Shown here one piece after another: positions 1-64,000 of a stretch of DNA of 64,000 nt. The DNA comes from Pseudonocardia sp. T1-2H (GTDB taxonomy: Bacteria; Actinomycetota; Actinomycetes; Mycobacteriales; Pseudonocardiaceae): assembly GCF_038039215.1 (NCBI RefSeq), contig NZ_JBBPCL010000001.1, forward strand, positions 868,001 through 932,000, given 5' to 3'. Within the stretch, counting starts at the first letter, position 1. Each line of letters starts with the position of its first letter. The notes under the pieces are model-generated. The model did not search any database and had not been told where the DNA came from. It worked only from the letters and a program-made list of their open reading frames with translations. The translations under genes and the position numbers were made by a program.

Positions 1-1
1 T

Positions 2-802
2 CGGGTCGACCCGTGGTCGGCCGCGGCGTTCGCCGCGCTCATCGACGCCGACACGCCGGCCCTGAAGGAGGGCGACCCCCTGCCGCCCCTGTGGCACTGG
101 TTCACCCTCCTCGACCATCCCGCGCAGGCGGCGATCGGCGAGGACGGCCACCCGACGGCCGGCCCCTTCCTTCCCCCGATCCCGGGGCGGCGTCGCATGT
201 TCGCCGGGGGCAGGTTCAACCAGGACGCGCCGATCCCGCTCGGCGCCGAGCTGCACTGCCGGTCGGCCGTCGCGGACGTGACGGTGAAGTCGGGCCGCAG
301 CGGCGAGATGGCCTTCGTGACGGTCCGGCACGAGCTGTCCGTCGCCGGTGAGCTGGTCGCGACCGAGGAACAGGACATCGTCTACCGGTCGGAACCCGAG
401 GGCACGCCACGCCGCACGATGACCCGTCCCGAGGGCGGTGAGCCTGCGCCGGACGGGGACTGGAGCTCGGCCCTGCCGACCGATCCCGTCCTGCTGGCCC
501 GCTTCAGCGCCCTCACCTACAACGGTCACCGCATCCACTACGACACCCCGTACGTGACCGAGGTGGAGGGCTACCCGGATCTCGTGGTGCACGGCCCCCT
601 CCTCGCCCTCCAGGCCCTCGAGCTGCCGCGGGTCAACGCGCCCGGTAAGACGGTCCGGACGTTCGAATACCGGCTCGTTCGCCCGGCCTTCGTCCCGGCC
701 CGGATCCTGAGTGCCGCCCGCTGCGACGGAGACCGCGCGCAGATCACGGTGGCGGCCGAGGGCGTCACGCCGTCCCTGACGGCCACCGTCCGGCTCGCCT
801 GA
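2..802 (+). CDS. HTD2-type MaoC-like acyl-CoA hydratase (5' end outside window)
   Basis: The gene enters from the left edge already in frame, so the start is missing and about 266 residues are visible. The C-terminal hot-dog domain shows the hydratase signature HRIHYDTPYVTEVEGYP, followed by LVVHGPLLALQALEL. The layout (an N-terminal half rich in W, P and F, then this motif) matches the FAS1-like dehydratase/mesaconyl-C4-CoA and itaconyl-CoA hydratase group rather than short R-specific enoyl-CoA hydratases. It is followed 30 bp later by a CoA-transferase, an acyl-CoA dehydrogenase and a CitE-like lyase. A role adding water to a branched C5 unsaturated CoA ester (mesaconyl- or itaconyl-CoA) is inferred from this company. 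The exact substrate is not readable from sequence. Confidence 0.8.
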   Translation, partial: RVDPWSAAAFAALIDADTPALKEGDPLPPLWHWFTLLDHPAQAAIGEDGHPTAGPFLPPIPGRRRMFAGGRFNQDAPIPLGAELHCRSAVADVTVKSGRSGEMAFVTVRHELSVAGELVATEEQDIVYRSEPEGTPRRTMTRPEGGEPAPDGDWSSALPTDPVLLARFSALTYNGHRIHYDTPYVTEVEGYPDLVVHGPLLALQALELPRVNAPGKTVRTFEYRLVRPAFVPARILSAARCDGDRAQITVAAEGVTPSLTATVRLA

Positions 803-832
803 CCCGATCACCTCGCCGAAGGAAGGCCGTCG

Positions 833-2017
833 ATGACGTCCACCCCGCCCCTGCAGGGCATCACCGTCGTCAGCCTGGAGCAGGCCGTCGCCGCCCCGTT
901 CGCCACGCGTCAGCTCGCCGACCTGGGAGCGCGCGTCATCAAGATCGAGCGTCCGGGTGGCGGGGACTTCGCCCGCGGCTACGACGAGGCGGTGTACGGG
1001 AACTCCAGCTACTTCGTGTGGCTGAACAGGTCGAAGGAGTCGCTGACCCTCGACCTGAAGTCCGAGGAGGGCCGGGGGATCCTCGGCGAGCTGCTGGGCC
1101 GGGCCGACGTCCTCGTGCAGAACCTCGGCCCCGGCGCCGCCGGGCGGCTCGGGCTCGACCCGGCAACCCTGGCCCGCACCCATCCGCGGGTCATCCCGTG
1201 TTCGGTCTCGGGCTGGGGCACCGACGGGCCGTGGGCGGATCGGAAGGCCTACGACCTGCTGGTCCAGTGCGAGACCGGGCTCCTGTCGATCACCGGCACG
1301 TGGGACGAGATGGCGAAGGTCGGGATCTCGGTGGCCGACATCGCCGCCGGCATGTACGCGTACTCCGGGATCCTCACCGCGCTCCTGCGCCGGGCGACCA
1401 CCGGTGAGGTCTCGGCGGTCGAGGTCTCGTTGTTCGAGGCGCTCGCCGAGTGGATGGGCGCGCCCGCCTACTACACCCGCCACGGCGGCCGGCAGCCCGC
1501 GCGGGTCGGCGCGCAGCACGCCACGATCGCCCCGTACGGGCCCTACGAGACCGCCGACGGCACGATCCTGCTCGCGGTGCAGAACGACCGTGAGTGGCGT
1601 TCCCTCTGCGATGTGGTGCTCGACGAGCCGGAGACGGCCACCGACGACCGGTTCACGACGAACTCGGCGCGGGTGGCGCATCGGGAGGAGCTGAACGAGC
1701 TCATCCGTGGCAAGCTCCTCCCGCTCGAGACGAAGCGTGCGGCCGAGCTGCTCGACGCGGCCGGGGTCGCCAATGCGAGCATCAACCAGGTCGAGGACTT
1801 CCTGAACCATCCGGTGCTCGAAGGCCGCGACCGCTGGCGGCCGGTGCAGGTCCCGGGCGGTCGGATCGAGGCGCTGCGGCCTCCGGCCGACCTCGCCGGC
1901 GTCGAACCGGTGATGGGTCCCGTCCCCGCCCTCGGCGAGCACACGGCCTCGATCCTGCGCGAGCTCGGACGCTCGGAGGACGTCATCTCCGATCTCCGCG
2001 ACCGCGACCTCGTCTGA
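833..2017 (+). CDS. Class III CoA-transferase (CaiB/BaiF family)
   Basis: 394 residues, a normal length for family III CoA-transferases, which move CoA between carboxylic acids through an aspartyl-CoA thioester. The N-terminus (LQGITVVSLEQAVAAPFATR, then LGARVIKIERPGGGD) is the family Rossmann entry. The expected catalytic Asp is D141 in AYDLLVQCETG. The ATG at 833 follows a GGAAGG ribosome site. It lies between the hydratase and the acyl-CoA dehydrogenase in one co-directional operon. In itaconate and mesaconate pathways such an enzyme activates the free acid from succinyl-CoA. That role here is inferred from context, and the family itself is certain. Confidence 0.9.
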   Translation: MTSTPPLQGITVVSLEQAVAAPFATRQLADLGARVIKIERPGGGDFARGYDEAVYGNSSYFVWLNRSKESLTLDLKSEEGRGILGELLGRADVLVQNLGPGAAGRLGLDPATLARTHPRVIPCSVSGWGTDGPWADRKAYDLLVQCETGLLSITGTWDEMAKVGISVADIAAGMYAYSGILTALLRRATTGEVSAVEVSLFEALAEWMGAPAYYTRHGGRQPARVGAQHATIAPYGPYETADGTILLAVQNDREWRSLCDVVLDEPETATDDRFTTNSARVAHREELNELIRGKLLPLETKRAAELLDAAGVANASINQVEDFLNHPVLEGRDRWRPVQVPGGRIEALRPPADLAGVEPVMGPVPALGEHTASILRELGRSEDVISDLRDRDLV

Positions 2018-2054
2018 GCACAGCCACCACGTCGACCACCCGAGAGGAACACCC

Positions 2055-3209
2055 ATGAGCGTCCTGAGCACCGAGGAGCAGGCGGTCGTCGAGACCGTGC
2101 GCGAGTTCGTCGAGCGCGAGGTCCGTCCCGTCGTGCGCGAGATGGAGCACGCCAACGAGTACCCCGAGAAGCTCATCGAGCAGATGAAGGAGCTCGGGAT
2201 CTTCGGCCTGGCGATCCCCGAGCCCTGGGGCGAGGCCCCGGTCTCGATGCCCTGCTACGCCCTGGTCACCGCCGAGCTCGCCCGCGGCTGGATGAGCCTG
2301 GCCGGCGCGATGGGCGGGCACACCGTGGTCTCCAAGCTGATCCTGGCCTTCGGGACCCAGGAGCAGAAGGACCACTACCTGCCCCGCATGGCCACCGGCG
2401 AGATCCGGGCGACCATGGCGCTGACCGAGCCGGGCGGCGGATCCGACCTGCAGGCGATGACCACGAACGCCCGCCTCGACGGGGACTCCTACGTCGTCAA
2501 CGGTTCCAAGACCTGGATCACCAACTCGCGACGCTCGCAGCTGATCGCGCTGCTGTGCAAGACCGACCCCAAGGCCGAGCCCAAGCACAAGGGCGTGTCG
2601 ATCCTGCTCGTCGAGCACGGGCCCGGGCTCACGGTGTCGAAGGACCTGCCCAAGCTCGGCTACAAGGGCGTCGAGTCCTGCGAGCTGCAGTTCGACGACA
2701 TGCGGGTGCCGGCCTCGGCCGTGCTCGGCGGGGTCGAGGGCAAGGGCTTCGCGCAGATGATGAAGGGTCTGGAGACCGGCCGCATCCAGGTCGCCTCCCG
2801 CGCGCTGGGCGTCGGCCGGGCGGCGTTCGACGACGCGCTGCAGTACGCCCAGGACCGCGAGTCCTTCGGCCAGCCGATCTGGAAGCACCAGTCGATCGGC
2901 AACTACCTGGCGAACATGGCCACCAAGCTCACGGCCACCAAGCAGCTGATCCTGCACGCCGCGGAGAAGTTCGACGCGGGCGAGCGCTGCGACATGGAGG
3001 CCGGCATGGCCAAGCTGTTCGCCTCCGAGGCCGCGATGGAGATCGCGCTGGACGCGGTGCGGATCCACGGCGGGTACGGCTACTCCACCGAGTTCGACGT
3101 CGAGCGCTACTTCCGGGACGCCCCGCTGATGATCGTCGGCGAGGGCACCAACGAGATCCAGCGCAACGTGATCGCGAGGCAGCTCGTCAAGCGGGGCGGG
3201 CTCGACTGA
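2055..3209 (+). CDS. Acyl-CoA dehydrogenase
   Basis: 384 residues, a typical FAD-dependent acyl-CoA dehydrogenase. FAD and substrate motifs are present (MALTEPGGGSDLQAM and the KTWITNS block), and the C-terminal base is in VGEGTNEIQRNVIARQL (E363 by count). The ATG at 2055 sits 9 bp after GAGAGGAA. The gene ends 2 bp before the CitE-like lyase, so translation is probably coupled. Next to a CoA-transferase, hydratase and lyase it could oxidise methylsuccinyl-CoA or another short branched acyl-CoA. That is a context guess, because ACAD substrate range cannot be read off. Confidence 0.92.
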   Translation: MSVLSTEEQAVVETVREFVEREVRPVVREMEHANEYPEKLIEQMKELGIFGLAIPEPWGEAPVSMPCYALVTAELARGWMSLAGAMGGHTVVSKLILAFGTQEQKDHYLPRMATGEIRATMALTEPGGGSDLQAMTTNARLDGDSYVVNGSKTWITNSRRSQLIALLCKTDPKAEPKHKGVSILLVEHGPGLTVSKDLPKLGYKGVESCELQFDDMRVPASAVLGGVEGKGFAQMMKGLETGRIQVASRALGVGRAAFDDALQYAQDRESFGQPIWKHQSIGNYLANMATKLTATKQLILHAAEKFDAGERCDMEAGMAKLFASEAAMEIALDAVRIHGGYGYSTEFDVERYFRDAPLMIVGEGTNEIQRNVIARQLVKRGGLD

Positions 3210-3211
3210 CC

Positions 3212-4072
3212 ATGAGTGTGTCGTCCGGAGAACAGCACGTCCCTGCGGTGCGCGGACCCGCGCTCCTGTTCTGCCCCGGCAACCGGCCGGAGCGGTTCGG
3301 GAAGGCCGCCGCCGCAGCGGACACCGTCATCCTCGACCTCGAGGACGCCGTCGGTCCCGAGGAGAAGGACCTGGCGCGGAAGGAGGTCGTGCAGGCTCTC
3401 GAGCGGATGGACCTCGAGGGGGTGATCGTCCGGATCAACGCGGCCGGAACCCGCTGGTACTCCGACGACGTCCGCGCCTTGGCGGACCGGCCCGACGTCG
3501 TCGTCATGCTGCCGATGGCCGAGAGCGCGGAGGCGGTCGAGGCGCTGCGGCCCCATCCGGTCGTCGCCCTGTGCGAGACCGCCAAGGGCGTGCTGGCCGC
3601 GCCGCAGATCGCGGCGGCGGCGAACTGCGTCGGGATCATGTGGGGGAGTGAGGACCTGGTCGCCGACCTCGGCGGCCGTCGTGGCCGCGCGCCGGACGGC
3701 GCCTACTGGCCGGTGGTGGGCGAGGCCCGCACCCGTGTGCTCTACGCGGCCCGCGCTGCCGGTGTGACCCCGATCGACACCGTCCTGGTCGACATCGCCG
3801 ATCTGGAGACGCTCGCGGCCGACAGCGTCGCCGCGGTCTCGTCCGGATACGCCGCGAAGGCGTGCATCCACCCGAAGCAGGTCGAGGTCGTCCGGACCGC
3901 GTTCCTGCCCACCCCGGACGAGGTCGCCTGGGCCGAAGGGGTCACCGCCGCCGCGCGGTCCGAGAGCGGGGTCTTCACCTTCGAGGGCCGGATGGTCGAT
4001 GCTCCCGTCCTCGCCCACGCCGCCCAGGTGCTCCGCCAGGTCGGCGCAGCCGCTGATGAGGAACCGTCCTAA
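3212..4072 (+). CDS. HpcH/CitE-family CoA-ester lyase (citramalyl- or malyl-CoA lyase like)
   Basis: 286 residues, a TIM-barrel lyase of the CitE/Mcl family. The N-terminus RGPALLFCPGNRPERFGKAA is diagnostic. Other motifs are VILDLEDAVGPEEKD, the CoA and substrate arginine in VIVRINAAGTRWY, the first metal ligand in ALCETAKGV, the second in WGSEDLVADLGG, and ACIHPKQVEVV. The ATG at 3212 comes 2 bp after the preceding stop. The family cleaves 3-hydroxy- or citramalyl-CoA esters to acetyl-CoA plus a 2-oxoacid, with Mg. With the upstream hydratase and CoA-transferase the likely products are acetyl-CoA and pyruvate from a C5 acid, which is inference. Confidence 0.9.
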   Translation: MSVSSGEQHVPAVRGPALLFCPGNRPERFGKAAAAADTVILDLEDAVGPEEKDLARKEVVQALERMDLEGVIVRINAAGTRWYSDDVRALADRPDVVVMLPMAESAEAVEALRPHPVVALCETAKGVLAAPQIAAAANCVGIMWGSEDLVADLGGRRGRAPDGAYWPVVGEARTRVLYAARAAGVTPIDTVLVDIADLETLAADSVAAVSSGYAAKACIHPKQVEVVRTAFLPTPDEVAWAEGVTAAARSESGVFTFEGRMVDAPVLAHAAQVLRQVGAAADEEPS

Positions 4073-4179
4073 GGAAGCGTAAAGGTCCGCCGGTGAGGCT
4101 GTACCGGGGCCGGGGGCGCCGCGAGCATCAGTGATCGAGGACAACGTCACCCTCGATCCGTGCAAGCAAGGGAGCTTGA

Positions 4180-5586
4180 ATGTCGCAGCCGAGCCGGCCC
4201 CCCACCCCGGTCACCGAGAGGCGGTCCTCGGTCGCCGCCAACGTCGCCCGAGGCTCGTTGGGGAACCTCGTCGAGTGGTACGACTGGTTCGTCTACGCCT
4301 CGTTCAGCATCTACTTCGCCACGGTCTTCTTCCCGGAGGGCGACCTCACCGCCCAGCTGCTGTCCACGGCGGTCGTCTTCGCCGTCGGCTTCCTCGTCCG
4401 GCCCCTCGGTGGCTGGCTGCTCGGCCTCTACGCCGACCGGTTCGGACGTCGTTCCGCCCTCAGCCTGTCGGTGATCCTGATGGGTGCCGGCTCGCTCATC
4501 ATCGGCGCGACGCCCTCCTACGCGATGATCGGGCTCGCGGCTCCGGTGATCCTGGTCGTCGCCCGGCTGCTGCAGGGCCTGTCCGTCGGCGGCGAGTTCG
4601 GGTCCAGCGCCACCTACCTGTCCGAGGTCGCGGCTCCCGGCCGCCGTGGGTTCTACTCCAGCTTCCAGTACGTCTCGATCGTGTTGGGCCAGCTCTCCGC
4701 GCTGCTGGTGATGATCGGCCTGCAGAGCTTCCTCACCGAGGAGCAGATGTACGCGTGGGGCTGGCGGGTGCCGTTCTTCATCGGTGCCCTCGCCTCCCTG
4801 GTCGTGCTCTACCTGCGCCGGCACATGGACGAGTCCGAGCACTTCCAGGCCGAGAAGCGCGCCGAGGCGGCCGCGGCCGCGTCGGGCACGAAGGTGCGCA
4901 AGGGCCTCCGGGCGCTGGTCACCGAGTACCCGCTCCAGCTGGCGGCCGTGTTCGGCCTCGCGATCGGCGGCACCGTCGCCTTCTACACGTTCACGACGTA
5001 CGTGCAGAAGTACCTGGTCAACTCCGCCGGGATGGCGAAGTCGACGGCGTCGGTCGTGGTCTTCTGCGCCCTGTTCTTCTTCATGCTCCTGCAGCCGCTC
5101 ACCGGGCACATCTCCGACAGGATCGGCCGCCGCAAGGTCATGCTGTTCTTCGGGATCAGCGGCGTGCTGCTCACCGTTCCGCTCATGACGCTGCTCGGCG
5201 GGGCCTCCGACCCGGTCGTCGCGTTCCTGCTCCTGGCCGTGGCGATGATCTTCGTGAGTGGCTACACGGCCCTCTCGGCGATCGTGAAGGCCGAGATGTT
5301 CCCGACGAAGGTGCGCGCGCTCGGCGTGGGCCTTCCGCACGCTCTGGTCGCCGCGGTGTTCGGCGGGACGTCCGAGCCGGTCGCGCTCGCGCTCAAGCAG
5401 GCCGGCAACGAGTCGCTGTTCTTCTGGTACGTGAGCGGACTGTGCCTGCTGACGACGGTCGCCGCCTTCTTCGTCAAGGAGCCGTCGGCGCGGTCGACCC
5501 TCGAGGAGCCCCTCACGCCGCAGGCGCCCGAGGCCGCCCCGCGGCCGAAGGTCGCGGCCGGCGAAGGGGCTGTCCGGGAGCACTAG
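4180..5586 (+). CDS. MFS transporter, metabolite:H+ symporter (MHS) family
   Basis: 468 residues with about 12 hydrophobic segments. The opening GNLVEWYDWFVYASFSIYFA is the hallmark of the MHS family (citrate, ketoglutarate, proline/betaine and shikimate symporters). GGWLLGLYADRFGRRSAL and TGHISDRIGRRKVM are the two conserved inter-helix loops, and RLLQGLSVGGEFGSS is helix 4. The ATG at 4180 follows AGGGAG. It lies 107 bp after the lyase gene and just before a two-component system. It is the probable proton-coupled importer for the organic acid used by the upstream enzymes (context inference). Confidence 0.9.
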   Translation: MSQPSRPPTPVTERRSSVAANVARGSLGNLVEWYDWFVYASFSIYFATVFFPEGDLTAQLLSTAVVFAVGFLVRPLGGWLLGLYADRFGRRSALSLSVILMGAGSLIIGATPSYAMIGLAAPVILVVARLLQGLSVGGEFGSSATYLSEVAAPGRRGFYSSFQYVSIVLGQLSALLVMIGLQSFLTEEQMYAWGWRVPFFIGALASLVVLYLRRHMDESEHFQAEKRAEAAAAASGTKVRKGLRALVTEYPLQLAAVFGLAIGGTVAFYTFTTYVQKYLVNSAGMAKSTASVVVFCALFFFMLLQPLTGHISDRIGRRKVMLFFGISGVLLTVPLMTLLGGASDPVVAFLLLAVAMIFVSGYTALSAIVKAEMFPTKVRALGVGLPHALVAAVFGGTSEPVALALKQAGNESLFFWYVSGLCLLTTVAAFFVKEPSARSTLEEPLTPQAPEAAPRPKVAAGEGAVREH

Positions 5587-5624
5587 GCTCACGGGCCGGA
5601 CGCACGTCGGGAGATCAGCGGGGC

Positions 5625-6287
5625 ATGAGGGTAGCGGTCGTCGAGGACGACGACGGGGTCGCGAGCGCGATCGTCGACAGCCTCGGCATGCACCAGATCG
5701 AGACGGCCCGGATGAGCCGGGGGATCGACCTCCTGGGACGCCACCGGGAGTTCGACGTCGTGCTCCTCGACCTCGGACTCCCGGATCTCGACGGGCTCGA
5801 GGTCCTGCGCTCACTGCGGAAGGTCAGCACGGTGCCCGTCATCGTGCTGACCGCACGCGACGACGAACGGACCGTGGTGCGCGGCCTGCGCAGCGGCGCG
5901 GACGACTACCTCGTGAAGCCGGCCCGGATCGCCGAGCTGCTCGCCCGGATCGAGTCCGTCCACCGGCGGGCCTCCCGGGTCGCCGGGACCGAGGGCCCGG
6001 CGGTCCGGCGATTCGGGGACGTCGAGGTGTCCCTCGAGCTGCGGACGGTGCACGTCGCGGGTGAGCCCGTCAGCCTGACCCCGATCGAGTTCTCCCTGCT
6101 GGCGCATCTCGTCGAGACCCCCGGTGCCGCCGTCAGCCGGACCCAGCTGATGGACCGGGTCTGGGGCAACGCGTTCGTCGGCACCTCCCGCACGCTCGAC
6201 GTCCACATGGCCGGGCTTCGGTCGAAGCTGCGGCGCCGCGAGTTCATCGAGACGATCCGCGGCTTCGGCTTCCGCTGGACCGGGTAG
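5625..6287 (+). CDS. OmpR-family response regulator
   Basis: 220 residues. The receiver domain has the acidic pocket in VAVVEDDDG, the phosphoacceptor D49 in VVLLDLGLPDLDG, T76 in VIVLTARDD and K98 in DDYLVKPA. It is followed by a winged-helix DNA-binding domain (LTPIEFSLLAHLVETPGAAV, then RTLDVHMAGLRSKLR). The ATG at 5625 begins the receiver, and a longer upstream reading would only add sequence antisense in style to the permease. It ends 2 bp before the GTG of the histidine kinase, so the two form one operon. It probably controls the adjacent transport and catabolic genes. Confidence 0.92.
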   Translation: MRVAVVEDDDGVASAIVDSLGMHQIETARMSRGIDLLGRHREFDVVLLDLGLPDLDGLEVLRSLRKVSTVPVIVLTARDDERTVVRGLRSGADDYLVKPARIAELLARIESVHRRASRVAGTEGPAVRRFGDVEVSLELRTVHVAGEPVSLTPIEFSLLAHLVETPGAAVSRTQLMDRVWGNAFVGTSRTLDVHMAGLRSKLRRREFIETIRGFGFRWTG

Positions 6288-6289
6288 TC

Positions 6290-7681
6290 GTGCGGGCACG
6301 CCTGCTGTTCGTCCTGACGCTCGTCGGGCTCCTCGTCGTCACCGCCTTCTCGGTTCCGCTCGGCCTCTCGATGGCCGAGTCGCGGACCCGCGCGTTCGTC
6401 CTGTCGCGCAACGCCGACCTCGAGCGGTTCGCCGCGCTGGCGGATGCGTATGTCCGCGGGGACGACCTGGGAACGGTCCTCGGCGAGCTGCAGACCTACC
6501 GGGATCTCTACGGAGAGGAGGTGGGCGTCGTGTCCACGCGCGGCGCCGCGCCCTACCCGGAGGACTTCGACCAGGCCTCTCCCGAGGTCGCGGAGGCGGT
6601 GTCGCGGGCGCTGCGGAACCAGGCCGACCCGCTCGCCGGCGTCCTGACCCCGTGGAGCCGGAACGACGTCGTCTTCGCGAAGGCGACCGGCACGGACGCC
6701 CAGATCACCGGAGCCGTGGTCCTGGTCGCCTCCTCGGAGGCCGCCCGGAGCGACATCCGCCGGTACTGGCTGCTGATCGCCGGAGGAGGGGTCGTCGTGC
6801 TCGGCGTGCTGATCGCCTGCGCGGTGGGGGTCAGCCGGTGGATCCTGCGTCCGGTCGGTGTGCTGAGCGACGAGATGCGGGTCCTGGCGTCCGGCCTGCC
6901 CCGGGCGGGTGGCGTCCGGGCGGAGATCCTTCCGGAGGGGCGGGCCGTCGACCACTCGACCGGTCCGCCCGAGCTCAGGGAGATGACCCGCACCTTCGCG
7001 CTGATGGCGCAGCTCGTCCGCCGATCCACCGAGGCCCAGCGCCGGCTGGTCGCGGACACCGCGCACCAGCTGCGCAACCCGCTGGCCGCCCTGCAACTAC
7101 GACTCGACAGCCTGAACGGCAGGGTGGACGCGAGCGCGGAGACCGGCTACGAACGCGCGGTGTCGGAGGCCGAACGGCTGGCGGACATCCTCGACGACCT
7201 CCTCGTCCTGTCGAAGGCGGAGGTGGCGGAGGGCATCGGGAGCGCGGCCTCGGGGACGTGCGCGCCCTGGCTGGTGGCGTCGGACCGCGTGGACGCCTGG
7301 CAGGACTCGGCGGCCCGGGCCGGCGTCACGCTTCGGGTCGCGGAGGAACGGGAACCCGGTCTCGTGGCCGCGATCGGCCACGACGACCTCGCCCAGGTGC
7401 TCGACGTCCTGCTCGACAACGCCTGCCGGTACGCGGGGCCGGGCGCACGGGTCACGGTCGACGTCGGGCGAACCGCCCCGGGGACCGTGGAGGTGACGGT
7501 GGCGGACACCGGTCGCGGGGTTCCGGACGACGAACTGGGGCGGATCACCGAGCGGTTCTACCGCGGCGCCGCGGCGTCGGTGCCGGGGACCGGTCTGGGA
7601 CTGTCCATCGTGGACGCGCTCGTGGCGGGCAACGGGGGCGGCGTGGAGGTCCGTTCAGCGACGGGGGAGGCCTCGAAGTGA
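6290..7681 (+). CDS. Sensor histidine kinase
   Basis: 463 residues. There are two membrane helices, about residues 5-27 and 160-182, flanking an extracytoplasmic sensor of roughly 130 residues. A HAMP-like segment follows (ILRPVGVLSDEM). The H box is VADTAHQLRNPLAALQLRL, with H259 as phosphoacceptor. The ATPase lobe carries the N box (VLLDNACRYAG), the G1 box (VADTGRGVPDDELG) and the G2 box (PGTGLGLSIVDALV). The GTG start at 6290 is 2 bp after the regulator stop. The architecture is like TctE and other carboxylate sensors. The next gene encodes a TAXI-type binding protein that may feed ligand information to this sensor domain. Confidence 0.9.
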   Translation: MRARLLFVLTLVGLLVVTAFSVPLGLSMAESRTRAFVLSRNADLERFAALADAYVRGDDLGTVLGELQTYRDLYGEEVGVVSTRGAAPYPEDFDQASPEVAEAVSRALRNQADPLAGVLTPWSRNDVVFAKATGTDAQITGAVVLVASSEAARSDIRRYWLLIAGGGVVVLGVLIACAVGVSRWILRPVGVLSDEMRVLASGLPRAGGVRAEILPEGRAVDHSTGPPELREMTRTFALMAQLVRRSTEAQRRLVADTAHQLRNPLAALQLRLDSLNGRVDASAETGYERAVSEAERLADILDDLLVLSKAEVAEGIGSAASGTCAPWLVASDRVDAWQDSAARAGVTLRVAEEREPGLVAAIGHDDLAQVLDVLLDNACRYAGPGARVTVDVGRTAPGTVEVTVADTGRGVPDDELGRITERFYRGAAASVPGTGLGLSIVDALVAGNGGGVEVRSATGEASK

Positions 7682-7727
7682 CGGCGCGCCTGGTCGCGGC
7701 CGACGAGTGCGCCGAGGGGAGCGCGAC

Positions 7728-8687
7728 GTGAGCGCACCTCCCGACGCGGCACGCGTGCTCGGCCGCCGGAGCGCGCTGGGTCTTCTCGGCGCCGGGGTCC
7801 TGGCGCTCACCGCCGCATGTGCCGAACCGGCTCGACAGACGGTGCGTCTGGGCACCGCCGAGCGGGGCGGGTTCTTCCACGAGTTCGGCGAGCTCCTCGC
7901 GGGCGTGGTCCGCGAGGACGATCGGCTCCCGTTCGTCCTTTCGACGGAGGCGACGCGAGGTGCCCTCGAGAACCTGGCAGGGCTCTCGGCGGGGCGGCTG
8001 GACCTCGCACTCTCACTCGCCGACGCCGCCACGGCGACGGAGAAGGGGCCGCTCGCCGTCGGCAAGGTCTACGAGAACTACGTCCAGGTCGCGGTGCCGC
8101 AAAGCTCCTCGATCCGACGGGTGGGGAAGCGAGCGGTAAGCGGGTCAGCTTCGGAGCGACAGGATCGGGCACGCGATTCGCCGCCGGCAGGATGCTGGAG
8201 GTCGCCGGCGTGGCTCCCGGGAGCGTCGTCGACACGCCCCTGCCGGTTCTCGAGCTGCTCGACGCCATGGCCGACGACCGCATCGATGCCGCGATCTTCG
8301 TCGGCGGGGTCCCGCATCCACCGGTCGACCCTGCGGGCGGGCGCGGGCCTGCGGGTGGGATCCGGCTCCTCGACCTGGGCGAGACCGCCGCCGGGCTGCG
8401 GGATCGCTTCGGCCCCGTCTACCAGCCCGTCGTGCTGCCGCCCGGGATCTACGGGTCGAGCTCACCGGTGACGACGATCGGAATCTCCAGTCTGCTGCTC
8501 GTCCGGCCGGATCTTTCCGATGTCGTCGTCGCCGACGTCGTCGACATGCTGCTCACCCGCTCGGACGCGCTCGTCCCGGCAGGGGCCCTCGGAGCTGCAG
8601 TATCTCGACACGCGCTCCCTCGTCCACACCTTCGGCATCCCGCTGCATCCGGGGGCGGCCAGCGCCTATCGAGCGGGCCACGGGTAG
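7728..8687 (+). CDS. TAXI-family solute-binding lipoprotein, reading frame broken twice
   Basis: The first frame opens at GTG 7728 after GAGGGGAG with a Tat-like lipoprotein signal (GRRSALGLLGAG, then LTAAC). The TAXI-like fold follows (VRLGTAERGGFFHEFGELLA). Near 8123-8131 (ggggaagcg) homology jumps frame, giving SGKRVSFGATGSGTRFAAGR. Near 8578-8588 (ggcaggggccc) it jumps back, giving the family ending LQYLDTRSLVHTFGIPLHPG. The full span is 960 nt, exactly 320 codons, so the two indels cancel. That suggests sequence errors rather than decay. No TRAP permease is adjacent. Its position after a kinase suggests a periplasmic sensor partner (inference). Confidence 0.75.
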
Positions 8688-8807
8688 CGCGACGGTGCAT
8701 GCGGCATCCGGCTCGGGGCAGGCTGGACGCCCGGGCCGCCTCGGCCCGTCGGCCGATGGCGGGCACGTCCTCGGGTCGCGGTCGTCGGTCTCCGGAGCGG
8801 CCCGCTC

Positions 8808-8820
8808 TATTGTCGGACGG
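8808..8820 (+). promoter_or_regulatory. Putative -10 box of a leaderless transcript
   Basis: TATTGT lies exactly 7 nt upstream of the GTG at 8821, with no ribosome site between them. That spacing would place the transcription start on the GTG itself, as in many actinobacterial leaderless mRNAs. No strong -35 hexamer is visible. Confidence 0.5.
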
Positions 8821-9135
8821 GTGAACCGCCGCGCCGCCGCCGTCCTGACCGCACTCGTCCTCTCGTTCGGCGCCGCCGGATGCGGCGGGGGCGGGTCGCA
8901 GACTTCCTGCGCTCTCGACGGGTGCACGATCACGTTCCCGCGCAGCGGGGACTCCACGGTGTCGGTACTGGGGGTCGAGGCTCGGCTCGTCGGCGTGGTG
9001 AACGGTGCCGCGGAGCTCGTGGTCGCAGGTCAGCAGATCACCGTGCCGGTGGGTGGGCAGGCGGACGCGGGCGGCTTCACCGTCGCGGTGGACCGGGTGA
9101 CCGACACCGAGGTCGTCGTGCGCGTCGCGCCCTGA
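8821..9135 (+). CDS. Small secreted lipoprotein of unknown function
   Basis: 104 residues. The N-terminus is a signal peptide with a lipobox (LSFGAAGCGGGG), so the mature protein should be lipid-anchored outside the membrane. The mature part is about 80 residues, rich in Val, Gly and Asp, with two cysteines in TSCALDGCTITF and a repeated beta-strand pattern (VSVLGVEARLVGVVNGAAEL). I do not recognise a named family. The GTG start is preceded by a leaderless-type -10 box. It stands between the TAXI gene and a GreA-like gene with no clear operon partner. Confidence 0.7.
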   Translation: MNRRAAAVLTALVLSFGAAGCGGGGSQTSCALDGCTITFPRSGDSTVSVLGVEARLVGVVNGAAELVVAGQQITVPVGGQADAGGFTVAVDRVTDTEVVVRVAP

Positions 9136-9442
9136 GCGCGGGCGAGCAGCCCGATTCGGAAAGTCACCTCCGGGCCCTGCTGCGCAGCCGCACGGCGAGC
9201 GCAGCAACCAGGAGTACGACGCCACGACCCCGGTGAGCAGGCCGACGAGGCTCGTGGCCGGGGCCACGGCAGGCGCGGCGGTCTGCGTCCGCCCGGGGAC
9301 CGTGCGGTCGTGCCCACCGGCGGCGCCTCTGCGGTGATCGATCACCGAGGCTCGCGTCCTCCGCCCGCCGGGGCCAAGGGTGGGGGCAAGTCCGTCCTCC
9401 CGGGCCGGACGCCGCGGCCGGAGCCGCGTGCGACCGTGGGGC
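9136..9442. other. 307-bp gap without a convincing gene
   Basis: No frame here shows family-like sequence with a start and ribosome site. The minus strand contains a hydrophobic stretch (LVGLLTGVVASYSWLL) that runs across frames into a short basic tail. It could be the remnant of a membrane anchor but cannot be assigned. Confidence 0.4.
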
Positions 9443-9898
9443 ATGACGGCGGCCGCGCACGACGAGCGCCACGCTCTGCTGGAGGAGCTGGGCCTGTTGC
9501 AGACCCGTCGGCGCGAGCTGGAGGAGAGCCTCGTGGCCGACGACCACCCGCCGCACGACTTCGGGGAGCGGGGCGAGACCACCGAGCGCCGCGACGAGCT
9601 CGACTGGATCGACCGCCGCATCCGCGACGTCGTGCACTACCTCGCGGAGGCGGGGCGGCCCGACGAGGACACGTCCGAGCGGGTCGGGCTCTACAGCACG
9701 GTGACGCTCCGGTTTCCGGACGGCTCCTCCGAGTCCGTCCAGGTCACCCGCTTCCCCGACGAGGACGTGCCGGTCACCACGCCCGAGAGTCCCCTCGGGC
9801 GGGCGTTGCTCGGGGCGCAGCCGGGGGACGAGATCACGTGGACGGCGCCGGAGGGGCGGTTGCGGGCCCGCGTGGAACGCGTCGACCGGCCTGCCTAG
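9443..9898 (+). CDS. GreA/GreB-family transcription factor-like protein
   Basis: 151 residues. The N-terminal half is a charged alpha-helical hairpin (ALLEELGLLQTRRRELEESL). The C-terminal half is the FKBP-like domain of Gre factors, best seen in TTPESPLGRALLGAQPGDEI. This is the size and order of actinobacterial Gre-like RNA polymerase secondary-channel proteins such as Rv3788. Whether the coiled-coil tip has the acidic pair needed for RNA cleavage is doubtful, since the loop region reads FGERGETTERRDELDW. ATG 9443 is chosen because the coiled coil starts right after it. It precedes the fusion gene at 10124 by 225 bp. Confidence 0.75.
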   Translation: MTAAAHDERHALLEELGLLQTRRRELEESLVADDHPPHDFGERGETTERRDELDWIDRRIRDVVHYLAEAGRPDEDTSERVGLYSTVTLRFPDGSSESVQVTRFPDEDVPVTTPESPLGRALLGAQPGDEITWTAPEGRLRARVERVDRPA

Positions 9899-10123
9899 GG
9901 CCCGTCGCCCGCTCGAGCGGCCGACGGTTTCCGTGCCCCGGGCACCTGCTCCGCGAGGGCGACCGGGCGGAGGGATCTGGCACCGGGGGGCCGACGATCG
10001 CCCGTCCTCGTTCGGGCACAGTCGCGGGTGCCGCCGAGACAGGGCGGACGAGCCGGGAGGGAGGTCCGGGCCCGGCGGACCGCGATCGCGTCCCGGACGT
10101 CCGGACAAGCTGCAGGAGGAGCG

Positions 10124-12133
10124 ATGTCGGATCGAGTCTTCCGTGACCGCCAGGACGCCGGACGTACCCTGGCCGGCCTCCTCGACCACTACCGGGGCCG
10201 GCCCGACCTCGTGGTCCTGGGGTTGCCGCGGGGCGGCGTACCGGTGGCCTACGAGGTCGCCCGCGCGCTGGAGGCCCCGCTGGACGTCTTCGTGGTCCGC
10301 AAGCTCGGCGTGCCCGGCCGCGAGGAGCTGGCCATGGGCGCGATCGCCGGCGGCGGCGTGGTCGTGCTCAACGAGGACGTGGTGCGCGGGCTGGGCATCA
10401 CCCCGGACGTCATCCAGCGGGTGGCCGAGCAGGAGGGCCGCGAGCTGCTGCGCCGGGAGCAGGCCTACCGGGACGGGCGGCCGATGCCGGACCTGACGGG
10501 CAAGACCGTCATCCTCGTCGACGACGGCCTCGCGACGGGTTCGAGCATGCACGCGGCGATCACCGCCCTGCGCGAGCACGAGCCGGCAGCGATCGTCGTG
10601 GCGGTACCGGCCGCGCCGAAGTCGACCTGCGAGGAGCTCCGGACGATGGTCGACGAGGTCGTCTGCGCGACGACGCCGTCGCCGTTCCTCGCGGTCGGCG
10701 CCTCGTACTGGGACTTCGGCCAGACCACCGACGAGGAGGTCCGTGACCTGCTGCGAGCCGCGGCGACCTCGATCCCGGCGCCCACCGAGGAACGGCCGCT
10801 GAGCGACCCCGACGTGATCCGCTCCGCCGCGATCGCGACCGAGGAGGGTGTGCCGTCGTACGACGCGCTGTTCGACCTGGTCGGCGACGCGGAGTTCGTG
10901 CTGATCGGGGAGGCGTCGCACGGGACCGCCGACTTCTACGCCGCGCGCGCGGCCATGACCCGCCGGCTCATCGAGAAGAAGGGGTTCTGCGCCGTCGCGG
11001 CGGAGGCCGACTGGCCCGACGCCTACCGGGTGAACCGGTACGTCCGCGGCCACGGTGACGACGCCGACGCCGAGGAGGCGCTGCGCGGCTTCCAGCGTTT
11101 TCCCACCTGGATGTGGCGCAACGCCGCCGTCCTCGAGTTCGTCGGCTGGCTGCGGGAGCGCAACGACCGGGTCGGCGACGAGCGGCGCAGGGCCGGCTTC
11201 TACGGGATCGACCTCTACAGCCTCCACAGCTCCATCGACGAGGTCATCACCTACCTCGACCGCGTCGATCCGGCCGCGGGCCTGCGGGCCCGCGAGCGCT
11301 ACTCCTGCTTCGACCACCACGGCGCGGACGACGGCCAGACCTACGGCCTCGCCGCCGCCATGGGCGCCGGTGAGACATGCGAGCAGGAGGTCGTCGAGCA
11401 GCTGACCGAAATGCAGCGGAAGGCTCCTGAGTACGCCCGGCGCGACGGGTTGCTGGCCGAGGACGAGGCCTTCTACGCCGAACAGAACGCCCTGGTCGTC
11501 CGCAACGCCGCGGAGTACTACCGGTCGATGTTCAACGGCCGCGCCCTGTCGTGGAACCTGCGGGACCGGCACATGGCCGACACCCTCGACGCCGTGCAGG
11601 CCCATCTGACCGGGCAGCTCGGCGAGCCGGCCAAGGTCGTCGTGTGGGAGCACAACTCCCACCTCGGCGACGCCCGCGCGACCGAGATGGGGGCCCGGGG
11701 CGAGCTGAACGTGGGGCAGCTCGTCCGCGAACGCCACCCCGACCGCTGCCGCAACCTCGGCTTCACCACCTACACCGGAACCGTCACGGCCGCCGACGAC
11801 TGGGGCGGGGAGGCGAAGCGCAAGTGGGTCCGACCGGCCTTGTCCGGCAGCGTCGAAGAGCTGTTCCACAAGGTCGGCCAGAAGGAGTTCATGGTCCCCT
11901 TCGTCACGGGCGGGCGAGTGGCCGAGCGGCTTCGCGCGGCCCACCTGGAGCGCGCGATCGGCGTCATCTACCGGCCGGACACGGAACGGCAGAGCCACTA
12001 CTTCCGGGCCCGGGTGGCGGACCAGTTCGACGCCGTGATCCACATCGACGACACGCGGGCCCTCGAACCCCTCGAGCGGACAGGGCTCTGGGAGACGGGC
12101 GAGGTCCCGGAGACCTACCCGTCCGGGGTCTGA
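10124..12133 (+). CDS. Phosphoribosyltransferase / erythromycin-esterase-like fusion protein
   Basis: 669 residues in two domains. Residues 1-215 form a type I phosphoribosyltransferase, with [15 protein letters not shown] near the N-terminus and the PRPP loop [13 protein letters not shown] at 129-141. Residues from about 230 to the end form an erythromycin-esterase-like domain, with [13 protein letters not shown] at 260-272, [17 protein letters not shown], and [16 protein letters not shown]. The order and length match Mycobacterium tuberculosis Rv2030c, a dormancy-regulon protein. True macrolide-lactone hydrolysis is not established for this branch. The ATG follows AGGAGGA. It is followed by an alpha/beta hydrolase, a domain that mycobacteria also combine with this phosphoribosyltransferase (Rv0571c). 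Confidence 0.9.
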
Positions 12134-12155
12134 CCGATCCGGCGGCGGCGACGAC

Positions 12156-12845
12156 GTGAACGCCCCGGACGCCCTCCACCGGAGTCTGCAGATCCCCGCC
12201 GCCGGCGTGGTGGTGGAGGCCGACCTCGGGGTGCCACGGGAGTCCCCGCGCGGCGCAGTGCTGTTCGCCCACGGCAGCGGTAGCGGCCGGCACAGCTCAC
12301 GGAACCGGTACGTCGCCGACGAGCTCAACCGCGCAGGCCTGATCACCGTGCTGGCCGACCTGCTCACACGCGACGAGGAGCGGGTCGACCTCCGCACCGC
12401 GGCGTTGCGGTTCGACATCGACCTGCTCGGCGGGCGGGTCACGGCGCTGACCGACTGGGCGGCCCACAGCGACCCCACCACCGGTCTGGGGGTGGGCCTG
12501 TTCGGGGCGAGCACCGGCGCCGCGGCCGCGCTCATCGCCGCCGCGAACCGGCCGGACGTCGTGCAGGCGGTGGTCTCCCGCGGCGGCCGACCCGACCTCG
12601 CCGACGCGCACCTTCCCCGGGTGCATCAGCCCACGTTGCTGATCGTCGGCGAACGCGACCCCGTCGTCGTCGAGCTCAACCGGAAGGCCATGCAGCAGCT
12701 GGGCGGGGAGACCCGGCTGACGATCGTTCCGGACGCGACGCACCTGTTCGAGGAGCGCGGGGCGCTGGAGCAGGTGGCGGCCCTGGCGCGGGACTGGTTC
12801 CTCGGCCACCTCCGACCGGTCTCACACGAGACGGAGGAAACATGA
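12156..12845 (+). CDS. Dienelactone-hydrolase-like alpha/beta hydrolase
   Basis: 229 residues. The nucleophile elbow is GLFGASTGAAAAL (G-x-S-x-G). The oxyanion region is GAVLFAHGSGSGRHSSRN. The acid and His segments are LLIVGERDPVVVEL and VPDATHLFEERGALE. The GTG start is 22 bp after the fusion gene, and the stop overlaps the next start in ATGA, so the three genes are one operon. Close relatives sit next to, or are fused to, the phosphoribosyltransferase domain in actinobacteria. Substrate unknown. Confidence 0.85.
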   Translation: MNAPDALHRSLQIPAAGVVVEADLGVPRESPRGAVLFAHGSGSGRHSSRNRYVADELNRAGLITVLADLLTRDEERVDLRTAALRFDIDLLGGRVTALTDWAAHSDPTTGLGVGLFGASTGAAAALIAAANRPDVVQAVVSRGGRPDLADAHLPRVHQPTLLIVGERDPVVVELNRKAMQQLGGETRLTIVPDATHLFEERGALEQVAALARDWFLGHLRPVSHETEET

Positions 12846-13201
12846 CGGTGAAACGGAACGAGAGGGCGTTCGACCAGGCGCGCGAGCTGATCATGGCGGG
12901 CGAGTACGTCGGCGACGACCGGGACGCGTGGAGCGAGCACCGGCCGTCGGCGCAGCAGGAGAACGACTTCATCGACCGGCACGGCATCGGCGAGTACGCC
13001 AAGTGGCACCTCGGGATCGACGACGACGAGGATCCGGAGCGGAAGGGCCGCTACAAGTTCCCGTACGGCGACTTCGAGAAGGTCCACCGCTGCGGCCTGC
13101 TGGCCGCCGAGTCCCGCGCGGGGCAGCGCAAGTACTACGACATCGAGCTCGCGGTCGCCCATCTGCACGGCATGGTGGAGGCGCTGCGGCGGAGAGGGTA
13201 G
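12842..13201 (+). CDS. Conserved-looking 119-residue protein of unknown function
   Basis: 119 residues, soluble and strongly charged. It has no signal peptide or membrane segment. Visible features are an acidic patch (LGIDDDEDPERKGRYKFPYG), an aromatic motif GEYAKWHLGI and a C-terminal helix IELAVAHLHGMVEALRRRG. I do not recognise the family. Translation is coupled to the hydrolase by an ATGA overlap, so it probably works with the phosphoribosyltransferase/esterase module. The ATG start has a GGAGG-like site inside the hydrolase end (GACGGAGGAAAC). Confidence 0.75.
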   Translation: MTVKRNERAFDQARELIMAGEYVGDDRDAWSEHRPSAQQENDFIDRHGIGEYAKWHLGIDDDEDPERKGRYKFPYGDFEKVHRCGLLAAESRAGQRKYYDIELAVAHLHGMVEALRRRG

Positions 13202-13270
13202 GCGGGCACGCGGCAGTTCGAGGACAGGCGCACGAGCTCGTCGACACCCGGTCGGGCACCCGGACCCGAC

Positions 13271-13588
13271 GTGACCCACGATCCTGGTGCCGCTTCGATC
13301 CTAGAATCGTTTCTAGTTCGCAGTGTGAGCTCCGAGCAGACGACCGGGGTCGAGGACCCGCTGGAGATGGAGCGGCTCGCGGACGCCAACGTGGACAAGG
13401 CGCACACCCGGTTCACCGTCTCCGACGACCCCGCCGAGGTGGTCGACCGGATCGGCACCTACCTCGACCTCGGCTTCACGGACCTGGTGCTGCACGGTCC
13501 GGGTGGGGACCAGCACCGCTTCCTGGAGCAGTTCACCACCGACGTGCTGCCCGGCCTCCGCGACCGCGCGAAGGCGGGCCCGGCGTGA
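13271..13588 (+). pseudogene. C-terminal remnant of an F420-dependent FGD/LLM-class oxidoreductase
   Basis: Only about the last 85 residues of an F420-dependent glucose-6-phosphate-dehydrogenase-like protein remain, beginning at EQTTGVEDPLEMERLADA (near 13334). They include FTVSDDPAEVVDRIGTYLDL and FTDLVLHGPGGDQHRFLEQF. Family members have about 330 residues, so three quarters of the gene, including the F420-binding barrel core, is gone. The reading frame upstream of 13334 is unrelated sequence containing a 16-bp palindromic element. It is followed immediately by a deleted aldehyde dehydrogenase, so this is a degraded locus. Confidence 0.8.
13301..13316. promoter_or_regulatory. CTAGAA-N4-TTCTAG inverted repeat
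   Basis: CTAGAATCGTTTCTAG has 6-bp arms that are perfect inverted complements around TCGT, in otherwise GC-rich DNA. It resembles a dimeric repressor operator. It now lies within the reading frame of the FGD remnant and may be a relic of the promoter of the lost gene, or serve the aldehyde dehydrogenase and acyl-CoA dehydrogenase downstream. Confidence 0.45.
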
Positions 13589-13631
13589 CGGTCTCGGCCC
13601 CCGAGCAGCCGGCACCGGCACCCCGACCGCG

Positions 13632-14290
13632 GTGAGGCTCCGACACCTCGTCGCCGGCACCTGGACTGACGGCGGCGGCGAGGAACTCGTCGACCCGGAC
13701 CGCCGCCGTCCTCGACGCCAACGCCCCCGCCTGGGGCGAGGAGCTCGCCCGCGAGGAGGGGAAGACCCTCGCCGAAGGGGTCGGCGAGGTGCGGCGCGCG
13801 GCGGAGATCTTCCGGTTCTTCGCCACCGAGGGCCTCCGCCCGGTCGGCGAGATCTACGCGTCGCCGCGGCCGGGGGAGCAGATCCAGCTCGTCCACCGAC
13901 CGGTCGGCCCGGTCGCCGTGATCACCCCCTTCAACTTCCCGATCGCCATCCCGGCCTGGAAGATCGCGCCGGCGCTCGCGTCCGGCAACACCGTCGTGTG
14001 GAAGTCGGCCAGCTCGGTGCCCCTGCTCGCGATGCGCCTCGCCGAGGCGCTCGTCGAGGCGGGCCTGCCGGATGGGGTGCTCTCGCTCGTGGTCGGCGAG
14101 GGCGCGATCGGAGGCCGGCTCGTCGAGCACCCACATCAACTCCGAGACCGCCGGCGCGGACCCGCACGTCCCGTTCGGCGGCAGCAAGGAGAGCGGTTTC
14201 GGCCCGAAGGAGCAGGGCCGGGCCGCTCGGGAGTTCTTCACCACGACCACCACGGTCTGCCTGAAGGCCTCCCGCCCCCTCGAGCGGTGA
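13632..14290 (+). pseudogene. Aldehyde dehydrogenase with two internal deletions
   Basis: Three separated pieces of an NAD(P)-aldehyde dehydrogenase are in three frames. An N-terminal scrap, RLRHLVAGTWTDGGGEELVD, starts at GTG 13632. A central part contains VGPVAVITPFNFPIAIPAWK and PALASGNTVVWKSAS. The C-terminal part is HINSETAGADPHVPFGGSKE, followed by KEQGRAAREFFTTTTT. Between GEGAIGGRLVEHP and HINSET about 250 residues, including the catalytic Cys and Glu, are missing. Roughly 50 more are lost near the N-terminus. It cannot be active. The stop at 14290 is 50 bp before an intact acyl-CoA dehydrogenase. Confidence 0.88.
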
Positions 14291-14340
14291 CGGTCCCCGC
14301 TCCGCAATCGACACGCAGACATCGTTGGAGAGAACGTCCC

Positions 14341-15513
14341 ATGGCATCCGTGATGAAAGACCCGCTGGACCTGCTCGACGTGTCCTCGCTGCTCAGCGAG
14401 GAGGAGCTCGACATCCAGCGGACCGTCCGCGACTTCCTCGACGACCGGGTGCGCCCGCACATCGGTGAGTGGTTCGAGGACGGCCGGTTCCCCCGGGAGC
14501 TCGTCACCGAGCTCGGCAAGCTGGGCCTGCTCGGCATGCACCTGGAGGGGTACGGCTGCGCCGGCACGAACGCCGTCAGCTACGGCCTCGCGTGCCTGGA
14601 GCTGGAAGGGGTCGACTCCGGCCTGCGCAGCTTCGTCTCCGTCCAGGGCTCGTTGTCGATGTACTCGATCTGGCGGTGGGGTTCGGAGGAGCAGAAGCAG
14701 GAGTGGCTCCCGCGGCTCGCGGCCGGCGAGGCGATCGGCTGCTTCGGCCTGACAGAGCCGGACTTCGGCTCGAACCCGTCCGGCATGCGCACCCGCGCCG
14801 TGCGCGACGGCGAGGACTGGATCCTGAACGGCTCGAAGATGTGGATCACCAACGGCGGCCTCGCGGACGTGGCCACGGTGTGGGCGCAGACCGAGGACGG
14901 CATCCGCGGGTTCCTGGTGCCGCGCGGCACCCCGGGCTTCACCACGAGCGACATCAAGCACAAGCTGTCCCTGCGGGCGTCGGTGACCTCCGAGCTGGCG
15001 TTCGACAACGTCCGGCTGCCGGCCTCGGCCCAGCTGCCCGAGGCCCGTGGCCTGGGCGGCCCGCTGGCCTGCCTGAACGAGGCCCGCTTCGGGATCCTGT
15101 TCGGCGCGGTGGGCGCGGCCCGGGACAGCCTGCAGGCCGCGCTGGACTACGCGGATGCCCGGATCCAGTTCGACAAGCCGATCAGCGCCTTCCAGCTCAC
15201 GCAGAAGAAGCTGGCCGACATGGCGGTGTCGCTGAACTCCTCGATGCTGTTGGCGTTGCACCTCGGGCGGCTCAAGGACGACCACCGGCTCCGGCCCGAG
15301 CAGGTCTCGGTCGGCAAGCTCAACAACGTCCGGGAGGCGATCGCGATCGCCCGGGAGTGCCGGACGATCCTGGGCGGTAGCGGCATCTCGCTGGAGTACT
15401 CGCCGCTGCGGCACGCCAACAACCTCGAGTCCGTCCGCACCTACGAGGGCACGGACGAGGTGCACACCCTCGTGATCGGGCAGGCGCTGACCGGTCAGGC
15501 TGCGTACCGCTGA
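14341..15513 (+). CDS. Acyl-CoA dehydrogenase, glutaryl-CoA dehydrogenase-like
   Basis: 390 residues. The acyl-CoA dehydrogenase fold shows GCFGLTEPDFGSNPSGMRTR, GSKMWITNGGLADVATVW and the C-terminal base in VRTYEGTDEVHTLVIGQALT. The wording DFGSNP and GMRTRA is typical of the glutaryl-CoA dehydrogenase branch, which also decarboxylates. The ATG at 14341 follows TTGGAGAGAAC. The frame is open further upstream but that part is aldehyde dehydrogenase remnant, so the inner ATG is preferred. It ends at a strong hairpin facing the nitrile hydratase cluster. Confidence 0.9.
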   Translation: MASVMKDPLDLLDVSSLLSEEELDIQRTVRDFLDDRVRPHIGEWFEDGRFPRELVTELGKLGLLGMHLEGYGCAGTNAVSYGLACLELEGVDSGLRSFVSVQGSLSMYSIWRWGSEEQKQEWLPRLAAGEAIGCFGLTEPDFGSNPSGMRTRAVRDGEDWILNGSKMWITNGGLADVATVWAQTEDGIRGFLVPRGTPGFTTSDIKHKLSLRASVTSELAFDNVRLPASAQLPEARGLGGPLACLNEARFGILFGAVGAARDSLQAALDYADARIQFDKPISAFQLTQKKLADMAVSLNSSMLLALHLGRLKDDHRLRPEQVSVGKLNNVREAIAIARECRTILGGSGISLEYSPLRHANNLESVRTYEGTDEVHTLVIGQALTGQAAYR

Positions 15514-15587
15514 CCGGTAGGGGCGTCGGGCGGCCTCGACACGCCGTGCCTGCCGGCGCTCCGGTCCGTTCGGGTAGCGGACCGCGG

Positions 15588-15619
15588 CCGAGCCGGGCGT
15601 CCTCGGACGCCCGGCTCGG
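15588..15619. terminator. Perfect 15-bp hairpin between convergent genes
   Basis: The arms CCGAGCCGGGCGTCC and GGACGCCCGGCTCGG are perfectly complementary around TC. It lies between the converging acyl-CoA dehydrogenase and the nitrile hydratase operon, so it can stop transcription from both sides. Confidence 0.8.
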
Positions 15620-15636
15620 GCCTGTTCACGGCCGCG

Positions 15637-16059
15637 TCACCGCGACGAGCTCACCGCCGGGTCCACGGCGACGGGCTCGCGGTGCGCGTGGTGGTGGTTC
15701 GCGTTCCGGGGTGTCGACAGGACCGCGTGCGCGCGCTCGTCGAGCACGGGTCCCGACAGCGTGCCGTTGGCGGCGAGGACGGTCTCGAGCGCGGTGAGCC
15801 AGTGCTCGTAGTAGCTCCACGGCTCGGTCCCGTTCTCGGCCTCCCACCGGCGGATCGACTCGACCAGCGAGAGCTGGAACTCGCTCCACGCGTAGTTGCC
15901 CTCGTGGTAGGCGGCGACGGCCATCGCGAAGGCTCGCAGCTCCCACGGCTGTTCGAAGGAGCGCTCGTCCGGGCCCGCCCCCGGCAGGTTGCAGACGAGG
16001 TCCTCGACGCGTCGCCGGGCGTCGCCCAGCTCCGTCGCGTCCTCGCGTACGCCGCTCAT
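15637..16059 (-). CDS. Nitrile hydratase accessory (cobalt-maturation) protein
   Basis: 140 residues, resembling the N-terminal part of the beta subunit ([52 protein letters not shown]). This is the NhlE/NhhG or P14K type of protein that loads cobalt into the alpha subunit by subunit swapping. The start is set by the ATGA overlap with the alpha gene at 16056-16059. It ends with a His-rich stretch ([15 protein letters not shown]) that could bind metal. It is last in the amidase-beta-alpha-accessory operon. Confidence 0.88.
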
Positions 16060-16670
16060 GCGGAGGCCGGGGTGCCGACGGGGCCGACGCCGATCATCGA
16101 GTCCCGCGTCACGAGGGCGGCGAGCTCGAACGGGCCCAGGTCCTCGGTGCCGGCGGGTCGCTGGGGCAGCACCCAGTACCGCAGCTCGGCGCTCGAGTCC
16201 CACACCCGGATCTCCACCGAGTCCGGGACGGTGAACCCGAAGTCCTCGGCGAGCACCTTGCGCGGCTCGCGGACGATCCGGGCGCGGTAGGCCGGGGCCT
16301 TGTACCAGTTGGGCGGCAGGCCGAGCACCGGCCACGGGTAGCACGAGCAGAGCGTGCAGACGATCGTGTTGTGCACCGTGTCGGTGTTCTCGACGACGAT
16401 CATGTCCTCGCCCTGCAGGCCGCCGATGCCGAGCTCCGCGCAGGCCTCGGTGGCGTTCGCCAGCAGGCGCCCCTTAAACTCGGGGTCCGTCCACGCCCGC
16501 GCGACGACCTGCGCACCGAGCTGCGGGCCGACCTCGTTCTCGTAGATCTCGGCCAGCCGGTCGACGGCCTCCACCGTCATGATGCCCTTCTCGATCATCA
16601 GGGCCTCGAGGGCCTTGACCCGGGCGGCGATCTCCTCCTGCGTGCGCAGGGGGGTGTCCGTGGGGGCCAT
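16056..16670 (-). CDS. nthA: Nitrile hydratase alpha subunit, cobalt type
   Basis: 204 residues, the normal alpha length. The metal centre is [14 protein letters not shown], with C105, C108, S109 and C110 as ligands. Thr in CTLCSC, rather than Ser, marks the cobalt-type (non-corrin) enzyme. Two of the cysteines are expected to be oxidised in the mature enzyme. [19 protein letters not shown] supplies the conserved Arg contact region at the subunit interface. The ATG directly follows the beta stop without a gap, and the stop overlaps the accessory gene. The enzyme hydrates nitriles to amides, which the co-encoded amidase then hydrolyses. Confidence 0.96.
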
Positions 16671-17372
16671 TCAGGCTGCTCCTTCAGTGGCGGGGGCGGG
16701 GCTGATGTAGGGCTCCCAGACGTCGAAGTAGACGACGCCGTTGGGGTCGCCGACCTCCGGGCCCCAGAGCTCCTCGGCGGTGAACTTGACGGTGTAGACG
16801 TGCTCGGGCGCCTCCGGGCCGCCGTTGCCGGCGCTGTCCGGGTAGATGAAGGTCCCGTGGGTCGCGGTGACGACGCCGGTCCGGCCGCGGATGTAGCGGG
16901 CGCGGCGGGTGTGCCCCACCGGGCTGTCGTCGGCGACGACCACCCGGTCGCCCACCGCGAACGCGGCGACCTTGTCGGACTCCCGCGCCGCGGGGGCGCC
17001 GCCCTTCACCGCGCCGTCGACGAACGCGAGCAGGTCCGGGTCGGTCCGCTCGGGCAGTGGGGCGTCCGGGTTCTCCAGGTAGAACGCCGTCCGCTTCTCG
17101 AGCTCGTCGGGATCGATCGCACCCGCTTTCCCGGCGTAGTGCTCCGCGGCGTGCGCCCAGTGCTCGTAGTAGTTCGACAGGAGGTACTCGGCCGGGTCCA
17201 TCAGCTCGATGCCGTGCCGGAACATGTCGACGTTGAACAGGCCGGCGCGGAAGTTGGTGGCGAACAGGGCGAACGCGGCCTTCTCCCACTCGGCGTGGAA
17301 GACCGGCTCGTTCTCCTCGGTGCGGACGGGTCCCACCCCGTCGGTGCCCCCGAGGTCGAAGACTCCGTTCAT
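16671..17372 (-). CDS. nthB: Nitrile hydratase beta subunit
   Basis: 233 residues. The N-terminus MNGVFDLGGTDGVGPV is diagnostic for the beta subunit, followed by FHAEWEKAAFALFA. The C-terminal SH3-like barrel has FAVGDRVVVAD, HTRRARYIRGRTGVV and VYFDVWEPYIS. The ATG at 17372 overlaps the amidase stop (ATGA). The beta-before-alpha order is that of cobalt nitrile hydratases such as those of Rhodococcus rhodochrous J1. It forms the heterodimer with the alpha subunit encoded immediately downstream. Confidence 0.96.
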   Translation of the reverse strand: MNGVFDLGGTDGVGPVRTEENEPVFHAEWEKAAFALFATNFRAGLFNVDMFRHGIELMDPAEYLLSNYYEHWAHAAEHYAGKAGAIDPDELEKRTAFYLENPDAPLPERTDPDLLAFVDGAVKGGAPAARESDKVAAFAVGDRVVVADDSPVGHTRRARYIRGRTGVVTATHGTFIYPDSAGNGGPEAPEHVYTVKFTAEELWGPEVGDPNGVVYFDVWEPYISPAPATEGAA

Positions 17373-18926
17373 GCGCTGCTCCCGGTGCTCGCGGTGGTGA
17401 GGGCGGGCGGCGCGGGGAAGCCGCCGACCGCCTGCTCGTAGGTGTGCGCCACGCGCAGCACCGTCTCGTCGTCGAAGTGCTTGCCGATGATCATCAGCCC
17501 GGCCGGCAGCCCGTCGACGAGCGCGGTCGGGACGCTGCACGCCGGGTGCCCGCTGGCGTCGAACGGAGCGGTGTTGCCGATCATCGACAGCGCCGTCGCG
17601 AGGTAGACGTCCAGTGGGGCGTCCGGCGGCGGGATCTCCTGGGCGGTGAAGGGCACCGTGGGCATGACCAGGACGTCGTAGGCCGACAGCGCGGCGTCGT
17701 AGGCCTTGCGCAGCTCGAAGACCAGGTTGCGGGCCATGCCGTAGTAGCTGCCGTGGCCCTCCTCGAACGCGTAGCGACCGGCCAGCGCGACGAGCTTGAC
17801 GGTCTCGGAGAACTCCGCCCCGCGCTCGCGCCACTGCCTGCCGTAGAACGCCATGAGCTTCCGGGTCGTAGAGACCCTGGGAGTTCAGCCCGAACGCGTT
17901 GCCGTCGACCATCTGGTACGCGGCGCCCTCGGTGGCGATCACGTTCCACAGGTGCATCGCGTCGGTGTGCCAGGGGATCGACACCTCCTCCGCGGTCAGG
18001 CCGGCGGAGCGGAGCACGTCGACGGCGTCACGGACCGCCGCGTCCACCGCCGGGTCCGACACCGGGGTGCCGAAGCCCTCGGTGACGACCCCGACCCGCA
18101 GGCCGGACGCTGGGTCGGAGAGGGCGGCGAGGTAGTCGATCCGGGCGATCGACGTCGGCTGCCGCGGGTCGAGCCCGTCCGGCCCGGCCATGATCGACAG
18201 CATCAGGGCCGAGTCCGCCACGGTGCGGGTGATCGGGCCGAGGTGGTCGAGCGTCTGCTCGATGGGGAACGCGCCGGTGTAGGGCACCAGGCCGTGGGTC
18301 GGCTTGTGTCCGACGGTGCCGCAGAACGAGCTGGGCATACGCACCGAGCCGCCCTGGTCCCCGCCCGTGGCCAGGTCGACCGCACCGGTCGCGACCAGCA
18401 CCGCGCTCCCGCTGGACGAGCCGCCCGCGTTGCGGGTGGTGTCCCAGGGGTTGAGCACCGGGCCCGGCTTGGAGGTGAAGCTGCCGCCGGAGAAGCACAG
18501 GTCCTCGCACACCGCCTTGCCGGCGATGGTGGCGCCGGCGTCGAGGAGTCGGGTGACGACGGTGGCGTCCCGGGTGGGGACGAAGCCCTCGACGGTCCGG
18601 GAGCCGTTCATCATCGGCACGCCCGCGACGGCGGTGTTGTCCTTCACCGCCACGGTGCGCCCGGAGAGCGGCCCGGCGGCCCCGGTGCTCACCGAGGACG
18701 TGACGTACCAGGCGTGGTAGGGGTTGTCCGCCTCGGACGGGGTCGACCACTCGCGCTCGGGCGCCGTCGGTGCGCTCCGCGAGTAGAGCTCCTCGACCGC
18801 GTTGAACGCGCCGAGGGCCCCCTCGACGAAGGGGGCGAACGCGGAACGCCGCTCGGGGGACAGTCCGAGCCCGTAGTGCTCGTCGAGCCGGGCCAGGCGG
18901 TCGGGATCGGGTGGGGTCAGCGGCAC
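17369..18926 (-). CDS. Nitrile-hydratase-associated amidase, single frameshift
   Basis: Amidase-signature enzyme of about 518 residues. The Ser-cisSer-Lys triad region is visible in GRTVAVKDNTAVAGVPMM, NAGGSSSGSAVLVATGA and LATGGDQGGSVRMPSSFCG. Start GTG 18926 has AGGAAG upstream. The frame breaks near plus-strand 17858-17862. After GLNSQGLYDP one extra G shifts the frame, and the correct continuation is KLMAFYGRQWRERGAEFSET to the stop at 17369. The span is 3n+1 nt, in line with one inserted base. It is probably a sequence error, since the rest is perfectly conserved. It converts the amides made by nitrile hydratase into acids. Confidence 0.9.
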
Positions 18927-19021
18927 GGGACTTCCTCGCTGTAGGCACAGCCGAACACGCCCGAGGGCGTGCCGGGATGACGGGGACCGTGATGCGGCCC
19001 ACAGGCGCGGCCGCAGGAGTG

Positions 19022-19071
19022 AATCTAGGAAGCCCGGCACAACGCGTCAATAGCTGTCGACACGTTGACAC
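19022..19071 (-). promoter_or_regulatory. Promoter of the amidase-nitrile hydratase operon with tandem repeat operator
   Basis: On the minus strand TTGACG (19045-19050) and TAGATT (19022-19027) are separated by exactly 17 bp, a good sigma-A type promoter reading into the amidase. Five bp upstream of the -35, plus-strand GTCGACAC and GTTGACAC (19056-19071) form a tandem 8-bp repeat. That is a natural site for one of the ArsR or MarR regulators encoded nearby. Confidence 0.6.
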
Positions 19072-19075
19072 GTCC

Positions 19076-20506
19076 CTAATCGTCGAAGGACACCCGGAAC
19101 GTCGAGGCGGCCGCGTCCGCCAGGTACAGCCGCTGCACGACGGCCCCGCTCCCGTCGAGGGTGACGGTCCCGCGCGGCAGCTCGAACCGCGCCGTCCGCA
19201 TCTCCCGCGCGATCGCGTACGGGTCGTCCTCGCCGGCGCGGCGGACGGCGGCGGCGTACATGCGCAGGGCCTCGTAGACGGACTCGCTCAGGGTGGACAG
19301 CGGCGGCGCCCACGGCCCGTACGCCGCGCGGTAGCGCCGCACGAGCTCCTCGTTCCCGCTGGTCGGCAGGTCCTGGTAGTAGCCGGACACCCCGGAGATC
19401 CCGGCGGCCGCCGCGATCCCGACGTACTCCAGCGTCGACTCGTCCATCCCCAGGGAGAGCGTGCGGGTGCGCTCCCGCAGGCCCATGGCGTGGCACTGGC
19501 GCTCGAAGGCGACGGCGTCGCCGCCGACGAAGGTGGACAGGACGACGTCCGCGCCGGAGGCGGCGACGGCCTCGACCAGCGGGGCGAAGTCCCTGGTCCC
19601 GAGCGGGGCGAGCCGCTCGCCGACCAACTGCCCGCCGGCCGCGGGGATGACCTCCCGGGCCGCGGCGTGGCACCGGTGCGGCCACAGGTAGTCGTTCCCG
19701 GCGAGGAACCAGCGGCGGCCGCCCGCCCGGGCCATCATCGGCCGGGCCGCCGTCGCGATCTGGTCCGTGGGCCGCTCGCCGAGCTGGACGCGTAGCGGCC
19801 CGTCGATGCCGCCCTCGTTCATCAGGGTGTGCACCAGCAGCACACCGGTGCCGGTCAGGGCGGCGCTGACCGCCACGAACGTGGCCGACGTGGTGGAGGC
19901 CAGGATCGTGCGACACCCGGCGCGGGCCAGGCGCCGGGCTTCGGCGACCCCGGTCGCCGGATCGGTCGCGTCGTCGCCGACGGCCAGGTGCAGCGGCCGG
20001 CCCAGCACGCCGCCCTCGCCGTCGATCTCCTCCCGGGCCAGCTCGGCGGCGTTCTCCGCGGCCACGGCGAACACGCCGCCCGGCCCGGACTTGGTGGTCA
20101 GCAGGCCCACCCGGTGGCTGCCGGCGGGCACGGCGTCCCGGACCGGGTGGCCGCGGCGGCGCAGCAGCCAGGCCACGCCCCGCTCGTCGAGCTCGGCGAC
20201 CAGGCGCACCCGGGTGCCCGTCCCGGCGCGGTCGAGGTGGAGCCGGACGAGCCCCCGCCACGGCTGCTCGTGCCTGATCTCGAGCAGGTGCGGCCGGCGC
20301 ACGCGGCTGATGCGGCCCAGGAGCTCCACCGGGAACGGGTCCTGGCCGCCGAGCGGGGCCCGGATCGTGACGCTCGCGCCGGGCTCGACCCGGTCGCAGA
20401 CGGCGTCGAACACCCAGCCCGCACCGGCGCCCGCACCGAACAGGTCGTAGACGACCGACGGCGTGGCGTCGACCTGTTGCTCGGCGCGCAGGGCGACGCC
20501 GCCCAT
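19076..20506 (-). CDS. SRPBCC (AHSA1-like) domain fused to an AmiC/NhlC-type amide-sensing domain
   Basis: 476 residues. Residues 1-125 look like a START/AHSA1 domain (LRAEQQVDATPSVVYDLFGA, then LEIRHEQPWRGLVRLHLD). From about 128 the frame continues without break into a type I periplasmic-binding fold of the AmiC/UrtA kind (VGLLTTKSGPGGVFAVAAEN, WFLAGNDYLWPHRCH, GISGVSGYYQDLP). There is no signal peptide, so it is a cytoplasmic sensor. It follows an ArsR gene with a TGATG junction and precedes the amidase operon. NhlC-type proteins relieve repression when amides are present. The SRPBCC fusion is unusual to my knowledge. Confidence 0.85.
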   Translation of the reverse strand: MGGVALRAEQQVDATPSVVYDLFGAGAGAGWVFDAVCDRVEPGASVTIRAPLGGQDPFPVELLGRISRVRRPHLLEIRHEQPWRGLVRLHLDRAGTGTRVRLVAELDERGVAWLLRRRGHPVRDAVPAGSHRVGLLTTKSGPGGVFAVAAENAAELAREEIDGEGGVLGRPLHLAVGDDATDPATGVAEARRLARAGCRTILASTTSATFVAVSAALTGTGVLLVHTLMNEGGIDGPLRVQLGERPTDQIATAARPMMARAGGRRWFLAGNDYLWPHRCHAAAREVIPAAGGQLVGERLAPLGTRDFAPLVEAVAASGADVVLSTFVGGDAVAFERQCHAMGLRERTRTLSLGMDESTLEYVGIAAAAGISGVSGYYQDLPTSGNEELVRRYRAAYGPWAPPLSTLSESVYEALRMYAAAVRRAGEDDPYAIAREMRTARFELPRGTVTLDGSGAVVQRLYLADAAASTFRVSFDD

Positions 20507-20892
20507 CAGCCGGCTCTGGAACGGTCCGGTCGTGCGCTGGACATCGGCTCCTCGACGGCGGCCCGGACCGCGTCGAGGGAACTCTGGAACAGCCCCTGCA
20601 GGTGCCGGATCACCTCTTGCCCCGCGCCGGAGTGGTCCACGGCGTAGTAGCGGAAGCGCCCCGCCCGGCGCTCGGTGACGAGGCCCGCGGCGCGCAGGAT
20701 CCGCAGGTGGCTGGACACCGCGGTCCGGCCGACCCGGCTGACGTGGGCCGAGAGCTCGCCCGCGCTGCACTCCTCGTGGTCCGCGAGCACGGCCAGTATC
20801 TCGCGGCGGACGGGATCGGCCAGGGCGTCGAAGGCCTGTGAGGTGTCCACAGTGGCCGCGGCTCCTCCCTGTCCGGTGCGCGTGATGGCCAT
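20506..20892 (-). CDS. ArsR-family regulator of the nitrile hydratase cluster
   Basis: 128 residues, a winged-helix ArsR-type protein: FDALADPVRREILAVLADHE, then the recognition helix region GRTAVSSHLRILRAAGLV and the wing ERRAGRFRYYAV. The usual ArsR metal-binding cysteine pair is absent, so it is probably not a metal sensor. Its partner, fused SRPBCC plus amide sensor, is translated from an overlapping TGATG start. It is read divergently from the second AmiC gene. It compares with NhlD, the repressor of the low-mass nitrile hydratase in Rhodococcus. Confidence 0.88.
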   Translation of the reverse strand: MAITRTGQGGAAATVDTSQAFDALADPVRREILAVLADHEECSAGELSAHVSRVGRTAVSSHLRILRAAGLVTERRAGRFRYYAVDHSGAGQEVIRHLQGLFQSSLDAVRAAVEEPMSSARPDRSRAG

Positions 20893-21129
20893 CGTAGGCC
20901 ACCCGGCGATCCGGTGTCCGCCGTCGTTCTCCGACCCGTCGGACGGCCGGATCCGCCCGGGCGCCCCCGTGGTCCCCCTATATTCACGACGACGACGGTC
21001 GGAGCGTCAGGACGTCGTCGGCGCGCCTTCCCCGGATGCACCACTCGGACGGCGGAGCCGCCGTCGACACGGCGGCAACGCCTCCGGGGCGGACTCGCGT
21101 TCTCCGCTCCCGCGGACAGGGGAGGGCAC
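20893..21129. promoter_or_regulatory. Divergent intergenic region between ArsR and AmiC-like genes
   Basis: 237 bp without a gene separate two divergent regulators. A TATATT hexamer at 20979-20984 is the only AT-rich core and could serve the plus-strand sensor gene. No clear inverted repeat was found. Confidence 0.35.
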
Positions 21130-22194
21130 ATGGCGGCGACCGTCCTCGACGTCGCGTTCGTCGTTCCGACGAGCGGTACCAGCGGCATCTACGGTCCCTC
21201 GTGCGAGGCGAGCGGGCGCCTGGCGGTCTCCGAGATCAACGACGCGGGCGGGATCCTCGGTCGCGAGGTGCGGCTGCGCCCCGTCGACGGGGGGCGCTCC
21301 CCGGCCCGGGTGGCCGACGAGGTCGACGCGCTCGTGCGGTCGGGTTCCGTCGGCGCGGTGTCCGGATGGCACACCTCGGCGGTCCGCGAGCAGATCGCAC
21401 CGCGGCTGCGAGGCAGGGTGCCGTACGTCTACACCGCGGTCTACGAGGGCGGGGAGCGCACGCCCGGGGTGTTCCTGACGGGGGAGACGCCGGCGGGGCA
21501 GCTGCTCCCGGCGATGCGCTGGATGTCCCGCGAGATGGGCGTGAAGAGCTGGACCATCGTCGGCAACGACTACGTCTGGCCCCGGGCGTCCGCCGGAGCG
21601 GCCCGCGCGTACGCCGGCCCGGTCGGCGCGGAGATCCGCGACGAGATCTTCGTCGGCCTCGGCACCGAGGACTTCGGGCCGGTACTGCGCCGGATCGAGC
21701 GGTCCCGGTCCCAGGGCGTCCTCATGTTCCTGCTGGGCTCGGACGCAGTGCACTTCAACCGCGCCTTCACCCGGATGCGGCTTCACGACGGGTGCGTGCG
21801 GCTGAGCCCGCTCATGGACGAGAACATGCTGCTCGCGACCGGGGCGGCCAACACGCACGAGCTCTACTCGGCCGCCGGCTTCTTCGAGACGCTCGGCACC
21901 GCCCACAGCATGGACTTCGAGCGGCGCTACGTGGCCCGGCTGGGCCCGACGGCACCGGCGATCACCTCGCCCGGCGAGTCCTGCTTCGAGGGGCTGACGC
22001 TCCTGGCGGAGCTCACGACGGCCGCGCGGAGCACGGACGTGCCGCGGATCGACGGCGTGTCGGAGTCGGTCGCCTACGAGGGGCCGCGGGGTCCGGTCCA
22101 CCTCCGGGACCGCCACCTGGTGCAGCGCATCTACCTCGCCCGGGCGGACGGGCTGGAGTTCGACGTGCTGGCCGAGATCAACGGCGGGGCCTGA
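21130..22194 (+). CDS. AmiC/NhhC-type amide-sensing protein
   Basis: 354 residues, a type I periplasmic-binding fold without signal peptide: VLDVAFVVPTSGTSGIYGPS, then INDAGGILGREVRLRPVDGG and WTIVGNDYVWPRASAGAARA. It ends with HLRDRHLVQRIYLARADG. This is the AmiC/NhhC family, which binds small amides and controls amidase or nitrile hydratase expression. Start ATG 21130 follows GGGGAGGG, and the frame is open upstream but without family sequence. It converges on a MarR gene 11 bp away. NhhC and a MarR-type NhhD work as a pair in R. rhodochrous J1. Confidence 0.9.
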   Translation: MAATVLDVAFVVPTSGTSGIYGPSCEASGRLAVSEINDAGGILGREVRLRPVDGGRSPARVADEVDALVRSGSVGAVSGWHTSAVREQIAPRLRGRVPYVYTAVYEGGERTPGVFLTGETPAGQLLPAMRWMSREMGVKSWTIVGNDYVWPRASAGAARAYAGPVGAEIRDEIFVGLGTEDFGPVLRRIERSRSQGVLMFLLGSDAVHFNRAFTRMRLHDGCVRLSPLMDENMLLATGAANTHELYSAAGFFETLGTAHSMDFERRYVARLGPTAPAITSPGESCFEGLTLLAELTTAARSTDVPRIDGVSESVAYEGPRGPVHLRDRHLVQRIYLARADGLEFDVLAEINGGA

Positions 22195-22205
22195 GCCGCA
22201 CCGGG

Positions 22206-22673
22206 TCAGTCCCGCGTGGACAACCGGCCGTCCGCGAGGGACGTGGCGGACGCCAGGCGGGTCAGCAGCTCCACGAGGAGGGGCGCGTCCGTGCCGAGGG
22301 TGGCCAGCGCTTCCGACTCGGCCCGGTCGACCCGGGGGGCGAGGCGTTCGTGCACGGCGTACCCGTGGTCGGAGAGGAACCCGAGCACCCGGCGCCTGTC
22401 GCGGACGTCCACCAGGCGGTAGACCACCGCGGAGTCGACGAGCTTGTCGATGATCTTGGTGAGGGTCGGCCCCGGGACCACGAGCGCGGCGGCGATCTCG
22501 GACATCGGGTGACCCTCGCCGTCGGCGAGCAGGTCGAGGACCCGCCACTGGTCGAGGGTGAACCCGTCCCCGGTGAGCTCCGCCTCGAGCGAGCGCGCGA
22601 CCTGTCGCTCGGCCTGGACGAGCACAGTGCCCAGGGGCCTGCGGCTCCTCGTACTCCGTCGTCGCTCGGTCAC
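22206..22673 (-). CDS. MarR-family transcriptional regulator
   Basis: 155 residues. The winged-helix core is FTLDQWRVLDLLADGEGHPM, then the recognition helix AALVVPGPTLTKIIDKLVDS and the wing VYRLVDVRDRRRVLGFLSDH. It lies between the AmiC-like sensor (convergent) and the cobalt permease (divergent), a position matching the NhhD type of nitrile hydratase regulator. It probably acts on the permease promoter and on the hydratase operon. The start is not backed by a strong ribosome site. Confidence 0.88.
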   Translation of the reverse strand: MTERRRSTRSRRPLGTVLVQAERQVARSLEAELTGDGFTLDQWRVLDLLADGEGHPMSEIAAALVVPGPTLTKIIDKLVDSAVVYRLVDVRDRRRVLGFLSDHGYAVHERLAPRVDRAESEALATLGTDAPLLVELLTRLASATSLADGRLSTRD

Positions 22674-22702
22674 CCGTCGCCCCCAGGCCCTTCTCCCACC
22701 CG

Positions 22703-22724
22703 AATACTTTACATCGGAGGTATT
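22703..22724. promoter_or_regulatory. AATAC-N12-GTATT inverted repeat upstream of the cobalt permease
   Basis: A 22-bp element with 5-bp perfect arms lies in the only AT-rich patch between the divergent MarR gene and the NhlF-type permease. Its size fits a MarR dimer site. The arms are short, so the call is tentative. Confidence 0.4.
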
Positions 22725-22843
22725 TCACGGTCCCCTCGCACGGTGCGCCGCACGTGTGAATAACTGAGCAGGTATTGAATCCCGGCGGCCGCCTCCGCAG
22801 GCTGTCCCCTGGGCCCGCCGTCTCGATGCGAGGAGTGTCAGCA

Positions 22844-23962
22844 GTGGTGAACGTCGCGACCGCCGTCCCCGCCCGATCACCCGTCCGGCTCGACCGGGCC
22901 CGCCTGGCCGGGCTGCTCGGGGTCATCGGGCTCATGCACGTCGTGGGTTTCGGCATCCTGTTCCTCGTCGTGCTGCCCGCGAACCTGTCCGCGGGCGGCC
23001 AGGTGTTCGGGATCGGGCTCGGGCTGACCGCCTACACGCTGGGGCTGCGGCACGCCTTCGACGCCGACCACATCGCCGCGATCGACAACACGACGCGGAA
23101 GTTCATGGCCGAGGGGCGCCGCCCCGTGTCGGTCGGGTTCTGGTTCGCGCTCGGCCACTCCAGCGTGGTCATGGTGCTGGCCGTCCTGGTCGTCCTCGGC
23201 ACGAAGGCCGCGGGCACCCTCACGTCGGAGGACTCCACCACGCACCAGATCCTGGGCATCGCCGGGACCGGCGTCTCCGGGCTCTTCCTCTACCTGATCG
23301 GCCTGCTCAACCTCGTGGCCCTCGTCGGCATCCTCAAGGTGTTCCGCGGGCTGCGGCGCGGGGAGTTCGACGAGCAGGCGCTCGAGGCGCACCTGGAGAA
23401 CCGGGGCTTCTTCGCCCGACTGCTGGGCGGGATGACACGCTCGATCCGGCGCCCCGGCCAGATGTTCCCGGTCGGCCTGCTGTTCGGCCTCGGCTTCGAC
23501 ACCGCCAGCGAGGTCACCCTCCTCGTCCTTGCCGGCACGGGTGCCGCGGCCGGCCTGCCCTGGTACGCGATCGTCGTGCTGCCGCTGTTGTTCGCCTCCG
23601 GCATGACCCTGCTCGACACCCTCGACGGCGCGTTCATGAACGTCGCCTACGAGTGGGCGTTCGCGAACCCGATCCGCAAGGTCTTCTACAACATCGCCAT
23701 CACCGGCCTGTCCGTGGCGGTCGCGCTGGTGATCGGGACCATCGAGCTCGTCACGGTGCTGCACGAGGACGCCGGCTTCGACGACCCGGTCACGAACTGG
23801 GTGTCCGGGCTGGACCTGAACAACGTGGGCTTCGTCGTCGTCGGGCTGTTCGTGGTGGTGTGGGGCGCGGCGCTGCTCTACTGGCGGCTCGGGCGCGTCG
23901 AGGAACGGTGGGGAGGCGACCCCGGGCCGCGGGCCGCGGAGGTCCGTCCGGGCGAGGCCTGA
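22844..23962 (+). CDS. nhlF: NiCoT-family nickel/cobalt permease (NhlF type)
   Basis: 372 residues, eight hydrophobic segments. The NiCoT signature is LGLRHAFDADHIAAIDNTTR. Further motifs are FALGHSSVVMVLA, LLFGLGFDTASEVTLLVLAG and LFASGMTLLDTLDGAFM. It imports Co or Ni with high affinity. Beside a cobalt-type nitrile hydratase it is best read as the cobalt supplier, as NhlF is in R. rhodochrous J1. The GTG at 22844 is placed 8 nt after AGGAG. An ATG at 22826 in the same frame is possible. Confidence 0.93.
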   Translation: MVNVATAVPARSPVRLDRARLAGLLGVIGLMHVVGFGILFLVVLPANLSAGGQVFGIGLGLTAYTLGLRHAFDADHIAAIDNTTRKFMAEGRRPVSVGFWFALGHSSVVMVLAVLVVLGTKAAGTLTSEDSTTHQILGIAGTGVSGLFLYLIGLLNLVALVGILKVFRGLRRGEFDEQALEAHLENRGFFARLLGGMTRSIRRPGQMFPVGLLFGLGFDTASEVTLLVLAGTGAAAGLPWYAIVVLPLLFASGMTLLDTLDGAFMNVAYEWAFANPIRKVFYNIAITGLSVAVALVIGTIELVTVLHEDAGFDDPVTNWVSGLDLNNVGFVVVGLFVVVWGAALLYWRLGRVEERWGGDPGPRAAEVRPGEA

Positions 23963-24012
23963 CGCCTGCCTGCGCCCTGCACACGTGCATGGTTGCGAAT
24001 CCAGCTGAACAC

Positions 24013-24048
24013 TTGGACAGGGACGCGGGCGTGGTTACGCTCGGGCCC
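24013..24048 (+). promoter_or_regulatory. Sigma-A type promoter giving a leaderless ArsR transcript
   Basis: TTGGAC (24013-24018) and TACGCT (24036-24041) are separated by 17 bp. The GTG at 24049 follows the -10 by exactly 7 nt, so transcription should begin at the start codon. Confidence 0.6.
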
Positions 24049-24399
24049 GTGCACGAGTCGCTGCCGGACTTCCGGATGCCGGACGACGGCCAGGTCGAGT
24101 CGGCCGCGGACGTCTTCCGGCTGCTCGCGGACCCCACCCGGATCAAGCTCCTCTGGGCGTTGCTGCAGGGCGAGGAGTCCGTCGCGTGCCTCGCCGAGCT
24201 CGTCGACGCCCCACCGACCGCGGTCAGCCAGCATCTGTCCAAGCTGCGCCTGGCGGGACTGGTCCGGGGGCGCCGGCAGGGCACCTTCGTCTACTACACG
24301 GTGGTGGACGAGCACGTCGCGAGGCTGCTGGGCGGGGCGCTCTTCCAGGACGAGGACGCGGCTCGCCGGAGCGCGACACCCGCCGCACCGGCGCGCTGA
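24049..24399 (+). CDS. ArsR/NmtR-like regulator downstream of the cobalt permease
   Basis: 116 residues. The ArsR winged helix shows FRLLADPTRIKLLWALLQGE, TAVSQHLSKLRLAGLVRGR and GTFVYYTVVDEHVARLLGGA. Relatives next to Ni/Co or Zn transporters carry metal ligands on helix 5 as D-x-H...H-x-x-H. Here DEH is kept but the second pair reads LFQDED, so the two later histidines are missing. It may have altered metal choice. The start is chosen at GTG 24049 because a promoter places transcription exactly there. An upstream in-frame ATG (23989) would add 20 residues without family similarity. Confidence 0.85.
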   Translation: MHESLPDFRMPDDGQVESAADVFRLLADPTRIKLLWALLQGEESVACLAELVDAPPTAVSQHLSKLRLAGLVRGRRQGTFVYYTVVDEHVARLLGGALFQDEDAARRSATPAAPAR

Positions 24400-24415
24400 G
24401 CACCGGCAGCTCCGG

Positions 24416-25103
24416 TCAGGACGGGGGCGGCCGGCACTTCGCCGTCGCGGCCGGGTCCCGGGGCACGAGCCCGAGGCGCGCCGCCTGCGCGACGGTGGCC
24501 GGGACCCCGGCGTCGGTCTCCCCGACCCGCGGCCCGAGGAGCCCGCTGAAGTCGCCGAAGGTGCCGAACGTCGCGGGGCGGCGCAGCGTCAGCAGGAGGG
24601 CGCACATACCGCCCTCGCTGAACCCGGCGATCGCCCACTGCCGGCCAGGGGGCCGGGTGGAGAACTGCTTCTGCACGGCCCGCGGGAGGTCGTCGGTCAG
24701 ATAGGTCTCGGCGTTGCCGTCGGGAGAGTCGACGCACTCGGTGTCCCCGGTGAAGTCGCCGTTGACGTCGGGCATGACGACGACCGGCGCGAGTCCCCCG
24801 TGCTGTCGGGTACCCGCCCCCGGGCCCGGTCCGCGTAGGCGTCCCGGATGTCGCCCGCGCCGCCGAGGCCGAGCGCGACGCCGAGGGTGGGAAGGTAGCG
24901 GTAGCTCGCGTTGACGGCGTCGGCGACGTCGACGAGCGCCAGGGTGAGCACGAGCACCACGGCCAGCACGACGCTCACCGGCCGGCGGACGAAGCGCAGG
25001 GCGAGGCCGATCCCGAGCAGGGTGAGGACCAGGAGCACCGCGCGCACCGGCCACCAGTCGGTGGCCGACAGGTTCTCGAGCGTGTCGATGAGACGGGAGC
25101 ATT
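24416..25103 (-). pseudogene. Remnant of a membrane-anchored antigen-85-like esterase
   Basis: Two pieces in different frames. The N-terminal piece has hydrophobic helices (WWPVRAVLLVLTLLGIGLAL, VLAVVLVLTLALVDV). The second piece begins at HGGLAPVVVMPDVNGDFTGD and has the nucleophile elbow WAIAGFSEGGMCALLLTLRR and FGDFSGLLGPRVG. Roughly 70 residues between the pieces are gone, the C-terminal catalytic Asp and His region is missing, and no start codon is in frame with the membrane part. A family member would have about 400 residues. It is a degraded gene between the ArsR gene and a divergent transporter. Confidence 0.75.
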
Positions 25104-25106
25104 GCG

Positions 25107-25979
25107 ATGGCGACCTTCCTCGCCGTGGTGTTCGCCTTGCTCTGCGCCCTGTTGTTCGCGGTGGCGTGGGTGGCCCAGCAGCGCGCCGCCTCGGCCGTGC
25201 CGGACGAGGAGGCCCGCGGGATCCGGCTGATCCTCCGGCTGGTGAGACGGCCGGTCTGGTGGGCGGGGACATTCGGCGACACCGCCGCCTTCGTGATGCA
25301 GGCCGTCGCCCTCGCGTTCGGCTCGCTGCTGCTGGTCCAGCCGTTGATCGTGACGTCGCTGCTCTTCGCCCTGCCGTTGGCGGCGCGGTTCGGCGGCACC
25401 CGGCCCACCCGCAGGGACCTCGGATGGGCGGTGCTGCTCGCGGTGGCGCTCGGGGCGTTCATGGTGGTCGGCGCGCCGACCGCCGGCGTCGACCGGGCCG
25501 GCCTGCGGGACTGGGCGCCGACCGGGCTGACGATCCTCGGTCTGCTCATCGCCTGCGTCGCCGTGGCGTCCACGCGGCGGGGGACGGTCCGGGCCCTGCT
25601 GCTGGCGTGCGCCACCGGCCTGGCCTACGGGACGGTCGCCGCGCTGACCAAAGGTGTCGTCGTCCTCCTGGGCGAGGGCCTCGTCCCGCTCCTCACCGCG
25701 TGGGAGACCTACGCCCTGGTCGTCGCCGTCGTCGGCGGGACGCTGCTGCAGCAGTCCGCCTTCCAGGCGGGGGACCTGGCCGCGTCGCTGCCCGCCGTGA
25801 CCGTGGGGGAGCCGGTGGTCGCGGCGGTGATCGGGCTGACCGTGCTCGGCGAGCGGCTTCGGGCGGACGGGCCCGAGTGGGCGCTGATCGGGCTGCTGGT
25901 CGCGCTCATGGTGGCGGCGACGGTGGTGCTGGCGCGGTCGTCGGCCCGGTCGGCGCCGCGGTCACCCACCGGCTCCTGA
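25107..25979 (+). CDS. DMT-superfamily membrane transporter (EamA/NIPA-like)
   Basis: 290 residues with about nine or ten hydrophobic segments. Motifs include AWVAQQRAASAVPDEEARG, LLLVQPLIVTSLLFALPLAA and the C-terminal half AVTVGEPVVAAVIGLTVLGE, which matches the glutamate-containing signature of EamA-type permeases. The ATG follows GGGAG. The substrate is unknown. It is the first intact gene after the esterase remnant and has no co-directional neighbour within 700 bp. Confidence 0.82.
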   Translation: MATFLAVVFALLCALLFAVAWVAQQRAASAVPDEEARGIRLILRLVRRPVWWAGTFGDTAAFVMQAVALAFGSLLLVQPLIVTSLLFALPLAARFGGTRPTRRDLGWAVLLAVALGAFMVVGAPTAGVDRAGLRDWAPTGLTILGLLIACVAVASTRRGTVRALLLACATGLAYGTVAALTKGVVVLLGEGLVPLLTAWETYALVVAVVGGTLLQQSAFQAGDLAASLPAVTVGEPVVAAVIGLTVLGERLRADGPEWALIGLLVALMVAATVVLARSSARSAPRSPTGS

Positions 25980-26724
25980 TCCCCGCGTCGGGGTCCTCGG
26001 AGAGGACTGTGCTCACGCCCGATCGGGCGCCTCCGCCCGCGGGTGTCGTCTCTGTCCCGACCTCCTTGGGCACCAACAGCTCCCCGAGCACCGGCACGGA
26101 CAGGAACCCCTCCGCGCCGGCACAGAGCAGCCCGACGCGGGGAGGTCCCGCGCCCGCCGGTAGGCCAGCACGCGACGTCCAAGGCGAAGGTCCGCCGGAT
26201 CGTGACGGTCTGCGTGGGACCAGCCGGACGACCCCGCCGGCGAGCGCCTCCGGGAGCAGCGTGCCGCCGACGAGGGGCAGCACCGTGGCGGCCGCCGTCA
26301 CGAGGCCGACGATCCGGCCGAGGTAGGCGAGCGGACGCGGGAGCTGCTGCGCCGGGCGGAGGCGTCGGTGGTGATCACGATCTGTTCCTCTCGGAGGGCC
26401 GGGGCTGTCGCCCCGATGACTCCACGATCACCCCGGCCGGGCCCGCGCACAGTCGGCCGGGAGGGCCTGCGGGGGACGATCCCGTCGTCGGCCGATCGGG
26501 GGACGGCGGGGTCCGCCGGCGTTCCTCACCGCTTGGCGGACAGCCGGGACGACCGGTTCGTGACGTCGCGGCACCGGAGCTGATCGAGCGCGAGACCGAC
26601 GTCGGGTACCGGAAGAGGTACGCGAAGAGCTGGAAGGGGTGGCGCGCGGGCGATGAGTTCTGCGGGGCCGCGCGGTCTCTCCCGTGTGGGAACCTGCCGC
26701 CCGCCCCGACACGAGGAGACCCCG
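25980..26724. other. 745-bp stretch without an intact gene
   Basis: No frame on either strand has a start, ribosome site and family-like sequence. The minus strand at about 26060-26320 has hydrophobic segments (TAAATVLPLVGGTLLPEALA and VPVLGELLVPKEVG) that may be scraps of a former membrane protein. No name can be given. The stretch sits beside the esterase remnant and may be part of the same decayed zone. Confidence 0.4.
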
Positions 26725-27503
26725 ATGCCTGCCAGTACCCCCGCCCCGTCCGGTGCCCCCTGCTGGATCGACCTGTTCAGCTCCGACCCCGACCGCGCCG
26801 CCGAGTTCTACGGCGCGATCCTGGGCTGGGAGGCCGAGTCCTCCGGCGCCGAGTACGGCGGCTACGTGAACTTCAGCAAGAACGGCGTGCGCGTGGCCGG
26901 GATGATGCGCAACGACGGTTCGGCGGGCCAGCCGGACGCGTGGACCACCTACCTGTCGGTGCCGGACGCGAAGGCCACGACCGAGGCCGTCGTCGGCGCC
27001 GGCGGGCAGGTCTACCTGGAGCCGATGCAGGTGGGCCCGCTGGGGACCATGGGCATGGTGGCGGACCCGGGCGGTGCCGCGGTCGGGCTGTGGCAGCCCG
27101 GCGAGCACCGGGGCTACGGGCTGGACAGCGAGCCCGGCGCGCCCTGCTGGCACGAGCTGCACACCCGGGACTACGAGGCCGTGCTGGACTTCTACCGCAC
27201 GGCGTTCGGCTGGGAGACGCGGGTGATGAGCGACGCCGAGGACTTCCGGTACACCCAGATGGTCTCCGGGGACGGCGAGTACGCCGGGGTGATGGACGCG
27301 AGCGCCTTCCTCCCGGAGGGCGTCCCGTCGACCTGGCAGATCTACATCGGGGTCATGGACGTCGACGCGGCCGTGGCCCGCGCCGTCGAGCTGGGGGAAG
27401 CGTCGTCGAGGCGCCCGAGGACTCGCCGTACGGCAGGCTGGCGCGGATCGCGGACCCGACGGGTGCCCAGATCAAGCTGGTGGAGGTGCCGGTTCCGGCC
27501 TGA
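26725..27503 (+). CDS. Two-domain VOC (glyoxalase-like) protein, single frameshift
   Basis: About 258 residues in two VOC modules: residues 1-130 (GAPCWIDLFSSDPDRAAEFY) and 135-258 (GAPCWHELHTRDYEAVLDFY). This is the actinobacterial PhnB/hydroxylase-like VOC family. The frame breaks in the G run near 27393-27397. After VARAVELG the true continuation is GSVVEAPEDSPYGRLARIAD to the stop at 27503. The span is 3n+2 nt, in line with one lost G. Start ATG 26725 follows GAGGAG. Function unknown. Confidence 0.85.
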
Positions 27504-27504
27504 C

Positions 27505-27517
27505 TACCGTCAAGGGC
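27505..27517 (+). promoter_or_regulatory. Putative -10 box of a leaderless transcript
   Basis: TACCGT at 27505-27510 stands 7 nt before the GTG of the methyltransferase, with no ribosome site between. The -35 region is poor. Confidence 0.45.
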
Positions 27518-28636
27518 GTGACCGAACCGTCCTACCTGCGCACCACCCGCGAGGCCTACGACACCGTCGCGGCCGAGTACGCCGAGCACTTTCGCGGTGC
27601 GCTCGACAGGATGCCGCAGGACAGGGCGATCCTCGGCGCGTTCGCCGAGCTCGTGCGCGCGGACGGGCCGGTGCTGGACGTCGGCTGCGGGCCGGGTCAG
27701 GCACTGGCCCACCTGCGGACGCGCGGGGTGAAGGTCTTCGGCGTCGACCTCTCGCCCGGGATGGTCGACGTGGCCCGGTGGGCCAACCCGGGCGTCCGGA
27801 TCGACGTGGGCTCGATGACCGCGCTGGACCGGCCGGACGGCGCCCTCGGCGGCCTCGTCGCCTGGTACTCGATCATCCACATCCCGCCGGAGGAGCTGCC
27901 GGCGGTGTTCGCCGAGTTCCACCGCGTGCTGGTCCCACGCGGGCACCTGCTGCTCGCGTTCCAGGTGGGCGATGAACCCCTCCACTTCGACGAGGCGTTC
28001 GGGCACGCCGTCGACCTGGACTTCCGCCGGCTCCGGCCGGACCGGGTCGCGGACCTGCTCGCCGACGCCGGGTTCGAGGTGCTCGCGCGGACGGTGCGCG
28101 AGCCGGTGGGGGCGGAGACGGCCGAGCAGGCGTTCGTGGTGGCGCGGCGGAGCTTCCTGACTCGCCGCTCAGCACTCGACGATGGTCACCGCCAGGCCGC
28201 CGCGGCTCGTCTCCTTGTACTTGCTCTTCATGTCCGCGCCCGTCGCGCGCATCGTGCGGATCGCCTTGTCCAGGCTGACGTGATGGGTGCCGTCCCCCGC
28301 ACGGCCATGCGGGCGGCGGTGATCGCTTTCATCGACGCGATCGCGTTGCGCTCGATGCAGGGGATCTGGACGAGCCCGCCGATCGGGTCGCAGGTCAGGC
28401 CGAGGTTGTGCTCGATGCCGATCTCGGCGGCGTTCTCCACCTGCTCGGGGGTGCCGCCGAGGACCTCCGCGAGCCCTGCCGCGGCCATCGAGCAGGCCGA
28501 GCCGACCTCGCCCTGGCAGCCCACCTCGGCCCCGGAGATGGACGCGTTCTCCTTGAACAGCGCGCCGATGGCGGCCGCGGTGAGCAGGAAGCGGACGATC
28601 CCGTCGTCGTCCGCCGCCCGGCAGAATTTCGCGTAG
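27518..28636 (+). CDS. Class I SAM-dependent methyltransferase with run-on 3' end
   Basis: The conserved protein covers about residues 1-212. Motif I is [15 protein letters not shown], motif [18 protein letters not shown], then [20 protein letters not shown] and [11 protein letters not shown]. It belongs to the methyltransferase 11/25 type. Family homology ends at about 28153 ([10 protein letters not shown]). No stop follows in frame until 28636, and the extra 160 residues are simply antisense to sdaA. A lost stop through a one-base indel near 28155 is the likeliest cause. The GTG start appears leaderless. Substrate unknown. Confidence 0.75.
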
Positions 28637-29541
28637 TAGTGCAGGACCGCGGGGACGATCCCGGCCGCGCCGTTGGTCGGGGCCGTGACGATCCGGCCGC
28701 CCGCGGCGTTCTCCTCGTTGACGGCGAGGGCGAACAGGGTGACCCACTCCGTCGCGCCCAGCGGGTCGCCGTCCTCGACACGGGACTCCAGGTCCGCGCG
28801 CAGCGCCGCCGCCCGCCGGCGCACCTTCAACCCGCCCGGCAGTACGCCACCGGTGTGCGACCCGCGCTCGACGCACTCCTGCATCACCGACCACAGGTGC
28901 AGCAGCCCGGACCGGACCTCGGCCTCGGGCCGGCGCGCACACTCGTTGGCCAGCATCACGCCGCTGATCGAGAGTCCCGTCTCGCGGCACCGGCCGAGCA
29001 GCTCGGCGCCGCTGTGGAACGGGTACGGGACCTCCGTCGCGTCGGGGACGAGCACGGGTGCGCCCGTCTGGTCCTCGTCGAGGACGAACCCACCGCCCAC
29101 CGAGTAGTAGTGCCGGACCAGCAACGTCTCGCCGGTGCCCGAAGCCGCCCGGAACCGCATGCCGTTGGAGTGGAAGGGGAGCGAGCGCCGCCGGTACAGC
29201 ACGACGTCGTCCGCCATCGCGAAGGCGATCTCGTGCGTGCCGCCGAGCCGGATCCGCCCGGTCTCCCGGACGCGCTCGACGGTCGGGGCGGCCGCCACCG
29301 GGTCGACCGTCTCCGGTCGTTCACCGGCCAGCCCGAGCACCACCGCGCCGACGCTGCCGTGGCCCTTCCCGGTGGCGCCCAGCGAGCCGAACAGCTCCGC
29401 CTCCACGTGCGCGACCCGGTCCAGGAGCCCGTCCGCCGCCAGCCGCTCGACGAACGAGTGCGCGGCCCGCATCGGCCCGACGGTGTGCGAGCTCGACGGC
29501 CCGATCCCGATGCTGAAGAGGTCGAACGCGCTGACGGTCAT
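28169..29541 (-). CDS. sdaA: L-serine ammonia-lyase, single frameshift
   Basis: One-chain bacterial L-serine deaminase of about 457 residues. The N-terminus [20 protein letters not shown] is diagnostic. Later motifs are [17 protein letters not shown] and [17 protein letters not shown]. The Fe-S region is [20 protein letters not shown]. The frame breaks in the C5 run near 28293-28298, and the true C-terminus is [20 protein letters not shown], ending at 28169. The span is 3n+2 nt, in line with one missing base. It closes the soxBDAG operon. It converts serine, formed from sarcosine-derived glycine and C1 units, to pyruvate and ammonia. Confidence 0.92.
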
Positions 29542-29546
29542 GGTCG

Positions 29547-30156
29547 CTACCCGGTCCCCGGCTCGATGTGCCATTCCGCCGCGGCGTCGAACAGCCACTC
29601 GGCCAGGTACCCGGCGAAGGACGACCGCACCAGGATCCGGTAGTCCGTGCCCTCGTCGTCCAGGGCGAGCAGGACGACCCCGGCCCGGCCGAGCGTCGTC
29701 ACGGCCGCCGAGCCGGCCGGGAACGCCCGCGGGTGCAGGTCGATCGCGCAGCCGGTCTCCAGGACGTCGCGGGCGTGCGCGCCGCGCAGCCGGATCGTGG
29801 TCCGCTGGGCGGACACGTCGACCGCGGCGCCCTCGCCGTCCAGCGCCTCCCGCAGGCCGGCCTCGAGGTCCGCGGGGGAGACGAACGGGCTGTTCACGAG
29901 CCACTCGTCGGGCCCCAGCCAGATCGCGGTGCACCCGGAGACCTCGGCAGGGCCCGCGGCCCAGCCACGGACCGGGAGCGTCGTGCCGAGGTGCGCGGCG
30001 ACGCGCTCGACGGCCGCGCCGGAGCACCGGACGTCCACCATGGAGTGGAAGGGCTCGGCGAGCAACGCGACGGTGTCCGGGAAGCTCGGCGAAGCGCCCG
30101 GCCCAGCCGTGCAGCGGGCCGGTGCGCACGAGTGCCCCCATCCCTGTCTCAGCCAT
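29547..30156 (-). CDS. soxG: Sarcosine oxidase gamma subunit, single frameshift
   Basis: About 203 residues. The start is at 30156 ([21 protein letters not shown] N-terminus), overlapping the soxA end. One extra C near 30075-30082 shifts the frame, and the body continues as [35 protein letters not shown], and the end [19 protein letters not shown]. The span is 3n+1 nt. SoxG is a small subunit of the heterotetrameric sarcosine oxidase and resembles a GcvT-like fold. It lies between soxA and sdaA, as in other actinobacterial operons. Confidence 0.88.
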
Positions 30157-32917
30157 CTCGACGGGTTCCTTCCGGGTCGACGAGCACCGAGCTCGTCACC
30201 TCGACGGGCACGAGCTCACCGCCCACGGGGACGACGAGGGTCTCACCGATGCGCGCGTGCCCGCCCTTGACCAGCGCGAGCGCGAAGGTCCGGCCGAGCG
30301 CGGCGCTGCGGTAGCTCGACGTGACGTGGCCGAGCATCGGCACCGGGGGCGGCGGCAGCTCCGTGAGGTTCTCGACGATCTGCGAGCCCTCGGGGAGCTT
30401 GCGCTGCGGGTCCACCGGCAGCAGCCCCACGAGCTGCCTGCGCATCGGGTCGAGATTGGACGGCCGGGAGAAGGAGCGTTTCCCGATGAAGTCCGGTTTC
30501 TTCTTCGACACCGCCCAGGCCATGCCGAGGTCCTGCGGCGTGACCGTGCCGTCGGTGTCCTGGCCGATGATCGGGTAGCCCTTCTCGGCGCGCAGGACGT
30601 GCATGGTCTCGGTGCCGTACGGCGTGATCCCGTGCTCGGCGCCCAGCTCCAGGAGCCGCGCCCAGACGGCCGGTGCGTGCCAGCCGTCGACGCTCACCTC
30701 CCACGCCAGCTCACCCGAGAAGCTGATGCGCGCCAACCGGACCGGCACGCCGGCGATCCCGTCTCCTCCGTCGAGCACGGTGTCGAGCCAGCTCATGAAC
30801 GGGAAGGCCTCGTTCGACACGTCGACGCCGGGGGCGAACGCGCCGATCACGTCGCGCGACCGCGGGCCGACCACCGGGAACGTCGCCCACTGCTCGGTGA
30901 CCGACGTGAGGTACACCCGCAGGTGCGGCCACTCCGTCTGCAGCCACTCCTCCATGTGGTCGAGGATCGGCGCGGCGCCGCCGGTGGTGGTCATGACGAG
31001 GAAGCGGTTCTCGTCGATCCGGAGCACCGTGCCGTCGTCGATCACCATGCCGTCGAGCCCGCACATGACGCCGTACCGGACCCGGCCGGGCTTCAGCGAG
31101 CTCATCAGGTTCGTGTAGATCATGTCCAGGAAGGCGCCGGCGTCGGGGCCCTGGACGTCGATCTTGCCGAGGGTGGAGCCGTCGAGGATGCCGACGCCGC
31201 CGCGGACCGCCGCGCACTCGCGCAGCACGGCGGTCTCCATGTCCTCGCCCGGCCGCGGGTAGTAGCGCGGCCGCTTCCACTGGCCGACGTCCTCGAACAC
31301 CGCCCCGGCCGCGACGTGCCAGGGGTGCAGCGCCGTCGTCCGCTCGGGGTCGAACAGGCGTCCGCGCTCCCGCCCGGCGAGCGCGGCGAACGCGACCGGC
31401 GTGTACGGCGGGCGGAACGTGGTGGTGCCCAGGGACTCGATCGGCACGCCGAGCAGCTCGGCGGTGATCCCCGAGGCGATGACCCCGGAGGTCTTGCCCT
31501 GGTCGTGGGCCGTGCCGATCGTCGTGTAGCGCTTGACGTGCTCCATCGAGCGCATCCCGGCGCCGACGGCCCGGGCGATGTCCGCGACCGTCGCGTCCCG
31601 CTGGAGGTCGACGAACTGGCGGTCCGGGTCGCCGTCGGTGCGCCAGAGCACCTTCGTCGGCGTCCGCTCGAACGGCGCCGGCCGGTCGCCGGCGCCCTCG
31701 GCCAGGCAGCCGGCGAGATCCAGGGTGCCGTTCGCGGCCCCGACGACCGTGACGCCGTCGAGCGGTTCCCCGGGGACGAACGCACCGAGTGCGGGCTCGT
31801 AGCGGAGCGCCCCGCGGACGTGGCTGAACAGGTGGGCGGTGGGGTTCCACCCGCCGCTGACCAGCAGGAGGTCGCAGGGGATCGCCTCGTCGCCGACGAG
31901 GGCGTGGGTGACCCTCTCCGCGCCGCGGGTGCCGGTGGCCGCGGTCCCCGTCCGGACGGTGATCCCTTGCTCTGCGCACGCCCGCGCACCGGCCGCCGGG
32001 GCCTCGTCCCGGGCGTCGAGCACCGTGACGCGGGCCCCGGCGCGGGCCAGGTCCGCGGCGGCGTCGTAAGCCGCGTCGTCGCTGGTGAAGACCACGATCT
32101 CGCGTCCGGCGAGCACCCCGTGGCGGTGCAGGAAGTCCCGCGCCGCGCCCGCGAGCATGATCCCCGGCCGGTCGTTGTCCTCGAAGACGATCGGCCGCTC
32201 GTGCGCCCCGGCCGCGACGACGACCCGCTTCGCGCGGATCCGGTGCACCCGCTGCCGGGACACGTTCCGCCGGGCTCCGGCGCCGAGGTGGTCCGTGCGG
32301 CGCTCCAGGGCGAGGACGAAGCCGTCGTCGTAGTGGCCGAAGGCGGTGGTGCGCTGCAGGTGGAGCACGTCCGGGCAGGACCGCAGCTCGACGACGGTGT
32401 CCGCGACGAAGTCCAGGGCGGAGCGGCCAGCGATCCGCTCGGTGCCGAGCAGCGTGCCGCCGGCGGCCGGACGGTCGTCGACGAGCACGACCCGCTCCCC
32501 GCGGCGCGCGGCGGTGCGGGCGGCGAGCAGCCCGGCCGGCCCGGCGCCGACGACGAGCACGTCGCAGTGGGTGTACTTGCGGTCGTAACGGGCGGTGTCG
32601 GGCACCTCGGCCAGCCGCCCGCGCCCCGGGAGGCCGCGGGCGACCAGGCCGTCGGTCAGCTCGATCGTGCTCGCGAGCAGCATCGGCTCGGGGAACGGCT
32701 CCTCGACCTGCACGAGGCCGCTCGGGTCCTCGCTCCACGCGGCCGCGATCCCGCGCGGGCGGCCGAGCGTCACGCTCGTCGCGACCCGGTGCACCCCGTT
32801 CGCGAGCAGGGCGCTCGCGAGGGTGTCCCCGGGGTGGCCGGTGTAGGTGGTGCCGTCGAAGGTGAAGGTCAGGGTGCGGGAGCGGTCGATCCGGCCGTAC
32901 CCGTCGAGGCGGCTCAC
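30149..32917 (-). CDS. soxA: Sarcosine oxidase alpha subunit
   Basis: 922 residues. The N-terminal 2Fe-2S-like segment ([20 protein letters not shown]) is followed by an NAD-binding Rossmann fold ([20 protein letters not shown]) at about residue 120. A pyridine-nucleotide oxidoreductase core follows, then a C-terminal GcvT/aminomethyltransferase domain (about 530-922, with [20 protein letters not shown]) for folate-bound C1 transfer. Start GTG 32917 is fixed by the overlap with the soxD stop. Together with SoxB, D and G it oxidises sarcosine to glycine, H2O2 and methylene-tetrahydrofolate. Confidence 0.95.
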
Positions 32918-33156
32918 TTCTCGAACCTGTACGTCACGGTGTCCCGGACGGCGGTGAACCAGCGGCGGCAGCCCGCGCTGTGGCTCCAGCGCTCGTGCAG
33001 GGGCCCCTTCGGGTTCGCGCGGTGGAACACGAACCGGGCCCACTCCTCGTCGGACAGTTCGGCCGGCGTCGCGGGGTAGGCGACGCCCGCCTGCCCGCCG
33101 TAGTGGAACTCGACCTCCTCGCGGGGGCCGCACCAGGGACAGTCGATGAGCTGCAT
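32914..33156 (-). CDS. soxD: Sarcosine oxidase delta subunit
   Basis: 80 residues. LIDCPWCGPREEVEFHYGGQ carries the CxxCG zinc-binding motif. WARFVFHRANPKGPLHERWS and HSAGCRRWFTAVRDT complete the family pattern with a His and a third Cys. The small zinc-binding subunit sits at the interface of alpha and beta. The ATG at 33156 follows AGGAGA and is 8 bp after the soxB stop. The stop overlaps the soxA start. Confidence 0.93.
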   Translation of the reverse strand: MQLIDCPWCGPREEVEFHYGGQAGVAYPATPAELSDEEWARFVFHRANPKGPLHERWSHSAGCRRWFTAVRDTVTYRFEK

Positions 33157-33164
33157 GGTCTCTC

Positions 33165-34412
33165 CTAGTGGGCCACGGCGGCCGCGCCGTGCTCGTCGAC
33201 GAGCGCGCCGCTGACGAAGCGGTCGAGGCCGAACGGTGCGACGTAGGGGTGCGGCTCGTCGTGGGCGATCGTGTGGGCCATGCACCAGCCGACGCCGGGC
33301 GTCGCCTTGAACCCGCCGGTGCCCCAGCCGCAGTTGAGGTAGACGTTCTCGTAGGGCGTGCGGCCGACGATCGGCGAGGCGTCCGCGGTGACGTCGACGA
33401 TCCCGCCCCAGGTCCGCAGCAGGTGGGCCCGCGCGAACACCGGGAACAGCTCGACCGCCGCGGCCATCTGCCGCTCGATGATGTGGAAGGCGCCGCGCTG
33501 GCCGTAGCCGTTGTAGGAGTCCACGCCCGCGCCCATCACGAGCTCGCCCTTGTGCGCCTGGGAGACGTACACGTGCACGGCGTTCGACATGACGATCGTC
33601 GGGTGCACCGGTTCCAGCAGCTCGGAGACCAGGGCCTGCAACGGGTGGCTCTGGATCGGCACCGGGATGCCGAGCAGGTCCGTGAGGGTCGAGGTGTGCC
33701 CGGCTGCGCAGAGCGCGACCTTCCCGGCTGCGATGTCGCCCCGCGTCGTCCGGACGCCGGTGACCCGGTCCCCGTCCGTGGTGAAGCCGGTGACCTCGCA
33801 GTCCTGGATCAGGTCGATGCCGGCCTCGTCGGCGCGCCGGGCGAAGCCCCACGCCACGTAGTCGTGTTTCGCGATGCCCGCGCGGGGCTGGTAGGTGGCG
33901 CCGTGCACCGGGTAGCGGATGTCCGCGGAGACGTTGACGATCGGGCAGATCTTCGCGACCTCGTCCGGGCCGATCCACTCCGCGTCGATCCCGTTCAGCT
34001 TGTTGGCCTCGACGCGCCGCACGCTCTCCCGCACGTCCTGCTCGGTGTGGGCGAGGTTGAGGACGCCGCGCTGGCTGAACAGGATGGGGTAGCCGAGGTC
34101 CTCCTCGAGGCCCTCCCACAGCTTCAACGAGTGCTCGTAGATCGCGGCGCTCTCGTCCCAGAGGTAGTTCGAGCGGATCAGGGTGGTGTTGCGGGCCATG
34201 TTCCCGCCGGCCAGCCAGCCCTTCTCCAGGACCGCGACGTCGGTGATGCCGTGGTTCTTCGCCAGGTAGTGCGCGGTGGCCAGGCCGTGCCCGCCGCCGC
34301 CGACGATCACCACGTCGTAGGAGCGCTTCGGCTCGGGCGTGCGCCAGAGGAAGTCCGGATGGTCCGGGGGCTGCCACGGGCGAGCGTGCGGGCCCGTCGT
34401 CGTGTCGGTCAT
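33165..34412 (-). CDS. soxB: Sarcosine oxidase beta subunit
   Basis: 415 residues, a D-amino-acid-oxidase-like flavoprotein. The FAD fingerprint is [20 protein letters not shown], followed by the SoxB-typical [20 protein letters not shown]. The C-terminal flavin motif is [20 protein letters not shown]. SoxB holds the active-site FAD and the covalent FMN at the alpha-beta interface. It is the first gene of the operon, with the start at 34412. A perfect palindrome and a divergent GntR gene lie directly upstream. Confidence 0.95.
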
Positions 34413-34447
34413 TCCGGGTCCCTCGCCTGGTGGATGAGTATCCGTAG

Positions 34448-34461
34448 ACTGATATATCAGT
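34448..34461. promoter_or_regulatory. ACTGATATATCAGT palindrome, likely GntR operator
   Basis: A perfect 14-bp palindrome lies between divergent soxB and gntR, 36 bp upstream of soxB and 69 bp upstream of the regulator start. TGATATATCA-type cores are typical sites of FCD-class GntR repressors. It probably controls both directions, with autoregulation. Confidence 0.75.
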
Positions 34462-34529
34462 TACCGGGTACGGTAGGCGCCGGGACGGGGCGGGTCAAGG
34501 CCGCCCGCGGATCCGACGGGAGGGTGCCG

Positions 34530-35180
34530 GTGAGCGTCGCGCAGGAGACCGGGTCGCTGGCGGACAGGGCCTACGCGGCCATCCGGGACCGGCTCGTCAT
34601 GCTGGAGATCCGCCCCGGCGAGCCGCTGAACGACGAGCGCCTCGCCGAGGAGCTCGGCACCGGGCGCACGCCGGTGCGCGAGGCGCTCAAGCGGCTGGAG
34701 GGGGATCGGCTCGTCGTCGCGTACCCGCGGCGGGGCACGTTCGCGACGGCCGTGGACATCACCGAGCTCGCCCACCTGTCCGAGGTCCGCGAGCAGCTCG
34801 AGCCGCTCGCCGCGCGCAGCGCCGCCCGCAACGCCGGCTCCGTGGACCGGGCCGCGCTCGCCGCGCTGGCGGAGGAGGTCGCGGCCTTCGACCCGGACGC
34901 GACGGATCCGCACACGCTGCTCCGCGCGGACGTCGAGGTGCACCGGACGATCTACCGCGCCACCGGCAACCCGCACCTCGAGGACGTCTGCGTGCGGCTG
35001 GACAACCTCGCCACCCGGATCTGGGTGCTGTTCATGGGGCGCATGCCGACGTTGCCCGGGCATGTCCACGAGCACGCGGACCTGCTGCGCGCCGTCGTCG
35101 AGGGCCGGGAGGAGAAGGCGGCGGAGCTCGCGCTCGCCCACGTCGTGGGGTTCGAGAAGTCGATCCGCGCCCTGTTGTAG
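34530..35180 (+). CDS. GntR-family (FCD) regulator of the sarcosine operon
   Basis: 216 residues. The N-terminal winged helix is ADRAYAAIRDRLVMLEIRPG, then the recognition part GTGRTPVREALKRLEGDRLV. The C-terminal FCD ligand domain has the metal/ligand residues in LRADVEVHRTIYRATGNPHL and HVHEHADLLRAVVEG. Start GTG 34530 follows GGGAGGG. It is divergent from soxB with a palindromic operator between them. It is probably the sarcosine- or glycine-related repressor of soxBDAG-sdaA, and the ligand is not known. Confidence 0.9.
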   Translation: MSVAQETGSLADRAYAAIRDRLVMLEIRPGEPLNDERLAEELGTGRTPVREALKRLEGDRLVVAYPRRGTFATAVDITELAHLSEVREQLEPLAARSAARNAGSVDRAALAALAEEVAAFDPDATDPHTLLRADVEVHRTIYRATGNPHLEDVCVRLDNLATRIWVLFMGRMPTLPGHVHEHADLLRAVVEGREEKAAELALAHVVGFEKSIRALL

Positions 35181-35229
35181 CGCGCCCCGCCCACCCAGGG
35201 CTCCTGCCGCGCGCCGGGCCCCTGTTCCT

Positions 35230-35282
35230 TGCACGAACGGCACTTTCGTGGGTCAGGTCCGCACCGACGTCCCGTTCGTGCA
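35230..35282. repeat. Dispersed intergenic palindromic repeat, copy 1
   Basis: The outer arms TGCACGAACGG and CCGTTCGTGCA are perfect inverted complements. Inside is CACTTTCGTG and an AGGTCCGCAC core. It closely matches the element at 56441-56492. It lies between the converging gntR and TPM-domain genes and could act as a terminator. Confidence 0.7.
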
Positions 35283-35317
35283 GGTCAGGGGGGATGGTGC
35301 GGAGAGATGCGGGGCGC

Positions 35318-37283
35318 TCAGAAGCGGCCGCCGCCGCCCCTGCGGCCCCGGCTCGACGAGCCGCCGAAGCTGCCCGGGGAGTGGCCCCCGCCCCCGCCGC
35401 CGTTCCCGAAGCCGCCGCCGCCCCGGTGCCCGCCTCCGCCGCCGAGGGCACCGGAGAGGATGCCGCCGAGCACGAGGCTGCCGAGGTCCGCGCCGACGCT
35501 GCTGCGCCCGCCGCCTCCGCCGGACGGCCCGGACCACCGGGAGACGTCGTCCTGGGCCAGGCGCAGGGCCTCCTGCGCCATCGAGTCCGCCTGCTGCGCC
35601 TCGCGCAGCGCCGCGATCGGGTCGCCGCCGCCGGAGGCCTGCTGCAGGTGCCGCTGCGCCTCGGCGAGCCGGGTGCGGGCCTGTGCCCCGACCGCGCCGC
35701 GACGGGTGCCGATGAAGTCCGAGGCCGCGGCGACGGCCGAGCCCGCGGTCACCAGCGCCTGGTCCAGCGCCACCGCGGCCCGCCGGTTCCGGTCCTGGGC
35801 GGCGCGCGCGTCGGCGAGGGCGTGGTCGAGGGCGGTGCCGGCCTCGTCGAGCAGGTGCAGCGCGGCGAGCGGATCGGGCTGCGCCGCCCCGGCCGCCTCG
35901 GCGGCGGACGTGACGGCGGCCCGGGCCCGGGCGACCACCGCGGGGTCCACGGTGGGCAGCGCGCCCGCCTCCGCCAGGTCCTGGTCCACCTCGGCGCGGG
36001 CGGCGGGGACCCGCGTTTCCGCGTCGGCCAGCTCCTTCTCTCGGCGCGGGACGCCGTCGAGCAGCGTCTCGGCCTGCGTCAGCGCATCCTCCGCCGCCCG
36101 CCCGACGACGACGGCCTGCGCCGGGCTCGGCGCGGCCCGGGCCTCGCCGACCTCGGTGCGCGCGGCCTCGAGCAGGGTCCTCGCCTGCGGGATGTTCTCC
36201 GCGACGGGCTCCAGCGCAGAGGCCGCGTACCGGTTCCGCAGGGCGGCCCACGTCGCCTCGGTCGCCGGCACCCGCGAGGCGAGGGCGTCGAGCCGGGCCG
36301 CGGTCCTGTCGACGTAGCCGGGGGCGTCCGCCTCGAGCCCGCGCAGCCGGTCGAACGCCTCGACCTGGGCGTCCAGCCGGTGGTCCGCCGCGGTGGCCAG
36401 GCGCAGGATCTCCGCGTGCATCCGGCGCTGCGCCGGCTCGTCCTCGGGCACCTCGTCGTCGAGCTGCTGGCGGATCTCGAACGCCGCCAGCATGTCCGCC
36501 CGGGACGCTTGCAGGGCTGCGGCGAACTCGGCGACGGCCTCGTCCCCGAAGTGACCACGGGCCGCGGCGAGCTTCCCGCTCGGAGGTCCCCACGGCGTCG
36601 TCGACCTCGAGGAGGGCCTGGCTGGAGCGGTAGCCGAGGTCCTCGATGGTGACGCCGGGGAACGGGTCCGCCGGGGGAGCGGGCGCGTCGGGGGCCCGGG
36701 TGTCGCGGGTGGCCTTCCGGCGCCGTCGGCTCAGCGCGTAGGCCCCGCCGCCCACGACCACGGCGCCCCCGACGACCCACGGGACGACACTCCCGCCGCT
36801 GTCGCTCCCGCTGCGCAGGCCGTCGGCGAGGGCCACCGCGGCGCCGGCCCAGTCCTCTCGGGACAGCCGCGGCTCGACGTCGTCGCTTCGGATCCGGTCC
36901 GTCGTGGCCCGTGAGAGCGGGAAGGCGTCGTCGATCGACAGTCCGTAGGCCCGGTCGTCGACGGCGACGGCGAGCAAGACACCGTCGGCGCCGAGTTGGG
37001 AGCGTTCCGCGGCGGTGTTCGCCCAGGCCTGCCCGTCCAGCCCGTCGAACGAGTGCACGTAGACCACGAAGAGGTCGTAGGGCGTGGTGTCGCGAAGCCG
37101 CTGGATCGCGTCGGTGACCTGCGCCCGCTCCGTGGCGTCGAGTAGCCGGGCCCGGTCGGTGACCCGGTCCGCGGCCCGGAAGGGCGGATCGGCCGCCGCG
37201 ACACCGGGCCCGGCGAGGAGCCCCGTTCCCAGGGCGAGGAACAGCGCCCCGAGCAGCGAGGCGAGGACGACGATCCGGCGCAC
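35318..37283 (-). CDS. TPM-domain (YgcG-like) secreted membrane protein, single frameshift
   Basis: About 654 residues. A signal peptide (VVLASLLGALFLALGTGLLA) leads into a TPM domain with RARLLDATERAQVTDAIQRL and DLFVVYVHSFDG. A membrane helix (VVPWVVGGAVVVGGGAYAL) follows, then a long Ala-rich coiled-coil region with repeated TPM-tail sequences. The C-terminus is Gly/Ser-rich (GGGGHRGGGGFGNGGGGGGH). One extra base near 36570-36582 shifts the frame. After DDAVGTSERE the true reading is LAAARGHFGDEAVAEFAAA. The span is 3n+1 nt. Start GTG 37283. Function in envelope processes is unproven. Confidence 0.82.
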
Positions 37284-37432
37284 GGCGGTCTCCGATCATG
37301 GGGCGGCGCGCCCATCATGGCGTGCCGGCCTCGCCTGGTGCCCAGGCGCACCACTCGCCGGGCGCTGCGATTGACAGCTGGGTTCCTCTGCGCAACCCTG
37401 GGAGCTCTCCGACGACGAGGAGCCTGCTGATC

Positions 37433-37939
37433 ATGGAGTGGACCGGAGCCCGGTACGCGGACACCCCGACGGTCGAGGTGGCGACGTGGGTCGACGCCCC
37501 GCCCGAGCGGGTGTGGACGGTGGTCTCCGACGTCGAGGCGATGCCGTCGATGAGCACCGAGCTGCAGCGTGTCGAGTGGACGGACGGCGTCACCGGTCCC
37601 GCGGAGGGCGCCTGTTTCGTGGGGTACAGCAGGCACGACGCGCTGGGCGAGTGGTCGACGCGGTCGTACGTCGTCGAGTGCGAGGAGCCGCGGGTCTTCG
37701 GGTGGGCGGTGGGCGACCCCGCGAGCCCGGCGGCGTCGTGGCGCTTCACGCTCGAGCCCGCGGACGGCGGCACCCGGCTGACCGAGTGGATGCGGATGGG
37801 CCCGGGCCGCTCGGGCCTGAGCGCCGCGATCGACGCGATGCCGGACAAGGAGGAGAAGATCGTCTTCGTCCGGCTGCGGGAGTTCGAGGCGAACATGACC
37901 GCGACCCTCGCGGCGATCAAGGAACGGGCCGAGGGCTGA
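37433..37939 (+). CDS. SRPBCC-family (polyketide-cyclase-like) protein
   Basis: 168 residues: VEVATWVDAPPERVWTVVSD, WSTRSYVVECEEPRVFGWAV and WRFTLEPADGGTRLTEWMRM form a START/SRPBCC beta-barrel typical of actinobacterial proteins with small hydrophobic ligands. ATG 37433 follows AGGAG at 9 nt. Its stop and the next start share TGATG, so it is coupled to an F420-type LLM oxidoreductase. Substrate unknown. Confidence 0.85.
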   Translation: MEWTGARYADTPTVEVATWVDAPPERVWTVVSDVEAMPSMSTELQRVEWTDGVTGPAEGACFVGYSRHDALGEWSTRSYVVECEEPRVFGWAVGDPASPAASWRFTLEPADGGTRLTEWMRMGPGRSGLSAAIDAMPDKEEKIVFVRLREFEANMTATLAAIKERAEG

Positions 37940-39054
37940 TGCGCACGGCCACCACCGTCGAGGGCTCGGGCGGCCGCAGCTTCCGGGAGACGCTGGACTT
38001 CGTGGTCGAGGCCGAGAAGCTGGGCCTCGACATGGCCTTCGTCGCCGAGGCCTGGGGCTCGGACGGCCCGTCGGTGCTCGGCTACCTCGCCGCCCGGACG
38101 GACCGGTTGCTGCTCGGTTCCGGGGTCATGCAGGTGGGAATCCGGACCGCGGTCGCCGTCGCGCAGGTTGCGCTGACCCTGTCGGACATGTCCGACGGCC
38201 GGTTCGTGCTGGGCCTCGGCCCCTCCGGTCCGCAGGTGATCGAGGGCCTGCACGGCGTGCCGTTCGCGAAGCCGCTGACTCGCACGCGCGAGACGGTGGA
38301 GATCGTGCGGCAGGCGTTGGCGGGGGAGAAGGTCGCGTTCGCCGGGGTGACGCAGCAGATCCCGCTGCCCGGCGGCGAGGGCCGGCCGATGCGGCTCTCG
38401 ACGGCGCCGAACCCGGACATCCCGATCTACCTCGCCACCATGTCGCCGAAGATGCTGGCGCTGACCGGGGAGGTCGCCGACGGCTGGCTGGGGACGAGCT
38501 TCGTCCCCGAGGGCGCGGCGGCCTACTTCACCCATCTCGACGCCGGGATCGCGGCCGCGGGCCGTACCCGCACGGACCTCGACGTCTGCCAGGGCGCCGA
38601 GGTCGCGTTCGCCGCGGACCCCGACGAGCTCCGGGGGATGGTCGCGGAACGGCGGAAGGGGCTCGCGTTCAGCCTCGGCGGGATGGGCTCCGCGAGTACG
38701 AACTTCTACCACGACGCCTACAGCCGGCAGGGCTGGGCGGACGTCGCCGCGGCCGTCCGGGAGCGCTGGCAGGGTGGGGACCGCGAGGGCGCCGCGGAGC
38801 TTGTCACGGACGAGATGGTGCTGGGCACCACGCTGATCGGCACCGAGGACATGGTTCGCGCCCGGCTCCGGGTGTGGCAGGACGCGGGCGTGGACACGGT
38901 CCGGCTCTACCCCGCCGGGGAGACCCTCGACGAGCGGTTGACGACGCTGGCCCGCGCGCTCGAGCTGGTGCGCGATCTCCAGGGCAGCGTTCCCGGCCCG
39001 CACCGAGCAACCGTGAGCTCCGATGCGTCTGCATTCGGTGCACCAGGGCGGTAG
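37939..39054 (+). CDS. LLM-class F420-dependent oxidoreductase
   Basis: 371 residues, a luciferase-like TIM barrel: FVVEAEKLGLDMAFVAEAWG, LLLGSGVMQVGIRTAVAVAQ, LSDMSDGRFVLGLGPSGPQV and IPIYLATMSPKMLALTGEVA. This matches actinobacterial LLM flavin- or F420-dependent reductases. The ATG is coupled to the SRPBCC gene. The C-terminus overlaps a minus-strand small membrane gene by 148 bp. Physiological substrate unknown. Confidence 0.88.
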   Translation: MRTATTVEGSGGRSFRETLDFVVEAEKLGLDMAFVAEAWGSDGPSVLGYLAARTDRLLLGSGVMQVGIRTAVAVAQVALTLSDMSDGRFVLGLGPSGPQVIEGLHGVPFAKPLTRTRETVEIVRQALAGEKVAFAGVTQQIPLPGGEGRPMRLSTAPNPDIPIYLATMSPKMLALTGEVADGWLGTSFVPEGAAAYFTHLDAGIAAAGRTRTDLDVCQGAEVAFAADPDELRGMVAERRKGLAFSLGGMGSASTNFYHDAYSRQGWADVAAAVRERWQGGDREGAAELVTDEMVLGTTLIGTEDMVRARLRVWQDAGVDTVRLYPAGETLDERLTTLARALELVRDLQGSVPGPHRATVSSDASAFGAPGR

Positions 39055-39266
39055 CCCCGGAGCTCGTCAGCCCGGGGCGTGCGCCGGGCCGAGATCGCCC
39101 GCGCCACCAGCGCGACCCCGGCGATGACGCAGACCACGCCGATGACCAGCCACAGCCGGGACCCGGTCATGAAACTGCCGCCGATCACGTTGGCGCCCTG
39201 CAGCGTCCACACCAGGCCGATCAGCACGAGGACGACGCCGACCACCGGAAAGAGGATCTTGGTCAC
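38907..39266 (-). CDS. Small membrane protein, possibly with run-on C-terminus
   Basis: 119 residues by the open frame. The first 60 contain two helices, ILFPVVGVVLVLIGLVWTLQ and LWLVIGVVCVIAGVALVARA. The tail after ISARRTPR is basic, Ser-rich and antisense to the end of the LLM gene, so the natural stop may have been lost by an indel near 39080. GTG 39266 is preceded by TACCGT at 6 nt, suggesting a leaderless start. I do not recognise the family. Confidence 0.6.
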   Translation of the reverse strand: MTKILFPVVGVVLVLIGLVWTLQGANVIGGSFMTGSRLWLVIGVVCVIAGVALVARAISARRTPRADELRGYRPGAPNADASELTVARCGPGTLPWRSRTSSSARASVVNRSSRVSPAG

Positions 39267-39444
39267 GGTTCGACGGTACTCGGGTCGGGCCGGCGCGGCC
39301 TCGTGTCACGTTCCGCGCTCGCACCCGGGCGTGGGATCCCCGGACGGGTGAGAAAAGCGTCGGTCATGTGATCTCGGCGATAGCGTCCCGTCACTGTCCC
39401 GAACCGTTCGTCACCCCCGAACCACCAGCTGAGGAGGGGTCGCC

Positions 39445-39906
39445 TTGTCGCGTCCGCACACCGCCCGCCGCATCGCCACCAGCACCGCCGCCGTCACCCT
39501 CGCCCTGTTCGCGACCCTGCCGCTGGCCGGGAGCGCGAGCGCCGCGGAGGACCTGGACTGCAAGGACTTCGTCAACCAGGCCGCCGCGCAGACCCACTAC
39601 GACGCGAACCCGAGCGACCCCGACCGCCTCGACGCGGACGACGACCGCGAGGCCTGCGAGAACCACGACTACAGCACCTCGTCCGGCTCGATCGGGGCGC
39701 CGACGAGCCGCGACGAGCCCGCATCGTCGAACCGGGTCGGCGCCCGGATCGCGGCCGTGCCCCGCGGCGCCGTCGCGGCCGGGGACGGCAGCGGGACCGG
39801 CGCCGACCCGGAGGCCGTCGCGGCTGCCACGCTCGGCGGGATCGCCGCGATCGGCGTCGCCGGCGGCGTGTTCCTACTCCGCCGCCGCGTCCGGGACGGG
39901 CACTGA
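39445..39906 (+). CDS. Secreted Excalibur calcium-binding domain protein with C-terminal anchor
   Basis: 153 residues. The signal peptide is IATSTAAVTLALFATLPLAG. The Excalibur domain reads DLDCKDFVNQAAAQTHYDA and DADDDREACENHDY, an EF-hand-like DxDxD...CE loop with paired cysteines. A linker and a C-terminal helix (AAATLGGIAAIGVAGGVFLL, then RRR) tether it to the membrane. The start is TTG 39445, set by the strong GAGGAGGGG site. It overlaps the start of a class F sortase gene. Confidence 0.9.
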   Translation: MSRPHTARRIATSTAAVTLALFATLPLAGSASAAEDLDCKDFVNQAAAQTHYDANPSDPDRLDADDDREACENHDYSTSSGSIGAPTSRDEPASSNRVGARIAAVPRGAVAAGDGSGTGADPEAVAAATLGGIAAIGVAGGVFLLRRRVRDGH

Positions 39907-40558
39907 CCGGCCCGCGGCCGGCGCCTCCGCGTCCTCTGCGTCACGGCACCCTGCGTCCGGGCGGACTGCGGCGGGCCCTGCTGGCCGTCGCCGCGGCCGG
40001 GGCGCTGGGCGCGGCGCCGCTGGCCGGCCCGGCGTCGCCGCCCGGCGGGACGGTCACGCCGATCCGCACGACCACGCTCCGCGCGGCGTCGTCCCCGCTC
40101 ACCGGGGCAGTCCCGGTCCGCGTCCGGGCGCCGGCGATCGGGATGGACACCGGGCTCGTCCCGCTCGGCCTCGACGCGACCGGCGCCCTGGACGTCCCGT
40201 CCGGGGAGGCCGCCGCGACCCTCGCCGGCTGGTACACCGGGGGGCCGACGCCGGGGAGCGCGGCCCGTCGGTCCTCACCGCGCACGTCGACTGGAACCAC
40301 CGGGCAGGCCCGTTCCAGCGGCTGCGCGCACTGGCCCGCGGGGACCTGGTCGAGGTCGACCGCGCGGACGGGACCACGGCCACCTTCGAGATCCAGGACG
40401 TCCGCCGCTACGCCAAGGACGCGTTCCCGACCGCGGCGGTCTACGGGGACCTGCCCGGCGCGGGGCTGCGCCTGGTCACGTGCGGCGGATCGTTCGACCG
40501 GGGCGAGCGCAGCTACCGGGACAACGTCGTCGCGTTCGCCGCGCTCGTCGCGGCATGA
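39903..40558 (+). CDS. Class F sortase, single frameshift
   Basis: About 218 residues. An N-terminal signal/anchor (RRALLAVAAAGALGAAPLAG) is followed by the sortase barrel: VRVRAPAIGMDTGLVPLGLD, the catalytic His in SVLTAHVDWNHRAGPF, the Cys in LRLVTCGGSFDRG and the Arg in ERSYRDNVVAFA. One G is missing near 40250-40258 (ccggggagcg), splitting it into two frames. The span is 3n+2 nt. No ATG, GTG or TTG begins the N-terminal frame; CTG 39903, overlapping the Excalibur stop, is the best guess. It forms a surface-protein pair with the upstream gene. Confidence 0.82.
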
Positions 40559-40701
40559 TCCTCGAGTCCGTACCTCTACGGATGTGCGAGGTGCGGGTCC
40601 CGTCGTCCGGATCCTGCTCGCCCTGGTCCTGCTCGCCCTCGTCGGGATATCGGCGAACAGGCTGGGCGCCGGTTGTCGGACGGTCGTCCGGGCCTGAGCC
40701 G

Positions 40702-40733
40702 GGGGTCCACCGCCGGGTGGTACGGCGGACCCC
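40702..40733. terminator. Hairpin between convergent sortase and GH13 genes
   Basis: GGGGTCC (40702-40708) pairs with GGACCCC (40727-40733) and GCC with GGC inside. It lies just beyond the GH13 stop and after the sortase stop, so it can serve both strands. Confidence 0.6.
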
Positions 40734-40738
40734 GCCGC

Positions 40739-42406
40739 TCAGTGCGCGGCGAGCCAGACGGCCGTGTCCGCCGGGACGCGCGCGTCCTCGGTCAGCGGGC
40801 CGCTCGCCAGGATGATCTCCGCGCCGGCCGGCAGCGGGAGCGGCTCGGCCGAGACGTTCAGGACCAGTACGAAGCCCCGGTCCCGGGCGAACGCGAGCGC
40901 CCCCTCCGGAGCGTCGAGCCACGTCAGCGGGCCGTCGCCCAGCGCGGGGTTCTCGCGCCGCAGCCGCAGCGCCGACCGGTAGAGGTTCAGGATCGAGTCC
41001 GGGTCCTTCGCGAGCGCCTCGGCGGTGTGCTCGGCGAACCATTCGGGCTGCGGGAGCCACGGCTCGCCCTCGCCGAAGCCGAACGGCGGCGCGTCCCCGG
41101 ACCACGGGATCGGCACCCGGCAGCCGTCGCGGCCCCGCTCGGTGTGCCCGGAACGCCGCCACGTCGGGTCGTCCAGGACGTCCGGCGGCAGGTCCTCGAC
41201 CTCGGGCAGGCCCAGCTCGTCGCCCTGGTAGACGTACGCCCCGCCCGGCAGGGCGAAGATCAGCAGCGCGGCGGCCCGGGCCCGGCGCAGGCCGAGCTCG
41301 AGGTCCGCGACCGTACCGAGCATGGAGTCGAGGGACGTGCCGATCCCGGCGTCGGGGTCCCTGGCCAGCCGGGACACGTGCCGGGCGACGTCGTGGTTGG
41401 ACAGCACCCAGGTCGGGGGCGCCCCGACGACGGCGTGCTCGCGCAGCGTCCGCGTCACGGACTCCCTCAGCGCCGGGGCCAGCCAGGCCGCCTGCAGGAA
41501 GTCGAAGTTGAACGCCGTGTGCAGCTCGTCGGCGCGCAGGTAGCGGGCGAACCGGTCCGCCTCCGGCACCCACGCCTCCGCGACGAACACCCGCGGCGGG
41601 TCGTAGGTGTCCGCGATCCGGCGCCAGTCGCGGTAGACGTCGTGCACCTCGTCGCGGTCCCAGTGCGGGTGCGGACCGGGCTCGTGGTTCCGCCGCGTCC
41701 CGACGTCCGGCAGCCCCGTCTCCTTGATCAGCGAGTTCGCGACGTCGATCCGGAAGCCGTCGATGCCACGGTCGAACCAGAAGCGCAGGGTCTGCTCGAA
41801 GTCCGCGCGGACCTCCGGGTTCTCCCAGTTCAGGTCCGGCTGCTCGACGTCGAACAGGTGCAGGTACCACTCGCCGGGCGTGCCGTCGGGTTCGGTGACC
41901 CGGGTCCAGGCGCCGCCGCCGAACATCGCCTTCCAGTCGTTCGGGGGTTCGTCGCCGCCCGGGCCGCGGCCCGGGCGGAAGACGTAGCGGTCCCGCTCGG
42001 GCGACCCGGGGCCGGCCCGCAGCGCCTCGCCGAACCAGACGTGCGCACTCGACGTGTGGTTCGGGACGACGTCCAGGATGATCCGCATGCCGCGCTCGTG
42101 CGCGTCCGCGATCAGCGCCTCCGCGTCGGCGAGGGTGCCGAACCGCGGCTCGATCGCGCGGTAGTCGGACACGTCGTAACCCGCATCGACCAGCGGCGAC
42201 GGGTACCACGGGTTGATCCACACTGCGTCGACGCCCAGGTCTGCCAGGTACGGCAGCCGGTCGCGGAGACCGGCGATGTCCCCGACGCCGTCGCCGTTCC
42301 CGTCGGCGAAGCTGCGGATGTAGACCTGGTAGATCACCGCGCTGCGCCACCAGGACGCGTCGTCCGGATCGTTCACGGGCAGGTTCCGGTCGGCCGGAGC
42401 CGCCAT
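40739..42406 (-). CDS. Glycoside hydrolase family 13 alpha-glucosidase (oligo-1,6-glucosidase type)
   Basis: 555 residues. All four GH13 regions are present: DVVPNHTS (I), GFRIDVANSL with the nucleophile Asp (II), VFVAEAWVPE with the acid/base Glu (III), and VLSNHDVARH (IV). The N-terminus AVIYQVYIRSFADGNGDGVG and the QGDELGLPEVEDLP segment are typical of alpha-glucosidases and trehalose-related enzymes. Start ATG 42406 follows GAGGAG. It is cytoplasmic, without signal peptide. It stands alone between convergent sortase and divergent small gene. Specificity among maltose, isomaltose and sucrose is not readable. Confidence 0.93.
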   Translation of the reverse strand: MAAPADRNLPVNDPDDASWWRSAVIYQVYIRSFADGNGDGVGDIAGLRDRLPYLADLGVDAVWINPWYPSPLVDAGYDVSDYRAIEPRFGTLADAEALIADAHERGMRIILDVVPNHTSSAHVWFGEALRAGPGSPERDRYVFRPGRGPGGDEPPNDWKAMFGGGAWTRVTEPDGTPGEWYLHLFDVEQPDLNWENPEVRADFEQTLRFWFDRGIDGFRIDVANSLIKETGLPDVGTRRNHEPGPHPHWDRDEVHDVYRDWRRIADTYDPPRVFVAEAWVPEADRFARYLRADELHTAFNFDFLQAAWLAPALRESVTRTLREHAVVGAPPTWVLSNHDVARHVSRLARDPDAGIGTSLDSMLGTVADLELGLRRARAAALLIFALPGGAYVYQGDELGLPEVEDLPPDVLDDPTWRRSGHTERGRDGCRVPIPWSGDAPPFGFGEGEPWLPQPEWFAEHTAEALAKDPDSILNLYRSALRLRRENPALGDGPLTWLDAPEGALAFARDRGFVLVLNVSAEPLPLPAGAEIILASGPLTEDARVPADTAVWLAAH

Positions 42407-42531
42407 GCGTTCTCCTCGGGGTGGTCCGGGGGTGCGGGTCGTCCCCATGGTGCCCGCCGTACCCGTTTCCGGCGCGTTCTGTCGGTGCGGCGTGCTTCAC
42501 TCGGTGGGGGAACGGTGGAAGGAGCCTCCAC

Positions 42532-42702
42532 ATGGGGTTCGTGCACGGCCATCCGCGCGACCTGACGTGGGTGAAGGGGCACTACCGCGCGCCCAACTCC
42601 GCGGACGACGGCCAGCTCGGCCTGGACCTCCCCGCCCCCGCACCGGACCTGGACGACCTGCTCGCGCAGTCCCGGGAGGAGCCGGGGGACCAGGGTCCCT
42701 AG
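42532..42702 (+). CDS. Small protein of unknown function (56 residues)
   Basis: 56 residues with a good AAGGAG ribosome site 8 nt before ATG 42532, which argues that it is translated. The N-terminal half is basic and aromatic (GFVHGHPRDLTWVKGHYRAP). The C-terminal half is acidic and Pro-rich (LDLPAPAPDLDDLLAQSREE). No signal peptide or known domain. It is read divergently from the GH13 gene across about 125 bp. Confidence 0.65.
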   Translation: MGFVHGHPRDLTWVKGHYRAPNSADDGQLGLDLPAPAPDLDDLLAQSREEPGDQGP

Positions 42703-42743
42703 CCCGAGGCGGGGTCTCGCCGGAGTGGCGGCGCCGCCGCCCG

Positions 42744-43787
42744 TCAGCAGTCCAGCATCTCGGCGATGACCGCGTCGATCGCCTGCTGGTCCTCCTCCCG
42801 CAGGCAGAACATGCCGAAGTGGCCCATCGGGGTGTCGACGGGCCGGAGCCGCCCGTCCGGGATGTGGGCGCAGTCCGCCTCGTGGTCCTCCGGCGGGAAG
42901 AACAGGTCCTCGGAGAACGACGTCACGAAGAACTTCGCGGTGATCCGTTGCAGCGCCGCGGCGACGTCGCCGCCGGCGTGCAGGCCGATGTCCCCGGCCT
43001 TCCACTTCGAGGCCTGCGCGAGCAGGTTGTTCGGGTCCATCGGCGCGAAGTACCCGCGGAGGAAGCCCTGCCGGAAGTCGTTCGCCGAGACGAAGCCGAG
43101 GTCCCGCCACAGCTCGTCGCGGTAGAACGCGGCGGACAGCCCGATCAGCGAGAACGCGACGGCGTGCCGCTTCAGCGCCAGCCGCAGGTCGTCCGAGTCA
43201 GAGTAGAAGCCGTCCTTGAACGCGGGGTCGGAGACCATCAGCTCGGAGTGGACGTCGATGAAGATCTGGTTGTGCACCGGGGTGCGGGCGGTGCCGGCGA
43301 AGACCGCGGCCCGCGGCACGAGGTCCGGGAAGCGCACGGCCCACTCGTAGGTCTGCTGCGCGCCCATGGACCAGCCGAGGACGGCGTGCAGCCGCTCGAT
43401 GCCGAAGTGCTCGGTGACCAGCCGGTGCTGCGCGATGACGTCGTCCGCGATCGCGAGCTGGGGGAACTGGCCGCGGTCGAACGGTGCGGGCGTGTTCGAC
43501 GGGCTGGAGGAGAACCCGTTGCCGAACTGCCCGGGCAGGATGATGAAGTACTTCGCGGGATCGAGCGGGCGGCCCTCGCCGACGAACATCTCCATCGACG
43601 CCGACGTGCCGCTGTACATGTGCGGGAACAGGACCGCGTTGTCCTTGGCCTCGTTCAGCGTCCCGTGCGTCTTGTAGGCCAGCCGCGCGTTCGGCAGCGT
43701 GTACCCGCTCTGCAGCGGGAAGCCGCCGAGGTCCAGGTACTCGTGCTTGCCGTGGACCTCGTCGGAGTAGTAGTCGCTGATCGCCAT
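42744..43787 (-). CDS. Alpha/beta hydrolase of the homoserine O-acetyltransferase (MetX) family
   Basis: 347 residues. The nucleophile elbow is HAVLGWSMGAQQTYEWAVRF, the acid is in FVTSFSEDLFFPPED, and the His is in DTPMGHFGMFCLREED. The body (TLPNARLAYKTHGTLNEAKD, FSSSPSNTPAPFDRGQFPQL) has the MetX/homoserine acetyltransferase layout. However, this subgroup often acts as esterase or hydrolase, and there is no methionine gene nearby. The ATG at 43787 is well placed. It is divergent from the eut genes and separated from them by the scar of a lost permease. Confidence 0.8.
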   Translation of the reverse strand: MAISDYYSDEVHGKHEYLDLGGFPLQSGYTLPNARLAYKTHGTLNEAKDNAVLFPHMYSGTSASMEMFVGEGRPLDPAKYFIILPGQFGNGFSSSPSNTPAPFDRGQFPQLAIADDVIAQHRLVTEHFGIERLHAVLGWSMGAQQTYEWAVRFPDLVPRAAVFAGTARTPVHNQIFIDVHSELMVSDPAFKDGFYSDSDDLRLALKRHAVAFSLIGLSAAFYRDELWRDLGFVSANDFRQGFLRGYFAPMDPNNLLAQASKWKAGDIGLHAGGDVAAALQRITAKFFVTSFSEDLFFPPEDHEADCAHIPDGRLRPVDTPMGHFGMFCLREEDQQAIDAVIAEMLDC

Positions 43788-43874
43788 GATCTCCCTCGTC
43801 GTTGACGGAGCGGTGAGGTTCGATCATCGGTTTCCGCGCCCGTTCCCGCAACGGGGTGATCGGGATTTCCCGGG

Positions 43875-44003
43875 CTGTGGACGGTCGGCGCCTTCGCCCT
43901 GTTCATGGTGTGGTTCGGGTTCTACAGTCGCCACCATCTCGTCGCGAGCGCCCCCGACGAGGAGTTCGCGGCGGCGGCCGCGGCGGAAGCGGAGCTGGAG
44001 TGA
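43875..44003 (+). pseudogene. C-terminal scrap of an ethanolamine (APC-type) permease
   Basis: A short frame ending at TGA 44001 reads LWTVGAFALFMVWFGFYSRH, then HLVASAPDEEFAAAAAAEAE. This is one hydrophobic helix with the characteristic YSRHHLVA and EEEFA tail of actinobacterial ethanolamine permeases, which precede eutB. About 90 percent of the gene is missing, with no start. The stop overlaps the eutB start, so the original operon junction is preserved. Confidence 0.65.
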
Positions 44004-45382
44004 CGACACGCAGGGCCACGCTGGGCGGGCACACCTACGAGTTCGGAGATCTGAAGGCGCTGCTCGCGGCGGCGACGCCCGAACGGTCCGGGGACGCGCT
44101 GGCGGGTCTCGCCGCGGCGTCGGAGCAGGAGCGCGTCGCCGCCCAGGGGATCCTCGCGGACCTGCCGCTGGCCACGTTCCTGCAGGAGCAGGTCGTCCCC
44201 TACGAGGAGGACGAGGTCACCCGGCTGATCGTCGACACGCACGACGCCGCGGCGTTCGCACCGATCTCGTCGCTGACCGTCGGCGGCTTCCGGGACCACC
44301 TGCTGCGCCCGGAGACGGACACGACCGCGCTCGCGCCGGGCCTCACCCCGGAGATGGTCGCCGCGGTCGGCAAGCTGATGCGGGTGCAGGACCTGATCGC
44401 CGTCGGCCGCCGGACGCCGGTGGTCACGGCCTTCCGCTCCACGGTCGGCCTGCCCGGCACCATGGCCACCCGGCTGCAGCCCAACCATCCGACGGACGAC
44501 CCGGTGGGCGTCACGGCGAGCATCGTCGACGGGCTGCTGCTCGGCTGCGGGGACGCCGTCATCGGGATCAACCCGGCCACGGACAGCCCGAACCGCACCG
44601 TCGACCTGCTGCACCTGATCGACGAGGTGCGCACCCGCTACGAGATCCCGACGCAGAGCTGCGTGCTGGCGCACGTGACGACGTCGATCGAGATCATGGA
44701 GCGCGGCGCGCCCGTCGACCTGGTGTTCCAGTCCGTCGCCGGGACCGAGGCCGCCAACTCCGGCTTCGGCGTCACGCTCGCGATGCTGCGGGAGGCGCAC
44801 GAGGCTGCGCTCGCGCTGGGGCGGGGGACGGTCGGCACGAACTGTATGTACTTCGAGACCGGGCAGGGCAGCGCGCTCTCCGCGGACGCGCACCACGGCG
44901 TCGACCAGCAGACGCTCGAGGCCCGGGCCTACGGCGTCGCGCGGGAGTTCGACCCGCTGCTGGTCAACACGGTCGTCGGGTTCATCGGGCCGGAGTACCT
45001 CTACGACGGCAAGCAGATCGCCCGGGCCGGCCTGGAGGACCACTTCTGCGGCAAGCTGCTGGGTGTCCCGATGGGCGTCGACGTCTGCTACACCAACCAC
45101 GCCGAGGCGGACGCGGACGACACGGACACCCTGCTCACGCTGCTCGGCGTCGCCGGCTGCTCGTTCGTGATCTGCGTGCCGGGCGGGGACGACGTGATGC
45201 TGCACTACCAGTCGCTGTCCTTCCACGACGCGCTCTACGCCCGCCAGGTACTCGGCCTGACACCGGCGCCGGAGTTCGCGGAGTGGATGGCGCGGATGGA
45301 CATGCTGACCCCGGACGGCCGGGTGCGCGAGCTCGGCTCGGACTCCGCGGCGCTCAAGGCGCTGACGGCGGGTGTCCCGTGA
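44000..45382 (+). CDS. eutB: Ethanolamine ammonia-lyase large subunit
   Basis: 460 residues, the normal EutB length. TRLQPNHPTDDPVGVTASIV, GDAVIGINPATDSPNRTVDL and VFQSVAGTEAANSGFGVTLA line the TIM-barrel active site. FETGQGSALSADAHHGVDQQ and VGFIGPEYLYDGKQIARAGL complete the family pattern. Start GTG 44000 follows GGAG and overlaps the permease remnant stop. It ends in GTGA overlap with eutC. With EutC and adenosylcobalamin it splits ethanolamine into acetaldehyde and ammonia. No microcompartment genes are present. Confidence 0.96.
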   Translation: MTTRRATLGGHTYEFGDLKALLAAATPERSGDALAGLAAASEQERVAAQGILADLPLATFLQEQVVPYEEDEVTRLIVDTHDAAAFAPISSLTVGGFRDHLLRPETDTTALAPGLTPEMVAAVGKLMRVQDLIAVGRRTPVVTAFRSTVGLPGTMATRLQPNHPTDDPVGVTASIVDGLLLGCGDAVIGINPATDSPNRTVDLLHLIDEVRTRYEIPTQSCVLAHVTTSIEIMERGAPVDLVFQSVAGTEAANSGFGVTLAMLREAHEAALALGRGTVGTNCMYFETGQGSALSADAHHGVDQQTLEARAYGVAREFDPLLVNTVVGFIGPEYLYDGKQIARAGLEDHFCGKLLGVPMGVDVCYTNHAEADADDTDTLLTLLGVAGCSFVICVPGGDDVMLHYQSLSFHDALYARQVLGLTPAPEFAEWMARMDMLTPDGRVRELGSDSAALKALTAGVP

Positions 45383-46098
45383 CGGATCCACTCGCGGCAC
45401 TTCGGGCGTCGACGCGGGCGCGGGTCGCCCTGGGCCGGGCGGGGGACGCGCTGCCCACGTCCGAACTGCTGGAGCTGCGCGCGGCCCACGCGGCGGCCCG
45501 GGACGCGGTGCACGCGCCGCTGGCCGCGGACGCCGTCGCCGCGGACGTCGAGGCCCTCGGGCCGGATGTCGTGCGGGTGACGAGCGCGGCCGCCGGCCGG
45601 GCGGAGTACCTGAAGCGTCCCGACCTGGGACGGCGCCTCGCTGCCGGGACGGCGCTGGAGCCCGGCGAGTACGACGTCGTGCTCGTGCTGGCCGACGGGC
45701 TGTCCCCGCTCGCCGTGCAGAACCACGGGGTCCCGATGCTCGCGGCGATCCTCTCCCGGCTCGACGGCTGGCGGGTGGCGCCGGTGGTGATCGCGACCGA
45801 GGCGCGGGTGGCGCTGGGGGACGAGGTCGCCTCGGCGATCGGGGCCCGCAGCGTCGTCGTGCTGGTGGGGGAGCGGCCGGGCATGTCCTCGACGGACAGC
45901 CTCGGGATCTACTTCACCCTCGACGCGCGGCGCGGCCGCCGGGACTCGGAACGGAACTGCCTGTCGAACATCCGGCCGCCGCACGGGACCGGCTACGAGG
46001 CCGCCGCGACGACGCTGGCGATGCTGATGGCGGAGGCCAGGCGACTCGGGCTCTCGGGGGTCGCGCTGAAGGCGGACCCCGCACTCGGAACCTCTTAG
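45379..46098 (+). CDS. eutC: Ethanolamine ammonia-lyase small subunit
   Basis: 239 residues. STRARVALGRAGDALPTSEL at the N-terminus, DVVLVLADGLSPLAVQNHGV and the cobalamin-proximal VVLVGERPGMSSTDSLGIYF with RDSERNCLSNIRPPHGTGYE are diagnostic. GTG 45379 overlaps the eutB stop. The gene ends 4 bp into a convergent small gene. It is the partner of EutB in a B12-dependent heterododecamer. Confidence 0.96.
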   Translation: MTDPLAALRASTRARVALGRAGDALPTSELLELRAAHAAARDAVHAPLAADAVAADVEALGPDVVRVTSAAAGRAEYLKRPDLGRRLAAGTALEPGEYDVVLVLADGLSPLAVQNHGVPMLAAILSRLDGWRVAPVVIATEARVALGDEVASAIGARSVVVLVGERPGMSSTDSLGIYFTLDARRGRRDSERNCLSNIRPPHGTGYEAAATTLAMLMAEARRLGLSGVALKADPALGTS

Positions 46099-46505
46099 CC
46101 CTTGACCAACCCGGCCTCGCGGGCGATGTGGCAGATCCCGAGCAGCCGCAGCGTGACGACGTCCGCGTGCTGCCACTGCCCGTCGCGCGGCAGCGGGACC
46201 CACCCGGCCTCGCGGCGCTGGCGCTGCAGCAGCGTGCGCGCGTAGGTGGCCAGCCGGACGGCGACGGTGCCGTTGCGGGCGGGGAGGGTGGCGACCGTGG
46301 TGAGCGCGCCGCCGGCCGCGCGCGCCGGACCGGCCGTCACGATGTCCCGGACCGCCGCGGCGTGCTGGTCCACCACCGCGGCCAGCCCCGGATCGCCGGC
46401 CGCGGCGGACAGGCCGGAGCGGCCGATCTGCTCGGTCAGGTGCTGGAGCCGCCGCCGCGCGGAGCGGTCGGCGAACACGGTGCGCAGGTCCTGCAGCACG
46501 GTCAC
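46095..46505 (-). CDS. Conserved-looking protein of unknown function (136 residues)
   Basis: 136 residues, helical and basic, with no signal peptide: LQDLRTVFADRSARRRLQHL, GDPGLAAVVDQHAAAVRDIV and ADVVTLRLLGICHIAREAGL. I do not recognise the family. GTG 46505 is chosen because TACGAT stands exactly 7 nt upstream, the leaderless spacing repeated elsewhere in the window. It overlaps the eutC end by 4 bp. Confidence 0.6.
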   Translation of the reverse strand: MTVLQDLRTVFADRSARRRLQHLTEQIGRSGLSAAAGDPGLAAVVDQHAAAVRDIVTAGPARAAGGALTTVATLPARNGTVAVRLATYARTLLQRQRREAGWVPLPRDGQWQHADVVTLRLLGICHIAREAGLVKG

Positions 46506-46702
46506 GGGAGGGATCGTAGCGAGCTGAATCACATGATCGGGTGACGATCCCGTGCGGCCGATCCGGTGATGTCCGGCTGCACCCCGATCACCCTGAGCAA
46601 GGCCAGCGCCTCCGCCGCGGTTCGTGCGCCGCAGCCTGGTACCGCGAGTCCCGGGCTGCGGTGGGCCTGGCGGCCGGCACCGCCGGGGCCGACGCTGGAG
46701 AC

Positions 46703-47414
46703 ATGAGCGACACGACCTACGCCCTGGTGACCGGGGCGAACAAGGGCCTCGGCCTGACGACGGTGCGACGGCTCGCGGAGCTGGGGTGGACGGTCCTGCT
46801 CGGACCAGGGACGCCGCCCGCGGCGCGGCGGCCGCCGCGGGCCTGGCCGGGCTCGACGTGCACGTCCTCCCGATCGACGTCACGTCCGACGAGTCGGTGG
46901 CCACCGCGGCGAAGCGGGTCGAGGGCTCCTACGGCCGGCTCGACGTCCTGGTGAACAACGCCGGCATCACGGGCCCGCACGTGGCCGCCGCGGACACCGG
47001 CGCCGACGACCTGCGCGAGACCTATGAGACCAACGTGTTCGGGCCGGTCCGGGTGACCCACGCGTTCCTCCCGCTGCTGACCCGCTCCGCCGCGCCGCGA
47101 ATCGTCATGGTGTCCAAGGCATGGGGTCGATCGCGGTGACGAGCGACCCGTCGCGGTTGGAGTCGCGCCTGGTGGGGCTGACCTACCCGTCGTCGAAGAC
47201 CGCCCTGAACATGATCACGACGCAGTACGCGAAGGCGCTGCCGGGGATGCGGGTCAACGCCGCGGACCCGGGTTACACGGCGACGGACCTCAACGGGCAC
47301 AGCGGGTACCAGACCGTCGAGGAGGGGACGGACGCGATCGTCGCCCTCGCCCAGATCCCGCCGGACGGGCCGACCGGGACCTTCGTCGACCGGAACGGCC
47401 ACGTGCCCTGGTAG
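46703..47414 (+). CDS. Short-chain dehydrogenase/reductase, two frameshifts
   Basis: About 238 residues when repaired. The NAD(P) motif is ALVTGANKGLGLTTVRRLAE. After VLLG the frame shifts near 46803-46806, and the family sequence resumes as LDVHVLPIDVTSDESVA and LDVLVNNAGITGP. After RIVMVS near 47113-47120 it shifts again and ends with the catalytic YPSSKTALNMITTQYAKAL. Two single-base losses explain the span (3n+1). It is probably intact in the organism. It resembles carbonyl-reductase-like SDRs. The ATG follows GGAG. Confidence 0.82.
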
Positions 47415-47472
47415 GGCCCGCGCACGAGCGGCGCAGTCGCAAAACGGGGTGCGGCTCGACCTGACGGGCCCC

Positions 47473-47485
47473 TAACATCCGATCC
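47473..47485 (+). promoter_or_regulatory. Leaderless promoter of the macrolide glycosyltransferase leader
   Basis: TAACAT (47473-47478) is followed by 7 nt and a GTG at 47486. An AAAA run at 47441-47444 stands upstream of the weak -35 region, a layout seen at WhiB7-activated resistance promoters. The WhiB7 link is inference. Confidence 0.55.
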
Positions 47486-47512
47486 GTGATCCAGAAGCAG
47501 CTGTACGGCTGA
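47486..47512 (+). CDS. Eight-codon leader peptide upstream of the macrolide glycosyltransferase
   Basis: GTG ATC CAG AAG CAG CTG TAC GGC TGA encodes MIQKQLYG. The GTG has a perfect leaderless -10 spacing, so it would be the first codon of the mRNA. It ends 12 nt before a strong hairpin and 75 nt before the glycosyltransferase start. The layout of short peptide, hairpin and resistance gene is that of ribosome-mediated attenuation, in which drug-stalled ribosomes on the peptide alter the downstream structure. No frame or length is conserved by other means, so the call rests on position. Confidence 0.55.
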   Translation: MIQKQLYG

Positions 47513-47523
47513 GAACTCCGCCG

Positions 47524-47549
47524 CGGACCCGCCGTCACCGGCGGGTCCG
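47524..47549 (+). terminator. 11-bp GC hairpin between leader peptide and glycosyltransferase
   Basis: CGGACCCGCCG (47524-47534) and CGGCGGGTCCG (47539-47549) pair perfectly around TCAC. It lies wholly inside the 5' leader and could act as attenuator or hide the ribosome site until the leader ribosome stalls. A long T run is absent. Confidence 0.65.
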
Positions 47550-47586
47550 TCCCCGTGCTCTCGTTCGTACGACTTCTGGAGAACCC

Positions 47587-48756
47587 GTGTCCCACATCTT
47601 CATGGTCAGCGCCGGCGCCCACGGCCACGTCAACCCGGGCCTGCCGGTGATCGCCGAGCTCGTCGAGCGCGGCCATCGCGTCAGCTACGCGATCCCACGG
47701 TCCTTCGCCGACGTCGTCGCCTCGACGGGCGCGACCCCGCTCGTCCACACGTCGAGCCTGCCGGACGAGACGCGCGGGGAGCAGTGGCCGAGCGACCCGA
47801 TCACCGGCATGTCGATCTTCGCCGAGGACGCCGCCGAGGTGCTCCCGCAGCTCGAGGCCGCTCTCGCCGCCGACCGGCCGGACCTGGTGCTCTACGACAT
47901 CACGGGCTACGCCGGCCGGGCGCTCGCCCATCGCTGGAACGTCCCCCTGGTGCAGCTCTCGCCGTCGATGGTGGCGTGGGAGGGCTTCGAGGAGGACATG
48001 GGCGAGGCGCTCGCGTTCCGGCGGGACCCGCGCTTCGTCGAGTACCGGGAGCGGTTCGCGGCCTGGCTCGACGGGCTGGGCATCGACCTGGACCCGGACA
48101 CCTTCAGCGGACGGCCGCCGCGGTGCGTCGTGCTGATCCCGCGGGCGCTGCAGCCGCACGCGGACGACGTCGACGAGAAGGTCTACACCTTCGTCGGGCC
48201 GTCGCTGGACCGGCGTCCGCACCAGGGGGACTGGCCGGAGTCGGAGAAGCCGCTCGTGCTCGTCTCGCTCGGCTCGGCCTACAACGACCGGGCGGAGTTC
48301 TTCCGCGCGTGCGTCGCGGCGTTCGGCCCGTTGCCGTGGCAGGTCGTCCTCGCGATCGGGCCGCACACCGATCCGGCCGCGATCGCCGAGCTGCCGCCGA
48401 ACGTCGAGCTGCACCGCTGGGTACCGCAGCTCGCCGTGCTGCGACGGGCGTCTGCGTTCGTCACGCACGCGGGGATGGGCGGCTGCTCCGAGGGGCTCCA
48501 CGAGGGCGTCCCGATGATCGCGGTGCCACAGGCGGTGGACCAGTTCGGCAACGCGGCGATGCTGCAGGAACTCGGCGTCGGCGTGCATCTCCCGGCCGAG
48601 GAGGCCACGCCCGAGGCGCTGCGGGAGGCCCTGCTGACGCTCACCGGCTCGCCGGACGTGGCCGAACGCCTGGCCGCGATCCGGGACGAGCTGCGCGCCG
48701 CGGGCGGAGCCGCGGCGGCGGCGGACATCGTCGAGGCGCAGCTCCCGACCTCGTGA
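47587..48756 (+). CDS. mgt: Macrolide glycosyltransferase (MGT family, GT1)
   Basis: 389 residues, a GT-B fold. The N-terminus HIFMVSAGAHGHVNPGLPVI is the acceptor domain start. The C-terminal nucleotide-sugar signature is HRWVPQLAVLRRASAFVTHA, GMGGCSEGLHEGVPMIAVPQ and VDQFGNAAMLQELGVG. This is the OleD/OleI-like resistance glycosyltransferase group, which inactivates macrolides by glucosylating the desosamine 2'-OH. GTG 47587 follows TGGAGAA. Control is probably through the leader peptide and hairpin just upstream. It runs convergent to a VOC gene. Confidence 0.92.
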   Translation: MSHIFMVSAGAHGHVNPGLPVIAELVERGHRVSYAIPRSFADVVASTGATPLVHTSSLPDETRGEQWPSDPITGMSIFAEDAAEVLPQLEAALAADRPDLVLYDITGYAGRALAHRWNVPLVQLSPSMVAWEGFEEDMGEALAFRRDPRFVEYRERFAAWLDGLGIDLDPDTFSGRPPRCVVLIPRALQPHADDVDEKVYTFVGPSLDRRPHQGDWPESEKPLVLVSLGSAYNDRAEFFRACVAAFGPLPWQVVLAIGPHTDPAAIAELPPNVELHRWVPQLAVLRRASAFVTHAGMGGCSEGLHEGVPMIAVPQAVDQFGNAAMLQELGVGVHLPAEEATPEALREALLTLTGSPDVAERLAAIRDELRAAGGAAAAADIVEAQLPTS

Positions 48757-48768
48757 CCCCGGTCGGGT

Positions 48769-50037
48769 TCAGTACTGGACCAGCCAGAACCGTCCGCCCT
48801 GGTCGTCAACGCACTCGCTCGACGTCCCGTAGCCCGCGTCGGTCGGGTCCGTGGCCGTTCCGCCCAGCTCCCGCACCGTCCCGACCGCCGCGGCGACGTC
48901 CGGCACCACGAACATCGGCACCACCGTCGCCTTCTCCCGGCCCCCCGCCAGCCCGATCGGCGGGCGGGGGTGGCCGCCGTCGACCCGGACGATCCACATG
49001 CCCGGCTCCCGGCCCGGCAGGAACCGCCAACCCAGGACGGTGCCGTAGAAGGCGCGGGCGCGGGTGGAGTCCGGGACCTCGATCGTCGCGTAGGTGAGCT
49101 CGCCCGGGGCGTTCGTGTCCCGGCCCCGCCCGCTCCCGCCGGCGACGGCGTAGAGGGCGAAGGGGAGGCCCTGGTCGTCGACGCAGTCCGCAACCCGGCC
49201 GAACGGCATCTCCGCCGGGGCCTGCGCCGTTCCGCCAGCCGCGCGGACCAACGCGACGGCCTCGTCGACGTCGGCGACGCCGTAGCAGCAGAACAGGGTC
49301 GAGAGCTCCTGCTCGCCGACGATCCCCATGTGCGCGGTGAGGTCGGTGACCTGCCGGCCGGCGCCCGCGTGGTCGGCGGTGGCCACCCAGCCGAGGACGG
49401 CCCCGTAGAAACGCTCCGCTGCGACGACGTCGCGGGTCCAGATCGAGCTGTAGCCGAGGTCTCCGGGGCGCACGACGGCGTCCCCGGCCGACGGCGAGCG
49501 GGACACCATCCACCGGTGCCCCGACGGATCGGTGATCGCCCCGCCCCGGCCGTACGGCGAGTCGCTCACCGGCCGGTCCAGCCGGGCGCCGCGGGCGACG
49601 GCCCGCTCGACCACGGCATCCGGGTCGGGCACCTCGAGGCGCAGCGACACGGACACCGCGTCGGGTGCGGGAGCGCGCAGCCCCAGCTCCGGGAACTCGT
49701 CCGCGAGCATCAGCACGGTGCTGCCGAGGGCGATCTCGGCGTGCCCGATCCGCCCGTCCGGCATGACGATCGGCTCGCCCCGCCGGACCCCGCCGAAGAC
49801 GCCGGCGTAGAAGTCGAGGGCGGCCGCGGCGTCGGGCACGGCGAGATAGGCGGTGAGGTCGTGCAGGGGCAGCGCTTCGGCCTGGGCGGTGGTCATCGGG
49901 ATCTCCCGGGTGCTGGTCAGGGGTGCGGCCGGGTCGAGGAGCAGCCGTTCCAGGCGTTCGCGCAGACGCGCGGCGAACGCGGGGTCGGGGTCGACGGGAC
50001 GCATGGGGTCATGGAGGGCGTCCAGCGGATCGGTCAT
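48769..50037 (-). CDS. Triple VOC-domain protein with sigma-linked N-terminal segment
   Basis: 422 residues. Residues 1-45 carry a short helical segment (RPVDPDPAFAARLRERLERL). Three VOC modules follow: about 57-180 (HDLTAYLAVPDAAAALDFYA), 190-305 (YSSIWTRDVVAAERFYGAVL) and 312-422 (LTYATIEVPDSTRARAFYGT). The first is PhnB-like. It follows an ECF sigma gene 35 bp upstream on the same strand, so the pair is probably co-transcribed. ATG 50037 has GCGGAG upstream. The N-terminal segment may touch the sigma factor, which is speculative. Confidence 0.85.
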   Translation of the reverse strand: MTDPLDALHDPMRPVDPDPAFAARLRERLERLLLDPAAPLTSTREIPMTTAQAEALPLHDLTAYLAVPDAAAALDFYAGVFGGVRRGEPIVMPDGRIGHAEIALGSTVLMLADEFPELGLRAPAPDAVSVSLRLEVPDPDAVVERAVARGARLDRPVSDSPYGRGGAITDPSGHRWMVSRSPSAGDAVVRPGDLGYSSIWTRDVVAAERFYGAVLGWVATADHAGAGRQVTDLTAHMGIVGEQELSTLFCCYGVADVDEAVALVRAAGGTAQAPAEMPFGRVADCVDDQGLPFALYAVAGGSGRGRDTNAPGELTYATIEVPDSTRARAFYGTVLGWRFLPGREPGMWIVRVDGGHPRPPIGLAGGREKATVVPMFVVPDVAAAVGTVRELGGTATDPTDAGYGTSSECVDDQGGRFWLVQY

Positions 50038-50071
50038 GACTCCGCCTCTGTGGGAGGAAGCACGTCGGCGG

Positions 50072-50599
50072 TCATGCCGGGCCCCCTCGGTCGTCGTCGT
50101 AGCTGCGGCGGAATGCCGCGCGGGCCCGGACGAGCAGCGCCTCGGTGGCGTGCACCGTCCGGCCGAGCAGGTGCGCCACCTCGGCGACCGCGAGGCCGTC
50201 GAGGTACCGCAGGGTCAGCGCGGCGCGGTGCTGCGGGCTCTGCCGCGCGAGGACCTCCCGCGCCACCAGGGCGTCGAGCTCGGCGTCCCAGGGGTCGTCG
50301 ACGTCCTCGGCGCCGCCGTCGAGCACCCGGAGCCGGCGGTCCTGGACGTCCAGGGCCCGCCAGTGATCGACGAGCTTGTGCCGGGCGATCCCGACCAGCC
50401 AGCCGGTGCTGACGTCCGGGCCCGGCCTGCGCCGGCACGCCTGGACCGCGGCGAGGAACGTCTCCGCCGTGAGGTCCTCGGCCAGGGTTCGCCGGCCGCA
50501 CCGCGCGAGCAGGTAGCCGTAGATCTCGGGCAGGGCCGTGTCGTACAGCGTGAGCAGCGCGAGGCCCGGGTCGGGCTCGACCTGCTGCGGACCGCTCAC
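50072..50599 (-). CDS. ECF RNA polymerase sigma factor
   Basis: 175 residues. Region 2 is YDTALPEIYGYLLARCGRRT, then LAEDLTAETFLAAVQAC. Region 4 is HRAALTLRYLDGLAVAEVAH and LLGRTVHATEALLVRARAAF. The linker is about 40 residues. GTG 50599 has a weak ribosome site. There is no classical anti-sigma gene next to it; the downstream gene is a triple VOC protein. It probably belongs to the actinobacterial ECF groups that occur with VOC or YCII partners. Confidence 0.9.
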   Translation of the reverse strand: MSGPQQVEPDPGLALLTLYDTALPEIYGYLLARCGRRTLAEDLTAETFLAAVQACRRRPGPDVSTGWLVGIARHKLVDHWRALDVQDRRLRVLDGGAEDVDDPWDAELDALVAREVLARQSPQHRAALTLRYLDGLAVAEVAHLLGRTVHATEALLVRARAAFRRSYDDDRGGPA

Positions 50600-50828
50600 G
50601 TCCCTCCATCGCGTGGGCCGACCGAACTCCGACGGTCGATCACCCGATCGGACCTGCTCACGAGGTGCGACTCGGTCGACCGGAAACGCCGACTCGCGGG
50701 CAGGTCAGGGGAGGAAGTCGGTGTCGGCGGTGGCGGACCGCACCCCGGGCCGCAGCGTCATGCCGAGATCGTTTCCACCTGCCGTCCGGTGGTCAATCCG
50801 CCGGTCGGCTCAAGGTGGCGGCGATCGG

Positions 50829-51236
50829 TCAGCCCGCTCGCCGGTCCTGCTCGGCCCGGGTGAGGCGACGGAGCTGGGCGGCGAGGTAGGGCCGCGCCCG
50901 GCGCTGCCCGCCACGCTCCGTGATGGCCCGGTCGAGCGAGCGCAGGGCGCCCAGCACCGCGTCGAGGTCGGGGTGCCAGCCGCGGCGCTCGCACTCGGCG
51001 AACCACTCGGCCGGGCTCGTGTGCCCGCGGCCGGCGTTGCACCGCCGGCACGCGACGACCTCGTTCTCCAGCCAGGACGGCCCGCCCTTGACCCGGGGCA
51101 CGAGATGGTCGGTGGTCGCGACCACCAGCCCGGCGCACTCCCGCCCGCACCACACGCACCGGTTGCCGTCGCGGACCGCCGCCGCGCGCAGCCGGGCCGC
51201 CCGGCCGGGCTGGGAGGGATGCGGGACACGGCTCAC
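50829..51236 (-). CDS. HNH endonuclease domain protein
   Basis: 135 residues. The zinc-binding and catalytic HNH core is RCVWCGRECAGLVVATTDHL, then VPRVKGGPSWLENEVVACR and RCNAGRGHTSP, with two CxxC pairs and the DH catalytic pair. Start GTG 51236 is the first codon that keeps only family sequence. It is divergent from the 2-hydroxyacid dehydrogenase. It is probably a stand-alone HNH nuclease of unknown role. No restriction or phage neighbours are present. Confidence 0.85.
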   Translation of the reverse strand: MSRVPHPSQPGRAARLRAAAVRDGNRCVWCGRECAGLVVATTDHLVPRVKGGPSWLENEVVACRRCNAGRGHTSPAEWFAECERRGWHPDLDAVLGALRSLDRAITERGGQRRARPYLAAQLRRLTRAEQDRRAG

Positions 51237-51306
51237 CCCGTCCAGTGTGCCGCGCCGGCCGGGGTCGGGCAGGGTGGTCCGCGTCCGTCGACGTGAGGAG
51301 GTCCGG

Positions 51307-52359
51307 GTGGCCGAGCGGCTGCGGGTCGTGCTGGCGACCCCGCTCGACGAGGAACTGTGCGCGATGATCGAGCGGGAGGAGCCCCGAGTCGAGCTGGTCC
51401 GCGACCATTCCCTGCTCCCTCCGCAACGCCATCCCGGAGACCACTCCGGGGATCCGGGCTGGTCCCGCACGCCCGAGCAGCAGGCCCGGTTCGAGGAGCT
51501 GCTGGACTCCGCGGAGGCCCTCTACGGCATCCCGGACGTCGACGCGGACGCGCTCGCCCGGACCGTCGAGGCCAACCCGGGGCTGCGCTGGGTCCAGACG
51601 ATGGCCGCGGGCGGCGGGGCCACCGTGCGTCAGGCGGGCCTGTCCGAGGAGCAGCTGAAGAGCATCACCTTCACCACCTCCGCGGGTGTGCACGGCGGTC
51701 CGCTCGCCGAGTTCGCGCTGTTCGGGCTGCTCGCGGGGGCAAAGACGCTGCCGCGGCTGCAGGCCCACCAGAGTGCGCACCACTGGGCGGACCGGTGGTT
51801 CATGGGCCGGCTCGAACACCAGACCGTGCTCGTCGTCGGGCTCGGCGGCATCGGCACCGAGGTCGCGAGGCGGCTGCAGGCGTTCGGGACGCGGGTGATC
51901 GGGACGTCGCGGCACGGCGGGGAGCCACCCGAGTTCGTCGACGAGCTGGTCCACCCCGACGAGCTGGTGTCCGTCGTCGGCCGGGTCGACGGTGTCGTGG
52001 TCACCCTCCCCGGCACGCCCTCGACCGAGAATCTGGTCGGCGCCGCGGTGCTCGACGCCATCCGGCCCGGGACGACGCTCGTCAGCGTCGGCCGCGGCAC
52101 CGTGATCGACGAGGACGCGCTGGTCGGGGCGCTGCGGGACGGCCGGATCGGGTTCGCTGCCCTGGACGTCTTCGCGGTGGAGCCGCTGGCCGTCGACAGC
52201 CCGTTGTGGGACCTGCCGAACGTGCTCGTCAGCCCGCACACCGCCGCGCTCGACGAGGCGGAGGACCGGCGCATCGCGGAGCTGTTCGTGGAGAACGCGC
52301 GGCGGCTGCTGGACGGGGAGCCGCTGCGCAACGTCGTGGACACGGTCGAGTTCTACTGA
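51307..52359 (+). CDS. D-isomer-specific 2-hydroxyacid dehydrogenase
   Basis: 350 residues. The NAD motif is TVLVVGLGGIGTEVARRLQA. The catalytic Arg lies in LVSVGRGTVIDEDALVGALR, the Glu in DVFAVEPLAVDSPLWDLPNV, and the His in LVSPHTAALDEAED. It is related to glyoxylate/hydroxypyruvate and phosphoglycerate dehydrogenases. GTG 51307 follows GAGGAGG at 4 nt. It ends before a pair of large hairpins that separate it from convergent boxB. Physiological oxoacid unknown. Confidence 0.9.
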   Translation: MAERLRVVLATPLDEELCAMIEREEPRVELVRDHSLLPPQRHPGDHSGDPGWSRTPEQQARFEELLDSAEALYGIPDVDADALARTVEANPGLRWVQTMAAGGGATVRQAGLSEEQLKSITFTTSAGVHGGPLAEFALFGLLAGAKTLPRLQAHQSAHHWADRWFMGRLEHQTVLVVGLGGIGTEVARRLQAFGTRVIGTSRHGGEPPEFVDELVHPDELVSVVGRVDGVVVTLPGTPSTENLVGAAVLDAIRPGTTLVSVGRGTVIDEDALVGALRDGRIGFAALDVFAVEPLAVDSPLWDLPNVLVSPHTAALDEAEDRRIAELFVENARRLLDGEPLRNVVDTVEFY

Positions 52360-52422
52360 CCTTCCAGGGGTCGCCCGGCTGCCTGCTCCTGGCGTCGCGG
52401 CTGCGTCGAGCCGACGCCGCTT

Positions 52423-52533
52423 GAGTGGCTCGAGCAGCGCACGGTGGCGCTCGAGCCACTCGAGCGCCGTCGGCCGCGGAGACCAATGCCGCTGGAGTGG
52501 CTCGAGCAGCGAAGAATGGCGCTCGAGCCACTC
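52423..52533. repeat. Two tandem 13-bp-stem hairpins
   Basis: GAGTGGCTCGAGC pairs with GCTCGAGCCACTC at 52423-52435/52449-52461 and again at 52495-52507/52521-52533. Both have 13-nt loops that begin AGCG and end TGGC. The copies are 72 bp apart. They lie between convergent genes and could serve as a bidirectional terminator or belong to a REP-like family. Confidence 0.85.
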
Positions 52534-52560
52534 GAGTCCCAGGGGCGGCGGCGATCCCGG

Positions 52561-53973
52561 TCAGGCCAGGTGGACGTACTCGTACTCGAACGGCTTGCCG
52601 TTGATGCCGTTGGTCGGCGGCGCGATCCAGCTCGCGATCTTGCCCGGCTCGTAGACCGGCCGCATCAGCGACTGGACGTGCACCTTGTCGCCCTCGCTCG
52701 GCAGCCAGCAGTCCTCCTTGGCCTTCCACGTGTCCTTGCCGACGAGGTCCCCGGCAGGGGTGACGTAGTGGTCCGAGAAGAGCCCGACGTGCCGGTTGAA
52801 GCCGACGTGCGGCAGGTAGAGCCGCTGGTCGAAGCCCGCCTTCTCCAGGATCCGGTTCCAGCGCTTGAGGCCGGACTGGCAGTCCTTGACGTACTCGTTG
52901 CGCAGGTCCGAGTTCAGCGCGAGCAGCGCCGGCACCTCGTCCTGGGTGACCTGGCCGTCCCGCACGAGGTCGATCTTCGCGGAGTCCTCGGTGAGCAGGT
53001 GGTCGTCCTTGCGGCGCTCCTCCTGCCAGCGGCCCTTGAGGCCCGCGGTGAAGTAGTTCGCCGCGTTCGTGGACTGCTCCGAGCCGAACAGGTCCAGCGA
53101 CACCGAGTAGTGGAAGTTGACGTACTTCTGGATCACGTCCAGCGGGACGCCGCCGTGCGGGGCGATCTCGTCGGTGTCGTGCTCGCGCATCAGCTCGCAC
53201 GTCCGCGTCACCACCCGGTCGATGCCGGTGGTGCCGACGAACATGTGGTGCGCCTCCTCCTTCAACATGAACTCGCAGGTGCGCGAGAGCGGGTCGAAGG
53301 CGGACTCCTTCAGCGTGCCGAGCTGGTACTTGCCGTCCCGGTCCGTGAAGTAGGTGAACATGAAGAACGACAGCCAGTCCGGCGTCTCCTCGTTGAACGC
53401 GCCGAGGATGCGGGGCGAGTCGAGGTCACCGGAGTTGCGGTGCAGCAGCGCTTCGGCCTCCTCGCGGCCGTTGCGGCCGAAGAAGGCGTGCAGCAGGTAG
53501 ACCATCGCCCAGAGGTGACGGCCCTCCTCGACGTTGACCTGGAACAGGTTGCGCAGGTCGTAGAGCGACGGCGCGGTCTCGCCCAGACGCCGCTGCTGCT
53601 CGACGGACGCGGGCTCGGTGTCGCCCTGGATCACGATCAACCGCTGCAGGTCCGCGCGGTACTCGCCGGGGACCTGCTGCCAGGCCGGCTCGCCCTTCTG
53701 CTCACCGAAGGCGATCCGCCGGTCGTCGCCGCGCTCGGCGAGGAACACGCCCCAGCGGTACTCCTCCATCGCGACGTGGCCGAACTGCGCCCAGCCCTCC
53801 TTGCCGACGTCGACGGCGGTACGCAGGTACACGTCCTCCGTCGGCACGGCCGGGCCCATCGTCTTCCACCAGTTCAGGAAGTTCGGCTGCCAGGACTCCA
53901 GGGCGCGCTGCAGCTTCCGGTCGCCGGCGAGGTCGACGTTGTTCGGGATCTTCTCGCTGTAGTCGATGCTCAT
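52561..53973 (-). CDS. boxB: Benzoyl-CoA 2,3-epoxidase oxygenase component BoxB
   Basis: 470 residues, a ferritin-like diiron monooxygenase. SIDYSEKIPNNVDLAGDRKL is the typical BoxB N-terminus. Iron ligands lie in AQFGHVAMEEYRWGVFLAER, LFQVNVEEGRHLWAMVYLLH and EFMLKEEAHHMFVG. Start ATG 53973 follows GGGAGAG. An ATG 14 codons upstream lacks family sequence. It adds one oxygen atom to benzoyl-CoA to give the 2,3-epoxide, with electrons from BoxA, which is not encoded in this window. It is downstream of boxC on the same strand. Confidence 0.96.
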   Translation of the reverse strand: MSIDYSEKIPNNVDLAGDRKLQRALESWQPNFLNWWKTMGPAVPTEDVYLRTAVDVGKEGWAQFGHVAMEEYRWGVFLAERGDDRRIAFGEQKGEPAWQQVPGEYRADLQRLIVIQGDTEPASVEQQRRLGETAPSLYDLRNLFQVNVEEGRHLWAMVYLLHAFFGRNGREEAEALLHRNSGDLDSPRILGAFNEETPDWLSFFMFTYFTDRDGKYQLGTLKESAFDPLSRTCEFMLKEEAHHMFVGTTGIDRVVTRTCELMREHDTDEIAPHGGVPLDVIQKYVNFHYSVSLDLFGSEQSTNAANYFTAGLKGRWQEERRKDDHLLTEDSAKIDLVRDGQVTQDEVPALLALNSDLRNEYVKDCQSGLKRWNRILEKAGFDQRLYLPHVGFNRHVGLFSDHYVTPAGDLVGKDTWKAKEDCWLPSEGDKVHVQSLMRPVYEPGKIASWIAPPTNGINGKPFEYEYVHLA

Positions 53974-54051
53974 TGCTCTCCCTCGCTGCGCGAGCTCGGC
54001 GCTTCGCCGATGCACTGTGTCGATCGTTCGCTCGCAAGCTCGCTCACGGGC

Positions 54052-55822
54052 TCACACCCGCCTGCGGTCGAATTCGGCCTTGCGTCCCGTGCCGTACCTG
54101 CGGAGTGCGCCCTCGGGTCCGGCGGCGTTGGGCCGCACGAAGATCCAGTTCTGCCAGGCGGTGAGCCGGGAGAAGATCCGGCTCTCCATCGTCTCCGGGC
54201 CGACGAACCGGTGGTTGGCCTCCATGCCGGTCAGCGCGTCCGGGGAGAGCGACGCGCGCTCCTCCAGCATGATCCGGATCTCGTCCTGCCAGTCGATGTC
54301 GTCCGGGGCGTCGGTGACCAGGCCCAGCTCGAGCGCCTCGCGGGCCTCGATCCGCCGGTCCGTCTCCTGGCGGAGCTTGGCCACGTGGTCGTCGTCGCCG
54401 TAGAAGCGCGAGCCCAGCCGGGAGAGCCCGTTGCTCATCGGGAAGGTGCCGAAGTTCGAGGCGGACAGCATGATCTGCGCCTCGTCGCCCTGCCCTGGGC
54501 CACTGGGGTCCTCGGCTGTGTCGTCCGCCAAAGTGCCGTCCAGCATGTACTGCCGGTCGCAGGCGAGGGCGAGCTCCAGCAGCGCCCCGGCGAAGCACGA
54601 GCCCGGCTCGATCAGCGCGATCAGGCTGCGCGAGGTGACGTCGAGCCGCTTGAGCACCCGCTTGAAGTAGTGCCGGATCTCGTTGACCAGCCAGTCGTCC
54701 TTGCTGTGCTGCTCGATGACCCGCTCGAAGGCGAGGGCGTCCTCGACGTCGCCCTGCGTGCGGATGAGCCATGTGCCGAGCTCCAGCTCGTTCGCCCGCA
54801 GCCGCAGGATCAGGTCGTCGAGCTCGCGGGTCATGGCCAGCGGCCAGAAGTCCGCGCCCAGCTCGTGCACCCGCGCGCACGACTCGGGCACGCCGCCGTC
54901 GGGGCCGAGGACGGTGATCTCCACCAGGCCGCGGTCGCGGTCGAACGTGGCCTTGACGTGCTTGTAGGTGATGCCGACCGCGGTCTCTTCACGCTGCAGC
55001 GGCGTCAGGGCCACCCCGGAGGCGTCCGCAGGACGCGACGACCCGGCCGCGGCGGTGGCGGCGCGCTCGGCGACCGTCTCGTTCCAGGCGCGCTTCGGGA
55101 CGACCTCGTCGACGAGCTTCCACTCGACGGCGCGCTTGCCCCGCATGCCCTCCGAGGTCGTGGCGAAGACGTCCGCGCGGTCCTTGCGGACCCTCCGCTT
55201 GTCGATCACCCGGGTGAGGCCGCCGGTGCCGGGCAACACGCCGAGCAGTGGGACCTCGGGCAGCGACACCGCGGAGGAGTTGTCGTCGATGAGCAGGATC
55301 TGCTCGCAGGCCAGCGCCAGCTCGTAGCCGCCGCCGGCCGCCGTCCCGTTGACCGCCGCGATGTAGGTCTGCCCGGAGTGCGCCGTGGCGTCCTCGATGC
55401 CGTTGCGCGTCTCGTTGGTGAACTTGCAGAAGTTCACCTTCCACGGGTGTGAGCTGGGCCAGCATCCGGATGTTCGCGCCCGCGCAGAAGTTCTTGTCCT
55501 TCGCGCTGGTCACCACGACAGTGCGCACCTCGGGGTGCTCGAACCGCAGCCGTTGCGTGGCGTCGTAGAGCTCGATGTCCACGCCCAGGTCGTAGCTGTT
55601 CATCTTCAGCTCGTAGCCCGGGACGATCCCGCCGGTCTCGTCGATGTCCAGCCGCAGATACGCGACGCCGGTCTCGGCGGACCCGGACGTGTCGAGCGTC
55701 CAGTGCCGGTAGGTGGCGGGATCGGCGTCGAAGGAGACGGCGGGCGTCTCCTCCGTGTGCTCGGCCGAGCCTGACGGGGCGGTGGTGCCGGCTGCGTCGA
55801 TGGTGCCGGTCTCCTCGGTCAT
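54052..55822 (-). CDS. boxC: Benzoyl-CoA-dihydrodiol lyase BoxC, single frameshift
   Basis: About 589 residues, a crotonase-fold ring-opening enzyme. The N-terminal half has DIELYDATQRLRFEHPEVRT and VVTSAKDKNFCAGANIRMLA. One inserted base near 55441-55447 shifts the frame after AQLTP. The rest reads VNFCKFTNETRNGIEDATAH, NGTAAGGGYELALACEQILL and NWIFVRPNAAGPEGALRRYG. The span is 3n+1 nt. It opens the ring of the epoxide/dihydrodiol to 3,4-dehydroadipyl-CoA semialdehyde plus formate. The start is at 55822. It is probably functional in the organism. Confidence 0.93.
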
Positions 55823-55897
55823 GTCGGGATCCTCCTGCGCTGCGTCCGTCCCGGGTGGGGTCTGTCCCGAGCGGGACGCGGCGGTCGGCTGGCCGAG

Positions 55898-55936
55898 AGT
55901 CTACAACATGCTCGCGCTTCGGGATAGCGCTGTAGA
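55898..55936 (-). promoter_or_regulatory. boxC promoter element TCTACA-N25-TGTAGA
   Basis: The inverted repeat arms TCTACA (55900-55905) and TGTAGA (55931-55936) overlap a minus-strand -10 candidate TAGACT. The same arms with the same 25-bp spacing occur before the benzoate-CoA ligase, which points to shared control of the box genes. Confidence 0.6.
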
Positions 55937-55939
55937 ACG

Positions 55940-56368
55940 TCAGGTGACGCCGTTGCTCCGGATCCGTTTCCGCAGCTCGCCGACGTCGGTGGGCTCGAAC
56001 CCGTGCGCGGCCAGCCATCCGGAGATGGCGTCGGGATCCGGGTGGCCGCGCGGGACGACGTTGTAGATGTAGTTGAGGTGCCGGCTGCCGGCCTCCTCCT
56101 CGAGCCGTTCCAGCACGAACGTGCCGACGCCGCAGCCGCGGTGCTCCGGATGGGCCAGCACGAGGATCTCGGCGTCGCCCCAGGACTCGTCGAGACGCCC
56201 GTAGCCGACGACGGCGCCGTCGTCCTCGACGCGCCACCACTCGTCGCCGAGCTTGTCGCCTTCCTGCGGGGTGCCGAGGCCGAACAGGGTCGGCGCCAGG
56301 TCACCGAGGACGTCCGCCTTCGGCCCGTCCCAGATCGCGGGCGTCTCCCGGATCCACTCGTGGGTCAT
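55940..56368 (-). CDS. GNAT-family N-acetyltransferase
   Basis: 142 residues. The acetyl-CoA loop is ILVLAHPEHRGCGVGTFVLE, and GYGRLDESWGDAEILV is beta4. ATG 56368 follows GAGGAGG. It sits between benzoate-CoA ligase and boxC on the same strand. Its role in the pathway, if any, is unknown. Homologous placement of a GNAT gene in aromatic-CoA clusters is compatible with protein or metabolite acetylation. Confidence 0.85.
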   Translation of the reverse strand: MTHEWIRETPAIWDGPKADVLGDLAPTLFGLGTPQEGDKLGDEWWRVEDDGAVVGYGRLDESWGDAEILVLAHPEHRGCGVGTFVLERLEEEAGSRHLNYIYNVVPRGHPDPDAISGWLAAHGFEPTDVGELRKRIRSNGVT

Positions 56369-56440
56369 ACCTGCCTCCTCGCGTCCGCCCGAGTGTGGCC
56401 CGGGTCTCCTGGGGCCGCAGCGCGCGGCACCGGGGCATCC

Positions 56441-56492
56441 GCACGAGTGGCACTTCTCGTGCGGTAGGTCCGCACGGAAGTGACGTTCGTGC
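56441..56492. repeat. Dispersed intergenic palindromic repeat, copy 2
   Basis: It begins GCACGAGTGGCACTTCTCGT, has the same AGGTCCGCAC core as copy 1 at 35230, and ends GTTCGTGC. GCACGA/TCGTGC forms an inner hairpin (56441-56462). It lies directly after the benzoate-CoA ligase stop. Confidence 0.7.
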
Positions 56493-56495
56493 GCT

Positions 56496-58112
56496 TCAGG
56501 CGCGGGCGGGCGCCCCGGGGGAGAGGACGGGCGTCGGTGCCACCGTGAGCCCGGCGGGCGGCGCCTCCACCGCGAGCGCGCGGAGCCGGTAGCGCTGGAT
56601 CTTGCCGGTGGCGGTCTTCGGCAGCTCATCGATCGGGACGACGGCGCGGGGCCGCTTGAACGCCGCGAGCCCGGCCCGGCAGAACGCGATGACCTCGTCC
56701 GGGTCGACGACCACCCCGGCCCGCGGCACGACGTACGCGACCGGCTTGTCCAGGCCGTCGGCGTCCGGGATGCCGACGACCACGGCCTCGGCCAGGCCCG
56801 GGTGCTCCAGCAGGCGGGACTCGACCTCGGCCGGGGAGACCCAGATGCCGCCGACCTTGAGCACGTCGTCCGCGCGGCCGAGGCAGGTGAGGCTGCCGTC
56901 GTCGTTGCGGATGTACTGGTCCCCGGTGCGCATCCAGCGGCCGTGGAAGACCGCGCGGTTCACCTCGGTGCGGCACCAGTAGCCGGTGCAGATCGAGTCC
57001 CCGGAGATCCACAGCATCCCGGACTCGCCGGCGCCGTCGATCACCGTGCCGTCCGTCCGGCGCAGCTCGACCTCGTAGCCGGGGACCGGGAACCCGGAGC
57101 TGCCGGGGACGACCGCGCCGGGCCGGTTGGAGACGAAGATGTGCAGCGCCTCGGTGGAGCCGATGCCGTCGAGGACCTCGAAGCCGAATCGCTCGCGGAC
57201 GCCGTGGTACATCCGGGCGGGCAGGGTCTCGCCGGCCGACGCGCCGCGGCGGGTCGTCGCGAAGGCGTCGTCCGGGACGCCGGACGCGAGCAGCGGACCC
57301 CAGAAGCTGGGCACGGCGAAGAACAGGGTGACGCCGTGCGCCCGGACCTTCTCGGCGATGAGGTCCGGGGTCGGGCGCGAGGGTTCGAGCACCACCGACG
57401 CCCCCACCGAGAGCGGGAAGAACATCGAGTTGCCGATGCCGTAGGCGAAGAACAGCTTGGCGACGGACAGGCACACGTCGTCCGGCTCGATCCCGAGTAC
57501 CTGCGTCCCGTAGGTCTCGGCGACGTGGCGGATGTCCGCATGCCGGTGCATCGCGCCCTTGGGCTTGCCCGTGGTGCCGGACGTGTAGAGCCAGAGGGCG
57601 GGCGACTCGTCCCAGGTGGGGTAGGGCTTCTCGATCGGCGTGCTGCCTGCGGCGCGCAGCTCGTCCCAGGTCAGGGCGCTGATACCCGGGGGCGCGATCG
57701 GCTGCGCGCCGGCGAGCACGAGGTGGCGCAGGTCCGGGGCGTCCTCGGCCGCGGCGTGCACGGCGTCGGCGAACTGGTGGCTGCCGAGCAGGGCGCGCGC
57801 CCGCGAGTCGACGACGAGGGCCGCCAGCTCGGAGCCGGTGAGCATCGTCGAGCACGGCACGGCGACCGCGCCGATGTACATCGTGGCGAGGATCGAGGTG
57901 AAGAGCTCGACGTCGTCCGCCATGCAGAGCACGACGCGTTCCTCGGGGCGGACGCCGATCCCCACGAGGCCGGCGGCGACCGTGCGGACCTGGTCGACGA
58001 GCTCGGTGTAGGTGAGGGTGCCGCGCGGGTGGCGAACCGCGACACGGGCGCCGTCGCCGGCGTCCACCCGTCGATCCGTCAGATACTCCGCAGCGTTGAA
58101 GAGTTCGGCCAT
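56496..58112 (-). CDS. Benzoate-CoA ligase family protein
   Basis: 538 residues, an ANL-superfamily acyl-CoA synthetase. The P-loop is ALWLYTSGTTGKPKGAMHRH, A5 is FEVLDGIGSTEALHIFVSNR, A7 MRTGDQYIRN, and the C-terminal lysine is in LPKTATGKIQRYRLRAL. The wording (AKLFFAYGIGNSMFFPLSVG) is that of the benzoate-CoA ligase branch. It activates benzoate with ATP and CoA and so feeds BoxB. The start is at 58112, 34 bp from a good promoter. It heads the box genes and is divergent from the MoxR-VWA gene. Confidence 0.94.
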   Translation of the reverse strand: MAELFNAAEYLTDRRVDAGDGARVAVRHPRGTLTYTELVDQVRTVAAGLVGIGVRPEERVVLCMADDVELFTSILATMYIGAVAVPCSTMLTGSELAALVVDSRARALLGSHQFADAVHAAAEDAPDLRHLVLAGAQPIAPPGISALTWDELRAAGSTPIEKPYPTWDESPALWLYTSGTTGKPKGAMHRHADIRHVAETYGTQVLGIEPDDVCLSVAKLFFAYGIGNSMFFPLSVGASVVLEPSRPTPDLIAEKVRAHGVTLFFAVPSFWGPLLASGVPDDAFATTRRGASAGETLPARMYHGVRERFGFEVLDGIGSTEALHIFVSNRPGAVVPGSSGFPVPGYEVELRRTDGTVIDGAGESGMLWISGDSICTGYWCRTEVNRAVFHGRWMRTGDQYIRNDDGSLTCLGRADDVLKVGGIWVSPAEVESRLLEHPGLAEAVVVGIPDADGLDKPVAYVVPRAGVVVDPDEVIAFCRAGLAAFKRPRAVVPIDELPKTATGKIQRYRLRALAVEAPPAGLTVAPTPVLSPGAPARA

Positions 58113-58145
58113 GGTGCTGGCTCCTGTGCCGGTTCGGGTGCTCGA

Positions 58146-58184
58146 ACTCTACAGCTTGATCACGCACCGTCAACGGCGCGTAGA
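58146..58184 (-). promoter_or_regulatory. Benzoate-CoA ligase promoter with TCTACA-N25-CGTAGA element
   Basis: On the minus strand TTGACG (58168-58173) and TAGAGT (58146-58151) are 16 bp apart. The arms TCTACA (58148-58153) and CGTAGA (58179-58184) keep the 25-bp spacing seen upstream of boxC, and the first half TCTACAnCnTGnTCnCGC is shared. Confidence 0.65.
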
Positions 58185-58185
58185 A

Positions 58186-58204
58186 GATTGCAGATGCTGC
58201 GATC
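58186..58204. promoter_or_regulatory. GATTGCA-N5-TGCGATC inverted repeat
   Basis: A 19-bp near-perfect palindrome (one mismatch in 7-bp arms) lies in the divergent region between benzoate-CoA ligase and the MoxR-VWA gene. TGC/GCA half sites recall operators of BoxR-type regulators, but no BoxR gene is in the window. Confidence 0.5.
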
Positions 58205-58301
58205 CTGACACGGCGGGCCTCGCCCTGTACGAATGTGGTGTGGTGCGGCGAATGCCGGATCATCTGGATGTCGCCCGCGTGCGCGGGCGTCGGAGGTGAC
58301 A

Positions 58302-60188
58302 GTGACGTCAACGACCCTCTCGACCGGGAACGGCGCCCCGGCGGCGGGCAAGCAGCCCGTCCCGATCGTCGGCCTGAAGCGGGAACGCGAGGTGCTCACC
58401 GTCGCGCTGGCGACCGGCCGGCACGTCGTCATCGAGGGCCCGCCCGGAACCGGCAAGTCCACGTTGCTGCGCTCGATCGCCCGGGACGCGGGGCAGCACG
58501 TCGTCTTCGTCGAGGGCAACGCCGAGCTGACGCCCGCGCGGCTGATCGGCGCGTTCGACCCGTCGCAGGTGCTGGCGGAGGGCTACCTGCCCGCGAGCTT
58601 CGTGGACGGGCCGCTGCTCAACGCCATGCGCGAGGGCGGTCTGCTCTATCTCGAGGAGCTCAACCGGGTCCCCGAGGAGACGCTCAACGTCCTGATCACG
58701 GTGCTGACCGAGGGCGAGATCGCGGTCCCCCGGCTCGGCACCGTCCAGGCCGGCCCGCGGTTCCGGTTGATCGCCGCGATGAACCCGTTCGACGCCATCG
58801 GCACCGCGCGGGTCAGCCAGGCGATCGCGGACCGGATGTGTCGGGTCGTCCTCGGCTACCAGGACGAGGACGCCGAGCGCACGATCACCGGCTCCGTCAC
58901 CGGGGTGCAGGGCCCGGTCAACGACCTGGCCGTCGGCCTGACCCGCTCCACCCGTGCGCACCGCGACATCCGGATGGGCTCCTCCGTGCGTGGGGCGATC
59001 GACCTCGCGCTCGTCCTCACCGCGCTGTCCGAGCTGCGCGGCGAGGAGAAGCCCGCCCGCGAGACCGCCCGGGACGCCGCGCACGCCGCGCTGTCCGGCC
59101 GGATCCGGATCGCCGACGGGGTGGACCGCACCCCCGAGGCCGTGATCGACGAGCTGCTGGAACGGCTCTGGCCCGAGGAGGCCGACGAGCCGGACGCGCC
59201 GGACCAGGACGGTGATTCGGGAAAAGCTGAGGGCCCGCCGCCGTCAGGTGGGGCGGGCCAGCAGAAGGGCAAGGACAAGCCGACGCCGAGCCGTGGGCAG
59301 CGGACGATGGGCCGCGGCGAGCTCGGGAGCCGGCACGAACAGTTCGAGGACGTCTCACCCGAGCTCGGCGAGCTCGACGCCGAGGCGTTCGACGCCGCGC
59401 TGGCCGAGAACCCCGAGGCGGCCGCCGCGCTGTTGGCCGACCTCGCCGTCGCGACGGACGTGCAGCTGCGGGCGCAGGCCCGCAAGCTGGCCGGACGGGT
59501 GTTCATCCAGCTCGGCAAGGTCGGCCCGGCAAAGGCGCGGGGGACCCGGCGGATCGCCCCGACCAAGGGCGGCGAGGGCGATCTCGACCTGGACCGGACC
59601 CTCGACGCCTGGCAGCCGGCCGTGTCCCGCCGGCCGCAGCCGGAGGACCTGGTCACCCGGGGCTGGACGGCGCACCGGCGGGCCGTCTGCCTCGTCGTGG
59701 ACATCTCCGGCTCGATGCAGGGGCTTGCGGTCGCGCTGGCGGCCGTCGCGGCGTCCGGCGTCGTGCTCGCGTCCGAGACCGGTGGCGCGAAGCTCGAACC
59801 CGGTGTCCTCGCCTTCGGATCAGGGGTTCGGACGCTGCAACGGCAGGGGGTCCGGCGCCCGCCGGACGAGCTGATCGGCGAGCTCGTCGCCCTGCGCGGG
59901 CACGGGACGACGGACATCGCCGCCGCCCTGCGGGAGGCGTCGAGGCAGCTCGCCGGTGCGGTCGCGGACGAGCGGATGGTCGTGCTGCTCTCGGACTGCC
60001 TGCACACCGCCGGCGATGAGCCGACGACCGCGCTCGGCGGCATCGACCGGCTGCACGTGCTGTGCCCGCTCCCGGACGAGGACGCGGAGAAGGCGTCCGC
60101 GACGCTGGCGGCGCGGGGCGGCGGCACCTGCCAGCCCGTGCGGAGGCTCGCCGAGGTCGGGCCGGCGCTCACCCGCATCCTGGCCTGA
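58302..60188 (+). CDS. MoxR-type AAA+ ATPase fused to a VWA domain
   Basis: 628 residues. Residues 20-290 are a MoxR/NorQ/CbbQ-like AAA+ module, with Walker A VVIEGPPGTGKSTLLRSIAR, Walker B GGLLYLEELNRVPEETLN, and sensor 1 RLIAAMNPFDAIGTARVSQA. A charged Pro/Gly linker follows (about 305-365). The C-terminal VWA domain (about 450-628) has an intact MIDAS: CLVVDISGSMQG and GHGTTDIAAALREAS. GTG 58302 follows GGAGG. Separate MoxR and VWA pairs (NorQ/D, CbbQ/O) activate metalloenzymes. Divergent from benzoate-CoA ligase, this fusion may serve BoxB. That is inference. Confidence 0.9.
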   Translation: MTSTTLSTGNGAPAAGKQPVPIVGLKREREVLTVALATGRHVVIEGPPGTGKSTLLRSIARDAGQHVVFVEGNAELTPARLIGAFDPSQVLAEGYLPASFVDGPLLNAMREGGLLYLEELNRVPEETLNVLITVLTEGEIAVPRLGTVQAGPRFRLIAAMNPFDAIGTARVSQAIADRMCRVVLGYQDEDAERTITGSVTGVQGPVNDLAVGLTRSTRAHRDIRMGSSVRGAIDLALVLTALSELRGEEKPARETARDAAHAALSGRIRIADGVDRTPEAVIDELLERLWPEEADEPDAPDQDGDSGKAEGPPPSGGAGQQKGKDKPTPSRGQRTMGRGELGSRHEQFEDVSPELGELDAEAFDAALAENPEAAAALLADLAVATDVQLRAQARKLAGRVFIQLGKVGPAKARGTRRIAPTKGGEGDLDLDRTLDAWQPAVSRRPQPEDLVTRGWTAHRRAVCLVVDISGSMQGLAVALAAVAASGVVLASETGGAKLEPGVLAFGSGVRTLQRQGVRRPPDELIGELVALRGHGTTDIAAALREASRQLAGAVADERMVVLLSDCLHTAGDEPTTALGGIDRLHVLCPLPDEDAEKASATLAARGGGTCQPVRRLAEVGPALTRILA

Positions 60189-60198
60189 CGGGCCGGTG

Positions 60199-60232
60199 CG
60201 CGGTACGTGGTGCCCCGGCACCACGTACCGCG
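60199..60232. terminator. Perfect 16-bp hairpin after the MoxR-VWA gene
   Basis: CGCGGTACGTGGTGCC and GGCACCACGTACCGCG are fully complementary around CC. It begins 10 bp after the stop and ends before the PIG-L promoter. It is probably a terminator, although without a T tract. Confidence 0.75.
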
Positions 60233-60251
60233 TCCCGCCACCGCGGGCGCA

Positions 60252-60264
60252 TATCCTCGTCGCC
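60252..60264 (+). promoter_or_regulatory. Leaderless -10 box of the PIG-L gene
   Basis: TATCCT at 60252-60257 is followed by 7 nt and GTG 60265, with no ribosome site between. The -35 is weak. Confidence 0.5.
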
Positions 60265-61077
60265 GTGGGGACAATCGTCAGCTTCCATGCCCATCCCGAC
60301 GACGAGTCGATCGGCTCCGGCGGAACCCTCGCCAAGGCCGCGAAGAACGGCCACCGCGTGGTGCTCGTCTTCGCCACCCGGGGTGACCTGGGCGAGCCCG
60401 TCCCGGGAGTGCTCGCCGAGGGCGAGCCGCTGTCCATCCGCCGGTCCGCGGAGTGCTACGAGTCCGCCAAGGCCCTCGGTGCCGCGCGCGTGGAGTTCCT
60501 GCCGTACACGGACTCGGGGATGAAGGGCCTGCCCACCAACGACGCCCCGTACTGCTTCTGGCAGGCCCGCGTCGAGCACGCAGCCAAGCTGCTGGCGGTG
60601 ATCCTCGACGAGGAGGAGCCGGACGTCCTCACCGTCTACGACGACAACGGCGGCTACGGCCACCCGGACCACATCCAGGTGCACCGGGTCGGGATGCGGG
60701 CGGCCGAGCTGTCCGGCGTCCCCGTCGTCGCGCAGGGGACGATCAACCGGGACTGGATGCTCCGCGGGATGAAGGGGCTCAAGGAGTCGGGGCAGATCCC
60801 CGAGGGGTGGGACGCGTCGTCGTCCGAGCCGCCGCCGGACTTCGGCAAGCCCGAGGCGGAGATCACCCACCGGGTCGAGGCCGTGGACTTCGTGGAGCAG
60901 AAGCGGGCGTCGATGCGGGCCCACGCCAGCCAGATCGGGCCGGACCACTTCATGCTCGCGATGCCCGACCCCATCTTCGCGATGGGCTTCGGCACCGAGT
61001 TCTACATCGTGGCGGACCCGCCCGCCCCGGCCGTCGCGCCGGACGTCTTCACCGAGCTCTTCCTGCCGATGCGGTAG
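60265..61077 (+). CDS. PIG-L family zinc deacetylase (MshB/Mca-like)
   Basis: 270 residues. The zinc and catalytic motif is VSFHAHPDDESIGSGGTLAK, and the second zinc site is NGGYGHPDHIQVHRVG. Residues DWMLRGMKGLKESGQIPEGW and MRAHASQIGPDHFMLA follow. The family removes N-acetyl groups from glucosaminyl-inositol conjugates or cuts mycothiol S-conjugates. The exact member (MshB, Mca or other) is not clear from sequence. The start is leaderless. It is followed by ctaD after 180 bp. Confidence 0.9.
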   Translation: MGTIVSFHAHPDDESIGSGGTLAKAAKNGHRVVLVFATRGDLGEPVPGVLAEGEPLSIRRSAECYESAKALGAARVEFLPYTDSGMKGLPTNDAPYCFWQARVEHAAKLLAVILDEEEPDVLTVYDDNGGYGHPDHIQVHRVGMRAAELSGVPVVAQGTINRDWMLRGMKGLKESGQIPEGWDASSSEPPPDFGKPEAEITHRVEAVDFVEQKRASMRAHASQIGPDHFMLAMPDPIFAMGFGTEFYIVADPPAPAVAPDVFTELFLPMR

Positions 61078-61259
61078 GCCGGGTGACCACGGTCGCGTGA
61101 CCGCGGGTTCCGGACCCGCCGGTGGCCGTTCTACTCTGCGTAGAGCATGATGCGCGTGCGAACCGTCGTGCCAGGGGAGACCATCGCCCCGGCAGGGGGT
61201 ACGCCGGTTCGCGCGGATAGAGTTCGGACCTGCCCATGAGGTCCAGTGCAGGAGGCACA

Positions 61260-64000
<2,741 letters not shown>

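Follow-up and report, generated by a model that had tools for sequence, protein, structure and literature searches.

To our knowledge, few classes of macrolide-arrest peptide have been worked out, and these are mostly the erm leaders of Firmicutes, in which IFVI is an arrest end. Actinomycetes are the source of many macrolides. In chloramphenicol attenuators of the cat-86 type, the stem that occludes the Shine-Dalgarno sequence is built in part from codons of the leader. In the published excerpts that describe ermC/ErmCL and ermB/ErmBL, the ribosome-binding site of a macrolide-resistance gene lies in an mRNA structure that is opened by a drug-stalled ribosome on a short leader. The R-x-R arrest motif is reported for ErmDL with telithromycin and, less strictly, with erythromycin (excerpts of PMC8298421). 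Erythromycin is also reported to stall the ribosome at the stop codon of MsrDL, the peptide MYLIFM encoded before the ABC-F gene msrD (excerpts of PMC10314930). Leaderless leader peptides (trpL1, leuL, ilvL and others) are described for the amino-acid attenuators of Streptomyces lividans (excerpts of PMC8079986). The consensus given for WblC/WhiB7 promoters is GAAAWY, 3 bp, TKGMNN, 16-19 bp and TANNNT, with transcript starts mostly 7-8 bp past the -10 (excerpts of PMC7157823). The literature comparison also drew on excerpts of PMC12421871, PMC12121999, PMC11550727, PMC10201436, PMC10219788 and PMC8274638.

The window (the whole stretch of Pseudonocardia DNA that was analysed, 64,000 nucleotides) comes from a genome of 7.0 Mb. 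It encodes a macrolide-family glycosyltransferase of 389 aa (mgt; 47587..48756, on the + strand like the other features of this locus, with a GTG start), preceded by the Shine-Dalgarno sequence GGAG (47578..47581). The protein scores 412.4 bits against TIGR01426 (macrolide family glycosyltransferase; cut-off 260) and 502.2 bits against NF033129 (macrolide-inactivating Mgt), below the cut-off of 700 for that family. Its closest solved structures are oleandomycin glycosyltransferases, and macrolide inactivation is its probable function. Just 5' of the locus (46624-47410) is a gene that by eye belongs to the short-chain dehydrogenase family, with an apparent frameshift near 47120-47139 relative to the homologous stretch of L008. 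In L008, L096 and L113 (a close relative, mgt stretch 95-97% identical), dehydrogenase-like sequence enters mgt at about codon 92 and no leader is seen between; this fusion is either a deletion or an assembly artefact.

We identified an eight-codon leader ORF, MIQKQLYG (47486..47512; GTG ATC CAG AAG CAG CTG TAC GGC TGA), recognised by its sequence, its conservation and a profile match. It begins 101 nt 5' of the mgt start. The sequence-only reading of this DNA had described a leaderless ORF encoding this peptide, then a hairpin and then mgt, and all are present where it placed them. Its comparison of an AAAA run upstream of the -35 with WhiB7 promoters also holds. The run (47441-47444) is part of the box CAAAAC (47440..47445), which agrees with GAAAWY at 5/6 positions and lies 3 bp 5' of the -35 hexamer GTGCGG (47449..47454; 3/4 defined positions of TKGMNN). 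With a spacer of 18 bp to the -10 hexamer TAACAT (47473..47478), the promoter scores 11/13 on the published WblC/WhiB7 consensus, with which it thus agrees. A computational promoter and terminator scan returned no hit. The -10 ends 7 nt before the leader GTG, so the transcript is expected to begin at or next to this start codon. The same genome encodes a whiB7-like gene (L109), the product of which is a Whib-domain protein with GVWGGE and the AT-hook RGRPSK, residue motifs that we take to mark WhiB7; its upstream region carries AAATCGGTTGTGC. The mgt promoter is probably under WhiB7 control.

A lone ORF of eight codons is unremarkable, and the significance of this one lies in its conservation across loci. 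We gathered mgt-family genes by three partly overlapping searches of 60, 397 and 394 genomes, and added extra upstream stretches. Upstream regions were taken in the 397-genome search for matches of at least approximately 304 bits; weaker paralogues there and in the 60-genome search were left out save L027-L030, as were four listed matches of the 394-genome search. The resulting 155 loci exclude L008, L011 and L025, where the start of the gene is absent or coincides with the end of a contig. They include L096, which is the same place as L008 and has no usable gene start, and also L087, L092 and L169, the starts of which are doubtful due to a stop codon soon after the assumed gene start and which are counted as without leader. 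The 250 nt 5' of each gene were scanned for an ATG or GTG ORF of 5-12 codons beginning 6-8 nt after TANNNT or CATGAT. The latter variant of the -10 (3/40 of the LY loci defined below) was admitted after L016 and L018 had been seen, and shuffles were run under the identical rule.

Leaderless ORFs of this kind are present in 56/155 upstream regions (mean 0.88, maximum 4 in 60 rounds of dinucleotide shuffles), and 99/155 regions have no leader by the scan rule. Two peptide ends, set up as classes after the peptides had been seen, together account for 53/56 leaders: hydrophobic-Tyr-x-stop (LY) in 40/155 loci, with 0 in 60 rounds of shuffles, and R-x-R (plus up to three residues) in 13/155 (shuffle mean 0.10, maximum 1). 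The remaining 3/56 are outside both. For example, the leader MHLFFL, shared by L040 and L042, falls outside both classes; L142 carries an LY leader, which is absent from the 39-locus LY set of some analyses below, and L029 has none. The 40 LY leaders represent 33 distinct peptides of 7-9 codons (e.g., MIQKQLYG, MIQQQIYG, MIQQLYG, MAQLPLYL, MVLELLYA, MPRQFYL, MHIFQIYG and MYLQQIYG), and 28/40 end in Q-(L/I/F/M/V)-Y-x. The residue before Tyr is Ile in 18, Leu in 14, Phe in 6 and Met and Tyr in one each. The stop codon is TGA in 34 and TAG in 6. Comparison of the sequences indicates that the conserved part of the leader is the C-terminal (Q)(L/I)Y-x-stop, instead of codon 4, which the sequence-only reading had picked for mutation. 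R/K-x-R/K is absent from the window leader, where Lys occurs once and Arg not at all.

The promoter is shared as well. The mean WhiB7-type promoter score of 39 LY loci is 10.10, versus 7.45 with the upstream part shuffled, and the distance from the end of the -10 to the leader start is 7 nt in 29/40 LY loci and 6 nt in 11/40 (under a search rule that admitted 6-8 nt). A profile of promoter and leader matches the window leader at 42.5 bits (E 4.9e-12), where the same place (L001) is among the 28 training sequences.

A CGAGACG...CGTCTCG-like palindrome is often found at the promoter of mgt-family genes without a leader (L020-L022, L026, L116, L117-L145). It lies within 130 nt upstream in 25/29 of the loci L117-L145, which come from the 394-genome search. 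The palindrome suggests a repressor-controlled alternative to the leader.

The minimum-energy fold of the leader RNA is one long hairpin. The perfect 11-bp hairpin of the sequence-only reading exists as 11 Watson-Crick pairs and one G-U (47523..47550; 12 pairs, 47523-47534 with 47539-47550, loop of 4, without a T-rich tail), but it is only the tip of this longer structure, which reaches the Shine-Dalgarno. The 5' arm of the predicted base stem (47490..47514) consists of leader codons 2-8 and the stop codon, and the 3' arm (47559..47580) extends into the GGA of the Shine-Dalgarno. The pairs join leader TCCAGAAG (47490-47497) to CTTCTGGA (47573-47580, including the GGA), TGTACGG (47502-47508) to 47565-47571, and TGAGA (47510-47514) to 47559-47563. 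The fold of 47487-47600 is stabler than 200/200 dinucleotide shuffles (z -4.57). Within GGAG, both of the first G residues are paired in the predicted free RNA, the A is paired with probability 0.9 and the last G is unpaired. Thus, the fold predicts that the mgt Shine-Dalgarno would be sequestered in RNA structure without drug. No Rfam family matched in the window at the gathering score.

Sequence comparison shows that both arms of the base stem vary among relatives. When 18 leaders were aligned with MAFFT, RNAalifold found zero common pairs. This alignment appears to misplace the 3' arms, and an alignment-free partner-swap test was therefore used, in which each leader is paired in turn with the 32 nt that precede its own gene and with the corresponding stretches of other loci, and the duplex energies are compared (20,000 permutations; loci are treated as independent, ignoring shared descent). 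In the first run (25 loci, including three LFL leaders and one FFL leader), the mean was -16.40 kcal/mol for own partners versus -12.52 for swapped partners (z -6.5, 0/20,000). Thirteen dereplicated loci gave z -5.83 (0/20,000), and all 40 LY loci, with gene starts chosen anew on the Shine-Dalgarno match and kinship ignored, gave z -9.47 (0/20,000). Own partners rank within the best third for 39/40 LY loci, the exception being L154 (39th of 40). L023 and L070 ranked 21st and 23rd of 25 with the first gene starts, and 5th and 1st of 40 after re-picking. Within the 39-locus LY set, leaders more than 135 nt from the gene (15 loci) gave z -4.11, and near leaders outside the order (6 loci) gave z -2.87 (63/20,000). 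Ranked among all windows of the same length in its own 5' region, the leader pairs best in only 6/39 LY loci, and so is not singled out in this way. These comparisons, with the predicted folds, support specific pairing of the leader coding RNA with the ribosome-binding region of its own gene. Conservation of the leader had been set beforehand as the point on which the proposal could fail. The peptide end proved to be kept (LY in 40/155 loci), and pairing with the leader's own Shine-Dalgarno region to be specific.

We computed the cost of opening positions -15 to +3 of mgt, with a ribosome represented as coverage of the leader and 10 nt more. For the window, covering the leader lowers the predicted cost from 14.8 kcal/mol (free RNA) to 4.7. 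The mean over the LY loci (n=40) goes from 10.0 to 6.6 kcal/mol, with a drop of at least 2 in 22/40 and a rise in 7/40; free RNA with swapped leaders, as a control, costs 7.9 kcal/mol. Among LY loci of the genus Pseudonocardia, the cost falls by at least 2 kcal/mol in 9/11. Since weaker local pairs take over, the probability that GGAG itself is unpaired increases only modestly when the leader is masked (from 0.25 to 0.29 for the window; mean 0.22 to 0.33, higher in 25/39 LY loci). The opening costs thus favor a candidate ribosome-opened switch for the window and for 9/11 of the Pseudonocardia loci, against which stands the modest change at GGAG; for several distant loci, the predictions are equivocal.

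We consider it likely that the leader is a translational attenuator, in which a drug-stalled ribosome frees mgt. The WhiB7-type promoter would yield a transcript starting at the GTG of the eight-codon leader. Without drug, a ribosome would initiate at the 5' end, complete MIQKQLYG and depart, and leader codons 2-8 would pair with the mgt Shine-Dalgarno stretch around the apical hairpin, leaving mgt untranslated. A macrolide (or like-acting drug) in the tunnel would cause a stall near the leader end, at the Tyr/Gly codons or the stop codon. Because the stalled ribosome would sit on the anti-Shine-Dalgarno codons and cover them, the mgt ribosome-binding site would stay open and the glycosyltransferase would be made. 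We infer the stalling, the identity of the drug and the induction of mgt; the ErmDL-type R-x-R arrest motif of sister mgt loci points to macrolides as the signal. The earlier proposal that a stalled ribosome changes folding and releases mgt stands as an interpretation supported by sequence comparison, but the responsive element is likely the base stem between leader and Shine-Dalgarno and not the 11-bp hairpin.

Control could also be exerted on transcription, with the apical hairpin acting as a terminator without U-tract and the stalled ribosome blocking termination, perhaps jointly with translational attenuation. The two are reported to act together for cplR, and whiB7/wblC itself is described as controlled by transcription attenuation, in each case in published excerpts. 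The folds of near relatives also show a strong apical hairpin. Against this, no terminator-like site was detected in 47000-48000 and no T run follows the hairpin, no competing antiterminator appears among the folds examined, and it is the Shine-Dalgarno stem that covaries among LY loci. We regard transcription attenuation as unlikely for the window leader.

The R-x-R leaders (MRLR, IRMR, VRIR and like, at L048, L053, L056, L062, L066-L068, L072, L073, L076-L078 and L080) may fit a transcription route better. Their partner-swap test detects no own-partner pairing (13 loci: z +0.66, 14,846/20,000; first run with 14 loci including L069: z +0.33, 12,393/20,000). Masking the leader raises their mean opening cost from 8.9 to 12.0 kcal/mol, with a rise in 12/13 loci. 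As they do not pair with the Shine-Dalgarno and as masking makes opening more costly in the model, these leaders may regulate by another route, perhaps transcription. LY-type and R-x-R-type ends occur at the same position before mgt-family genes of different clades, and so constitute a natural comparison of two sensors.

The leader might instead sense amino-acid shortage, or slow translation in general, and not a drug in the tunnel. In favor of this, every LY leader has the Tyr (by the class definition; 39 TAC and 1 TAT), and whiB7/wblC uORFs are reported, in published excerpts, to respond to amino-acid starvation too. But the window leader has only a single codon for Tyr and lacks a run of regulatory codons, the residue before Tyr varies across the 40 LY leaders, the downstream genes are of antibiotic type (glycosyltransferase and the ABC-F gene described below) and the drug-arrest motif R-x-R is found at sister loci, so that we find this reading very improbable. 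Least probable of all is that the mini-ORF and hairpin are incidental and only the WhiB7-type promoter controls mgt, for while such a box by itself could confer drug induction and 99 of the 155 loci do without a leader, the peptide ends are conserved across several families, LY ends never arise in shuffles and own-partner pairing is far beyond permutation.

As candidate identities for the element, an intrinsic terminator, a tyrosine attenuator and a chance ORF were set aside, based respectively on the lack of a U-tract, the single Tyr codon, and conservation together with own-partner pairing.

Leaders of the LY type are not confined to mgt-family genes. The profile of promoter and leader (sequence only, 28 loci) was searched over 296 and 41 genomes, and 29 of the 49 listed loci were inspected; the profile was trained on loci that it later matched. 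Among the matches listed, most end short of the end of the leader in model coordinates, and many such short matches in the 29 inspected loci are WhiB7-like promoters of ordinary genes. One full-length match among those listed (L188) precedes a second mgt-like gene of one genome, and L196 is the leader of the L142 mgt-family gene. Also among the matches listed, L214, from the genus of the window, has the leader VPEYQLYL before an ABC-F gene, the product of which best matches the TlrC/CarA/OleB/SrmB family in NCBIfam (273.4 bits, under the cut-off of 800). In L216, from a second genome of that genus, the listed match VPRYQLYL is followed only by a short ABC-F-like fragment. In the window itself, a weak partial profile match (13.9 bits) is located at 50515-50572 on the - strand, just inside the start of an ECF sigma-factor-like gene, and is probably due to chance.

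Four of the matches listed (L192, L197, L199 and L207, in four genomes of one genus, which we take to be Streptomyces) are FQIYE, FQMYE or PIYE leaders before DUF6243 genes, assigned by Pfam for the L199 protein and by likeness for the other three. A family search identified DUF6243 in 48/61 genomes of this presumed Streptomyces. An LY leader (FQIYE, LQIYE or PIYE) is present at 23/30 DUF6243 loci examined (none in shuffles on 18 loci). Three loci (L228, L251 and L257) have a near form in which Asp or His replaces Tyr, and 4/30 have no leader by the scan rule. By eye, leader GTTCTTCC can pair with GGGAGAAC at the Shine-Dalgarno in several of these loci. Among four folds, some show the GTTCTTCC:GGGAGAAC pairing and that of L232 does not. 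The partner-swap test (n=15, z -0.81) is uninformative here because the leaders are nearly identical. The presence of these leaders suggests a role for DUF6243 in the response to ribosome-targeting antibiotics.

On balance, we favor the view that (Q)(L/I/F)Y-x-stop defines an undescribed class of drug-arrest leaders in Actinomycetes, which would be leaderless, transcribed from WhiB7-type promoters and encoded by codons that double as anti-Shine-Dalgarno, and which would govern genes unrelated to one another (mgt-type, ABC-F and DUF6243). Being compact and shared by several families of actinomycetes, such a class would supply a new arrest sequence for study of the ribosome. With LY leaders, WhiB7-regulated resistance would gain a post-transcriptional level of control, and DUF6243 a clue to its function: if the view is correct, it is a ribosome-antibiotic response protein.

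Like the ermC and ermB attenuators, the window locus has a short leader ORF and a (predicted) structured ribosome-binding site of a macrolide-resistance-type gene. Unlike in those systems, the Shine-Dalgarno is predicted to be bound by the codons of the leader, within a single long hairpin. Further differences are the apparently leaderless start, the glycosyltransferase as the gene product and the peptide end, QLYG-stop in place of IFVI or RLR. Placement of leader codons in the predicted Shine-Dalgarno-masking stem is shared with the cat-86 type, from which the locus is distinguished by its gene, drug class and peptide, its leaderless start and its WhiB7-type promoter. The closest parallel to ErmDL and other R-x-R (+x+) leaders is provided by the leaderless leaders before mgt-family genes of other clades that end in R-x-R (13/155). 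This motif is missing from the window leader, and the leaders that have it show no pairing with the mgt Shine-Dalgarno.

LY-x-stop leaders resemble MsrDL in being very short and rich in hydrophobic and aromatic residues, and stalling at the stop codon, as in MsrDL, is a plausible model for them by analogy. Unlike these leaders, msrD uses transcription attenuation with a terminator and has UAA as the stop codon, whereas the 40 LY leaders use TGA or TAG. With the whiB7/wblC attenuator, described in published excerpts as an actinobacterial, drug-responsive uORF, the locus shares regulon type and promoter. A Rho-independent terminator is reported there in those excerpts, in contrast to the window, where none was found in 47000-48000. 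The S. lividans attenuators, as described in excerpts, also have leaderless actinobacterial leaders, and a leaderless start is hence not new in itself; those leaders differ in serving amino-acid genes and in being rich in the regulatory amino acid. In the open-access literature, we found no description of a leader of an actinobacterial mgt gene or of a QLYG or QIYG leader. Leader-peptide attenuation of macrolide resistance is well known, and leaderless leader peptides are described in actinobacteria (excerpts of PMC8079986). What appears, provisionally, to be new is the LY-x-stop class, its WhiB7-type setting, its occurrence ahead of mgt, ABC-F and DUF6243 genes and the second role of its codons as anti-Shine-Dalgarno.
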